Program-made: the position numbers and the translations under genes
Shown: positions 1 through 64,000 of the stretch, in pieces
How positions within the stretch are numbered: the first letter of the stretch is position 1
How the letters are laid out: every line of letters starts with the position of its first letter
From: Prostheceraeus crozeri
Taxonomy: Eukaryota > Platyhelminthes > Polycladida > Euryleptidae
Assembly: GCA_907163375.1 (NCBI GenBank)
Contig: CAJQUW010003174.1
Span: 124,001-188,000, forward strand
Length of the DNA stretch: 64,000 nucleotides
Reading direction: 5' to 3'
The notes under the pieces: model-generated
Databases searched by the model: none
The model's input: only the letters and a program-made list of their open reading frames with translations
Told to the model about the DNA's origin: nothing

Positions 1-541
1 TTTAACGAAATCTCAATAATGTCAGAATCATAGGCAGGTACGCTAGATTTGTGCATTTGTTTTACGCAAAATTATCAGCTCTGTTAGATGTCTGCGTAAA
101 CAACTAGACGACTATAACATTATTACATAATCGGCTGCAGGTTCTGATGTTGGCTATTGATATGTGTACATGTACCAGGAATCGGAGTCGGAGTCTCGGA
201 GTCCGATCATTTTTGCTGGAGTCGGAGTCGGAGTCCGGCCTATAGCTAGACCCCAAAGTATAATACAAACAAATTATTTAACCTCGTTCATAGTTGTCAT
301 TGTCTTGATGTCAGCTTTCTCCGTCAAACAAAAGTACAGAGACACTGCTGCATGCAAAGCTTGTAATAGTTGAGGGAAAAAACCGTGATAGTGACAAAGG
401 ATTGTCATTTCACTCGGTGACTTTACAGAGAAGACAAGCCTTCCTAGCCTCGATCACATCCACGTACCAAAGGTCACATCAGAGACAAAAATGAAGTACT
501 AGTTTTTTTGAGAACATTACCTCTTCACCCTCACGTTAATC

Positions 542-727
542 TTGTGTGATGACTCCTCCAAAGCGCTTATTAAAATCGAAAGTGCACTCATATTTTTTGA
601 AGAAGGATGGGGATTTTCCAGCCTGATGGAGACTGGAGAAAAACCGTGTGAAGCACGCATCAACAGGATGGGAGGAGCCCAGTCGTATACATTCAACTTA
701 AAGCGGCATTTGATAAGCTTTCATTGA
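542..727 (+). pseudogene. eroded BED-type zinc-finger fragment of a hAT-like element
   Basis: The frame shows a C-x2-R where a BED finger has C-x2-C, then a GG-x2-S stretch, then NLKRHL-x2-FH ending in the two zinc-binding histidines. BED fingers lie at the N terminus of many hAT transposases and bind the element ends. The second cysteine has been lost, the frame stops at 727, and no catalytic region follows before the right terminus. The sister copy at 53770-53964 has the same layout. I read it as a relic, not a host gene. Confidence 0.5.
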
Positions 728-783
728 AAATTATTGATGATTGATGCAGCAATGATCACTAAAGATAAATTCAGGTAAGCCTA

Positions 784-1212
784 CACTGTATACCGTAGAT
801 TGACAATTATCCTACAAAATTACTGACAAAATCAACCGACGATTGTCACCTCCAATATCCTGCGATATTCGACGAATTTATAGGTTCTCAACCGACATCG
901 AAACAGATGCTTTGTATGCAAATTAACTAAACAAAAACTGTTGAATATTGATTGATTTTTTCGATTAGTGATTACTTGACTTTTGAGCAATCCGTATTAT
1001 TGTGTGGCAAAACCATGATTTATTTTGACAAAATTTAATTAATTACCTACATTTTTGATAAAATTTCAGCTATGATTCATTGCTATTCATTTTGTCGCTT
1101 TTTGTCAGATGTAGGTGTTCAGTGGCAACTATCCTACCAGAACTAGCAATGATCGACAAAATAGATTTTGTAGGATAAATGTCTGTCAATTGTCAGTCAA
1201 CGGTTTACAGTG
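784..1212. mobile_element. MITE, TA-flanked, TIR CACTGTATACC, nested in the hAT-like element
   Basis: The left end CACTGTATACCGTAGATTGA is matched by the inverted right end TCAACGGTTTACAGTG. TA dinucleotides flank both ends (782-783 and 1213-1214). Removing the element with one TA gives gccTATAATGATC, which corresponds to gcctatattgatc in the uninterrupted hAT-like copy near 54008, so insertion by TA duplication is supported directly. No coding capacity; Tc1/mariner-type mobilisation is inferred. Confidence 0.8.
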
Positions 1213-1318
1213 TATAATGATCTACAGTATGTATGATGTAGGTTACCAGTCCTTTAAAAAAACTAGGCTTCATATACTGGCAAGTCGGAGTCGGAGTCGC
1301 TCGATATCGGTATCTTGG

Positions 1319-1807
1319 TTTTCAATTTACCACGACTACTGATAATTCACATACATGTCACCTTAATGGAATGTTTACATACACATGTAGGTTTTAGACT
1401 ATGAACTATGATTAGGAAGATAGGCCAAATATTTATTATGCAATCACATGTAGGCTTCTACATGTAGGTGCAGGCCATCCTATGCAGTAACATAGCCTAC
1501 ACTATACAAAGGTACAACTATGTTAGCCTATCGTGATTGAAGCGTTTTTCAAATGAAAATAAGAATAGCTTAATCATATAATGTACGAGTACCATAGGCC
1601 AAAATAGCATGCGCCTATATGCCTATGTGATTCGCATTTGTAGCGTATGGAATGCCGCTGTCTTTGAATACATGTGTAAATGTATTTGATAAGCTGCCTT
1701 AACCAAAATTATTTAAAAATAAATCTTTGTGTAATGATAGTTCGGTAAAGTAAGCTAAGCTGGCCCAGGCCTATTAGGCTGAAGTCAGTATTTTGTCGAT
1801 AAGTCAC
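1319..1807. other. anonymous AT-rich spacer
   Basis: No gene or element end seen. The word ACATGTAGG occurs several times between 1384 and 1470, but not as an ordered array. Confidence 0.5.
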
Positions 1808-4329
1808 CATTTTTTCTATCTCGCATAAATCGGTTGAGAGACTTCCTGATAATATGCCTATTTGAAATTCATCAGTCAATAATATCGTAATGAAAAGAAA
1901 ACCGTAAACTCATGACTAATTCTAAGGTAAAAAAGTGAGTTTTTCATTTTTTTTTTGATTTGATAACATCGCAAATCAGTCGAAGAGAGCTATTTTTTCT
2001 TTTCATTTCAACTTTCTGATGATCTGTCATTGGCTTAGAGAGCACTAGGCTGTTGGTGGCCCTAACTTATTGCACGCCCTGCTATTCCGCTTCAACCTCT
2101 TCCGTATTTTGTTGATTCTTGCAAATTAGGGAATACTTGATTAAAACCAAACTTGAAGTGTATTAAAACACCTCAAGTATAGTATCTGCCCACACAGCAT
2201 TATGTATTTAGCGTCAGTTTCTTCTCCACATTTACAGTCGCATTCTTCATGAGTGTCCTGGTTAGTAATTGCAAATAATCTCAAAATCCCTAAGGACTGA
2301 AGGAATACTATCTAGAGTGCGCGAGTCATCGAACTCACTTGAGCAATATTCTTCAATAATTCCTCATTAAATCACTGATTCTAAATTCCCCAGGCAAATT
2401 ACAAAGTAAATTTTCATTGCTTATGGCTTCTCAATCATGTCATTATCTGTCTGTAATAAACAATTCGTCAAATTTGTCTGAGAGCTATCCGCAAGGCAGT
2501 TCATGACATAAAATGAACGCCAATAGTCATGTAGCATTGTTATGAAAGCAGAAAGAAACGGAAGCTTTTAAAAAATAAACTTCAAGTCTCTTTGCCATCA
2601 AACATTGCAGAAATATGATATCTTATCATAGATGAATTTGTAATGTGAAAATGTGAAATCTTTGCAGCTTTGACGCGATGCCTAGCTAGAGGATTAATAT
2701 CCGCGATTAATTTCTATCGAATATCAAGGGATTAATTGGTAAAACCTTCTCTGAAGCTTTGAGATTCGGCGTCTGCATTCATATGTCGCACAGAGCTCTG
2801 CAAATAGATTGCAAGCCGTTTGAATGAAACTGTCAAACAAGATGCTCTGTTGTGGAAGTGATCTTTATTCAGCGGCTTACTCACCGATTTTGCTAGAGCA
2901 AATAATGCGGAAATGAAGCGTTTTCAGCGCATTTTATAGCATGTGATGATTATCCATGATGCATGACATCTAACAAAATGATGCTATTCTAAGCCCATTT
3001 TTCTTTTCATTCTGATCAAATCTGTCCCTCCAGAGTTATTAAAAATTCAGGTATGTAACAGGGAATCACAAGTCCGTGAGAACCAATGCTTGAAATCAAC
3101 AATTACAGAAATTCTCTCTCTATACTGCTCTGAGATGAATGAGCCGATTCAGAACGGCTTAAAAATAAAATTTCTAAGTGCGACAAAATTTTCCCCTAAA
3201 ATTCGAAATAAAGTATGAAAAATAATGTCACTCATCAAATAATTATTGTTTACTTTTGAATTTCTGAAGATTGGACCCTCATTAAGTTCAAAGACAGCGC
3301 TGCAGATGCGCTGTAGAGCTGATGAAAAAATATATATAGAAATGGAACCCTCAGAATCCTAAAGCAAAAAAATAGATCGTCATAAAAGTGAAACAAAACA
3401 TCTACACTGTAAACTGTAATCAGCCAAATAACAGACAATTGCAACAGACAACACGAGACAATGAACAACCAAAAGTGGCTGTTCAAAGCAGACACGATGA
3501 GACAATTATTCGCCAAAATATCACACAATTCTGTCTACTTTTCTAGAAGTATTGTCTCTCAAACTCAAAGTGCTTAAATATGATCAAACTATTCAACATC
3601 AGCTAATGGCAACTAGACAGTCCTAATCACATAGGTTCTAACTCTGCTCCACTCATTCACACTCGCATTATGAACAACTCTGATACTTTACAAGTCTGCT
3701 GTGTCAACGTCAACTTTAGGGAAGTATATACACCCTTAAAAGCTGTAAAAAACATTGTAAAAACAGAATTAAAAGATGTCATCAATACGTCAAATATCCA
3801 GACCTGTTATTGCCATGCCTCAAGGTGCATACAAAGAACCCTACTTATTTACAACATTGTATATTCTATAATTGAAAATTATCAAGGATACCATCCAATT
3901 TCAATAAAAGTGTATATATTAGTCATAAGTAGCATGATAGGCAGTAAACGCAATAATGTAAATTAGTTCGTGCGATGAGACAAAAATTGTCTGACAAGCA
4001 GGAAATTTGTCTGATAATACGCAGTAAGTGCCAAAATACTGATGTGACTCACAAATTGTCCGATAAGTGGCTGTTTGCAGTTTACAGTGTCCTAAAAATC
4101 TCCCATCAATGCTATTCGTAAACGGCATTTACAAATCTATCTTCCAATCATTGAGTACGCATGACAGGTAGAAATGAAACTCAGTATTAATTTAATCCCC
4201 AATGTGTATGCAGTTTCGATTTTATTTAATGAACTCGAGTTGAAGCCCATACCACATGTGAGAATGCAAATTTCGACAGTTTTGGAGAAATTACCTCAGA
4301 TTTGACTGATAATGATAGCAATACAGAAG
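1808..4329. repeat. 2.5-kb dispersed repeat, copy A (inverted copy at 33916-36418)
   Basis: Long stretches match the reverse complement of 33916-36418 at high identity, for example the block around 2040-2120 against 36110-36195. Homology ends abruptly at both sides. The ends carry no obvious TIR, so this may be a segmental duplication or a non-TIR element. A MITE at 3405-4089 sits at the same internal place in both copies and so predates the duplication. No coding region is recognisable. Confidence 0.8.
3405..4089 (+). mobile_element. MITE family M1, copy A (TIR CACTGTAAACTGTAA)
   Basis: The ends CACTGTAAACTGTAATCAGC and the inverted GCAGTTTACAGTG bound 685 bp. Closely related copies lie at 17555-18264 and 34154-34825. 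The word TTGTCTG/CAGACAA recurs near both ends. A 98-codon open frame at 3670-3966 is kept in all three copies, but resembles no family I know. No consistent target duplication is visible. Confidence 0.75.
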
Positions 4330-4409
4330 GTGAATAGTGTTCAACAAATTGTCCGTGTCATGGCAACTTTGGAGAGGTAGTGTTTGCTAAATTAGCTTTC
4401 CAACAGCCC

Positions 4410-5147
4410 TCCTTCTCGCTATCTCCACTCCTTTCCAACGGGCGAAGCACGCCGCACCTCCACTGAACCATCCGTAAAGATCACCATCTCTTCCTCATTC
4501 CGATCCTCCATCTTCCTTCGAAACACCTCCCTCTTCCATTCATCACTGTCTTTTCGCTTGACCTCCTCGCACAGGGTGTCATTCACCTCGATGTTCTCCC
4601 CCAATCGTCTCCATGGCTCACCTCTCCTCCAACTGCATTTCTTTCTGCGCGTCAACTCCAGTCTCTCGCTCTCTGTCATGGGAGCGTGTACATAGGTCCT
4701 CTTCCCCACCCACTTGTGCGCCGCCCTCAAGATGAGGGTGCGCAGGCTTCCCTCGAGGAGCTTGACCTTCATCCTCCGATTCCCTCTCACCCTCACCACT
4801 CCCTCACTTCATCCCGGAATCCCTCCCAGTTCGCCTTCTCCCAGTCCCACATCCTTCCTTGTGTCCCATCGGCCATCCTTTCCCCCAACGTGCAACCAAA
4901 CGTCAAAAGGATAGGAAAGCGTTCCGAACCCAACTCCCTCTTGACCTACCACATGGCACTCTCCAACAAGTCCGAGGAACACAACGATACATCATTCCTG
5001 TTCCTCTTGACATCCTCGTACCCGACCCGTCGTTCATAACTCGAAAGCCATGCCTCTGCGCCCATACTATCACTCACTCACTCCTCTCATCGGTCCTTAC
5101 CCGCTCATCGCACCCCCTATGGTGCGCGTTGAAGTCGCCTCCCAACC
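4410..5147 (-). pseudogene. LINE fragment: endonuclease tail, linker and RNase H start
   Basis: Reading the minus strand from 5147, the first residues give GGDFNAHH, the catalytic signature of APE-type endonucleases of non-LTR retrotransposons, followed by degraded endonuclease sequence. Near 4440-4800 an open frame runs through a basic linker to VIFTDGS, the first catalytic strand of RNase H. The reverse transcriptase that should lie between is missing, so the copy has an internal deletion. It is distinctly more GC-rich than its surroundings. RAG1L-1 inserted directly upstream of GGDFN, and the preceding endonuclease part continues at 8712-8925. Clade (I/R1/jockey-like) is not resolved. Confidence 0.65.
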
Positions 5148-5732
5148 CACATGTGAATATTTTATGAATAAATGAAAAAAAATCCGAATGACTTTATCTT
5201 TTGCATGTGACATTGTCATAGTCATAGGATATCACACACTAAATTTTATAAAAATCAGTCGTGTAGTTTTCAAATATTTCACATTTATGTGCATTTCATA
5301 CTACTCACTAGGTTACGAGTAATTTTGACAGTCATAACGAAATCCGAATACGTATTTGAAACATAGTATCAACATAACTTGTTAAAAGGAGGATGCTCAT
5401 GAATTTGGAGAAAATTCTATCCTGTTATTGTCCTGCAAATTAGAATTTTACTCAAAATACTACTTATAAGTAGTATGATATGTTGAAGTCAGTATATTCC
5501 ATTAAATAAAATCCGAATTTCATTCCAAAAGTTTAGATTCACTTCTAATGTCATAATATAGCTTATATATTCATATAAAACGATTCTATCTTCATACTTT
5601 TGAGATATGTACGTACGTAACAATGCAAAATTATATATTTTGAGCAAAAAAATTAACAACTTTTTTGCCTATCAGAAATCAACGACAACCAAATCCGAAT
5701 AAAATTAAATTTCACATGTTGATTCTTCATTA
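5148..5732 (+). repeat. left TIR of RAG1L-1 with four AAATCCGAAT boxes
   Basis: This matches the reverse complement of 8115-8711 along its whole length. The 10-mer AAATCCGAAT occurs at 5180, 5340, 5509 and 5691, spaced 160, 169 and 182 bp. A perfect palindrome TACTACTTATAAGTAGTA lies between the second and third boxes. The boxes are plausible transposase-binding sites (inference). Confidence 0.85.
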
Positions 5733-5805
5733 CATATTCACATAAAATTCTAAGAAGAGAAAGCTGTGAGGAAACGTGCGTAATTAAAATCAATAATTGC
5801 TTTTA

Positions 5806-7700
5806 TCATTGTCTCTTAGAGCATCCGGGGAGCTTTTTGTATCTTTGCCATGTTTGAGCGAAGTGATGGTGAATCGACTCGATGGCCTGCTCACCAGTCC
5901 ATCCCAAGCCTGGATCAGGAAAATGGCACAGCTCTTCTAGAATTGAAAAAGATTCTTGAACATGATACAAAAGATGCGTCTTTAAAAAAGGTTCAATTCT
6001 CGCCTGACGTAAAGCTTCTTTGAATTCAATTATTGAATTCAAATAATCGTTCTTACGCAAGACACCGCCACAGTTGTCAATGACGTCTTTGAATCTACGC
6101 AATGCTGCACAGGCAGACGTTCGGGTAAAGCATTGAGGAAACTGGTCAATATTTCCCAAGATCATTCGAACACCGCGGCCTTCGAAAGCCTTACCATGAT
6201 AGGAGGATCGATGCGCCCCTAATCTGAACAATAGTCTATCAATTGTCGACTTCTCCTCTGCAGACAATTCAATTTCAATTTTGCTAAACAAATTCTGTAC
6301 TATTCCCAACATAACATGCAAAATCGGTGTTGCACATTTGTACAAATTCGGTGTCTCTGAGCTAAAGATTGAGGATGAAATGCAATTGAAGCATTCTTTT
6401 GCTTTTTTCATATCAGAATCATATTCAGATGAGGTTTTCGAGTTGTTCATCATGAAATTTGTCTGATTGTAGAACATTCTTCACCGAAAAGGAGCCATTA
6501 ACCCAAGTACAAAAGACACACGGATGCTTGGAACGACCAGTACTAATGCCGAACATCAATTGTAGACACTTGTTATCCGCTACGAGGGTAACCTTGAGTC
6601 GAGGGCTTTCAAAAAGTAAACGAAATGAATCAATGGAGAAAATGGTGAGCAAATTTTGTCTGGACTCCGGTGCTCCAACAACAGCGATAATCAATAACTA
6701 TGAAGGAGAATCCGAAAACTCAGGCTGATTTATGATTTGAACACCAACCTTGAGAAATTCTTGACCGTGGTCAACAGACATTTTTACTATCAAATCATTT
6801 TCGTCAAAACTGTCAGTCGTCCACTCTGCTATCAAACCAACAATATCGTTGCAAAAGACAAACGATAAATATCTCTTCACCATTTCATCACTTCCACTAT
6901 CACATTCAAACTCAATTTCATCAGTGCAACTAAAAAATCGACTAAGGCTTGCATCACGTGATGCATAAAATGTTGACATACTAGGAAACTTAACATCATT
7001 TCCAATAACTGAATTTAATCGCTTCAGGATATTGTTCGAAATACAGTTAGATAAACTTTTCAATCCGATCAAACTACGAATATCCATTCTCTTTTGTAAT
7101 TTAGAGTCATGGGTAAAGCGGAGTTTAAGTGGAGGGCCTCTTACCCGACTCTTTAATTGAGCTACAGATATTATGTAATGTTTGAGTAGGACCGCCGCAT
7201 TGATGCCGCTCGGGAAACTCTAGCTCAGTCGATGACAACTCTTTTACATATTTTGAGCAGGCCAGTTTGACTGGAGAACTAGTTTGTGCTGCTCTTTTTC
7301 TACCTGATTTTTGTTTTTTGGAAAATTGTCTCTGTTCATTCAAGGAGTGGCTTTTATGATCAATTACTAAACTGCAAGTATAGCAAGGTGCATCTGGCTT
7401 GCAATCATCAGATCGTATCATGCTAGTGCTTCTATAAATACCGAAGAAAGTATATTGCTTATTCGATCTGCAATTGGCCCCAACCTTGACTTGCCTGTCG
7501 TTCTTCAAATCTTTTAGGTTTGTGTAACAAGTCTTGCACAATACTCCCGGTGCACATTCCTCGTCGTCGTGAGATAAATCGATATTCCAAATTTGTTAAT
7601 AGTCCTCCACACAAGATTGCGATATATGAACCATTTTAGAAGATAATCTGCCAACAGCACCACCTCGACGGCAGATGCGACTCAGCACTATAGCATGTTC
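5806..7700 (-). pseudogene. RAG1-like transposase, decayed (RAG1L-1)
   Basis: Homologous to the 669-codon frame of RAG1L-2. From the N terminus: an SRIC motif (first zinc cysteine changed to S), then ECAPGVLCKTC matching the second cysteine pair, a further CYTC-HKSH zinc-like motif, then the core. First catalytic D lies in SVDHGQ, second D in VADNK exactly 19 residues before the PCVFC zinc pair, followed by ILHVML, EGRGVRMIL, an H-x3-H, and GEQAIESIHHHF with the third catalytic acid. Lesions: in-frame stop near 7597, frameshift near 7135, stop at 6698-6700, frameshift near 6470. The C-terminal end also looks truncated. The start is uncertain because no in-frame ATG is visible near 7695. Clearly non-functional, and diverged from RAG1L-2 and RAG1L-3, so a distinct lineage. 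Confidence 0.8.
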
Positions 7701-8114
7701 GTCATGCCTTGTAGACCGATGTGTTAAAAATGTTCAGCTTACAACACGCGCGCAAAGAAAGCAACTTGGGATTCTGTTGTTAAGGACAACAGTCTCCACC
7801 CTGACATGAACAACCAATACAGTGTGGTACTGACTCAACTGACTCTACCGTAGCATGCGGGCTGCAAACGCGTTTCTACCATAGCGTGCGATCTCCATGC
7901 GCTAACATCAAACAAAATTTTACTCAAAGCTTTGTCTTCATAGAAATATGAATCAACCGCTGGAATGTGTAATAGAGTTCCTTCGATTCGCAGAAATCTA
8001 TTTTTCCTCAGCTAAAGATGTACTCGAAAACTAATTATTACAGTAAGATGATACAGTCGATTATGTTGGAAGTACACGATAGTTTCTTCTAAAACTTTTT
8101 GGACATGTTAACAA

Positions 8115-8711
8115 TATAATGAAGAATCAACATGTGAAATCTAATTTTATTCGGATTTGGTTATCATTGATTTCTGATAGGCAAAAAAAATTGTTAATTT
8201 TTTTGTTCAAAATATTTAATTTTGCATTGTTACGTACATATCTCAAAAGTATGAAGATAGAATCGTTTTATATGAATATACATGTATAAGCTATATTATG
8301 ACATTAGAAGTGAATCTAAACTTTTGGAATGAAATTCGGATTTTTATTTAATGGAATATACTGACTTCAACATAGCATACTACTTATAAGTAGCATTTTG
8401 AGTAAATTTATAATTCTAATTTGCAGGGCAATAACAGGATAGAATTTTCTCCAAATTCATGAGTATCCTCCTTTTAACAAGTTATGTTGATACTATGTTT
8501 CAAATACGTATTCGGATTTCGTTATGACTGTCAAAATTACTCGTAACCTAGTGAGTAGTATGAAATGCACATAAATGTGAAATATTTGAATACTACACGA
8601 CTGATTTTTATAAAATTTAGTGTGTGATATCCTACGACTATGACAATGTCACATGCAAAAGATAAAGTCATTCGGATTTTTTTTCATTTATTCGTAAAAT
8701 ATTCACATGTG
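8115..8711 (-). repeat. right TIR of RAG1L-1
   Basis: Inverted copy of 5148-5732. The reverse box ATTCGGATTT occurs at 8149, 8334, 8510 and 8670, mirroring the left arm (spacings 185, 176, 160). It ends in TATTCACATGTG. Confidence 0.85.
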
Positions 8712-8925
8712 GACAGCCAGCAGACCTCTCTGCTACCAGGCAGCAACGACAGCAATTCCTGCAATCCAGAATCACCCTCTCTGGTGAAGCGTAGATGTTC
8801 ACGCTGTTCTACGCCATCCCTTTCCAATCCAACACCTCCACCCACAGCACTTACAGCCCATTCCCTACCGGCACCTCACTCACCCTCTTCCGGTACGCCA
8901 ACGCTTCGCCATGGGAAAACGGCTT
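8712..8925 (-). pseudogene. LINE endonuclease, upstream half (split by RAG1L-1)
   Basis: The minus strand reads through degraded endonuclease sequence including a VLWVEV segment and VNIYASPE, the usual strand before GGDFNAHH, which lies on the other side of RAG1L-1 at 5147. One stop and at least one frameshift are present. Order and spacing support a single LINE copy cut by the transposon. Confidence 0.5.
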
Positions 8926-8929
8926 CGGT

Positions 8930-9195
8930 AAAAAGAATACTAATAGGGGCAAAAAGAAATTCCAAATACCTTACAGAGATAGGAGAAATAGTCATGCGTC
9001 GTTTGCAGACTGCTGTAAAATGTCCCGATCGATGCGATTCCTTCACATTCGAAGAATTCAGATCATTGCGCAAAAGTTTTCTCAACAATGTTAGTCCTTC
9101 GGGTCATTATCAAAATAGTTAAGGCGCACGAAAGAACGTTCACAAACCTCTCTGGAGAACTTGACATCATCTATGTCTCTTTTGAGGACTGTTTC
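8930..9195. repeat. dispersed repeat R1, copy 1
   Basis: About 270 bp matching the reverse complement of 13545-13835 at roughly 80% by eye, including an almost identical AGATTCGAAGAATTCAGATC-type core near 9049. The sequence is open in two frames in both copies, but neither frame resembles a protein I recognise. Confidence 0.65.
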
Positions 9196-10655
9196 ACACA
9201 TGAGACCTTTTGCAGCGCGGTTGTCGCTAAAATTTGGAATTGGACTTTCACATTGGACTTCGATTTCTGCGACTGTCAGTCATCGGACAAGCCATTTCGA
9301 TCTCTCGATTTCATGACACATAGGAAGTGGATGTGTCTCAGCCTATTGCAGATGAATTTGAACATGTGTTCCTCTAATGACAGACTTCAGTCTTTTTTGT
9401 TCTTGTTTTCATCGAAATCAGTAAGAAATTTGCTATCAGAATTTCTAAAATTTACTTCATATTTCGTTATAGTATTCAGAATCAGTATAAACATACAATT
9501 ATATTTCAACAATTGTGTCTCATCGTCTGCTCTGTGTAATATGGATTTCCATGTAAGCCTAGTACTATATAGACATAAAAGTCTCAGCAACCTATTCAAT
9601 CAGTCATCGATGAAGGTGATCAATTGCGTCATTTATTCATAGCACAAGTCAATAAATTTTCACGAAGCGACCTCTTTTATCACATCAATAAGAAAAGTAA
9701 CGACTTTCATAATCTACTGCATCTGTTGTCAATATTCACTGCCTTTGTAAGTGTTCCTTGTCTAGTCAATCAATGAAGCATAGTGCATGGCAAGGGCCCT
9801 CCGGGAGTCTTGCATTTTGAGAAAATTATTCTCTCCATGACGGAAGCCATGCGCGTCATCAACTTCTTCATGGAAATTGGTGACATGGACTGACTTCGGT
9901 CATCGTCGATTGCACGCGCACGGAAAGCACTATTGTTTGACGTATGCGAAGGTCAATAACTTCAACATTTTCGAACTTCAAATGCACTATTTGTGATAGA
10001 ATCGGTTCTACTGAACGAAATTTAGCAATTTGGAATACGTTTTAATCACCGTATCATATTGCACTCAAAAATGTTCTCAGATTGACGGTATGTTCTAGAT
10101 CGTTAGTCGGTCAAAACTCAAAATCACCTCAAAATCGATCGATTTCCCGAAGAATTCTTGTAACAATTTATCCATTTTTAAAACACGCGACATGTGTGAA
10201 AAGCTCCATAGGCTGTAATGTTGCCCTGCAATCAGCGCGACTATGCTATTGTCTTCCATAAACATAGCTTTTCAATTGTCTGTGTTGGCCATTGTTCCAA
10301 GGAAAGGAAGGCACGCATTTCTCTCCATGGTGGACGCCATGAATACCATCAACTTCTTCATGCTGGGGGATCAGCTTGGTGTGTGGTTCACCAAATTCTG
10401 ACCACTGACGGCTGAGAACGAGGTCAAAATGTAAATTGGTGATAATGATTAACGTCTGGGCTTGTCCTATAACGCGTCATTAGTAAAATGGAACTTTAAT
10501 GACGCCTCATTTAACTGTCATTAAACGGATACAGTCCATGGACGCGTAATTTATTTTGCTTCATTCAACTGTCATAATCTTTTAATTGAAGGGTGTTCAC
10601 GAACGCGTCATAAAAGATGTCATTCATTAATGTAAGCTAAATGAAAGCAGAATAA
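9196..10655. other. anonymous spacer with a weak internal duplication
   Basis: No gene seen. Two related blocks, 9828-9875 and 10320-10365, share CTCTCCATG and CATCAACTTCTTCATG. From 10440 to 10650 the words ACGCGTCATTA/TAATGACGC recur. A 184-codon frame at 9088-9642 is F/L/S-rich and looks non-coding. Confidence 0.4.
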
Positions 10656-10791
10656 TTAACCCATTACTGCCCATGAATAGAAAAACAACTAATTTTTAAA
10701 ATTTTCTTTCATACAAAAACTTCTACCGTCTGAAGCAACTACAAACTAATGACGATTAGAAAAAAAATAAATTCTGTATCATAAACATTGA

Positions 10792-10817
10792 TGTTCCATA
10801 AGTGGAACATTGGACAC
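10792..10817. repeat. subterminal palindrome GTTCCATAAGTGGAAC (1 of 4)
   Basis: Related palindromes lie at 12191-12219, 12231-12257 and 12578-12600, each with adjoining AATGTTCC/GGAACATT and three with GTGTCC/GGACAC. Position close to both piggyBac ends suggests protein-binding sites (inference). Confidence 0.6.
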
Positions 10818-10834
10818 TTCTGACTATATAATGC

Positions 10835-11784
10835 TTAAGAATGAAAATTTGAGAAACAGTCAATATGAAGAAGGACACCACAAGTGGAGCACTTTCGTTT
10901 TGTGTTCTTTTTGCATACTTTACAACGTACTTGTTTATCAGATGAGATAATGATGTGAAAATTGCTTGTTCTTTTAGTTTGAGAAGGGGTCCTGCTGGGT
11001 CCTGGATGTTGCAGCTTACTCGGTGTCTTTGCCATGAGTGATCGAACAATCGCCCTGTAAGACAAATGTAGTTTTTACTATTGGTCATTTCACGTTTATC
11101 TAGTTATGTTGATCCCTATTAATTAAACCAGGCCTTTTATAGAAGAAAATCCTTCCAGGCTTATACATGTATATGTTATCAACGTGTGACTATTCACCCC
11201 CTACGTAGTCACAACACATGTAGGCCTAAATGTATTGTTTGTTATTCTATATATTCTTACCTCCGAAATTGAAGGTGGCTCATTTCTCCTTTCAAGCTAC
11301 GATGAAGTCGCCATGCAGCGACGACGGCCATATTCAAAAAGTTGGCAAAAATATTCCACCACCATTTCTTATTTCTTAGCTTAGGCCGATAATCGCTCAA
11401 GAATCGATCAAGAAGATCCACTCCGCCCATATATTGATTGTAATTATGAATCAAATGAGGGATAGGCACTGGTATGCGTTTTCTATCGGCTTTACTCCAA
11501 CGACTACCACTGTGAACGGGATTCACAGATTCGAAATTGCTGATGGCAACTACTGGACGACTGTCGTTCCACTGGCAAACAAAAACTTCACCGTCTGAAA
11601 ATTCAATGTGACTACCTCGAGAAAGCTTCTTCATTGCCGCCTTAGACATAATTGGGCATTTTTCAATTCGAGATTCCATTACAATTCCTGTACAACTCAA
11701 TCCGTCTTCTCTAAATTGTCTGAACGTTTTCGTTGAACAAAAGAATCTGTCCTGTCTGTAAGACGAGGGTGAAATTGGTTCCAA
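10835..11784 (-). pseudogene. piggyBac transposase C-terminal half, with intron
   Basis: Exon at 11261-11784 carries the C-terminal part of the RNase H-like region with YNQYMGGVDLLD, which holds the third catalytic aspartate, and the KKWWW segment. A GT-AG intron (11055-11260; donor GGAG|GTAAGA, acceptor TTACAG|GG) joins it in frame to the exon at 10835-11054, which carries CKVCKKN and a following cysteine cluster, the C-terminal cysteine-rich domain that binds the TIR. The reading QFRR|AIVRSLM across the junction fits the family. Sequence 5' of 11784 lacks the first two catalytic aspartates, so it is defective. Confidence 0.8.
11055..11260 (-). other. intron in piggyBac a transposase
   Basis: Minus strand donor GTAAGAATA and acceptor TTTGTCTTACAG give a 206-bp intron. 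Splicing restores a single frame between two segments that are both typical of piggyBac. Confidence 0.7.
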
Positions 11785-11820
11785 TAAAGTAGGTTGCTAC
11801 TGTGCTCGTGTTAGTAAAGT

Positions 11821-11876
11821 ACCTTAGCGCAGTAGTTAGAGGTGCAAACATCTCTACCTCAGGGCCAGGATACAGT
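11821..11876 (+). other. possible tRNA-derived fragment inside piggyBac a
   Basis: TAGCGCAGTAGTTAGAGG resembles an RNA polymerase III A box. The B-box position is poor, so this is a weak SINE-head candidate only. Confidence 0.25.
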
Positions 11877-12708
11877 GGTGAACTTTTTTTGCTATAGTAA
11901 GCAAAGTCAAATTTGCTGTAGTAACCCCAAATGAAGATGATAGTACAATAAGATTCAATGAAAATGCAATATGAAACAATTGATTAGTATCAGTTTAGAA
12001 AGTCTACTTAGCGTAGCCCTTTATTTTGTAAATACCATCTGACGCGATCCGACTAACTTGAAGTTCCTGCTTGTAAGTTAAAATTACAAGTGATACAATT
12101 ACTACACGAATGTGTTGCATAACTTACTATGATAAGCATCCAGATTTGACATTGAGAATTTAGCGCATTATGTAAAATGTAACACCCTAAGTGTCCAATG
12201 TTCCACTACTGGAACATTGAAAATACATGCAGTGTCCAATGTTCCAGAAATGGAACAACATTTCTAAAACTCAATATGAACGCAGGAAAGCAACGATAAA
12301 TGAAATAATTGTATTGTACGTCACCAGACTAATGTAGAAATTGTAATCTGAGAAAAGTTTGACTTACCTCATTTTTTTATGGACAGGAGTGGGAAAACAA
12401 GTTTCAGTGATAAATTTTGAAAATTTCCGAAATTTCAAATTTCTTTGGACAGAACCCAATTAAAACAAAATGCTTTACCAGGCATTGTTGAATTTATTTA
12501 CATCATGCTTCTAATATCTGCATGCTTAAATGATACTTATAAATATTTCTTATGCTTATAATTGTGATTCAAAAAATTGTTCCATAAGTGGAACATTGGG
12601 CGGTAATGGGTTAAAGGAGGGTAAGACCTTCATTAACGTATAAATGACAGCATATCGACCAAGAGTTGTCAATGTAGGACAACAACTCCTATTGAATTTA
12701 TTACTTTC

Positions 12709-12785
12709 AACGCATAGCAGAGTCCATGAGATGATTTGCTTTCAGAATCAACTGACCCAAGATCGAATCTTGGTTTTGGTTGTAC
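12709..12785 (+). other. tRNA-like sequence (pseudogene or SINE head)
   Basis: TAGCAGAGTCCATGAGATG resembles an A box, TTTGCTTTCAGAA could form an anticodon arm, and CAAGATCGAATCTTG forms a perfect T-arm stem around GATCGAATC, a good B box. The acceptor stem is not convincing, so it is more likely a SINE head or pseudogene than a working tRNA gene. Confidence 0.4.
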
Positions 12786-13544
12786 CTACGAGTACACTGT
12801 ACATGCATGTCCATGTGCCCATGCGTGTTATATAATATGTTATCGCTTCGGGCCCATCCCAGGCTGCCGTGGGACTCTATCTCACTGAGCATTAAATTCT
12901 TCCATTGCTTCTGTGTTTGGAATAACCTTGTAATTAATGGAAGAGTTAGAAGAGTCTTTTCTGTCACGATCACATAATTGGTCAAGATCAATGCCGATTT
13001 CTCCACCTCCTGTCAGCTCAGTGAGAGACTTTCTCGATCCCTGGACTGTTTCGCTTTCACTTGATCCGCGGTGCTATCATTAACAGAGCGAGTTCGCATT
13101 TAGTGAGTCCAACATTTAATTGCACAAGACCTTTCCTAATTAATTGTTTCGATGTCCATGGATTAGTGGCTTCAGAGTGAATAACTTATTTGCGTCATTA
13201 ATAAATGAAATCCATGTTGTCTGAATGGAAAACGAGGTCATCCTTTACCATGATGCAATAAATTTAATGATATTCTATGTTGTGATGTCAGAATGCGTCA
13301 GAATGACATCATGAAATCCCGTTGCACGCGAAAATGTGAAAAATTTTTGGAAGCTTATGCGCATTCTCTGCTTAATTGAAGGTTGCAACCACAGAATTAG
13401 ACATGTCGTCTGCTCTTCTGTTTGACTAGAAGGGAAGCATTGGAACATGTAACGTTAATAAAATGGTGCAATCTGCTGACATAGTACCATAGCAATCGAA
13501 TAATCAGCAGCCAGCTCAAAATTAAATACGCTAAATTGTGCGAA
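12786..13544. other. anonymous spacer
   Basis: No gene or element end recognised. Short open frames on both strands show no conserved motif. Confidence 0.4.
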
Positions 13545-13835
13545 GTTTCAGTGACTGTTATCAACCGGATCACACAGCAAAGAGACACAGACGATGTCAA
13601 GTTCTACAGAGAAGTTTATAAACGGTTTTTCATGCGCCTGCTAACTTTTTTGATAATGGATGGCCCAACAATATCAAGAAAACTTTAGCGCAATGATCTG
13701 AATTCTTCGAATCTGAAGGAATCGTGGCGATCGGAGCATTTTGAAGGAATTCACAGCAATCCTCAAGCGGCGCACGACCATTTTTCCTATCTCTGTAAGG
13801 CTTTGAAAATTTCTTTTTGCCCACTTAGTAAGTTC
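13545..13835. repeat. dispersed repeat R1, copy 2 (inverted)
   Basis: Reverse-complement partner of 8930-9195. Homology also extends across the AGGCGCATGAAA segment and the GAACTTGACATC segment. Confidence 0.65.
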
Positions 13836-15971
13836 CTGCATGTGCCATTGTTTTGAATCAGTTTGCACTTGTAGCAAAGTGATACGGCTAAACAAATAAA
13901 TTCTGTGCGTTGTCATACTCGTTTGTCGATCTCGGACTTCGTCCTCGATCGACGCTTGTGATTGTTACACTCTGTTTCTTTGCAAGAGTGATGCAAGCGA
14001 CTTACCACCACCAGTTAGCTGATTTCTATGTAATTGCCTACACTATGTTATGAGTCTGCACTTTATTGTTCCGCAATGAATGGCATAGAAATCGTCTTTC
14101 AAACATAGATATCTGTAACCAACGATTTAGGCTGACCAACTATCTGTCGATATCATAGAAATTGACAACAATAAAACCTCTAGAATGGAAATTAACCTTC
14201 ATGCAATGCACAATAACGGCACATAAATCGCACGCATTTTCACTTAGATGCACCTGCCAACGTCTGTATCATTGGGTTAGAATCAGTCACATGAGTAAAT
14301 CGAAGCTTTTAATTGGTTCTTCATGCACCAACTTAGTTCCCTCGGATGTGCCGCGACCTTGAGTCAATTTCCATTCTAGCCAACTTCAGATAAACAGTTT
14401 ATTTCTATGGTCGATATGTCCACTATTAGGTTTGTTTAGACAGCGTCGTCAGATAAGCGCCATCTCAATGCTAACATAGCGTTCTCAAGCGAAGGTGTTT
14501 CAAAGATCAGCAATGTCATAATAAACTCTAGATATTGCTAGCGAAAATACTCGCTGGCTTTATATCAATCGCTTTTATTTCTTGTCTGAATTCATTAATG
14601 AATAATCTCAAAGCAATTTGCATTTTTATCTTTGATTTGAGGTAATTAATGATTGAATATCTCATTCTTATACATGAATTGGAAAAGGCGCATATTAGTT
14701 ATCCCGTTTGAATTCAAACTCTTCATTTGATTTGTTCGATCAAATGCCAAGGTCATTTCAATGTATCAATTGAACTTATTTACAATACATTTTCAAAATT
14801 CGGAGAAGTTCTTTCCCTTCGTTGTTGATGTTTAATTTTATTTCATGAAAATCACTCGAGTATTTTCAACCGCGTCAACCTCTCACTTTCTTCACTCAAA
14901 GACTTAATTGTGGATTGCCTTCCATGTGTCCAACTTCATTTCATCTGTCTGCAGACTGAATCACATGGGGCCATAACATCGGTGACATGTTGAACAATGC
15001 CCGTTACTTTCCGCGCCAGTGACCAATTTAAGTCAAGCAATTGACAAAATAGTCCTTAGGGAAACTTGAAATCGAAAATTTGCGACATTTTCCATTCTGT
15101 GGTCTCCTCGTGTGAAAGACATGGAAGTATGATCTTCAACTATCATAAAGTCATGATGAATATTTAAATTGAACGTTGCTTTCTTCAAGTTCATTGCAAA
15201 TATATGCAGTCGAGTCATGTGTTTAATAAAGTTAATGAAAACTCAAATTTTCATATAATAGGTCCATAGAAATTATGCACTTGGTGCAGAGGAGGGCGCA
15301 GTTTCGACTCAAGTGCTCGATCAATCGAAAACTGCGACTTTTAATGTGTTCTCAGATTTCTCAAATTAAGTGATAATAAGTTTACAACTAATAGTTTGCA
15401 TCTTTCAATTTCTATGCGCTTCCATCATGTTTAATGCAATGTTATTAATCATCACAAAAAATAATTAAAAGTATGTTCAACATATATGCAGACGTCGCCT
15501 TCGAAGAAGTTTGTACGCTAAAATGTGGAGTACGAAAGCTGGCTAATTTTGACTACGAAACCGATGCATAAAATGAAAATAATAAAATGTGTGAAAGCAT
15601 TATTGCTCGTGCTCATACACTACGAAATCGATTGACTGTCTTTTGGATGATAAAGATAAAACAATAGTGTTTTCGTACATTTCATTAGTCTCGTTTCGTA
15701 CATCGGTTTCGTAAGTAGCTTCGCTATTGCACGATTTGCAGTGCACAGATTCGGGATGAATTCTCACGAATGTCAATAAAGATCCTTCATGATAGATATG
15801 AAAGAAGACCTTGATAGGTAAGAGCACATTGTGAGGAATGCACAGAGCTGATCTTAAAAGGCGGACCACCTCAACTTGATTCCGCAACTGAGATTCAATC
15901 GATTCTCATGTCTTCCAATCGCATCGCACAACAACGTGCTATATATCATTCGAGAGCTTGCATTCTCAGGT
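13836..15971. other. anonymous AT-rich stretch
   Basis: No protein motif, TIR pair or tandem array found. Open frames at 15600-15887 and 15033-15218 are short and unremarkable. Confidence 0.4.
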
Positions 15972-15975
15972 TTGA

Positions 15976-17022
15976 CCCTAAAGATACAAAGGTAATTTGC
16001 CACCTTTAAAAGACAAGGGGTGATCAAAATGATCCCCTCGAAAATAAACACTATTTATGCCCGATAGTTGATATATTTTAACTCATCTAGATTGTTTATG
16101 GCCCAAAGGATGTATTTCGTCGTATTTGAACGCTTAAACTACCACCTAACAAGCCGGGTATTGATTGAGATTGATTTGTATTGAATCTGATTGAGTGTTT
16201 TTTTAGTATCAACTGCAATTTTCGCTTAAAACTCACATCAACATTATTGCTATAAATGTGCAAACTATCTTCAATATTCATCATCCAACAGCAGGAAATA
16301 ACAATCCACGCACTGTGAGGCGCACATTTCTTATGAGTCTAGCTGATGAATTGGTGAAAGAATAAATGGTGTTGCGACTTGACAGACCATTTGGACTTCC
16401 CACGAACATAGTTGAGAATTTGTCCCGATATACAGGGCAACCAAGTCCTCGTGCTGTTCGACGGCAAGAAGTTGAGGCTTCAAGTGAAAGACTCCGATGT
16501 GGCAAATGTATTCAAGAGGGCAAACGTCCTCGCGATGCGAATCTGACAGCCTCGAAATGTGCAGCTTGTAACTTGCCAATTTGCGGAAAACACGGAATTA
16601 AGAAGATTCTGTGCATTGACTGTTGAATCTTATTATAGATATTGGACACCAAAATACGATTGATTCAAAGTTGTAATACAATGATAATGCGTTACAAAAT
16701 ATTGATAATGCAATGATGTTATAAAACATATTTCAATAATTGACTTGTTATATGAATTTCATGTAAAACAAAACATGTTTCATGAATCCGTTTTTTCAGT
16801 CGAAAAAGTTGCTTATTTTTATATGCTCTTAAATTCAAAATGACTATTTTATCACTATAAAAATGCAAAATTATGAATTATTTTTCCAATAATTTCTTCT
16901 TTATACTGATAAGGGAAAAGTCAATAAGTATCATGATACAGATTTGTCTTGTGTAAGAAAAATCTAAAATACATGTACATAGTGGAGGTGATCAAAATGA
17001 TCACCCCTTTGTATCTTAAGGG
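15976..17022 (+). mobile_element. piggyBac element b (internally deleted)
   Basis: Right end CTTTGTATCTTAAGGG is followed by TTAA (17023-17026). Left end CCCTAAAGATACAAAGG is preceded by ttga (15972-15975), a one-base variant of TTAA. Inside each TIR lies the palindromic word GTGATCAAAATGATC. It retains only the 3' end of a transposase gene. Confidence 0.8.
16281..16626 (+). pseudogene. piggyBac transposase C-terminal cysteine-rich domain (element b)
   Basis: The frame includes MSLADELVKE, a stop at 16363-16365, then a tail with RCGKC, SKCAACNLPICGKH and a final CIDC. This matches the C-terminal zinc-binding domain of piggyBac transposases, which recognises the terminal repeats. Nothing of the catalytic domain remains between the left TIR and 16281. 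The internal stop makes it a relic. Confidence 0.65.
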
Positions 17023-17026
17023 TTAA

Positions 17027-17350
17027 AATGAGGTATGATAGACTTACATTCGTTATTGCACTTGCTGAGCAGTACTCATAATATGAAAATCACTTAAATT
17101 GCAAATCGCAATTTTTCAATGAGAAAAGATGTAATTGCACGGGGAGAACAAGCATTTTCTGAGCTCTTTTTACATAAAAAATCATAAAAATCAGTGAACT
17201 AGGGAAAATAGTGATATCGTGAAGTTATCACAAAATCATGACTCTTTTGGCTGAAAATGCTATGTTCTCACTTTTTCGTGAAAAATGTTCATCTTTGGTA
17301 TCCTCTGAATCCTTGCGATGTAAGGAGCACGAATATGTAAGTTATATAGT
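17027..17350 (+). repeat. dispersed repeat R2, copy 1
   Basis: It shares GATATCGTGAAGTTATCA and GGTATCCTCTGAATCCTT with the inverted copy at 18285-18500, and TATGATAGACTT, TTGCTGAGCAG and CATTTTCTGAG with 55680-55850. No coding content. Confidence 0.6.
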
Positions 17351-17554
17351 CACATAAGTTCAATAGTTCTTCAATATTTTTTCTCATTTCCGTTGGAGTA
17401 CACAAACAATGAAGCTAAATAATCGGCTGCTATGAGAGAACAAAGACATGCCTTCGCCAATTGTTTTGCTTTGAACATTCCTTCACTTTACATGGTGTTT
17501 GTTTACTTTTAAGGAAATTATAAAAATGTTTAAGAAGCTTGAAAAAGAGCTATG

Positions 17555-18264
17555 CACTGTAAACTGTAAACAGCCACTTATCGGACAATTTGTGAGCCGC
17601 ATCAGTATTTTGGCACTTACTGCGTATTATCAGACAAATTTCCTGCTTGTCAGACAATTTTTGTCTCATCGCACGAACTAATTTACATTATTGCGTTTAT
17701 TGCCTATCATACTACTTATGACTAATATATACACTTTTATTGAAATTGGATGGCATCCTTGATAATTTTCAATTATAGAACATACAATGTTGTAAATAAG
17801 TAGGGTTCTTTGTATACACCTTGAGGCATGGCAATAACAGGTCTGGATATTAGACGTATTGATGACATCTTTTAATTCTGTTTTTACAATGTTTTTTACA
17901 GCTTTTAAGGGTGTATATACTTCCCTAAAGTTGACATTGACACTGCGGACTTGTAAAGTATCAGAGTTGTTCATAATGCGAGTGTGAATGAGTGGAGCAG
18001 AGTTAGAACCTATGTGATTAGGACTGACTAGTTGCCATTAGCTGATGTTGAATAGTTTGATCATATTTAAGCACTTTGAGTTTGAGAGACAATAGTTCTA
18101 GAAAAGTAGACAGAATTGTGTGATATTTTGGCGAATAATTGTCTCATCTTGTCTGCTCTGAACAGCCACTTTTGGTTGTTCATTGTCTCATGTTGTCTGT
18201 TGCAATTGTCTGATCATTTTGGCTGTTATTTTGTCTGTTATTTGGCTGATTACAGTTTACAGTG
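17555..18264 (-). mobile_element. MITE family M1, copy B
   Basis: TIRs CACTGTAAACTGTAAACAGC and the inverted GATTACAGTTTACAGTG bound 710 bp that matches 3405-4089 and 34154-34825. It sits between the two oppositely oriented R2 copies. The 98-codon frame (complement 17678-17974) is intact here too. Confidence 0.75.
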
Positions 18265-18284
18265 TTGATAATATATGAACATAA

Positions 18285-18500
18285 CTTATATATTCATGCT
18301 CCTCATGTCCTAAGGATTCAGAGGATACCAAACATAAATACTTTTGATGAAAGAGTGTGAATACAATTTTTTCAGCCAAAATGCTCATGATTTTTATGAT
18401 AACTTCACGATATCACTGATTTCATTCACATCAGTTCAGCGATTGTTATGAACAGCTTGTCAAAAGAGAGCTCAGAAAATGCTCGTTCTGCCCGTACATG
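18285..18500 (-). repeat. dispersed repeat R2, copy 2 (inverted)
   Basis: Inverted relative to 17145-17350. The pair brackets MITE copy B, leaving a large imperfect inverted repeat. Confidence 0.6.
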
Positions 18501-20256
18501 ATTCATTTTCATACTCACATGTCTTCAAATGGAAAAATATCGATTTGTCTATCGTGATTAGACGTACGAGCTATATGGAGCACTATTCATCTCAAAAAAT
18601 TAAATTCGACGTAGCTCATAGACATATGATTCATCCGCAAAATTCGTATAACAGTAGAATAGAGTCGATGCAAATTGCACTCCAGATCAATTACGTCATC
18701 AATTAGCAGTGGCTCTAAAACAAGCACACATTTCAAATAGCAGATTTCATTTTTGAAATCAGTGGCGTCGAATTTCCCTAGATCAATATTGAAGACATTC
18801 ATCGTAAAAACGGTCTAAATTGTTTGAAAGTCTGTGACTTCCAGAAGAATCTAATATCCAGCAATTTTCATATTACTCATTTGGAGGCAACAAATCGCTG
18901 GTATGTAAACACATGAATAATTTGTAAAAATGTGTCTTCTTAATTTTTCATCAAATGTTTTGTGGACCACAGGAACTGAACTCCACAAGAAACTGAATCT
19001 TGTGATACAAAAATGTTCACTGTCTGCTGACATTTTCTGAGTCGATACTCTGCCTACTACATCCATTCTCTATCTCTCGAATCGCATGAAATTCATTGTA
19101 CAACATATTTCGTATGTGAACTCTCTAATGGTGGTATCCACCCTGCAGCTCACTCATCATTGCGCTAAGCATGACAATTCGAAATTTTGAATCACCAATT
19201 TTAACAAGGTTTTGAAATTTTTGACAATTTAGCAATTTTGGTTGTAAGTCACCTTAATAATTGTTATTTACTATGTCAAATGAGTTGATTGTACCGAGAA
19301 GTTGCAAGTCTAAAAAGAGATTGATAGGGTTGATTTGGTTTAAAAGTAAATTCAACGAAATCACTTCAATGACATTCTACAGCTCTGCTTAACTTGTCAT
19401 GTGGTTATAAAGGAGGTGGGCAACGTGCAGATACCTACACAATTTAGATGATGAAAAGATCGCACAGAATTTACTATAGATAAGCATCATTACTATAAAG
19501 TACTCATAAGTAGTATCTACATCAATTACATTTGAATTTCCAATAGACAATCCGATGTCAGTGGTATAATGGATGATTTATAAATTCCTGTCAATGAAAA
19601 GTGCATTCGTATTGAAAACTGCTACATTTCTTCAAAAGTTATCACACAAATTGTTAAAAAAGTGACAAAAATTCAGACCTTTGAAAGATGTGGTTTTTAA
19701 AACAAAAAACATTTATTTTTGAATTTCCAGGGTGTCAAATCCTATTTTTTTTGGTCAGCTTAAAAATGCGCTAAAACTGAATGCAACAAGAGACTAAGCT
19801 ATGCGACGTGGTTTTGCGAGGACAACAGAAGATTGTGACATGATACATCAATTGTATGCTCTGCATCAATTGAGTCAATTGTTTTATTAATTTAATCCTG
19901 TCATCAGGACCGAACGATTTTTAGCGTCGTGGGACCGGGGGGGGCGATTTTCCTCCCTTCAAATATTCCATGTTCCGATGGATAAAGCATTTTGAAAACA
20001 GCTAATTGCATTATTTCGAGTCTCTTCTTTTGAATGGTAGTACCTACTTTGCATGATTCAAAGACCTTAATACCAAAAATTTAAATTTTCAATTTTTTCG
20101 TTTTTTTGAAAGTATGTATATTTTTTGTCTCTTCAAAGATTGTTCAATACGGCTAAAGTATTTCTGTTACATGCTATCTTAGCAGTGATGTACATTTTCA
20201 GAGAGATACGGGTCGTCAGCTTTGTCACACTTTCGTCTACTTTTCGTCACCATAAT
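18501..20256. other. anonymous AT-rich stretch
   Basis: No gene or repeat ends recognised. One G-rich run (GGGGGGGG with flanking GC bases) lies near 19937. Confidence 0.4.
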
Positions 20257-20261
20257 ATTTG
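20257..20261. other. left 5-bp target-site duplication ATTTG
   Basis: ATTTG directly precedes CACACCC and is repeated at 24296-24300 directly after GGGTGTG. Five-bp duplications with CAC ends are diagnostic of the Transib/RAG superfamily. Confidence 0.85.
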
Positions 20262-20760
20262 CACACCCGTCGGCTGGGTCGATCAAGCGGTCAAAAATGC
20301 GAGCCCTTAGCGACCACTTTTTTGACATCTACTATCATATCTAAGAACTACTACATAGGTCTCTCAAATCATCTATTGGCTATTCGCCTGCAGGACCAAT
20401 TTTTAAAAAAATTCAAATTTCAAATATTAAATTCCATTATGCAATTTTTTGATTTCTCTGTATCTGGTTGCAAATGATTTGTACTGTCATATTTTGATAA
20501 AGTCTTATCTAGAAATACCCAAAGATTATGCAGAAACACATTCTAACAAATTTAGACCTACTTAGCCGTCAAAATTCAAATATTTTTGAAAAAAATTCAA
20601 ATTTTAAATTTGAATTTCATGATATATATTTTTTCATCTCTATAACTGCATAGATACGATTTCTATTGCCATTATTTGATAATTATATATTCATAATTGT
20701 TTCAGATTATTCAGAAGCACATTTAAATGTACTAATAAAGAGAAATTTAACGATCAAAAT
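20262..20760 (+). repeat. left TIR of RAG1L-2
   Basis: It matches the reverse complement of 23796-24295. Two related segments of about 170-190 bp follow one another inside it: each has an AATTCAAATTT-rich start, a TTTTTTSAT-TCTCT segment, an ATTTGATAA-like word and an AGATTATKCAGAARCACATT block. Confidence 0.9.
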
Positions 20761-20959
20761 ACTTTTTAATATTAGTAAAAATAGGTTTTATTTACGAACC
20801 CCGATATCCCTGACGAGCCCTCATTCGCAGTACCAAAAAATATATGCATTTCAATTTTGAGTCACTTATATTAACTAATACATTGACATCAACTTATAAA
20901 ATGTCATTAGCAATATCGCAAATGAAACAGTCATGAATATAAAGTTTGAAGTCATCCAT

Positions 20960-22971
20960 TTACAAGTGGCGTCCATTATAGCGCACAACACATTCCAAAA
21001 GACTGTTGCCGTATTTTGGATTTGATTCTCCAACATTGCTGCTACTGCAATACATTGCCGAGAAGTCCGAATGAACGGACTCAGAGGCCTGCTCACTATA
21101 TGGTCCAAGAGCTGAATGTTTTAGTTTGCAGAACTGTATGAGATGCTTCGTTACAATGTGGACGCTGGTATTGACACTAATGGGCAATTCGCTGTAACTT
21201 TTTTCAAATGCTTTAATAGAACAATTGAAGTTTGGGTCCAATTCTTGTCCGAAACAAGTGGTACGAACACGATTGAACTCTTGAAGTAATTGCTTGTAGG
21301 GAACAAGTTCCAGACAACCATTTGACTCGCATATTGCTTGGAGCATATCAGCTTTCATCAGCAACAAGCGGCACATGTTGCCTGTAAATTCGCCGGAATG
21401 CATTTTTGGGCGAGTTATTCCTACGCGACAAACCCACTGCCGACAAACTTCATCAGAACGTGGGGATAATGACTCCATTTGGCGAAAAACTTTGTTGAAT
21501 ACACGCAACATTAAGTGTAATTCCGGAGGTGCGAGAAGGCTGATTATCATTTCATGATCTTCTCCATTGATTAATGGGGGATTCGTTGTGCTCTGGCATG
21601 ATCTTGCAATTCCAGTATCACGATACCTATTTGCCTCGGTTTTAACTGATCCTATTGTGCGAAGAGGATAGCTTCCTGAAGAAGGAGTCCCAAATTTTAT
21701 TTTCGGACAACTGCAGAAAGCACATGGGTATGAACTCCCGTGTACTTGTATCCCAGCAACAATATTAGCCAATTTGAGATCAACTGCGTAGGTGTATTTG
21801 AAATCCAGATTAGCTACTTTGAGTAAGTCCAATAATAACCGTACATTTGTGTAACTTTCTTTTATATCAGGAACAATTGCCAGTATTATAATTCGTTTGA
21901 CACTCGAATCCAAAAATCCTGTCGCAGAAGACGATGAAACATTGTCAATTGAGGTACGTATGGACATACAAATCTTGAAATAGCCTCCACCACCGTCGAG
22001 TCCTAATTTCAATTGAAGGTTAGTGTGGCTGCTGTCAATCTGTCGATCATTGCAGATGTGCTGGATTAATTGGACTAAGTCATTACAAAACACAACAGGC
22101 TTAGATATCTCATCAAATACTTGGAATTCTAAAGAGAACAAGTCACTGAGAGCACTATCTCGACTTCGAAAATAATCATCACTGTTTGACTCTAACACTT
22201 TTACCAAGAGTACTTGACAGGAACGGCATAACCGTGTGAATCATGGCGGAGTTCGAAGCTCCCAGGGACAATTGTAAATTGCTCAGATTTTTTGCAGCAA
22301 TGCTTCTTGGTGATTGATCATTTATAGCAAGGTTGATTCGGTTTGGCCCTCTTGTTTCGAGATCTAAATGCTGATGAAGATTTGGTTCATGATGTGGCTC
22401 AGAAGAAGATGATTCTCTCCTATGTGAAATCATACTGCTGGCTACAACATCCTGCGTACGTTTATCAGAATCTTTGTACATATCTATTATATTTTGTCGA
22501 AGAGTGCTGACTGTACATTTATGAGTGATACCACGGCCAACCGGAAATTTGCATTGAACGCATATAACTTGCACACTATTTCTTGTATCATGAGACATCA
22601 TTGAATCAGGGGACTTGATAGTAGGACGACCTTTTTTTTCTTGCAATTTGACATATCAAGCATTCACAAAATGTATAGCCAACTGATCGCGTGTTTATTT
22701 TAAAAGCTGGTTTCACAAGGCTAAAATCATAAACTTCCGGCAAGATACCCCGTTCCTTCACACCACTTTCAATTTTGAGAAGATTTGAGCGACAATTCGA
22801 GCAAATGGCAGCAGGTAGGCAGTCATCGTTCGTTCTATAGTTTTCTATAAAGAAAGCTCGGATTCTTCGTAAAACGGCATCCGTGATTGGACAGTCTCCT
22901 TTTTCCATACATATAAGGCATACTCTATTATCTGTTTTCTTCATGACTTCTAGCTTTGTTTGTATGTGCAT
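20960..22971 (-). CDS. RAG1-like transposase of RAG1L-2 (two single-base frameshifts)
   Basis: About 669 codons from ATG at 22971. The N-terminal region has CLIC (18-21), DDCLPAAICSNC (cysteines 51, 57, 60) and CECLIC followed by ARKKGRP (102-116). This order parallels the RAG1 N-terminal region, where cysteine pairs precede a basic patch. Next comes CVQC with a later HKC (137-152). The core holds D325 in GLDGGGG, D397 in AVDLKLAN, the zinc pair PCAFC (416, 419) 19 residues after D397, ELHLML, GEFTGNMCRLLL, an H-x4-H, and E630 in EQASESVHSDF. In RAG1, as I recall it, D708 also precedes its zinc pair by 19 residues and D708-E962 spans 254, against 233 here. Frameshifts lie in A runs at 22632-22639 (A8) and near 22202 (A4). 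Removing one A in each joins the three frames. Predicted role: DDE recombinase acting on the TIRs in the nucleus. Confidence 0.88.
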
Positions 22972-23795
22972 GTGCCATCACAAAAGATAACACGCGATAA
23001 GAATCAAGTCGTAATGTCGTATCGTTAGAATATTGTCACTGTTAATTGTGATCAAGCGCACCATTAGCTGCTGATAAACAGTTTGGAAGCTCGCGCATTA
23101 AAATCAATTATGTTGACACGGCGTTCATGAATATAATTCATCCTGTTTTATACCATTATCAGACAGACAGATATTCTTGACAGAGCAGATACTGTAGTGC
23201 ATAGGGGTCAGATTATTAGATATCTATGTTAGGAGACGACACTAGCATGGACATCTGAACTCTATGCTGCAGCGCGAGTGAATAGTGATCAAATCAATGA
23301 ATTACTGCGGTGTCAGTGAGAAGGAGAGACAAGAACTTCAGGCGTTCGGTTTTCATTGCCGCTGAACACTCAGCGGCAATGACAATCTACACAGTTTGTC
23401 AAACAACAACAAGATCTTTAATGTTATATCCGAAGCATCTTTTCGTATATGAGTTCCCATGAAGGAAATGGATATTGTGATAATCACGGTACAAGAAAAA
23501 ATACGTCTGCAGTGCATAAAGTCATGTAGATAACAAATTTATCTATAATGTCATAAAATTCGCATAGGTTTGTTAACCAGAATATCATTATGTCGGTAAC
23601 TTATGAACCGCCACGTTGCATATATGGCTAACAATATCATCATATGATTGTTTGATATATTGTCGTTGCTATCAATGTAGTACATTAATGTACATAACAG
23701 ATGTGATATAAGCCTACGCTTCAATATTGCACTCACAAAAACAGAGATAATGGGGAAAATATTTTGGAATTCATTTTTCTAATTAGAAATTTCGA
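22972..23795. other. non-coding interior of RAG1L-2 upstream of the transposase
   Basis: Between the start codon and the right TIR no substantial frame is found. It presumably holds the promoter. A perfect hairpin CATTGCCGCTGAACACTCAG with its arm CTCAGCGGCAATG lies near 23357. Confidence 0.5.
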
Positions 23796-24295
23796 ATTTT
23801 GATCGTTAAATTTCTCTTTATTAGTACATTTAAATGTGCTTCTGAATAATCTGAAACAACTATGAATACATAATTATCAAATAATGGCAATAGAAATCGT
23901 ATCTATGCAGTTATAGAGATGAAAAAATATATATCATGAAATTCAAATTTAAAATTTGAATTTTTTTCAAAAATATTTGAATTTTGACGGCTAAGTAGGT
24001 CTAAATTTGTTAGAATGTGTTTCTGCATAATCTTTGGGTATTTCTAGATAAGATTTTATCAAAATATGACAGTACAAATCATTTGCAACCAGATACAGAG
24101 AAATCAAAAAATTGTATAATGGAATTTAATATTTGAAATTTGAATTTTTTTAAAAATTGGTCCTGCAGGCGAATAGCCAATAGATGATTTGAGAGACCTA
24201 TGTAGTAGTTCTTAGATATGATAGTAGATGTCAAAAAAAGTGGTCGCTAAGGGCTCGCATTTTTGACCGCTTGATCGACCCAGCCGACGGGTGTG
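23796..24295 (-). repeat. right TIR of RAG1L-2
   Basis: Inverted copy of 20262-20760 ending CCGACGGGTGTG. Confidence 0.9.
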
Positions 24296-24300
24296 ATTTG
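24296..24300. other. right 5-bp target-site duplication ATTTG
   Basis: Identical to 20257-20261. Confidence 0.85.
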
Positions 24301-24561
24301 GTGTACCCAAAAAATATCACGACTAATCATTTCTGTTACATATGTACAGGCAAACTATAGATGTACGCGTACATTTCATGAGCAACTATAATAGTGCAAT
24401 ATGAGCTTGCATGTAGTTATTTTGATGCAGTTCTAGAATATCACGACAATTCATTTCCGGAATAGTATGTAGGCTATATGTAAATGTAATCATTTTGGAA
24501 GATAAGATGAATGTGTATGTGTATGTAATAATAATATTGTAATAAAGCCTGCAGATATGGG

Positions 24562-25080
24562 CCGAGTATCGTTGTTTGGAATAAATCAGATTATTGTACA
24601 GAAGCCTTTCGTCAACTCAGTGATATCTCAACTTATCGCAAGGAAGAGGTTGATCAAACTTCAATTCTCCGTGAAAAAGTTACTGACGAATTAGATAGAC
24701 TTGCTCAAAATGGAAAACTCTCTTTAGAAACGGCTGAAAAAATAAAGCCGCCACTTTCACCAAGAACCTCTCTATTCTATTTACTTCCAAAAATTCATAA
24801 GAACATAACTCCTTGTCCGGGTTGACCGATAGTATCGTCATGAAATGGAGTGACAGAAAAGTTGAGCTCCTATGTAGACTCTATAATCAAACCCCCAACC
24901 ACGCAGGTCAAAATCTTATCTCAAGGATACAATGGACTTTTTGAACAAACTTAATGCACTTTCCAGTAAAATGAATGAAGATTTTATTTTGGTTGTTGCG
25001 AATGTGTCTTTTTTGTATACTAAGATTCCTCGCCAAGATGGATTGAAAGCACTGTATGAGCACGCGCTCCTGAAACCAGA
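24562..25080 (+). pseudogene. Penelope-like reverse transcriptase, N-terminal fragment
   Basis: The frame reads VVWNKSDYCTEAFRQLSD, then a helical stretch, then FYLLPKIHK, PIVSS with NGVTEKLSSYVD, and after a frameshift near 24920 a segment with FLNKL and ANVSFLYTKIP. FYLLPKIHK, the PIVS-NG-TEK block and the D-SLYTNIP-like palm strand are characteristic of the RT family that includes Penelope-like elements. In the last block the usual catalytic aspartate of LVTLDV is changed (VVANV). Two in-frame TGA codons lie between 24830 and 24845. The rest is missing and a foldback element follows. Other pieces with the same kind of RT sit at 28395-28790 and perhaps 61721-61921. Confidence 0.65.
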
Positions 25081-25223
25081 GCTGTTAAAGTCCCAAGTTC
25101 AAAAACCATATCAAAATTGGCACATTTTGAATATAAATGTGCATAAATATAACGTAGATATGATACAGAAGCATTATATCAATAATCAAGCACTTTTAAA
25201 AATGACCTTTAATACTGACCTTA

Positions 25224-26126
25224 CAGTGCGCGACAGCAAGTTGGAAACTTGGCATAAATCTACGGACACGTACATTTTTCAACACCTTCTAATTTTTTTT
25301 TGCTATTAGGAAATATCGACAAATTTATAATCATCTGAAAGAGAATTTTCAGATCTATCATTTGAATGTTGTTGATTTTGGTGTTTTTTTTAATTAATTG
25401 TTTTTGAAACTGGTGGTTCCTAGAGGCCCATAAACCCGAAAGCCCAACTTTTCCTTGACTTGTTTTAACAAGCGCATAAATCAATTTGAAACATTCTCCT
25501 TGTGATATTCAAAACCGTCACAAGATTGGCTTTCAGAAATATATAGTTTGAATGTGTTTTCTCGAAGTTTATAGGCAATATTTTGAAAGTAGTATAGATA
25601 GAAAATGTGGCGATTTTTTCATTTTCAGAATGTGTTGCGATAATAACAGAAATAACGCTGTTAACTAACTGGTGGCATTTATTTACCTCAAAACTAGTGT
25701 TTTCTGCCTTTGTTGGGTAAATTTAAGGCCCTTAGAAGAAATATTCTGAAAATGAAAAAATCGCCACATTTTCTATGCTACTTTTAAAATATTGCCTATA
25801 AACTTCGAGAAAACACATTCAAACTATATATTTTCTGAGAGCCAATCTTGTGACGGTTTTGAATATCACAAGGAGAATGTTTCAAATTGATTTATGTGCT
25901 TGTCAAAACAAGTCAAAGAAAATTTGGGTTTCGGGCTTATGGGCCTCTAGGAACCACCAATTTTAAAAACAATTAATTCAACAACATTCAAATGATAGAT
26001 CCGAAAATTCTCTTTCAGATGATTATAAATTTGTCGATATTTCCTAATAGTAAACAATTTTTAGGTGTTGGAAAAAATACGTGTCCGTAGATTTATGCTA
26101 AGTTTCCAACTTCCTGTCGCGCACTG
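25224..26126. mobile_element. foldback / long-TIR mariner-type MITE
   Basis: TA flanks both ends (25222-25223, 26127-26128). The ends are CAGTGCGCGACAG and the inverted CTGTCGCGCACTG. The two arms, about 25224-25632 and 25743-26126, are reverse complements along roughly 400 bp with only a 110-bp spacer, so a transcript would form a long hairpin. No coding potential. Confidence 0.85.
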
Positions 26127-26128
26127 TA

Positions 26129-28187
26129 CAGTAGGTCAATTTTGCCCACATTTTCAACATACAAGCAAACTAAAAGTCACAAAAAATTGAACTTCTACAT
26201 GTAGGTAACATATTTTAGGAGATATAAAAAGAAGTTGATAGGTCGGTCGTGATAGGGTTGAGTTGCTTGTTCAGTTTCTAATTCGACATGAATTGACTCA
26301 CATTTTCCATTGAGTGATACTAAAACTATGTGAGATATGTGTCAAACATTACGAGATAATAAATCATCACTGAGATATCCACAGTTAGCAAAAATAAATG
26401 CTGATCCATAAAGCGATGTCAAAATTGTCAAGTGTATTCAAAAGGTATACAATAAATCTCTTCACAATGCGTGTTCGTACTTCATTTGTGTCAAGAAAAC
26501 ATCAAATGCTAAATTTCATCAACTCAGTGGAGATTTGAGTTATGGTGAAATATTTTGTTCCATTCCAGCTATTATTTGAGCTTTGAATTAAAGGCATAAT
26601 AACATCAACAACACTTATGAAAACTGTCGAAGGAGGAAGTCCCAGAAGACAGTTTCATCAATCAGATGTATGTTCTTATGGGAGTGTCTGATTTAAAGAG
26701 ACAGGTCTCTTCAGACCTGAATACGAGATAGCCTACTCAGGCGTCACGTCCATTAATCCATTTCCCATTCAGAGGTTAGTCCAGATAAGTACTGCTCACG
26801 CGATCACCGGACAATGACATGATTTTTCTACATAAAAGAATCGCGATTAGATCATTTCATTCTCCTCTCAGAAACGAATTCGACTTTTTATCATTCAGTT
26901 ATCACTTTATCCTATTTTGAAGTTGACTTGAAACAAAGTGAAATAACATGGCTAATCTTGTACAAGCACTCAATGAAACAACACGGCGGTCGTGCAACAA
27001 AAGGCGTAAAGGTATCACCTGCTAGCCAAAGCTTTCTTGGTACAACTTGGTCAAGACACTGGGATGGCAAATAGCGCTGGGGAAGCTCTGAAAACTAGAT
27101 GTAGCGCGAATCAGTTTCCTAATTTAGCTATTTCGATTTTCCGACTTTTGCCATTGTTCATTGCATGTATTTTCTGTCTATCCTTCAAGTATAGCAAGAG
27201 TGATGAATGCACATACAATGTATTAGCGACTATGTGGTTCAATTCATTGATAATGTCATTTCATCGAGACGTAGATATCATCGATTTAAGTCATTTCATC
27301 GACATGGTTGCTTCAACGACAGAGTGCATCAAAGACGACGAGATCGCTTCAGCGACAGTATTTATCAGCTGGGCGACTTTGTCGACAAAGTTATTTTATC
27401 GAGAGTGTTAGTTGTACTCGTATGTACATGTATACGGTACTACAGCACAATCTTTGATTATTCTAGTATAATATTCGGAAATGTTCGCAGCTGTCATGCA
27501 TTCAACAAGCCGATTAATTTATTGAAGTAGTCAATAAGTCGCAAGATGAATTGTAAATAGATAGAAGGATGAAAGTCATGAAAGTGCAAACAATTATCAC
27601 CAGCTATGTGATTACAAACATGAAATATATTCTTGGTAGCTGTTTAAATGCTCACGGGAATATTATAAATTCCATTATATTTATTTTCACTATTCATGAA
27701 GAATAATCCTGGATTCAGAAGCATAATTACAATTGGCTGAAGCCACCCTTGACGACTGCGACCGAAAATGAGGACAACTTTCTCCCTCAAAACATCACAG
27801 CAGCCTGTCGATGATGTTTTGCGGGAAGCATCATATGAAACGTAACTCCATCATGGCGAATAACGGCCCATACACTGTCAATATATTAAGTCCTATTTAC
27901 ATGTAAGTGCTCATTTGAGCACTGAAAGAAAGAGTGCTAAAATAATTAAACTTAAATTCTCAGAAATACTAAAAAGCTTACTTAGTGATAATAAGATGAA
28001 AAATCAATGTAGCAATGACTCACTAAAAACGTTGGACTCACTAAGCGTTGGACAATAGCGATGCATTGGTCGGGGTACGTCGCTGCATTGCCATAGTATC
28101 ACTTGTCACACTTTACAGCGTCGTCTCCATTTTCACTGCTCGTGTTGGCTTGCTCGATGTTATTTGCTCCTTCTGTTAGTGTGTTTA
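26129..28187. other. anonymous AT-rich stretch
   Basis: No recognisable gene. Overlapping frames at 27037-27530 include a run of CGAC/GACG-rich words (GACGTAGATATCATCGA and similar) but no known domain. Confidence 0.4.
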
Positions 28188-28338
28188 CCATCCTCCCCGA
28201 CTGCGCTTTGAGTTCTGCCAACGTTTTCCATCCTTTTCGACAGTGTTTTGAGTCCTGCCAGCGTTTGGAATCCTCCCCGACTGTACTTAGAGTCCTGCCA
28301 AAGTTTACTCACTTCACCGACTGCGCTTTGAGTCTTCT
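28188..28338. repeat. tandem repeat, 40-bp period, about 3.5 copies
   Basis: CGACTGCGCTTTGAGT-type units start at 28198, 28238, 28278 and 28318, exactly 40 bp apart. Unit differences are scattered substitutions, so this is an old minisatellite. Confidence 0.8.
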
Positions 28339-28394
28339 CTTGTGGCTATTTTATTGATCCAAATGCATTTGGATGATGATTGTCCTCATAGTTA

Positions 28395-28790
28395 TATCCT
28401 TGATATGATTTTCCTCAGCAGAATATCTCGATGTCAAGCTTAATATTTGTAGTGATGGTTTACATACATCAGTTTTTCATAAGGTTGAACAATTTTGTTT
28501 TGATGTTATTGTTTTCACTTTTCCTGACAGTCTTCTTCCTCTTCATATGGGTGCGAATGTCTTTGCCAGTCAAGTTCTTCGTTATCTTAGGATATATTCT
28601 CATCTGCCGTATGCCATTGTTAAAGCTAAAAGCACGTTTAAAGTTTTTGTGAAACGCGGATATGAAGCCTGCAAGTTAATCAAATGTATGGAGAGACTGT
28701 TGAAAAAGCATTTTTTAGTTTTGTTTAAATTTGGTTTGCAGTCAGCCAGAGAATTTTTTATTTTGTGTGGCTTCATTTAAGAGTGTTATC
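28395..28790 (+). pseudogene. reverse transcriptase C-terminal fragment (Penelope-like type)
   Basis: A frame beginning near 28420 reads EYLDVKLNI, TSVFHKVEQF and FTFPDS, then after a shift near 28547 VFASQVLRYLRIYSHL, AKSTFKVFVKRGYEACKL and a lysine-rich end. The LD-K strand, the HK-x4-F block and the SQ-LRY-RI-S / F-RGY blocks are the palm end and thumb of the same RT type as at 24562. It has no visible link to that fragment, and the YxDD box is missing. Confidence 0.5.
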
Positions 28791-30074
28791 ATTGTTAAGT
28801 CATGTGTGGGGTCCGCCTTTTCGGCGGGGGTCCGCCAGCTAGGGTTTGAGCGTACAAAATGTTAAAGGACCCGAAACGCGACCTAGCTGGTCATTTTGCT
28901 GATGAACCCCTTCTATGTTTATTCTTTTCTGGTATGTCTTGTATAAAGATTGTAAACATGTTTTATTGTTCGGTACACCATCGAAGTATTATTTCTTTTA
29001 TATTACCCGATGACCGGTGTGAACGCTTTCAACAGCCCTTTTCAGGGCTACACTTATTAAGTATTTATTGTTTCTATTGTATATTATTGTTCATTCGAAG
29101 TGCACTAACCTGACTTTTCCCATAATTTGAGTTTAATTGCCAAAAGCAGTTCCTAGAATATTATCAAAGCGGGCAACAGGGCATGCTTTCGTCTCACGTA
29201 CCAAACTCCAAGCTGTGGCTCGATCATTAGATGCGCGACTCCATCATTAGATGGATGTGTATATGGGATACAGCCGGTTGCATATCCTATGACTAAGTAA
29301 ATGATTACTAGAATGAGTACGAATTAAATTTTGTGCTTTCGAACCCAAAGAGTTTCAAAATGAGTACTGATATTTTCACACACAAAGAGTACTGGAATTT
29401 GGGACTAAATTCTTCCTCGTCGCTAGTACTCAGGTTTGGTTTAGTACTCTTTCCAGTAGTCATTTGGGAGCTTATCGATAACAGAATGCATTGCTTATCA
29501 TTGAAGCTTTAAAAAAAGGGATGCCGGTGACCGTCAACACCACCAGATTTCCTTCAAAGTGGCATGCTACATTCTGAGAGTAAAAACAATAGGAAAAATT
29601 AGCAAGGAGTTTTCCTGCACACACAAAACATCGTTTCGAAAAAGCTGATATTTTGCATCAATACATTTTCAACAGAACGTTTTACAAGAAGAAAACATGT
29701 TTGGCATATGACATCATGGAAATGGCTTTATCATCAGCACCTTGAAGTTTTTTATTGTAAAGAGCAAACAAGTAAAACTTGTGAATGTAGTAGACACAAT
29801 CCCTACGGCTAGATCGACGATTAGACCATCTGTTAAGAATGCGCATTAGTCAAGACGACACTGTCATATCTCGGGAACGTGGAATGCGGAAACATTCTAC
29901 AATCATTTAATGCAATATCACACCAAAGTGCCTTTGAAAGGAGACAATGAAATATAATTGGCAGCATAGAGGAAGTATATATTAGGTAGAGTGCCGATTC
30001 ATATATAGATGTCAGCAGACAGTACAGTGAAAATTATGTTTAAACATGCACCGAAAGATTCAATTGTTTGAAGA
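28791..30074. other. spacer with a diverged copy of repeat R3
   Basis: Around 29325-29470 the words TGAGTACGAATT, CAAAGAGTACT and TAGTACTCTTTCCAGTA correspond to 49010-49160. A GC hairpin (GTCCGCCTTTTCGGCGG) lies near 28811. No gene seen. Confidence 0.5.
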
Positions 30075-30078
30075 TTAA

Positions 30079-30694
30079 GCCTTATTTACATGTAGGACAA
30101 TAATTGTCAGGACAATGAATTCCTTGCGCTCATTTCACAGCGCACTCGCACCATTTTCTTGATCGATGGAGACAATGATTGTCTTTCTGCGTTTACATTA
30201 CGATTGTCCTCGTATAGGACAACAGATACTGGAGGTCAGATAATTCCCTTCATTTTGTGAAATGTCGTCGACTGAGCTGGTCTTCGCTGCTGCTCGTGTT
30301 GTGGCTGAAATGGCAAAGCTTCAAAAGAAGAGGAAAAGAACGTGTTAGACGCGAAAGTGGATCCTGAGGAGGGAGATACTGGATTTGTGACAGCAGATAG
30401 GCTTACGTGTCATTGGCTACGTTACCTTGACTACGTTCTTACAGTCATAACTACAAGTATGACGATGTGACGACGAAAACTGTGATCTCAGCGAGATATC
30501 TAGGGTTAAGCATCGTGTGAATAGCGCATTGTCCTATTCTATATTCCTCTACCGGGAATGTGGTTTATTGTCCCTGAGACATTGAGATCCGAGACGACGC
30601 CCCGCATTTTTTCATCTCGAAGTCTCGCTGGAAACGCTGACTCAGTGGGTGTGTCTATTGTCCGGACAATTATTGTCCTATATGTAAACGGGGC
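30079..30694. mobile_element. PIF/Harbinger-type MITE with transposase leader remnant
   Basis: TTAA flanks both sides (30075-30078, 30695-30698). TIRs read GCCTTATTTACATGTAGGAC and the inverted GTCCTATATGTAAACGGGGC, extending to about 42 bp. At 30262-30390 a short plus-strand frame MSSTELVFAAARVV is followed by LQKKRKRTC and TRKWILRRE, resembling the basic N-terminal leader of Harbinger transposases, with a stop in between. Length 616 bp. Harbinger usually duplicates TWA, so the four-base TTAA is a caveat. Confidence 0.6.
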
Positions 30695-30899
30695 TTAAGC
30701 TTTGCAAATTATTCCTGCGTTCATAGGCTAGCGAATTGGTACCTCTATATCAGTAGCATGAAACTTAGACATCAAGATGAATAAAGAATTCCTAACAGGG
30801 GCCTTAATTAAGCGGAAATTATAAGGTGACTATCAAGGAAATCCAATGAAACACTTTATAATGCAAGTTGAGAAGTTGGCCCCTTGGCTGGAATTTCAA

Positions 30900-33635
30900 G
30901 CCATTAACCGGCAACTGTAGAAGCATTCGGACTTACTCGATACAAAGTTGGAATCTGCGGTAATTTGATGTACTAAATAATATATTTTCGTCCCAAAGAT
31001 GACTTCACTTACGGTGATCGATTTTCAGACTGATCTAAAAATATATCGCTGCCGGAGAGCGAAGAATTATCACAATATACATATTTTTGGACTGCACGAC
31101 TTCTTATGGAAGTTTTCATGGACTTTTAATCTAAATAACATAATACATTTTTGTGAGTCACTGCACTACTATTTTGTACTATATAAGTAGTATTTGAATA
31201 ACATTATTTGAATATCAAAAAGCTACTTTATGACCTCAAAACGTATGATCTTCTTGATATTTGTATGTCATTGATAAAAGGGGAAAACTGCACCTTGCAG
31301 AAAAAAGCCGTGAGTGATGCGAAATGATGTGAAAGATATACTCGTTTTTTTACAATATTTTGATTAAAGAAGTTATACGAGCAGAGCAATATATATATAT
31401 AGGGCATTACATAATAGCTAGCGTCTTTCACACTTATAACAGTTTAGAGAAGCGTACCTCTTACAGAAGTGAGATGCCCTTTTTCAAAGCTCTTACTCTT
31501 GAACAAGCTGTGGCACTCATCGAAGATTTAGATGACGAGGAATATGATGCTGTAGATGTAGCTGTACTGCCACCTGAGAACAATGCTGATAGCGACGTAG
31601 ACGAAGTCAACGAAGATGATGTTGGAAATATCGCAGAGGTCTGCGATGTACCCGGAACACTAGAAATTCGAACATCCCCAACCAATGATGAACCAAACGA
31701 AACAATGGAAAACGATGAAGAAGACGAGCTTTGTCGACCAGAGTGGATCGAAGCTGCAGATCCTATTTGGCAAAAATCTAAAAGTCTATACACCCAACTT
31801 TCTTCCGAAGAAAATCATCATGATAGGAAGATGACAGCAAAGAAGGAAGAACTAGATGGATTATCTCCAATTGAACTTTTCGAGAAAATGTTTGACAACC
31901 GCTGCGTGGATTTACTGGTAACAGAGACAAATCGATATGCAACTCAACGAAATGAAACGAAATTTCATGTGAAAGCAGCTGAAATCAAGGCTTTTGTTGG
32001 AATTATACTTTTTACAGGGTATCATCGATTACCATCACAAGAGCATTATTGGTCTTTAGATCCCGATCTCCAAGTACCGCTAGCTTGCGAATGCATGCCT
32101 GTCAAAGCGTTTCTGGCAATCAAACGATTCATTCATTGCAATGATAATGACCTTCTCATAGATCCAATCAATAAAGCAGATAGATCATTCAAAATTAAAC
32201 CATTATTTGATCTTCTCAACGAAAATTTCAAGAATTTCGGCTTTTTCAGCAAATATCTGTCAATTGATGAAATGATCATAAAATATTTTGGGCACCATGA
32301 ACTAAAGCAGTTTATACGCGGAAAGCCGATCCGTTTTGGTTATAAGCTGTGGGCCTTGTGTAGCGATAATGGTTACGTCTACGACTTCTTCCTTTACCAA
32401 GGAAAGGAAACAGATGCCAAACTGTGCAAGATTCCAATGGGCGGAAGGGTCGTTTTGCAACTTGCGTCAAAAATCGATCATCCTCAAGGGAAAGAACTTT
32501 TCTTTGACAATCTATTCACCAGTCCGTCTCTTTTGGTCACGCTTACAAAAATGGGCTTCAGGGCCAGTGGGACAATACACGCTAACCGAACAAAGAGGGC
32601 CCCTTCTCCTCAAATAAGGAGATGAAGCAAAGAGGATCAACTCATCAGACGTTTGACAAAGCCAACCAACTTCTCTTTATTAAGTGGAGCGATAATAACT
32701 TTGTTCACATAGCCACAAATTACTCCTCAGTCGAGCCGAAGGTCAAGGTTGCACGTTACAGTCGAACAGAAAAGAAAAAACTTGATATTGAAATGCCCCA
32801 CGCAATTGCCGAGTACAATCGTCATATGGGAGGTGTTGTTCATCACGATTGGCTGGCATCTCATTATGCAATTGGCATACGAAGCAAGAAATGGTACTTC
32901 CCTCTATTGATGCGAAGTATACAGATGGCCCTTGTGAACGCATCGATCATTCACAGAGAAATAGTGGACAAGAAGGAGCAGCTTTCACTTCTTGAATTTA
33001 CGAGAAATGTTGCCGTATCGTATATGAAATTGACTTATGGGCAGCCATCTGTGCTTTCTAGACATCGGGCAAGTCACATCACGGGAGTCGCAAGCTCAAC
33101 TATTGATTTTCGATTTGATGGTATCGATCATCATATACTGATGCGTTCCAATCAACGGCATTGTCAGGGACAGAACTGTAGATCTCGACCATTGTCATAC
33201 TGTGGAAAATGTGACATAACTCTCTGCAAGCGTTGCTTTATTCCCTACCATAGACGATAACATAATGTGCATTTAAATCACTGCAAATAATTACTCTTTA
33301 GAGCCAGACTAAAATAATTCAACGCTGTATAACTATACGGTCTGGTCATTTATGCAATAAAAAATAAACACAGGATGAAAAAATGACGAAATTGCATATT
33401 TTGATATTCAGTGTGCTGTAGATAAGAAATTATAAAAAAATATAGAAAAAATCAAATAATTAATCACCTGATGCCTATGATTAGAGGGTTGAATCGCATT
33501 GTTTAGATCCATATTCTGTTTTATAACGCTATATTAAAAGAAATATACCAAAATTGTATCTTAAATATTGAATACATAACGAATACCTGCTCCTATGTAC
33601 AATGATCTATTTATATGCCGCTGCCGGTTAATGGG
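30900..33635 (+). mobile_element. piggyBac element c (nearly complete)
   Basis: Right TIR TGCCGGTTAATGGG is followed by TTAA (33636-33639). Left TIR begins gCCATTAACCGGCA after tcaa (30896-30899), one substitution from TTAA. The interior carries an almost full transposase gene on the plus strand. Its TIRs differ from those of elements a, b and d, so it is a separate family. Confidence 0.88.
31474..33260 (+). pseudogene. piggyBac transposase, one frameshift, altered third catalytic site
   Basis: About 595 codons from ATG at 31474. Order: acidic N terminus with PPENNAD and NEDD; first catalytic D in LSIDEMI; then KPIRFGYKLW; second D in LFFDNLFTS; a one-base frameshift near 32598; IAEYNRHMGG; KKWYFPLL; and a C-terminal cysteine-rich domain starting RHCQGQNC with YCGKCDITLCKRC. 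The usual GGVD that carries the third aspartate reads GGVV here, while the second D of this region (HHDW) is kept. The frameshift and this substitution predict an inactive protein. Otherwise it is the most intact piggyBac gene in the window. Confidence 0.85.
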
Positions 33636-33915
33636 TTAATCAATTTTCATCACTAAATTTATGTTATATTTCTTGAATAATAATGTGGGCGGACACACGG
33701 CCATCTTTTGAAGCTAATCCTGATCATTGTCTTCGATTTTGTTATTTTGCTCTTCTGTGGCAGATGTGGTTCGTGATATTATCACTTAAGAAAATACTCT
33801 TTGAGGCTGAGCATAGAAGAAATAGCAACCCGTCGAAATGCTAGTTTAGTAAATAAACATAGCCTCTGTAAGGTCGTCATGACACGGAGGATTTGTAAAA
33901 TATTGTTTTTCTTTC

Positions 33916-36418
33916 TGCATTCCTATCATGATCAGTGAAATCTGAGGCAATTTCTCCAAAACTGTAGAAATTTGCATTCTCACATGTGGTACTGGGTCTC
34001 AAACTCGAGTTCATTAAATAAAATCGAAACTGCATACACATTGGGGATTAAATTAATACTGAGTTTCATTTCTACCTGCCATGCGTACTCCATGATTGGA
34101 AGATAGATTTGTAAATGCCGTTTACGGATAGCATTGATGGGAGATTTTTAGGACACTGTAAACTGTAAACAGCCACTTATCGGACAATTTGTGAGCCGCA
34201 TCTGTATTTTGGTACTTACTGCGTATTGTCAGACAAATTTCCTGCTTGTCAGACAATTTTTGTCTCATCGCACGAACTAATTTACATTATTGCGTTTACT
34301 GCCTATCATGCTACTTATGACTAATATATACACTTTTATTGAAATTGGATGGTATCTTTGATAATTTTCAATTATAGAATATACAAAGTTGTAAATAAGT
34401 AGGGTTCTTTGTATGCACCTTGAGGCATGGCAATAACAGGTCTGGATATTTGACGTATTGATGCCATCTTTTAATTCTGTTTTTACAATGTTTTTTACAG
34501 CTTTTAAGGGTGTATATACTTCCCTAAAGTTGACGTTGACACAGCAGACTTGTAAAGTATCAGAGTTGTTCATAATGCGAGTGTGAATGAGTGGAGCAGA
34601 GTTAGAACCTATGTGATTAGGAGTGACTAGTTGCCATTAGCTGATGTTGAATAGTTTGATCATATTTAAGCACTTTGAGTTTGAGAGACAATACTTCTAG
34701 AAAAGTAGACAGAATTGTGTGATATTTTGGCGAATAATTGTCTCATCGTGTCTGCTTTGAACAGCCACTTTTGGTTGTTCATTGTCTCATGATGTCTGTT
34801 ATTTGGCTGATTACAGTTTACAGTGTAGATGTTTTGTTTCACTTTTATGACGATATATTTTTTTGCTTTAGGATTCTGAGGGTTCCATTTCTATATATAT
34901 ATTTTCATCAGCTCTACAGCGCATCTGCAGCGCTGTCTTTGAACTTAATGAGGGCCCAACCTTCAGAAATTCAAAAGTAAACAATAATTATTTGATGAGT
35001 GACATTATTTTTCATACTTGATTTTGAATTTTAGGGGAAAATTTTGTCGCACTTTGAAATTTTATTTTTAAGCCGTTCTGAATCGGCTCAGTCATCTCAG
35101 AGCAGTATAGAGAGAGAATTTCTGTAATTGTTGATTTCAAGCATTGGTTCTCACGGACTTGTGATTCCCTGTTACATACCTGAATTTTTAATAACTCTGG
35201 AGGGACAGATTTGATCAGAATGAAAAGAAAAATGGGCTTAGAATAGCATCATTTTGTTAGATGTCATGCATCATGGATAATCATCACATGCTATAAAATG
35301 CGCTGAAAACGCTTCATTTCCGCATTATTTGCTCTAGCAAAATCGGTGAGTAAGCCGCTGAATAAAGATCACTTCCACAACAGAGCATCTTGTTTGACAG
35401 TTTCATTCAACGGCTTGCAATCTATTTGCAGAGCTCTGTGCGACATATGAATGCAGACGCCGAATCTCAAAGCTTCAGAGAAGGTTTTACCAATTAATCC
35501 CTTGATATTCGATAGAAATTAATCGCGGATATCATTCCTCTAGCTAGGCATCGCGTCAAAGCTGCAAAGATTTCACATTTTCACATTACAAATTCATCTA
35601 TGATAAGATATCATTTTGCTGCAATGTTTGATGGCAAAGAGACTTGAAATTTATTTTTTAAAAGCTTCCGTTTCTTTCTGCTTTCATAACAATGCTACAT
35701 GACTATTGGCGTTCATTTTATGTCATGAACTGCCTTGAGGATAGCTCTCAGACAAATTTGACGAATTGTTTATTACAAACAGATAATGACATGATTGAGA
35801 AGCCATAAGCAATGAAAATTTACTTTGTATTTTGCCTGGGGAATTTGGAATCAGTGATTTAATGAGGAATTATTGAAGAATATTGCTCAAGTGAGTTCGA
35901 TGACTCGCGCACTGTAGATAGTATTCCTTCAGTCCTTAGGGATTTTGAGATTATTTGCAATTACTAACCAGGACACTCATGAAGAATGCGACTGTAAATG
36001 TGGAGAAGAAACTAACGCTAAATACATAATGCTGTGTGGGCAGATACTATACTTGAGGTGTTTTAATACACTTCAAGTTTGGTTTTAATCAAGTATTCCC
36101 TAATTTGCAAGAATCAACAAAATACGGAAGAGGTTGAAGCGGAATAGCAGGGCGTGCAATAAGTTAGGGCCACCAACAGCCTAGTGCTCTCTAAGCCAAT
36201 GACAGATCATCAAAAAGTTGAAATGAAAAGAAAAAATAGCTCTCTTCGACTGATTTGCGATGTTATCAAATCAAAAAATGAAAAACTCACTTTTTTACCT
36301 TAGAATTAGTCATGAGTTTACGGTTTTCTTTTCATTACGATATTATTGACTGATGAATTTCAAATAGGCATATTATCAGGAAGTCTCTCAACCGATTTAT
36401 GCGAGATAGAAAAAATGG
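33916..36418. repeat. 2.5-kb dispersed repeat, copy C (inverted partner of 1808-4329)
   Basis: Reverse complement of 1808-4329 with small indels (2503 against 2522 bp). It contains MITE M1 copy C at the matching position. Outside these limits the flanks are unrelated. Confidence 0.8.
34154..34825 (-). mobile_element. MITE family M1, copy C
   Basis: TIRs CACTGTAAACTGTAAACAGC and the inverted ATTACAGTTTACAGTG. It is orthologous by duplication to copy A and slightly shorter near its right end. The 98-codon frame is intact at complement 34277-34573. Confidence 0.75.
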
Positions 36419-36925
36419 CTTCGGTACACTGTTATTCATGAATTCCTAAATTAGTAGTAGAAAGATTAACCCTAGCAAGCTCAGAAGGTGACATGCCACG
36501 TGTAATTACGGAGCACCCAAACATCCGTGGTTAAAGACATTCTATTCTTCTACGTGCGTGCATACGCGCTGCACTAAGAGTCAGAAATCACTTGATATGA
36601 TGCTGTTAAAACATGGGGGAAGCTTATGAATACGCGCGGGCGAGCTTTGTAGTTTACGCGTCGTCTGCGGTTGTCCTTGTTGCCGCTTGAACCACGGATG
36701 AACCGCAAAGCATGTTCTGCCTTCCCTGAGCATGAAATTGAGACCCTATCACATTGTTTAGCCTCTGATACATGCAGACACATGAAATGCAATTGATATC
36801 CATGTTCTTTTGAATCAACGCGTCACGTGATCTTCAACAATCAAAATAGCGTGATTTCATTGAATCGATTGCTATGTGAGTTTTCATGGAACAGCGTTTT
36901 CCTGAGGCAGCACAGAAGTGGTTAA

Positions 36926-37374
36926 TTGATTGTTCATGTCAGCCCCTGTTGCTATCACGGCGGCGGTTCCTTTACAGCTAACGACTCGCGGTCACTTCTT
37001 AGGAAAGTTGATATTTTGGCGACCAACTGTCCACTTGGATGTCTTCCGTTTGTTAAAGCATTTCGGAGTTTGAATAGTGTCGTGGCCAGCTGTTTCTCTT
37101 TCACGCTCGAGGACAAAATCCGTGAGTTCCGTGACGACTACCTCTCGGCCTTACTGTGACACCTAAGATTCACGCAATTTTTCACTACGTGAGAGAATTT
37201 TGCCTCTCAAAACATGAAGGACTGGGAAAGTACTGCGAACAAAGCTCAGAATCCGTTCACAGGAACTTCAACGATTTCTGGCAAAATTACAAAATGAAAG
37301 ACTGTGACAAATTAAATAACAGAAACAGACTTCTCAGAGCCGTTTTGGCTTACAGTGGACGTCATCACATATGA
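36926..37374 (+). pseudogene. RAG1-like transposase, C-terminal part of core (RAG1L-3)
   Basis: Two frames joined by a one-base shift near 37153. The first has GGGSFTANDSRSLL, matching GEFTGNMCRLLL of RAG1L-2. The second has an H-x3-H, GLGKYCEQSSESVHRNF with the third catalytic glutamate, and a final AYSGRHH matching YNGRHL of RAG1L-2. The N-terminal zinc region and both aspartates are missing. It is clearly distinct in sequence from RAG1L-1 and RAG1L-2, so a third family. Non-functional. Confidence 0.75.
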
Positions 37375-37633
37375 TTTTGATTGAAATTTGTTTTTCTCAG
37401 ATAAATATGTTGTTGGAAAAATAACTTTGTTTTTATTGAATAATAGAAAGGTTTTGAAAGCATAAATATGAGTATAAAACGAATGTCCTAATGAATAAAT
37501 TCGGAATCAATGTATAAAATAGAATTGCACTTAATACCTCTACCGGACAGATTATCTCATGATTTGAATATTTGATCAGCGATTATAAAGTGCGGCCTAT
37601 TTTTTGTAATTAAATGCATGTAGCAATAGGAAC

Positions 37634-37899
37634 ATAGCAAGAAAAGACGTCGATGAAAGTTCTTTCTGATGCCAGATTTGAACTCAGCACTATCGAATTA
37701 CCCCAAAACCGTTTAGAAACCACATGGGAAATTTTCTAGCTGCAAATAATTAATCGGTTTCGTTTTCGACGGCCGCCATTTTGTTTTTTTGCATATAGCA
37801 AAGAAAGACGTCGTTGAAAGATTTTTTTTGATGTCAGATTTGAACTCGGCCTCATCGAATTACCCCAAAACCTCTGAGAAACCTTATGGGAAATTTTCA
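37634..37899. repeat. two-copy tandem repeat, about 160-bp period, in RAG1L-3
   Basis: AAGACGTCG, CAGATTTGAACTC, ATCGAATTACCCCAAAACC and GGGAAATTTTC occur in order in 37634-37739 and again in 37794-37899. The period resembles the subterminal units of RAG1L-1 and RAG1L-2. Confidence 0.8.
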
Positions 37900-38135
37900 A
37901 GTTAAACCCGCACGTTCCGACTCACCGTGGCAAAGTCTTTATAACAGGACTGCTGACAGATGTTGCAGCAATGTCACGCATAGCCACGGATGTTTAGGGT
38001 CATTGTAATTACGCCTGAATTACGCGTAATTGAGCGTGGTGTGACACCTAGTGCGGTATCTAGAAAAGTCCTCAACAAGTGATAGGCTTTAATTAATGTA
38101 AAGAATTTTTGATCCAATAATTTCATCATTTCAGA

Positions 38136-38350
38136 TTTCAGTGTTTTGATAGAGGAGTAATCGGACGAACGCCATTCGATGAAGATGCACGATAGCAGTA
38201 AATTGGCTCCGAAATTTGGTTACAAGTAAGTACTAGAAGGAGTACTGAACCTGAGTACCAACTTTGCGACTAAGAGATGAGTCCCAAAATCTAGAACTCT
38301 TCCGTATTTATACAGGACTTAATGATTAACAGTGCAAGGCAATCGGGACT
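38136..38350. repeat. dispersed repeat R3 region
   Basis: 38136-38200 matches the reverse complement of about 49190-49250, and 38220-38334 (ending TTAATGATTAACAGTG) matches the short MITE at 49010-49161. The MITE-like part is shortened at its left side here. Confidence 0.55.
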
Positions 38351-39716
38351 TTACTACACCTAACTGTATTTGTCCGGAGAGCCTCGTAGACATTTTTGAT
38401 ATTGCTTAAAAATTATGCCACTTAGCTCTTAGAACTTAGTTTCTGCGCATTTATGACAAGCAACCCAAATTTAATCTCACTTGGCCCATCTATTGGAGCT
38501 TAAAAAATTAAACTTCAAGAAAAGCACTTCTTTGAAATCGAGAATTTTTTCTTGCAACACTAAGCAGATTTATCAAATTAAATCACTTGTAGACAATTGA
38601 GTGTACACTTGAAGTTACAATTAACATGATCATCCACCCACGAATGTATCTATGTAATTATTGCATGAAAAATGGTAGTAAGATTCAACCACTACTCATT
38701 AGAGTTTTATGAGTAGGGCAACCCAAGTACTTTAAAGCTTCGTAAAGCATCGTAAAGCATCATCAAGCACGATAAAGTCACGTGATTTAAAAATAGCACC
38801 ATAAATTGATGCTTTGAATTGAAAATGTTTTTTGGAAGCATCGCATTTTGCTTGTGAACTGATTTTTCCATCATAATAAACGATCGATGAAATTTGCCGA
38901 AAATCGATTGCACGTGAATTCTTTGTCCGTTGCATGATATGATTTATCCGACTGCGCACGCTGTATGACTGTTGCAGGGAGTGCTTTAAAATTGCTTTAC
39001 CCAATTAGCTTCTCGTAGACTGCGTTAGGCATCTATAGACACAACTCTGGTAGGTAAATCGAATTTTCTGAAGTCAAATTTCAATTCCTTGACCGGTTGG
39101 CCAGTTATGATCTAGGCAGAAAGGAATTCTTTTCAACAACTACCACGCACGGGTGAACAATGAGGAGAATAATGCAGCCATGATGGCAGTGTACGTCATG
39201 GATAGTTACAGAAGTGTTGTCCTCTGGTAACTGAACACTCACGCAAGTGCCTGCATGACGTCGCAGGAGGCTAATCGTTCTAATGCACAAATGTACGTAT
39301 AATGCACCGTACATATTTATATGAAGACTGAGGCGTGAACCAGCATCTACTTTTGTACAAGTATCGACCTCTAAGTTAAAGGATTATTGAGAAGCATGTC
39401 ATCTTTAAGAGACAATTTTCAAACATTCAGCTGCTTTATCACATTCTAGGAAATAATAAGATTAATTTCGAATTGAAAATTTGTACGTAGATGTGACGTC
39501 TATGAATGGCACATGCTATTATTTAATTCACAACTATGCAGTTGCTTGTTTATTTGGGGTTGGCGTAGTCTGTCAGTGTGCAATGCACATGTCAAGGATC
39601 ACTCAAAAATCACTGTCAAGGACGAATCTCCTTTTCCCCCATTACTTCGCTTCGCTTCGCGCACTGTGTTGTAAGTCGAATGAGCTTCGTAGCAAGAAAA
39701 GCTCGTGCTTAGGCTC
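38351..39716. other. anonymous AT-rich stretch
   Basis: No gene found. AAGCATCGTAAAGCATCATC-like short direct repeats occur near 38743-38765. Confidence 0.4.
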
Positions 39717-39720
39717 TTAA

Positions 39721-41435
39721 CCTATTCATGCGCACATGTAGAAATAAGGACAACACATGGAATTCCTTCTAGCATTTTATCGAATTGAACCCAATTACGA
39801 AGCAAACCAAATTTCATCGCAATCGAATTGATAGTTTTTGAGGATTTGAATGTATGTTATAACATTGTGCATTATTGTTAACAAATCGTGTTGGAAAAGA
39901 TGAAAAGAATCTTATTTTCAAATGACCAGAATTTAATCATTCGGACAGAGCATAACAATTACAAGTCTACTTTGTATGGAAATACTCATAGCATAGATTT
40001 GGATGCAAAGTACTTCATCATTGATAAGCCACTCATACGAGCGTATTCATATGAATATGTGCGATCCATATCCACAACTCGCCAATGCAACGTGTCTACT
40101 GTTCTCCGCTTGGATGCTGGCCCTTGGTTTGCCGTGTCCATGGTAACCTGCTCGTCTGGCGCATGAAGGTGAACTTGTACAGGAGCATCCAATTGAGGCC
40201 GCGACAAATGTTGGATAGATGGGCTTTCTTCGTCTTTAAATTCATATGCAGATCCCAATCAATCGCAAGGTGGTTCCAATTACATCAATCACTATTCGCT
40301 ATCGCTCCATTCAGCTCGTACTCTGCGTTGAAGTCATTGCGTCGCTCAATCTGGAATCGAATACATGTATTTAGCAGTATCAAGTCATTTCAGACATCCA
40401 TTGTTTCGTCACATCTAACGACACAAGAACATCTCATACCTTTTACTAATATCAGGAGTGTGATTTGGAATGAATCTGACTCATGGGTTTGTCTGTCTTA
40501 TTCTCTAATTCGAAAGCAATTAACAGTCGTACATTAGAAGGTCATCAAAAGCAGCAGCAGATGTTTGGCAGGGCACTTTGTACTTCGCGCGTCACAGCGA
40601 ATCAGTAAATATCTGCAGCTACTCTACATGCGTGATGTGATAGCTCTGTGGTAGGGAGTTGGCCATCCAAGTATAAGGTTCTGAGCTCGCCGGTCAATGG
40701 TGACATTTTTTTCGCTCGTGATATAGCTCAAAATATGATTTAGCGGATGTATTGAGTCTCAAGAATCTTCACATTTTGTTCATGCTGTCGCCGTAGAGAT
40801 GTACATACCTTCTTACGTTTACTTCACGCTACGTTTTGCATGATTTTGTTTTCTCTGTAGTTAACGATAATTCTAGAGTAGATTATTCCAGCCATATTAT
40901 CATAAGTATATTGAAGATCTACATCCTTTTTTAGAAGAAAATGCAATCGTTCTTCATCCTTGATGTAAGAATCATGTTACACGGTAAAATCAACTAGCAT
41001 TCTCCAACACCATTTTCTATCTAAAGTTTACAGATTTACGCAATGTATGTTTAAACAGCATTTTTATTTTACATGACCTTTTTGTAATAAGACTATCTTC
41101 AATCGTCATCTATTCAATGCTGCAGTAAAACTATGGTCATCGCACAACTAATGCGTATCGATAAAGAAAATATAAATCAGGGAACTTACCTCTGCAGAGC
41201 ATCCAACTTTGCCTTCCGAGACATTTTGAAAATTTGAAATTTCGTCCAAACAGATCAGGCTTTATAATCAAGCTATTCAAGCAAACAGCCATGTTTCATC
41301 ACAGATTTCTTAAATTAGTTCATGAACAATAATTTGATATCGTATTAAGTCTTTATATGCAATGCATTCAAAATGACAGTTGAATATTAAGTAGTACGTA
41401 TTTGTATGTTGTAACATACATTGCGCATGAATGGG
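39721..41435 (-). mobile_element. piggyBac-type element d (TTAA-flanked)
   Basis: TTAA at 39717-39720 and 41436-41439 flank CCTATTCATGCGCA and the inverted TGCGCATGAATGGG. A minus-strand open region (39986-40258) is rich in acidic and P residues. Near 41200-41226 a minus-strand ATG opens SRKAKLDALQR and ends at a consensus donor GAG|GTAAGT, suggesting a short first exon. No catalytic motif survives, so the assignment rests on ends and flanks. Confidence 0.65.
40632..40700 (+). other. tRNA-like sequence (SINE head or pseudogene) in piggyBac d
   Basis: TAGCTCTGTGGTAGGGAG is a good A box, TTGGCCATCCAA forms an anticodon-like stem, and AGGTTCTGAGCTC is a diverged B box. The fold is imperfect, which favours a SINE-type or pseudogene origin. 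Confidence 0.4.
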
Positions 41436-41889
41436 TTAATTTAATTAACTGCTTTACGCTTTGTTTTGTATGCGATGATATCACATTATTCAAGCAAAAT
41501 AGTAGTTATTGTTTTGCCATTTGTAGGTCTATTGTTTATTGCGCTACGTAGTTTTCAGCTCAATGCATAGTTTGTACGTAATTTAGAGCAAATTGGAATG
41601 CTCAGAGATCAGCAAGCTATATATTTTCACACCTTATTTCTGATTTTTGGAGCCCTAATGTGGCAATATTTCAAATAAAAATATGCTTTAATGGAAATAA
41701 TACATATTAATCCAATCTACACCAATAAACTACAGTCCGTTTCATAAAAAGTGGATCATCCTAAAATTTGACTAAATAAAACATAAGTATGATACAGAAA
41801 GCATTTTTCATGTTATTTCATGTCCCTAATATATTTAAATGTCCTTATATAATCTGATAAGCTATGATACAGTAACAGTTCTTAAGAAG

Positions 41890-42700
41890 CTAATATTTTG
41901 TGGCCCTACCCTTATTGTCAATGACCTTACCGATTCGTCTAGGCATTGATTCGATGATATCGTTGATTTTTGACTGATCTAACTTTCTCCACTCTCTTTT
42001 TAACAGTGACGTAAGTTGTGATACGCCATCTGTACACTCTAAACCAGCAACTCCTAAATCACACACTAAAGCAAGACACTATTCGTAACTAATAGAAAAA
42101 TCCTAAAGCAAAGCGTTTTAGAAGGCTAGCGCACTAGGGTTATTGTTCTCTTTAGTATGTCAACATTCTATTTCACGCAACCTCCTAAAATTCTAGTGTG
42201 TGGCGCTTTAGGATGCTTGTTTCTTCGATTTTGGGAGGTGCTGGTTTACAGTGTAGGTAGCAGTGAACGACGAACGTTACGTTTTAGAATACTCCATGCA
42301 TTTTCTATGGGATTCAGATCAGGAGAACGAGGTGGCCAAGATAATGTCCTAAGCCCTAATTGAGACTTGCATAAGTTGACTCTACTACTCCTGTGACACG
42401 TAGCATTATCATCCATAAATAACCAAGTCGATGGATCACCAAGTTGATCTGTCATTTGGCCAATGTTCATTCGTAAAACATTCACATAGCGTTCAGAATT
42501 CATGGTTCCTTGCTGTATGTGAAGTTCAGAGCTGCCATTGGTCCAAATTCCAGCCCAAATCAGTAGAGTCGCACCACCTAGTACCCGGGGACGATGTAAA
42601 TGTCTCGGAATATCCTGATCAGATTATCATCATTGTGCCATTGATGCACATTTGTGTAAGAGACATTTAGTCGCTTGCTTGTAGCTCGCAAAGAAACCCT
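41890..42700 (-). pseudogene. Tc1-like transposase, 5'-truncated, split by a MITE
   Basis: From upstream: RPRVLGGATLLIWAGIW, then FMDDNATCHRS with the second catalytic aspartate of the D,D,E triad, SWPPRSPDLNPIENAWSILK with the catalytic acid and the PDLNPIE signature, then after the MITE DGVSQLTSLLKREWRK, SMPRRIGKVI and the end ATKY with stop at 41890-41892. Deleting the MITE and one TA makes the frame continuous. The N-terminal DNA-binding domain and first aspartate are lost. Confidence 0.85.
42035..42253. mobile_element. 219-bp MITE, TA-flanked, inserted in Tc1 transposase
   Basis: Ends CACTCTAAACCAGCAACTCC and the inverted GGAGGTGCTGGTTTACAGTG, with TA on each side (42033-42034, 42254-42255). 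Confidence 0.85.
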
Positions 42701-42715
42701 AGTTCTAGCAAGGCT

Positions 42716-43257
42716 GACACTTTGCCTTTTGTGAATGCGATCTCGTTATTGTTCATTTGTGCTTTGTATTGTTTTCAACCGGTAAGAGATAGATTTCTAG
42801 CTGAAAGCAATCAGGAGTGCTGCCAACACCACCGCAACGAAGTCAGGAAGCTATGGAACATGGAGTCCAGTTTATCACATGTAGCAGTTACATTATTGTT
42901 GATGAATAATGGTGCTATACTGGCTCTGATTGACCGATTTTCTTTATTTTTGTTTTGCTTGATAGCTTTTGGCTTGTAGAACAACATATTACATAATAAA
43001 GGAAACAAATGTAATTTTATAAGAGTGAGGTATGATTTTGTGTAACATTGCCAAATGAAGATCAAATTATCTACTACTTTTATATCTATAACAGGAAAGC
43101 AACTCAATATTCATGCTTGAAATTTCCAACAATGATATTTGTAAGCACAACTGACATATCTTCCAAATTTCACAGAGTTTAAGTTTGGCGGAGTTAGACA
43201 AAGTTGAACTTAAGGCGAAGTTTAAGGGTGATCCATTTTTTATGAAACAATCTGTAT
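42716..43257. other. anonymous spacer
   Basis: No gene or repeat end seen between the Tc1 remnant and MITE M2. Confidence 0.4.
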
Positions 43258-43259
43258 TA

Positions 43260-44213
43260 CACTGTAAATCGCTCGATACCAATCACATGCAAAGGAAGCA
43301 TACCAAAATACTTTTTTGGCATATTTTTGTATATAAATTGGCATGTATTTGTATGCTTTTCGTATGTTATTTTAAAACTGGTATGCTTTACATACGAAAG
43401 GTACACCAGAACTATGTAAAAAGAAAGCATCAATGATATCCAAAGTATGTTGATATAAGGCCTTTTGTCAATCATATCACACTTATGTTACTACTGTTCT
43501 GTAAGTAGTGAGATAATGACATTCAAGAGTCAAACTTTCAATACTGAATTCGATTTTAATACATGTAACTCTAAGGCATTTCATAAATAATCAATTAGTA
43601 TTCAACTATCAACAATTATGCAATAAGTGTTAAGAGATATATAACATTATTATGCAATAAGAGATATATAAGTCAACATGGTTGCACGAACGATTATATT
43701 ATTTGAATTAGTTGATATTAATCAACTTAGTTTATAAAGTAGGATTAACTAACGTCCTGTTAAATTTGGTAGACACGTAGCAACGACGACATATTCGAGG
43801 AGCCTAAAATTCACAATAAATATAATCTAGTTAAATATCACACTATCAAAAAGAAATATTCACGACTGGCACTACTGAAAAAAAAATTAACAGTAGTATG
43901 TAATATATCTTTTTTGCTATGTGACTTAAAGGTCTACATACCACAGGCATACGAATGAGGATGAATTTGCATCGGGTTTCGTATATAAAACATACCTACA
44001 ACAAGTCGCATTTCAGTGTAAAACAGCCAATCACAGACAGAATAGTTCGCAACGCTACATGCTAATCACATACCAAAGTTAGTGAGATTTCGTATGAAAA
44101 ACATATCAGATCTCTGTAAACATACGAGAATCTCGTATCAAATGTTAGTTTCAAACTGTATGTGATTTTGGTATATGTTTGTATGTAATATTCGTATCCA
44201 GCGATTTACAGTG
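43260..44213. mobile_element. MITE family M2, copy A (954 bp, TA-flanked)
   Basis: Ends CACTGTAAATCGCTCGATAC and the inverted GTATCCAGCGATTTACAGTG, with TA at 43258-43259 and 44214-44215. The interior contains many CATACGA/TCGTATG words. Related copy at 57790-58765. No coding capacity. Confidence 0.85.
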
Positions 44214-44215
44214 TA

Positions 44216-45616
44216 CATGAGTTAGAAAATTACGTCGAAAATGCAATGTTCATACTAGTTTACTGATAAATTAGTTTCCTACCTCTCACTTATGAGGACA
44301 CTACTGCTTCACAGCCATTCAGTACGTGCGTCATTCTATTTGTAACCCGCGATGTAAATTATCGAATAATTTCGGAGGCCATGCAATGAATATCCTTTGC
44401 CAGACGGCAAAGTAGCGTGCATTCTCAGATGTTCATTCGAATGAAGTTACGGCATACATGATATGCTACTCCCCTATTGGAACACTCTAGCGCATAACTG
44501 ATAATGATAATTGCTATTATGATATCATTATGAAAAGGATCATGATTATCTGATTGCGACTGAAATGAGCTTGTGATAGGACTTGTCAGTGACCATAACA
44601 TGTGCGCAATGGTGAGGACTGAAGGTGTCAACAAATAAAACGGTCTCTACACTCCCCATATTGCTTTGATGGCATTTTATGTCATTGCCGCCCTTTGTAA
44701 CTGACAGTAAAGAATTATTATTCATTATCATAGCGCAAGACAGAAATGTAAGTTCCTTCGGCAGAGCGAGATGAGGTTCCCTTCTGAATCATATATGTGT
44801 CTCATCGGGATGTTTACCATTTATTCAGGCTGTTTCATCATCGCATTCCACGCGTGAAAACGCTTTGATATTCCACGCGTTGATATTGAACTCAGGATGT
44901 ATGATGCAAAATAATGTTTTTGTTGTTTCCCCGCCTACACCTACGATTTGAAAGAAAGACATAAGGATTTTTTAAGATTCTCATTTGTTTGAGGAGAAAA
45001 TTATTTTTCAATCATATTGACATATTGAAATCTCAATTTTTAAATTGCCATGAGGCACTGATAGCAAAACACAAGCCTATCGTTGTGAATCAGAGCGTCT
45101 CACCATCACCTGCTGGGTGTTGTGTCTATTGTCAATAGGTGATGTTGCTCTCTGACAAGCTCATCTAATTATGTATCATATTTCGTTCGTCTCTCGCATT
45201 TAATCAATATCCCTACTGTGTTCAAAGATTGATAAAAAATTGCCATAGCATGTATACAGATTTTGACAAGTGAGAATACGACTTTCTTACATATAATATC
45301 GAAGAGATTTGATAAAATAAGTTCTATTCTTATCAAATATACTTGCTATATGTCGATACGGGAGTATAACTGACCGCTTGTTTTCAAAACTAACTATCTC
45401 CTTCACAAGAAAATCGGGAAAACTCATTGCGGAAGCATAAGTGTAGTTGATCTATTTCTAATACGAGTAAATAAACAGAACTGTTGGAAAAGTTTTGAAT
45501 GACTGGCGAAGTGTCTTTGTTTTAACTCTTCCCCACCGGGTGTTGGCTGTTTTCGCTCCCCAGGAGAATTTTTTGAATATTTTTTAAACCAATAAAGCTG
45601 GACACCAGATTTCCAA
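44216..45616. other. anonymous AT-rich stretch
   Basis: No gene recognised; short direct repeats only. Confidence 0.4.
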
Positions 45617-46255
45617 TAGCTTACTTTCTACGTATTATGCAACTTTTGACCGAAGGAAAATAAATTTGGAACAACACTTTTGGCTTGAGAATTTTTTTTA
45701 AATTTGAATGTTTTGGAATATTCTGACTGATTTCGGTACATTCACTTCTACAGTAATGTATTGCAGCATAAATTCTTGGATTAATTAAGTTGAAATTCCA
45801 TAAATGATTCTTCCTATCAATATAGAGATATTCACAAATGAAAGTCCTTGAATTTAAAATTGTCTGCTTATTATGCATGCATGCTTGAAAGTTGAAATTC
45901 AAATTTCAAAAATGATTTGTACTTTTTAGCTCTGCATCAAATCAACAATTATTGAAAATTTTCCGAATCATGTTGTTTTTAGCCTCAGTTTCTTGATGAA
46001 TGTTCACCGAATTGGGTTGTTTCTTCACCTAAAGAAATAGAATAATCAAATGTGATATTTCATTTGAACTAAAAGTTTGTATTATTTGTCCTTTGACCTC
46101 ATCTAATGCAATGATGCAATCTCAGAATGATCAATGATCATCGTTGTAATGACCAACTGAATCAGATCCTTTGATTAATGTGCCATTTATTAGTTTTTGG
46201 AACCATTTTCATTTCAAATAATGATCTAATGGAAAAGTGCTTGAAATTGGCGGTT
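45617..46255. repeat. dispersed repeat R4, copy 1
   Basis: Matches the reverse complement of 58770-59297, including CTTACTTTCTACGTATTATG at one end and AAATTGGCG-TTTTTGAC at the other. Confidence 0.65.
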
Positions 46256-47691
46256 TTTGACCTTTGACCTTCACCTCAGCCCAGGGGTGACCTTAGAAAT
46301 AAACTGATGATGTTTTCATGAATCCTCTTTCAATGCCTATTCGATTGATGTGTGTTTTGGCAAAATTGGTGCAATAGTTTGGGAGATCAACAGGTCTATC
46401 GGCGAGGGCTAGGCCTATATACATGGTGTTCCAAACGTTTATCCCCATATAACAAACGGATCAAACTACAGTCCATGTTATGTGGTGTAGAGCCATCATC
46501 TACTGTAGCATTACTGCTTCTCACGTCATATCCGCAACCAGCATGCACACTTTGAGTCCGATCAGACACATTCTCTGATTGATGACTTCAGCCCAAATGA
46601 TTGAGTGATTTTTACCACAAGACTGTGTTTGTGATGCACCACTTCCAACAACACAGTAGTAACTTTCTCTTCGGATCCGTGTTTTGATGTGTAGCATTGG
46701 AACGTTCCATTTGATCCACTTTCAGGATTCAAAAACCATTGCCTGTTTTAAAAATGTTGAAAAAGCATGTCTTTTTGAGAATCTCTTCGGTATAGCAGTT
46801 TTGGGCATTTAATCTAACTTTCTATATAGAAACTGATGATTGAAGTTAAGATATTACTGCAATCATGGTATCAACTGGTCTGTGTTTTTCTGGGATCATT
46901 TCAAGGGAAGTGAATGTACTTATTAATGTAAGTTGAGATGCATTTTCAGCGCATAAAATTATAACAAAACTTCTCCTTTGGTATTAATATCCACTAGTCC
47001 TAACTCCAAAACAGAACTCCTAGGCTGAAGAAGTTCTTCATTCCAGCTTGTCAATCAATTATCGGTCGTTGAGATGTAGTCGTATTTCAATCTGCAATAA
47101 ACCGGTGCTATCATTGAAATCATCGACTTGAAAAGTACCTATGTAGTGGGCCAATTTCCCACCTGTTTGATGAGATAGCTGACATTTACAAAGATCGAGA
47201 TGGACATTCCGCCGGATACGCCTGTTGGAGGAGTTTTAGAAAAGACGCGGGATGACTTTGGTTTTTGTTTATTTCGCGGAAAATGCGGGTGCGGTTTGAA
47301 ACTTAACATTCTTTAAGTCTTTAGAACACTTTTTAAAAGAATCGTCCGCCTGACAAAGAAGGAGGTAAACAGACTGAAATTTGATACCAGTAGACCGACC
47401 GAAGAGATGCTAAATCCTATGAAGACAAATGTAGATCATTGATGTGGCATCCTTGATATCTGTGCAACAGAAATTCAGCTCAGAGTTCTTCTAGCTCTGG
47501 ATTTCAGTTCTTAGGATATCCATTAAATCCACCCATGACGTTGACAACTAATTCTATATAAGTAAGCAAGTAAGTAAGTAGTGCCTATATTTCATCATAT
47601 TGAAAATCATGCAAAGTTTATAATGTAGTTTGGTAAGTATGCAAAAAAAGTGAAAAAAGGAGAAACAAGTGTCATGATACAAGTCCATTCA
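46256..47691. other. anonymous AT-rich stretch
   Basis: No gene seen. A short (AAGT)n run lies near 47560-47582. Confidence 0.4.
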
Positions 47692-48690
47692 TCAAGGTGG
47701 CAGTAAACGGAACAAATGAATTTTGAAATCGTGAGGCAGATGCAGCTGGTTGAATGAACCGTCGTGATTTTTGGGATTGTGATGGAATGATGCAGAGGAG
47801 CATATGTTGTTCTTCAGTGGAAGCAGTAACAAAAAGTTTTTGAGCAAAATGTTTTCGACGTTCGGACAGATGCGGAAATCGCTGACATGAGCATTGCTCT
47901 CCAACAGATAAATTGCATATTAGACGATGACATTATCGCTGTAGTCTCTCAAGGTCATTGCTAATTCCCGAAGGGGGAAATACAAATGATGCAGAAGCAT
48001 ACTCCAGAATAGACCGCACGACTCCATAGTAGATGACAGTTAGCTGATCTGCAGAAAGATTAGCTTTCAGGAGACGAAGAGCAAATAGACGTTTTGTAGC
48101 AATTTTACAAACGTAGTTGATATGAGAGTTCCATGTCAGCTTGTGATTAAGAATGACACCGAGTAGCTTCATTTCCTCAACAGATGACACTTCGGAGAGA
48201 GGAACATCTTCAACGTCTGAGCATTTTTTGCAACATATTGGTTTACATTTTGCAATATTTGAAGACCACAATTTTTTGACCATTGTAATATGTTTTGGTG
48301 ATGATCTGTAACTTGGGTATTTTCAGAATATTTATAAAGCGGAATGCTGATGGTGTATCGTCAACGTATTGTGTTGTTAAGGTACCAGAATGAGATGATT
48401 TGAGTGTACCGACAACTAAACAAAAGGGCATAGGCCCAAGCACTGAACTATGTGGTACACCGGACGATGCTTCCGTTATAGCACTTGTATGACATCCTAT
48501 GCGAGTTGCTTGCATCCTGCCACCTTTGGATCCCTTTAATGAACATGTGCGAAATATTGGACGAAATCAACCTCTGTATGATGCATTTGTGGGAAAGTGT
48601 GTCAAACGCTTTGGAGTAATCATACGCAATAATCTTCATGCCAGATACTTCAGAAGATTCAATTTTCGAGTTCAATATGCTAAACTATGG
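47692..48690 (-). pseudogene. non-LTR retrotransposon reverse transcriptase, decayed
   Basis: On the minus strand the RT blocks appear in order across three frames: AYDYSKAFDTLSHKCIIQRL (palm strand with first catalytic aspartate), SSGVPHSSVLGPMPF (the usual SGVPQGSVLGP), QYVDDT (YxDD catalytic box), then LGVILNHKLTWNSHINYV and YYGVVRSILEYASASF (thumb region). At least two frameshifts separate them. 47692-47904 continues with degraded C-terminal sequence. The 5' part including endonuclease is absent, as expected for 5'-truncated LINE copies. CR1/jockey-like by motif style; clade not settled. Confidence 0.8.
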
Positions 48691-49009
48691 ATGTCCAAAA
48701 AATTAAAAAAACAAAAAATGCAGAAAACGTCATATTTTTTGTTTTAGAACAGCTCTTTTTTATCCCTAGCAATCAACTTTCCTGCATGCTTATCCAAATG
48801 TTTCTAACAGAAACTCCTCCCCCATGAGAAGCTTTTCTTACACTCACTTGTTTTTTCTGCGCTAACAAAAAGACAATTTCTTGACAGCCTTCCAACGGTT
48901 AGCCTTCCACACTCCACGAAAACTGCACAAGTAACGAAAAAGTCATTCATCCAGTAAAAATGTTCAAAACAGTCTAGCTCGAGTGATAGTGGATGCAGGT
49001 GGAGGTCCG
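48691..49009. other. anonymous spacer
   Basis: Nothing recognised. Confidence 0.4.
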
Positions 49010-49260
49010 ATGTACGAAATGAGCTCTAAAATGAGTACGAATTGAGTAGTGTGCTTTCGTACACAAAGAGTAGTAGATCTGGGACTCATTTCTCTGTCTT
49101 AGTTATTACTGAGGTTCAGCACTCTTTCTAGTACTTATTTGGCACTTAATGAGTAACAGTGTAGGCACTCTTTCGGGCCAATTTCTCCTATCGCGCATCT
49201 TGCGATCCTGCGATTACTCCTCTATCAGAACACTGAAATCCTGAAATGTTGCATCAGAGG
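49010..49260. repeat. dispersed repeat R3 with short MITE (right end CAGTG-TA)
   Basis: The MITE part ends GGCACTTAATGAGTAACAGTG at 49161 followed by TA. 49165-49250 matches 38136-38200 in inverse orientation. A further diverged copy lies near 29325-29470. Confidence 0.55.
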
Positions 49261-51120
49261 TTATCTACATTAATGACAGTTTTCACTGGTTGGGGACTTC
49301 TTTTATCCCTCAGACGACAACTGACGAGAAAATGTTCCATAGAAATAGGAGGACTTTCGCACTTGGCAACGAAATCATTTGTTCAGCATTGCGTTGACTA
49401 AAAAGAAAAAAATTCAATCGAAATTTATTGAAATATTTGAAAATATTTAACATTTTGAAATATATTTGATAATCGTCGTGATGCACCAGATAAAGAAAAT
49501 GCATGTACTTTGAAAGACAAAATTGATAAAGAAATCCAATTGCACAACCTGTGATGCGTGTCCTAATATTATCCTTCATTGGGAACACAGAAATGATTTC
49601 CCACTGTTGTTTCTACTAGTAAGAGAAATATTGCCAGTTCAGGTAAGCTCAGGCCAGTCAGAGCGAACAGTTGCAGACAGTCAGAATATGGCCCATTTTA
49701 AGCCAAAGTGGGCCATCACGTGGGGCCATCGAAGTTACTGCATGTGCTTTGCGAAATGGACAGCACAACTTTACTCATTCAAGCGTGTAATAGAGTAGTC
49801 GCATTGCATATTTTGTCAAATGCATTTTTGGTTGCAACAGAATCATTGTTTTAAATTGATTTTTACGGAAATCCGAAACTGAAACGCTGGGAGTGTAATA
49901 AAATAATGCGATTCTGCGCGCATAAATTGTCGATCTGGATTACAATTCCCGCATAAATATACAAAAAACAAACTAAGAATTCACAAAAGATATTGATGCT
50001 AACTAATTTACGCATCATTTTTGTACAGCATTTGACAAGAATCAAGTTCAAAGTTGCAAATTTATAGATCAAAAGTCAGATATTCATGAAATTAATCATG
50101 ATGGTATGACAAATGCAGTATTATAAACGCCCATGTATAATAACAAAAGAATTAACGGGTCGAGCAGCTCGAGACGGACGGGCCGGCCGGGTCTTGGCCT
50201 GAACATTTATGTAGCGCCCGGGCTCTGTCTGAGCGGGCCTGGATGGGCTGCGCCTGATAATTCATGCCCATTTACAAGTCTGCTCCTGACCTGGGCAAGA
50301 CTCAATTATCAATAAGGTACCAGAATAACTTCTTCCTAAGAACCTCGAGGAGCTGGTTTTGTGTGTCACACAGACCAGGGATCTTACACACAGTTTCCAC
50401 ACGCGGGGGGGGGCCGAGTTTAGGAGCTAACTGTTTGCTGTGGTTATGAAAGTGGTGCCGCGACATGTACTGCTTGGAAAAGATTAAAATGTTCTCGTTC
50501 ATGACAATATCTGTTTTCCTCATGCAAATCCTTCACAAAATATTTAAATAAAAAAATTCCGAAGTTCATTGACTGAAACAATAAGGCAGTCATGGATATC
50601 TCATCCCTAAAGCTCTTTTAATGTTTTAAAATTTTTATCTCTGTTTGTTTTCTGTCTTTTACCTTTACACAACCAACATTAGAGGCTCTTAAATTATCAG
50701 TTATTAGTGTCACACAGGATTGTGGAGAAAAAATGATCAAAAGAGATCGACTAAGCTGCGGAAATGAAGTGAAAGTAAATTCAAACAAAATGATTTTCAA
50801 TAATGCTGAATTGTGATGTTCCGCAATTTTATGAATACTTCTAAATTACGCAGTCACTTTCGTATCAAAGTCAATGACTGAGAATGGTTGAAGCATTGAT
50901 GATTGAAAAATATTTGATTTCGGACTCTGACGCATTTTTTAGTGAATAGATAATCGGTTACATAAGTACGCACATTTGTAATGCACTACGAATAGCCTGG
51001 TAGAAAGAAAATAGAAATTCGGTGTACTTTTACCACTTTTTAGAGTGGCAAGAAAATGATGTGTACACGAAGATGAATGTGCACCGGATATGCCCATCCT
51101 ATTCCAACATTAATAGGGAT
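49261..51120. other. anonymous stretch with a GC-rich patch
   Basis: Most is AT-rich without motifs. 50155-50255 is strongly GC-rich (GGGCCGGCCGGGTC, GCGCCCGGGCTC, AGCGGGCCTGG), resembling decayed GC-rich terminal repeats, but no partner end was found. A G9 run lies near 50405. Confidence 0.4.
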
Positions 51121-51130
51121 CAGATGAAAG

Positions 51131-51351
51131 CAATTTTTCTACATCTCCTGCGACGCACTGGGATCCGACAAAGCACTCAAACTCCTGCTTGAGTTTCTGT
51201 TTCTGTGCGAAGCGTCGAAGGGGACAATTATGTCTGCCTCTATGATCTTTCTGGTGAACCTCATTGCATCCTATACCCCTGTCTCGGTGGCGGGTGACTG
51301 CTCTGCTTCCCAGTTCCTGATTCAGTTGTGCGCTGTGATACAGAGGGAAGA
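51131..51351 (+). CDS. candidate protein-coding exon, unrecognised
   Basis: A 221-bp plus-strand frame with balanced base composition and a coding-like appearance (YISCDALGSDKALKLLLEF, then LCEASKGTIMSASMIFLVNL and QFLIQLCAVIQRE) in an AT-rich setting. A TGA lies just upstream at 51125-51127, so it would need an acceptor at AAAG|CAATTT. A consensus-like donor GA|GTGAGC follows at 51352. The peptide looks like amphipathic helices of a helical-repeat protein, but I do not recognise it. It could equally be a retroelement or pseudogene scrap. No neighbouring exon found. Confidence 0.3.
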
Positions 51352-51879
51352 GTGAGCAACAACTAAAATTATCAAATAAAATCAATTTTACTACTTTTCA
51401 GTCTGAACAGAAAACTGTCATTGTCGTTTTCTGCTTTAACTGATCTTCACTGTAGCGTTTTAGTCATCAAATGGTGACGTCGTCAAAGACGCGTAATGTT
51501 GGTGGTTTTCGCTGTTTCCAGCGTTGTACTTTTTTCATAGACCTGCCTCAAAGCCTAAAGAATGAAGCATTAAAGGCTATTTCTTCGGCCTGCATGCAGC
51601 TTTCACATGCTCACCTTACATGAATGTTTCCATAATTCACAATCATGATCAAATAGTGTTCTAATTTTTCTCCTTTTCTTTTGGGTGTTCTTTCCATGAG
51701 TGACTAGACAATGAAGTGAATGTTTTCTTGGATTTATATTACTAAAAATATTATTTTCGGATTTGAGCCATCTACATAATGAGGATTTTCGATTTTCCAA
51801 TATGTCAGCCATTTTGTTGAAGAGTCACAACAAAAAGCTATGATTATCAATTCAAAAATGTTTTTTCCCTATTTATCCA

Positions 51880-52335
51880 TTTTTGAATTATTTGTTATTT
51901 TTATGTTTATTTTTAGTACCTAATTCATTTTGCTCTATAAATTGCTTTCTATTTTGTGCTTTATTTTTTACTCAAATTTGTTTTTATTTTCTTCCATGTT
52001 GTAGTTTGTTCCTTCATTTCGAAATTTTGTATTTTCGTAATTTTTTACATTATTGTTTTCGTCATTTGTTATTTTTTTATAGTGTCCTAATCCTATCATT
52101 TGTCAATTGTGTCATTTACTTGATCTATTTTCAATTTCTAGATGGTTTTTGACTTACTTTATTTCTTAATTGATTGATTATGTAATTTTTGAAATGTGTA
52201 TTTTTTCTTGTCTTATCATTTTTACAATTTGTAGATACACATACCTGCTCCATTTTGTCTTACATTACAATATAATTTGTCTTTGTTCATATTTTATTTT
52301 TTCTTTTATTATAAACTATGTCTGCACTTTGAAAT
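51880..52335. repeat. T-rich low-complexity block
   Basis: The plus strand is strikingly T-rich and A-poor for about 450 bp (TTTTATTTTTT, TTTATTTTCTTCC and similar), producing spurious F/L/I-rich frames. No TIRs or poly-A tail of a LINE could be tied to it. Confidence 0.6.
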
Positions 52336-53424
52336 GTTCGCACACGCATTCATATCGATTGTATCAAAGAGTTTTCGAAGTTTGCATCGCATGTTTCCTT
52401 GCGTCAGAGGACTGTATTAACTAGTAGAAGCAATTAATCATCATATCACATCAATTGTTGTATTTCATCCAAGAGAACAAGCGTGGATGATGAAAATATG
52501 ACGTTTTTGGTTTACAAATTTAGAAATGTGACAAATTATTTGACACTACTTCACCCGAGCTTACTAGAGTTTCTCAATCAACTGTTTCTTGTAGTCTCGA
52601 AGGTCCGATCTTGATGTCTATGCATAATGACGCATGGGAAGCCTTATTTTAAGTGTGCTATTCATCACCGCAGTGAATAAAATCTCTAGTCACTCTTTCA
52701 TCATCGATTCACTCACATGCCGGTTAATCAATCTGAAAACTGTCCGGCGGGCGGGTTCCTGGATCCCCTCTGATAGATGTTCCTGTGATTCAATCGCTTC
52801 CAAAAATCATAACAATACAAATCGCGCATGCTCGTTCCAATGGTGATGTCAGCTCTTAGCAACTCGTTCATTTTGCTACATAGCAATGGAAAATTAGAAT
52901 TCCAGAACTTTGAATGTCCGTTCGAAATTGATGATAGATGACATGAATAAGCGATGGGTTTTGATCAGTTGCTGCATGATAGTGTCTAATGATTGACAAC
53001 GTTCGGAGCATGTTTTATTGCATTGAGAGAGTTAACGGCGAGGTTTTTGAAAGCAGGTGTTATTTACACATTTTCTGCTCCTATCTCAGTTATATATCGT
53101 GTAGAAGGATTACAGTTGCTGCATCCAAAAATGAGTGCACCAAGAATGCTGTCTGGAATGACAATCTATCCAAGTTCAGTCATGCTCAGCCGTCGAGGCG
53201 CACTTGCTCAACTTTTGAACGCATTGACTATTAAGCTTACCATGCAAGTCACTATGATGATGCTGGACATGCGTCTCTAATGGATCAGCCAAGCTGCGAC
53301 ATATGCATGTATAGGATCTTCGCTATTAGCACATGAGCCGCATCTCTAATTAAAATAGTCGGTACCTCATAGTTCACACGTACGTGTACACCCAGTTTCA
53401 GGAGATTTAGATTTTTTCTGTTGA
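52336..53424. other. anonymous spacer
   Basis: Two overlapping frames at 52989-53280 show no known motif. Nothing else seen. Confidence 0.4.
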
Positions 53425-53432
53425 ATTTAGAA

Positions 53433-54106
53433 CAGTGATGCGGAGTCGGAGTCGGACTCCGGACTCCGGCCTATAACTAGACCCGAAACATAATACAAAC
53501 AAATTATTTATCTTCGTGCATAGTTGTCATTGTCTTGATGTCAACTTTCGCTGTCAAACAAATGTACAGAGACACTGCTGAATGCAGAGCTTGTGATAAT
53601 TGAGGGAATGAACCGTGATAGTTAAAAAATGATTGTCTTTTCACTCGGTGATTTAGTAGGGAAGACAAGCCTTCCTAGCCTCGATCACACCTACGCACCA
53701 AAAGTCACATCAGAGACTAAAATTAAATACTAGCTTGTTTGAGAACATTACCTCTCACCCAAACGTTAATTGTGTGATGGCTCCTCCAAAGTGCATATTA
53801 AAATAGAAAGTGTAGTCACATTTTTGGAGAAGGATGGGGGATCTTCCTGCCTGGTAGAGACTGGAGATAAACCGTGTGAAGCACACATACGCAAGATGGG
53901 AGGAGCCGAGTCGCATGCATCCAACTTCAAGCGACATTTGATAGACTTTCATCGAAATAATTAATAATTGATACGGCAATGATCACCAAAGATAGGTTCA
54001 GGTAAGCCTATATTGATCTATGATGTATTACCAGTTCTTTCAAAAAAAGTATGCTATATATGCTTGCCATCTGGAGTCGGAGTCAGAGTCGGACTCTGCA
54101 TCCCTG
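53433..54106 (+). mobile_element. hAT-like non-autonomous element (copy 2) with 8-bp duplication
   Basis: Left TIR CAGTGATGCGGAGTCGGAGT and the inverted right TIR ACTCTGCATCCCTG. Flanks are atttagaa (53425-53432) and gtttagaa (54107-54114), an 8-bp duplication with one mismatch. The interior is homologous to 170-1318 but lacks the nested MITE. Length 674 bp. The BED-type finger remnant lies at 53770-53964. Confidence 0.85.
53770..53964 (+). pseudogene. eroded BED-type finger fragment (hAT-like copy 2)
   Basis: METGDKPCEAH-like segment (the plus strand reads VETGDKPCEAH) with a C-x2-H in place of C-x2-C, then GGAESHASNFKRHLIDFH carrying the paired histidines. Same organisation as at 542-727, stop shortly after. 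No catalytic domain, so the element must depend on a full-length relative. Confidence 0.55.
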
Positions 54107-54114
54107 GTTTAGAA

Positions 54115-54798
54115 TGCAGATTCACATAATTGTTGGATAAATTAGTAAAACTGATTTTTCTCAACTCATTGACAATCATAAATATATATATCAGTGTGGC
54201 AAGAGATATGACGATAACAAATGATTAATAGAGATTTTTCGACAAACAGTTGCGAATCGCTGGAAAATATTCGTTTGAGAATAGCAAGCAGTTGAAATAT
54301 GTAAAACATTCTTCATATGGAGCAATTTCTATCTGCTTATTGTCAGCCAACGTCAATACATCATCCGTTAATAGCAAAAAGATAAATCATTGCCTTAAGA
54401 GAATTCACATACCGCACATTGTACACGACGGCCTATTTGAATAAAGGAAAACTCAGTTAGACATTTTTTCGATCATTTTCCGATACGGATTGAAGACAAT
54501 GAGAAAACATATATCTCATGTTAAGATAAACATTGATATCAGCCTATCATCTCATTCATAGTCGAAAGAATTTTGGCAGCAGTCATTATTTGCAATTTTT
54601 CCTTCCACTTTGGGTTACACCCTGCAATTTGATGCAAAACGGCTGAATTCCTGAAATCAGACATTATGTTGAAATGTCTTATTGCTAGGTCTCTGAATAT
54701 GATCGTTCATGACCTAAATGCCGACACCTATCATCTGAAAAACCTGATGTGTATGCAAATGCACGTGCATGTAAGTCTACACAATTCATATCTAACGA
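54115..54798. other. anonymous spacer
   Basis: No feature recognised. Confidence 0.4.
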
Positions 54799-54956
54799 GA
54801 CACCAACACCCTTGATTCCCCGACCGCACTCGCCGACCTAGGAATCGAACATAAGTCCGCAGTGGAGACGAGCTCGCACCTTCTTCACTAGGCCACGCTG
54901 ACGGTTCAAAAGGAATGCGAGTGAAGGCAGAAGTCAAGGGTGTTGGTGTCTTGTAT
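54799..54956 (-). other. tRNA-like sequence inside a 19-bp foldback
   Basis: The minus strand from about 54903 has CGTCAGC, pairing at six of seven positions (two of them G-T wobbles) with a downstream GTCGGCG as an acceptor stem, TGGCCTAGTGAAGAAGG as A box and TGTTCGATTCC as B box. The whole is bracketed by GACACCAACACCCTTGA and its inverted copy TCAAGGGTGTTGGTGTC. SINE head or tRNA pseudogene captured in a foldback are both possible; the anticodon arm is poor. Confidence 0.5.
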
Positions 54957-57789
54957 TGACTTAGTAGTTGTCATTCTCTTTAGTATTGAATTTACTGCGA
55001 CAGACCTTTGTTGTCAGTCTACACAATATCTGAAATCATTTGACAGACTGTGTGACATCCTTGTTAATGCATACTTGTCAATGATGAGTGTAAAACAGGC
55101 CTACAGAAATCCATTTGATTTTGATTCGATTTTTATTTGATTCCATTTAAAATCGACAGATTTTGACCCCGTTTTACCCGTGAGATTGTGAGATCATCTA
55201 TGATTTTGATGTCCCTCTGATCCAATATTTCCTAGCATTGATTTTGGCACATTCTGGTTCAAATGGTAGTATCAGGTTTTGCCAACTTAGTCATATTGTT
55301 CAAAATTGTAATTCAAAATTTGAGTTAGGACTACCCTCTTTCTAAAAAGTGATATCTTGAGCAGCCTATCTTTTGTAAATTGATGGCAAATTCTGGCAAA
55401 TTCTGAGTCATATGGTAGATTCTGGAGTGAAGAGCAAGGCATTGATAGACCTCTTGGAACTTTGCTATTGTGATCGGATGCTTCTCCATCCCATGCATGT
55501 GATCAGTCTGTCTTCTTAGACACTACTATTCATTCGCTTTCAATCTTCATGGTGATTTTACATATTAGTAGCTTCAATATATAATCTGGGAGACTCTTGC
55601 TTGCTGTGATGTTGTTCTTTATCATTTTGAAGGAGTGATTTAAGACAGCTATGATAAGCACTATGTTTTTACTTTTTAATGAAATATGATAGACTTGCAT
55701 CCACTATTTATTTGCTGAGCAGTGGTGAAAATATGGAAATCGCTGAATTTGCGAATTCCAACATTTCAATATAAAACAGGTACATGTAAATGTGATTACG
55801 AATCGGGCACGAGGCGAATGTGCATTTTCTGAGTATAACTTTGATATATTGGTTGTCTGAAGACTAGGAAAGACAAAAAACGATGTTATGAGTGTCTGAT
55901 ATCTTTATGATCCCTGTGATGTATTATGCGCGAAGGTACAAGTATTAATCAAATAAAATCAATAGTCCCTTTTCAAACATTTTCAACATTCTTATGATCT
56001 ATTCAATTAGCGCCGAAACCTCTTGTCTCGCAAAAATTGTGCGAGAGAGAGTTGTTGGCAGGATATCATGGATTTCCTGTCAGTTTTAGTCAATTTTTAA
56101 TGTAGATAAAATTTCCTAAATTTGGTAGGAAAGGATTTATCGTAGATGAGAGTTGAAGGTTTCAAAACTTTACCTCTAAAAACAGCATTCTCATGAAGAT
56201 GTGGACAGCAAAAATGCACCGACAATGTTGATTGATAACTGATGTCCGTATTTTCAACAATTGTGCAATTCAGTTATTACGGTTAATAAGTAGTTGTTTT
56301 TTAACCTTCCCCCTCCTCCCTACCAAAAATTTCATCTAGCTCCTGAACGAAAGAGGATACGAACTCAAAATTCTGGATATCTTATTTTCTACGTCCTCCA
56401 CAGCTTTCCATCAAATTTGAATAATATCGGCTGCATACTTTCTTTCGTCACATTGAGATTTCAAAAATTTCAATTTGCGACAGATTTGTCGAATTTTGTA
56501 CTATTTTCGGTTTGAATGTTTTCAGGTTTGTGAATTTTTCAGGCCTTTTATAATATTAAAACTATTCGCATTTATAAAAGAATGTGTTCTGGCGTCAATT
56601 CGAACAGACAATGATAATTCCCTTGTAGATTCTATTTAGATTTCGACGTTTTGGAATCAAAATTTAAAATTGGGAAATTTCATCACCATTGTTCAATTTA
56701 AAAATCATCTTTTGACTTCCAAAGTGACATTGAACATCAAAACAATGATGACATTTAGACTCGTCATCATGGGAGCCTTCACTTTGTTTATTTTGTCTTG
56801 ATTTTCGACCTTTTGTTTCGGAAATAAGCAGGAGGCCATCCCCCAGCAGGGCGCGTTCGTCAAAACACCCAAGTGGGCCGAGGGTCAAATTACACTAGTG
56901 AGTAAAAAATACGTCAGAAGTCTTGGAAAAAATGTAGTGCACTCAAAATCTTCTTAATACTATTCTCAATTTTAAGTTGTTCATGTTACTTTGTAAGCTA
57001 CTATCAAGTTACTTAATGCTATCTTTTCTTGTGCGGTTTTTAATATTCGACCTTGCGTGATTTAAGTTGTACCATAACGGTTTTTATGTGCAAGGTTTAA
57101 AACCGTCTAACATCCGCCTAGGATTAGGCAGAGTAAGCTCAATAACTGGCAACTAAGTGAAAGTTTTTATATTTTTGAGAGTAGCTCAAAATATGCTTGC
57201 GTGACTGCGTGTCTGTAGCAAACAAGCCTCATTCTCAGCATATAGAGAACTCGGCTTGAGCATCATTGTACTGCACAACTACATGCACTCTTCCTTATCT
57301 GCGGAAAGTTATAGAAACTATCTTTGCACTCTTCTAGTAGCAGAATTGCCGAGCATTCCACAATAATCAGTATTTTTCGTTTGATTCTGTATGAGACTAC
57401 AAGATACGCGCTTTCATGAAAAGATCAAGTGGGACAGAGTAAAACATTCTTCAGTATTCAGTGAGGAGTCTTTGATTCATATCCAATTTCCTGCAAGGTA
57501 ATTTCTCTAATGGTACAAACTTATTAAGCATAACACAGTTCACTGTTCTCATTCATGAGGCGATTAAACGTTATGAATTCTCTGTGATTGTATTTTCAGT
57601 GTCAATTACTTGAAGTACAAAAAGTATGATAGAGAACACCGAGACTTGCTATCAGAGCTTGCACCAGATCAAGATACGCGGATCTGGGAACGATCTGAAT
57701 CTAGATCCGTCTTAAATTAAAGGTAATAAGGAACATTTGGTTTTGTTTGAAATTTTTTCTGATGTGGATTTATCCCTACTCTCTCGCGT
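54957..57789. other. anonymous stretch with a diverged R2 copy
   Basis: 55680-55850 is similar to 17030-17200 (repeat R2). The remainder is AT-rich with no gene recognised. Confidence 0.45.
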
Positions 57790-58765
57790 CTCAATACCAA
57801 TCACATACGAAGGATGCACACCAAAATATTTTTTTGGTATATTTCTGTATATAGTTGTATGCTTTTCGTATGTTATTTCAAATGTGGTATGCTTTACATA
57901 CTAAAGCCATACCAGCACAATGTTAAAAGAAAGCATCAATCATGTCCAAAGTATCTTGATTTAGGGGCCTTTTGTCAATAAAGATCACACTAATGTTACT
58001 ACTGTTCTGTAAGTAGTGAGATAATGACATTCAAGAGTCATACTTTGAATAATGAATTCGATTTATTACACGCAAGTCTACAGCATTTCATAAATAATCA
58101 ATTAGTATTCAACCATCAACAATTGTGCATTATGTAATTTTGAAATTAAGTATATTAGCAATCCGAAATAAAAACACATTATAATTCACGAACGCAAAAA
58201 TAGTTATGTTTGAGATATATCAGTCAACATGATTGCACGAAAGATATCGTTTGAATGAACTGATGTTTATCCAGTTAACTCGTAAAGTAGAGCTAACTAA
58301 ACGTCTTGCTAATGTTGCTATAAAAGTAGCAACGACGACATTCTCGTGGAGCATGAATTTCACAACAAAACTAATCTAGTTAAATATCGCTCTAGCAAAC
58401 AAAAAATATTAGCGACAGGTATTACTGAAAAAAAATTAACAAATTACAAATATTTTTTTGCTATGTGACTTAATGCTGCACATACCAAATGCATACCACA
58501 GGCATACGAATAAGGATGAATTTGTGTCGGGTCTCGTATATAAAGCATACCAACAACTCGTATTTCAGTGTAAAACAGCCAACTACAGATAGAATAGTTC
58601 GTATCACTACATACCAATCACATACGAAAGTAAGTGAGATTTCGTATGAAAAGCATACGAGATTTCTGTAAACATACGAGAGTCTCGTATCAGATGTTAG
58701 TTTCAAATTGTATGTGTTTTTGGTATATGCTTGTATGTAATTTTCGTATCCAGCGATTTACAGTG
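57790..58765. mobile_element. MITE family M2, copy B (left end truncated)
   Basis: Matches 43260-44213 from AATACCAATCACAT onward to the intact right end TATCCAGCGATTTACAGTG followed by TA. The first bases of the left TIR are replaced. Confidence 0.8.
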
Positions 58766-58769
58766 TAGT

Positions 58770-59297
58770 TGTCAAAAAGCGCCAATTTGTAATAAATTTC
58801 TCATAGATCATTATTTGAAATGGAGAATGACAAAAAATATGTAGCAATTGAAAGATTTGATCAAAGTGGTTAATAAAATGATTATTAATCGCTCCGAGAT
58901 TACATCATTGTACTAGATGAAGTCAAAGGTCAAATAGTTCAGCTCAAATAGCACTAAAATGGCACATTTTAGTCTTTAGTTTCAGCAGGTGAAGGAACAA
59001 ACCAATATGGTGAACTTTATCGAGAGGTTAAAAGCAATATGATCTAACTGCTGATTAGATGCAGAACGAAGAAGTAGTAAAATATTTAAAATTCATATTT
59101 AATATTTGAATTTCAGTTTTATGTAATCTCAAATTATTTCATCAAGAATTGATACCGCAAGTACATTAGAAGTAAATTAAGAGTGAAATCACTCAACATA
59201 TTCCAAACATTCAAACTTCAAAATACATCTCACGCCAAAAGTATAGTTCCAAATTTATCATCCTTCTATCAAAAGTTGCATAATACGTAGAAAGTAA
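58770..59297 (-). repeat. dispersed repeat R4, copy 2 (inverted)
   Basis: Reverse-complement partner of 45617-46255, with several indels. M2 copy B abuts it, whereas M2 copy A lies 1.4 kb from R4 copy 1. Confidence 0.6.
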
Positions 59298-59394
59298 GTT
59301 CCTAAGAAAGTAAGAAATCTAGTGGCCATAGCTTGCTTAGTTTATGAAGTAATTTAAAATCCCCCAATAGGCCTAAGGTTGTAGACATGTTGTA

Positions 59395-60139
59395 CAGGGT
59401 TATTCAAAAAGAATGACCCTATTTCAAACCGCTATATCCTCGCAACGAAAAGGAGTATTGCATTCAAACAAAAACTCGATTCTTCCGCAAATCATGAACT
59501 TTTATTTGTTGCATTACAAGTTTTCAATATGGCCACCATGGGTGGCACGGACAAGATCTAAACGAAAAGACAGTTCATCCCATACGACTGCTCACGACTG
59601 CTTTGATTTGTTGATTGTCGCGGGTTTCTCAAATAAGCAGCATGGATTCTAGCTACTTGCTCGTCTGACACTGTTGGTCTCCCCGGACTCTTCCCTTTGC
59701 AGAGACAGCCGGTGTCTTTGAATTTCTTACACCACCGACGCACGGTCTTCGAAGATGGGGGTTTTGTCTTGAATTCCTTACGAAAGGCACGTTGGACCAT
59801 AATCACTGAGTTCGATTTCGCGAACTCGATAACACAGAAGGCCTTTTGCTGTGGAGTCACCATTTCATAACAAAACAAAAGTCTGCAATTTGTCGTGTCT
59901 CTCACCGCTATTTAACATTTGCATGTTGATGACCACTCAGATCACAGTGCGACTGAGCGAAAACGTACACAATTGTACACCAATTCACGCACCTCGATGC
60001 ATCAACATGAACAATTGTGACATCGCATATAAAACTGCATGATATGCGGAACAATCGAGTCTTTGTTGGAATGCAATACTCCTTTTCGTTGCGAAGATAT
60101 AGCGGTTTGAAATAGGGTCATTCTTTTTGAATAACCCTG
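59395..60139 (-). mobile_element. mariner-type element, internally deleted
   Basis: TIRs of about 73 bp begin CAGGGTTATTCAAAAAGAAT. TA flanks both ends (59393-59394, 60140-60141). Length 745 bp. The arms differ by only a few bases, so it is fairly young. It retains the 5' part of its transposase gene on the minus strand. Confidence 0.88.
59558..59863 (-). pseudogene. mariner/IS630-Tc1 transposase N-terminal domain
   Basis: Starts MVTPQQKAFCVIEFAKSN, continues with VQRAFRKEF, SSKTVRRWCKKFKDTGCL and SPGRPTVSDEQVARI. These are the two helix-turn-helix units and the linking GRP motif that bind the TIR in IS630-Tc1-mariner transposases. The frame then runs off at RQSTNQ and the whole DDE/D domain is deleted, so only DNA binding could survive. 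An upstream in-frame extension to 59905 exists, but the MVTPQQK start fits the family. Confidence 0.8.
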
Positions 60140-60141
60140 TA

Positions 60142-61458
60142 TAATAAGTGCTAGAATATGCATCCATCAGTTGAACAGTTACAGACAAAGATGGACAGAG
60201 CTCAATTTTCCAGAGCCGAGTCCCCATTTGCATCCACAAATTCCAAAATCAATCATCCGCATATGCGCTGCATCTGCAACAAAACCACAGTAGCAGAAAT
60301 CTTCAGATATGGATAAATTGAATAGAGCCAATTTGTACTTTTGTGGAATTTTTTCAAATGTAGGCTATACGTCCAGTAATCATGCAAATAAGCCCATGCA
60401 AAACTGCAAATGCTGAGCTTGGACTAGGCTGCATGCATACTAGCAATGTAACACGCTACTTTTTCGCATCAGTTTTCTGCACATAAATGATTTCATTACT
60501 GTTAGTGGAAGCATAAACACAGTTGGCTATTGATCTTCGAATCTCACTTCTACTTGCTAATAGTCGTGTTCCCTTGGTACATGCACTTACACCAACAGGA
60601 ACTGTCCGGAGTAGGGCGGAAATCTAAGCCTGCCTACTTATCATGAAGATTGCTCATTACATGCATGGCATCACGGCTATTTTCACTAACTTATAAGACT
60701 ACGTTCTGCTAAGCCTATATTTCAATCAGTATCTGTATTATTTATTAGTAGGCATCTTCCAAAGCATGCATGGATTGGAAATCCTTCAAACCAAGTATGT
60801 TATACTTGCAAACTTTTTGAAGTGCACCTGAAACGTGTTGCATATCGAAGCCTAACTGAGTTCTAGACCCATCATTACCCCGAAATGACAGCAATAAATT
60901 CTAAGTTCACATTTAATGATTAAAACTTCAAAGTAATTCGTTTCACAGTACAGCCTACCTACATGTTATGAATATAGGGCCCTGTACTACAGATTCTGTG
61001 CTGATATTGAAATTGATTAGAACTGAATCTAACCCTAGCCTACTGGTACTGTGTTAATGAATTTGCATGATTTGTATGATCTTGCAATATCTTGTTATAC
61101 TTAGAAAGAAAACGTTATATAGATTGTATGTAGAAGTATTAGAACCAAGACACGACACGGTCGAAAAGAATTCGAAGGATCCAGGAAACGGAAGATACCA
61201 AAGTTAAACAATTACCCTGGTGGAGAATCCTGTAAATAAATAGATAACTAAAAGTCATGAACGAATGAATACAAATTAATACTCCAGTACAGAGTAGGGA
61301 CTGAAATACAAATAAAGCCTAACCGACCCAAATTAGACGGGAAGGGAAATAAATAAAAACTTATAAACGAAATTTTATCTTTTACAATCTAGGAACTAAA
61401 ATGAGAGTTCGTCAAGGACTTCACGAGGAACTAACTTAAAAATAACAAATGGTGAAAA
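60142..61458. other. anonymous stretch
   Basis: No gene recognised. GCATCCGC/GCGGATGC words near 60230-60280 recur at 62066-62160. Confidence 0.35.
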
Positions 61459-61921
61459 TTAAGAAACCAAAAAACCAAAACTAAGTTTGCGATGTATGGA
61501 GTCATCAGGGAGGAACCATGTGGCTTCATGAAGCAAGGTTTCGGCCCCTAACCTCCAACCTACACCACATGGCGGGGCCAGGCCAACCATATTGAATGCA
61601 CGACATGGAAGGTCTCTCCAAGCCTGAGGAAACATAGCAGAACCTAACCGTAACTGAATTTTTCCAGTTTTTTTTAATTTTTGAGGACAAAAGGAAGCAA
61701 ATGAATCTGGAAGAGGTTTTTTAGTCCAACATGCCAATGATAGAAGGTATCTGGCTGGGCGAAAAATAACCAAACTTATAAACGATGAACCTATTCTTTG
61801 AGAAGGACTTTATACAAGAATTAACTAGCAGATTAACCTTACAACCCCTTCCTTTGAAGATATCGAAAATGCCCTTAGCTCTTGATGTGAAGGCGGAAGT
61901 ATCAGATGAAATCCTGGCCAA
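61459..61921 (-). pseudogene. probable reverse transcriptase thumb remnant and downstream frame
   Basis: From 61921 the minus strand reads LARISSDTSAFTSRAKGIF and then FKGRGCKVNLLVNSC, parallel to SQVLRYLRIYSHL-AKSTF-VFVKRGYEACKL at 28547 and therefore probably the same RT type. A second frame (61459-61773) with WRDLPCRAFNMVGLAPPCG is not recognised. Degraded; the assignment is by similarity between the two pieces only. Confidence 0.35.
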
Positions 61922-64000
61922 TCTAATGAGTTGGGCAGCAAAGAAGAATTAGAAGTATTAAGAGAAGTTGGTATAGAAGGATAGATTGCATATTGTATAT
62001 AGAAGATGCATATTAGATTGAAAATGTTGATCGTTCAGTTTGATAATTAGGCTGGTATTCTATCCGCATGATTTAAAATCTTCGATCTGCATCCTTAAAA
62101 TGCCAAATTTCTGTATCCGCATGTGCGCGGATGCAAATTGTCCACTTCTGGTTGCGGATGTTCACAAAGCGCGCTTTATTGATTAATTTCATGATAGATT
62201 ATGAGTTACCGGACTTATAAGCAACCCCACCCTAAATAATGATGGTTTGGCTTTAAACACTGACAGACGGAATATGGAGGACATTAATAATCATGATGGG
62301 CAGTGGAGGAGTCTGTAACTTCAATGACCAATTACAATTTCTAGTTTAAGTAGTATGTACAGAGTAGATTATTTTAATATAAGAGAAAAATAAGATGTAG
62401 TATTGTTAAGAAAAGTGTGTTATTTATGTAAGTGTCTGATTAGGAAAAGCAAAGATTTGTATAATTATAATTAAACTGTGCAATAAAATTGCATTCCATA
62501 ACTCAATAAATATTATTTAATGTTTCAGCAATTTGAATTAAATTGACTTAAAGCTTCAGCAAATAATGCTAGCACTCCATCCAAATTGCACTCATCTTAA
62601 ATATTTGTGCTTGAATAACAATGAATCGATAGAAATGCTGAATCAATGATTGTTGACATGCATCCTTAATTGAACATTTAGAAAACAATTCGATGCCATT
62701 CAGGAATAGATATGATTGGAACTTTCCAACAGCAGAGCCACTTTTACACAGACACTTTCCACTACTTATGAAAAAAACATTACACCAGGCTGAAAATTCA
62801 TTTCAATCCTAACCGAATTGAGCTGTTATTTCTTATTCTCTTCATACTTCGCATATTCATAATAGGGATAAAGCATATGAATCAACTTTCTTCAGTTGGA
62901 GACATATATCAAGTTCAGTCTCAAGCTATTGCTATTTGATTACTAATTTGCTCAATTCTTCATGTATATTATGCTACGAATTACAGTAATTAGTCACAAA
63001 TGAATATCACCTACTCCTATTACCTCCCTACTATGACAGCATTCTAGCTCTGCTCAAACGTCTGTAAAATTATGTAGACATGTACAAAATGTCAAGCAAA
63101 ATTCACTTCATCAATAAGAATAATGACAACTTAGAAATATTTGTTCCAAAACAATGAAATTTGAGAGGAGCATTCCTCACAGATTTGATAAAATTTTTCT
63201 GACGACTTCTTCCCTTGACGAATAGTAAGGTTGTCATTCTGCATCATCAAATTCAAATATTGAGATGAGTAATTATAGACTGATCCAATACAAATAATGT
63301 TATCCATGAAATCAACTTTGTTATCGATCCCCCGCGGTAATAAAGCATATTTCAACAAACTGAAATCACAGGTAAAATTGTATATTTGAAAAAATAGAAT
63401 ATCAACCATAATTCTAGACACTATCATAAAATCATGTAATTTGACTACCATCAGTCAGAGACAGCCATTCCAAATTATATTATCAGCAGTGCACGTGATT
63501 GATTTGCTTCCGTTGAAGCAGTATTTTGAATATTTCATTTGTAAAATCGCTTAAGGTGGTCAAAACTATAAATGCCTTGATTTTGGTATTCATGATCATT
63601 GACATAGTTTTGATGTTGCGGATACAATGTTGCCTGAAATGGAAACAATTCATTAATTACAGCCAATCTTGATTATTGCTGCATTATCGCTAGACATTGA
63701 CTAAAACTGGCAAGCTTAAAAGTTTCACATGAGTCTGCAGCTATTTGAAATTTAAATTAATTCTTTTAGCTTTAGTTACTGTTGAAACGTAGCTTGCGGC
63801 TTCAATCATTCTCTGTGAACTTAACTGAGCTAATTAACCAGGAGGAGGGGCTCATGGGCCTTCACTTCTTTATGTTGTCCCAAATTTACAATAGCTGCGA
63901 TTCTATCTTATATTAAGTAGTTTATTAAATTTGGTCATTGGGAAAATCAAAAGCTTCATTTGTGAATATTAATTTTTTGACCGTTGAGGGCAAACATATT
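61922..64000. other. anonymous AT-rich stretch
   Basis: The palindrome ATCCGCATGTGCGCGGAT lies near 62117. No gene or element boundaries seen to the window end. Confidence 0.4.

What the first reader, a model, noticed from the sequence alone, without database searches (positions are those of the whole stretch)
20257..24300. Complete RAG1-like transposon with ATTTG duplications and CACACCC ends
All parts are present at once: 5-bp direct duplications, 500-bp CAC-starting TIRs and a single RAG1-like gene. Five-bp duplications and CAC ends are established traits of Transib/ProtoRAG-type elements. The domestication of such an element gave rise to V(D)J recombination, so a young, nearly intact member is valuable.
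Basis: partly seen in the sequence, partly recalled or inferred. Interest (0 to 1): 0.9.

Follow-up and report, generated by a model that had tools for sequence, protein, structure and literature searches.

The report
Chapaev-like transposon with RAG1-type transposase
This looks like an animal DNA transposon whose enzyme is predicted to fold like the RAG1 protein that rearranges our antibody genes, but it seems to be a distant, Chapaev-type cousin rather than a Transib or ProtoRAG element, and its 5-base target duplication is unusual for that type.

Summary
Element 20262-24295 has TIRs of 499/500 nt (495 of 500 aligned columns identical), CACACCC ends and an exact 5-bp duplication, ATTTG. One minus-strand gene is split over three frames.

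"RAG1-like" is right in predicted fold: 48 of 48 PDB structure hits at E<=1e-3 are RAG1, amphioxus RAGL or HzTransib. Catalytic D-D-E and the CxxC, LH and HxxxxH residues align with RAG1 D600, D708, E962, C727/C730, H795 and H937/H942.

"Transib/ProtoRAG-type" is not well supported. Structural identity is 10-14% (up to 16% for a relative); no Pfam RAG1 model matches 46 family sequences at E<=0.1; no RAG2-like gene; and the protein has an N-terminal cysteine-rich region that Transib lacks. CAC/GTG ends with C(2)C, LH and H(4)H are published Chapaev hallmarks, but Chapaev duplications are generally 3-4 bp.

Best reading: a CMCT-clade cut-and-paste element, Chapaev-like in protein, Transib-like in duplication length. 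Only one duplication is known; no other copy, empty site or Chapaev/Transib reference sequence could be reached for a tree. Two further relatives lie in the window (5148-8711, 36926-37371).

The parts
20257..20261 (.). left target-site duplication ATTTG
24296..24300 (.). right target-site duplication ATTTG
20262..20760 (+). left terminal inverted repeat, 499 nt, starts CACACCC; holds two diverged sub-repeats 184 nt apart
23796..24295 (-). right terminal inverted repeat, 500 nt, ends GGGTGTG; 495 of 500 aligned columns identical to the left one
20293..20297 (+). A5 run at positions 32-36 of the left TIR (possible nonamer-like site, weak lead only; mirrored at 24260-24264)
22606..22977 (-). N-terminal part of the transposase gene (first frame): CxxC, CxxC and CxCxxC cysteine motifs; family profile match 1.7e-30
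22632..22639 (-). A8 run on the coding strand inside the second frame change (22624-22643)
22179..22655 (-). middle part (second frame): GRP motif, CxxC...HxC motif and start of the RAG1-like core; family profile match 9.1e-25
20960..22240 (-). catalytic part (third frame), 426 aa stop to stop; predicted structure pLDDT 93.3; family profile match 2.3e-149
21995..21997 (-). codon of Asp82, aligned (through P0001) with RAG1 D600
21779..21781 (-). codon of Asp154, aligned with RAG1 D708
21080..21082 (-). codon of Glu387, aligned with RAG1 E962 (Glu383 is as conserved)

Best explanation
A cut-and-paste DNA transposon of the CMCT clade (EnSpm, Mirage, Chapaev, Transib and kin), of Chapaev-like type. 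Its transposase has an N-terminal cysteine-rich, probably zinc-binding region and a RAG1-type DDE core. Inferred steps: a transposase dimer binds the CAC-ended TIRs, nicks exactly at CAC, makes hairpins on the flanking DNA as RAG1 and Transib do, and joins the freed ends to target DNA at a 5-bp stagger, leaving ATTTG duplicated. Shown: ends, duplication, gene, predicted fold and conserved catalytic residues. Inferred: binding, nick-hairpin chemistry and repair. This copy's gene, as assembled, is out of frame, so it would move only if a frame-intact copy supplies the enzyme or if the frame changes are assembly errors.
Confidence: 0.75

Rival explanations
1. It is a Transib element proper (or a RAG1L-only ProtoRAG relative).
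Against: 10-14% structural identity to RAG1 and HzTransib. RAG1 core finds RAG1L at 3.2e-80 and HzTransib at 0.0029, while a 61-row profile of this family reaches RAG1 only at 0.0081 and does not list HzTransib at E<=10. No RAG1 Pfam model in any of 46 sequences at E<=0.1 (shark RAG1 control E=0). [quoted passage not shown] in the relative P0001 about 230 residues precede the core and the focal element encodes their counterpart. No RAG2-like frame in the element.
Confidence: 0.13
2. It is a separate, unnamed lineage of the CMCT clade, neither Chapaev nor Transib, with 5-bp duplications as its own trait. (Overlaps with the best explanation, which allows for it.)
For: The 5-bp duplication does not fit Chapaev's 3-4 bp. 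A recent paper reports a supported clade of unclassified animal transposases sister to Chapaev and Mirage (PMC12810828 passages), though its member CNEST makes 2-bp TA duplications. The 89 listed relatives have no precomputed Pfam domain, and the only source name among them is 'hypothetical protein'.
Against: The N-terminal cysteine-rich region and CAC/GTG ends are as described for Chapaev; a single 5-bp case is thin evidence.
Confidence: 0.2
3. It belongs to another DDE superfamily (hAT, P, EnSpm/CACTA) and the RAG1 likeness is only the shared RNase H-type fold.
Against: The best RAG1 and HzTransib chains exceed P element by about 9-10 Z units and 64-104 aligned residues. CxxC, LH and HxxxxH align residue by residue with RAG1. 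EnSpm could not be tested by fold or tree; the fungal EnSpm duplications in the passages read are 3 bp.
Confidence: 0.04

Closest known systems
Chapaev transposons (CMC group)
   Same: CAC/GTG termini, DDE core with C(2)C, LH and H(4)H, one transposase gene with an N-terminal cysteine-rich region
   Different: 5-bp duplication here, against generally 3-4 bp (TWA in Chapaev3); no reference sequence could be compared
Transib (HzTransib solved structure)
   Different: 12-14% structural identity (12-16% for P0001); Transib lacks the N-terminal non-core region
RAGL/ProtoRAG and vertebrate RAG1
   Different: no RAG2-like frame, no RING or RAG1 Pfam match, 10-12% structural identity (12-14% for P0001), TIRs of 499-500 nt
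CNEST, EnSpm, Plavaka, ESTA and other CMCT lineages
   Same: CA..TG ends in most cases and 2C plus 3H motifs described for the clade
   Different: duplications of 2-3 bp for those whose lengths I read (none read for Lanisha or Mirage); sequences not compared

Membership tests
CMCT clade (EnSpm-Mirage-Chapaev-Transib) | DDE with C(2)C and H(3-4)H between second D and E | tested here: met
   kept in 59-61 of 61 sequences
CMCT clade (EnSpm-Mirage-Chapaev-Transib) | CA..TG ends (in most cases) and 2-5 bp duplications | tested here: met
   CAC...GTG and 5 bp; definition
Chapaev | CAC/GTG termini | tested here: met
   hallmark
Chapaev | C(2)C, LH and H(4)H motifs | tested here: met
   also present in RAG1, so not diagnostic against Transib
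Chapaev | 3-4 bp target duplication ('generally') | tested here: not met
   5 bp, one copy only
Chapaev | N-terminal Chapa domain homologous to the RAG1 N-terminus | tested here: inconclusive
   cysteine motifs in the same order but match scores barely above controls
Chapaev | clusters with reference Chapaev transposases | not testable with these tools
   no Chapaev sequence was obtained
Chapaev3 | TWA 3-bp duplication inserted between A and T | tested here: not met
   hallmark
Transib | 5-bp duplication and CAC end | tested here: met
   trait
[quoted passage not shown]
   an N-terminal cysteine-rich region is encoded; that it is homologous to RAG1's is not proven
Transib | core sequence identity within the range of Transib and RAG1L | tested here: inconclusive
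   12-14% to HzTransib and 10-12% to RAG1 structurally; published 26.22% combined and under 22% Transib to RAG1; measures differ and no Transib sequences were aligned
RAGL/ProtoRAG | RAG2-like gene beside RAG1L | tested here: not met
   apart from the three gene frames, the longest stop-to-stop frame in the element is 85 aa (21300-21557, antisense)
RAGL/ProtoRAG | RAG1 core matched by RAG1 Pfam models | tested here: not met
   0 of 46 at E<=0.1; positive control vertebrate P0176 E=0; no invertebrate RAG1L was run as control

The most novel reading that the evidence does not exclude
A lineage that joins what were thought to be separate traits: a Chapaev-type transposase with an N-terminal zinc region, 5-bp Transib/RAG-like duplications, and TIRs with a CAC heptamer and an A-tract 20-24 bases further in, like a symmetric 23-type recombination signal. 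If general, it would mean that the RAG-like end and target geometry and the N-terminal zinc region both go back before the Chapaev-Transib split, and that RAG1 inherited them rather than acquiring its N-terminus later.
Probability: 0.15. Interest if true: 0.6.

Novelty: new variant of a known kind. Interest (0 to 1): 0.38.

Why it matters
Duplication length and the N-terminal zinc region are two traits used to sort the relatives of RAG1. An element that pairs a Chapaev-like protein with a 5-bp duplication would show that the 5-bp stagger is not private to Transib and RAG. It would also offer an outgroup for asking where RAG1's N-terminal region came from. As it stands it is one copy with a broken gene, so the value is as a lead into a family with 89 listed relatives, 43 of them 640-720 aa long.

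Tried and rejected
Pfam and NCBIfam scans of the focal pieces gave nothing or chance-level hits. Among relatives, weak hits to DUF1280, Hema_HEFG, Radical_SAM and others appeared; I treat them as noise. zf-AD matched 11 of 46 at E<=0.1, best 3e-4, below its cut-off in the three members whose bits I saw; with a weak hit to a solved Drosophila chain, LD30467p (E 0.27 and 0.59; a ZAD domain by recall), it fits a cysteine-rich N-terminus. The phmmer search of the 426-aa core alone against solved structures gave only two chance hits; the profile was needed.

Relatives in viral contigs (37 pattern matches, 0 confirmed) and genome contigs (188, 0 confirmed), and the first 19 bases of the TIR in viral contigs (0), gave nothing; these outputs note that records near the window's genome may be left out. 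So no second copy and no empty site. The joined flanks of this element matched only themselves in the window. Element 2 (5148-8711) was checked for a duplication of 2-11 bp: none. In the window-wide profile search one further frame (56667-56894) scored E 0.61 and was not counted.

P element and hAT were considered and set aside on fold scores. No EnSpm, Mirage or Chapaev structure appeared in the rows shown; that says nothing about them.

The HzTransib yardstick is imperfect: a 265-aa mouse RAG1 piece did not find HzTransib at E<=10, while the 626-aa core did at 0.0029. A search with the RAG1 core, meant to bring in Transib references, listed 120 of 277 proteins, and none of those listed was marked as Transib; they look like vertebrate RAG1.

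The A-tract in the TIRs (37 of 1404 CAC sites in the window have A5 starting at offset 28-34) was noticed first and its offset range chosen afterwards; kept as a lead only. The GRP motif is in 27 of 44 relatives, so it is not diagnostic.

Literature: searches for Chapaev with 4-bp (1 paper) and with 5-bp/5 bp/TSD (26 papers, 20 listed) brought up no statement of a 5-bp Chapaev duplication in the passages I read; of the 20 listed I opened passages of three. PMC3093488 and PMC1131882 are not held.

Full report
What is there. Between 20262 and 24295 lies a 4034-bp element with near-perfect terminal inverted repeats of 499 and 500 nt. 495 of 500 aligned columns agree; the rest are one gap and four substitutions. 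The ends read CACACCC...GGGTGTG and are flanked by ATTTG on both sides. Lengths 2 to 11 were tried for the duplication and only 5 fits. The 16-base end occurs nowhere else in the window at up to three mismatches.

The gene. One gene runs on the minus strand in three reading frames. Against P0001, a 680-aa unbroken relative at 66% identity over the catalytic part, the frame changes near 22930, within 22624-22643 (which holds a run of eight A on the coding strand) and within 22194-22201. The first change need only alter the first residues, since the downstream frame has ATG codons of its own just upstream of it. There are no stops in the aligned stretches shown, and D82, D154 and E387 are in place. 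So the copy is broken or mis-assembled at a few points, not badly eroded.

The protein family. A database search gave 89 relatives, E down to 3.2e-182, 43 of them 640-720 aa long, none with a precomputed Pfam domain. In an alignment of 61 sequences (60 of the 89 plus the focal one), D82, D154, C173, C176 and H242 are in all 61, H361 in 60, H366 in 59, E383 and E387 in 60 each. A profile of 44 relatives without window sequence finds all three focal pieces (1.7e-30, 9.1e-25, 2.3e-149). It also finds two more relatives in the window: an element at 5148-8711 (four frames) and a C-terminal fragment at 36926-37371 (two frames).

Probably not Transib or ProtoRAG proper. Structural identity is 10-12% to RAG1, 11% to BbRAGL and 12-14% to HzTransib; for P0001 12-14%, 12% and 12-16%. 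One paper reports 26.22% on average for RAG1L core and Transib combined (PMC9435367, passages), another under 22% between Transib and RAG1/RAG1L (PMC7204232, passages). The measures differ, so identity points away from Transib without deciding. The RAG1 core finds amphioxus RAG1L at 3.2e-80 and HzTransib at 0.0029. None of 46 family sequences (44 relatives and two window pieces) matches a RAG1 Pfam model at E<=0.1, while P0176, a shark RAG1, does at E=0. [quoted passage not shown] this protein has an N-terminal cysteine-rich region. No RAG2-like frame exists in the element.

Chapaev-like. Zhang and colleagues give as Chapaev hallmarks generally 3-4 bp duplications, invariable CAC/GTG ends, DDE, and C(2)C, LH and H(4)H motifs (PMC4079192, abstract and passages). 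All but the first are met. Kapitonov and Koonin (PMC4411706, three of four parts read) describe the Chapa domain, a complex N-terminal zinc finger found in Chapaev, Chapaev3, TransibSU and RAG1, and no domain beyond the core in canonical Transib. Here, in P0001 numbering, C19, C22, C58, C61, C102, C104 and C107 are kept in 40 to 44 of 44 relatives, in the same order as three CxxC motifs of RAG1 seen in the sequence. But the profile match to the RAG1 N-terminus is only marginal: 16.77 against a best of 16.72 in 40 controls, and 18.55 against 17.71 in 60 with mouse RAG1 alone. No Chapaev sequence was obtained, so this is filed at the level of the CMCT clade, which has the 2C and 3H motifs, CA..TG ends in most cases and 2-5 bp duplications (PMC12730594, passages). 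It works like Chapaev and Transib and is not claimed as a Chapaev member, because the duplication length was tested and not met.

How it likely works. RAG cuts by a nick-hairpin route like transposases, and HzTransib structures include a hairpin-forming complex. By analogy the enzyme would bind both ends, nick at CAC, turn the flanks into hairpins and insert with a 5-bp stagger. Only the anatomy, the predicted fold and the residues are shown here; the steps are inferred. Both this element and element 2 have an A-run, starting at position 32 and 28 of the TIR; 37 of 1404 CAC sites in the window have A5 starting at 28-34. This recalls the heptamer-spacer-nonamer of recombination signals. The range for the count was set after seeing it, so it is only a lead.

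Limits. One copy, one duplication, no empty site, host unknown. The genome search did not complete in twelve tries. The 5-bp claim and the Chapaev label both need other copies and reference sequences.

Noticed in passing
window 5148-8711: A second, more distant relative of the same transposase family: TIRs of about 590 nt (94.7% over 603 columns), CACATGTG ends, gene pieces on the minus strand (5806-7595), no target duplication of 2-11 bp.
   Followed up: partly
window 36926-37371: Fragment of a third relative on the plus strand: two frames covering 146 C-terminal profile positions; TIRs not looked for beyond the window-wide repeat scan.
   Followed up: partly
window 31333-33260 and 11257-11796: Frames matching Pfam DDE_Tnp_1_7 (piggyBac-type transposase by recall), E 7e-55, 8.6e-13 and 1.2e-23; the first locus in two frames.
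   Followed up: no
window 1807-4328 and 33913-36418: A segment of about 2.5 kb present twice in inverted orientation, in pieces of 92-100% identity, part of it a third time at 17555-18212; not identified.
   Followed up: no
window 25222-26128: An inverted-repeat structure with arms 86-97% complementary, overlapping the end of a 140-aa open frame; outer ends read ACAGTGCGCGACAG / CTGTCGCGCACTGT; possibly a small non-autonomous element.
   Followed up: no
P0098 (783 aa, database protein): A distant relative reached by the family profile (1.4e-7) with DELHL and HxxxxH motifs and, by eye, no N-terminal cysteine region; weak sub-cut-off DUF1280 matches are shared with P0001 and P0053, which may be chance or may hint that this family is transposase-derived.
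   Followed up: no
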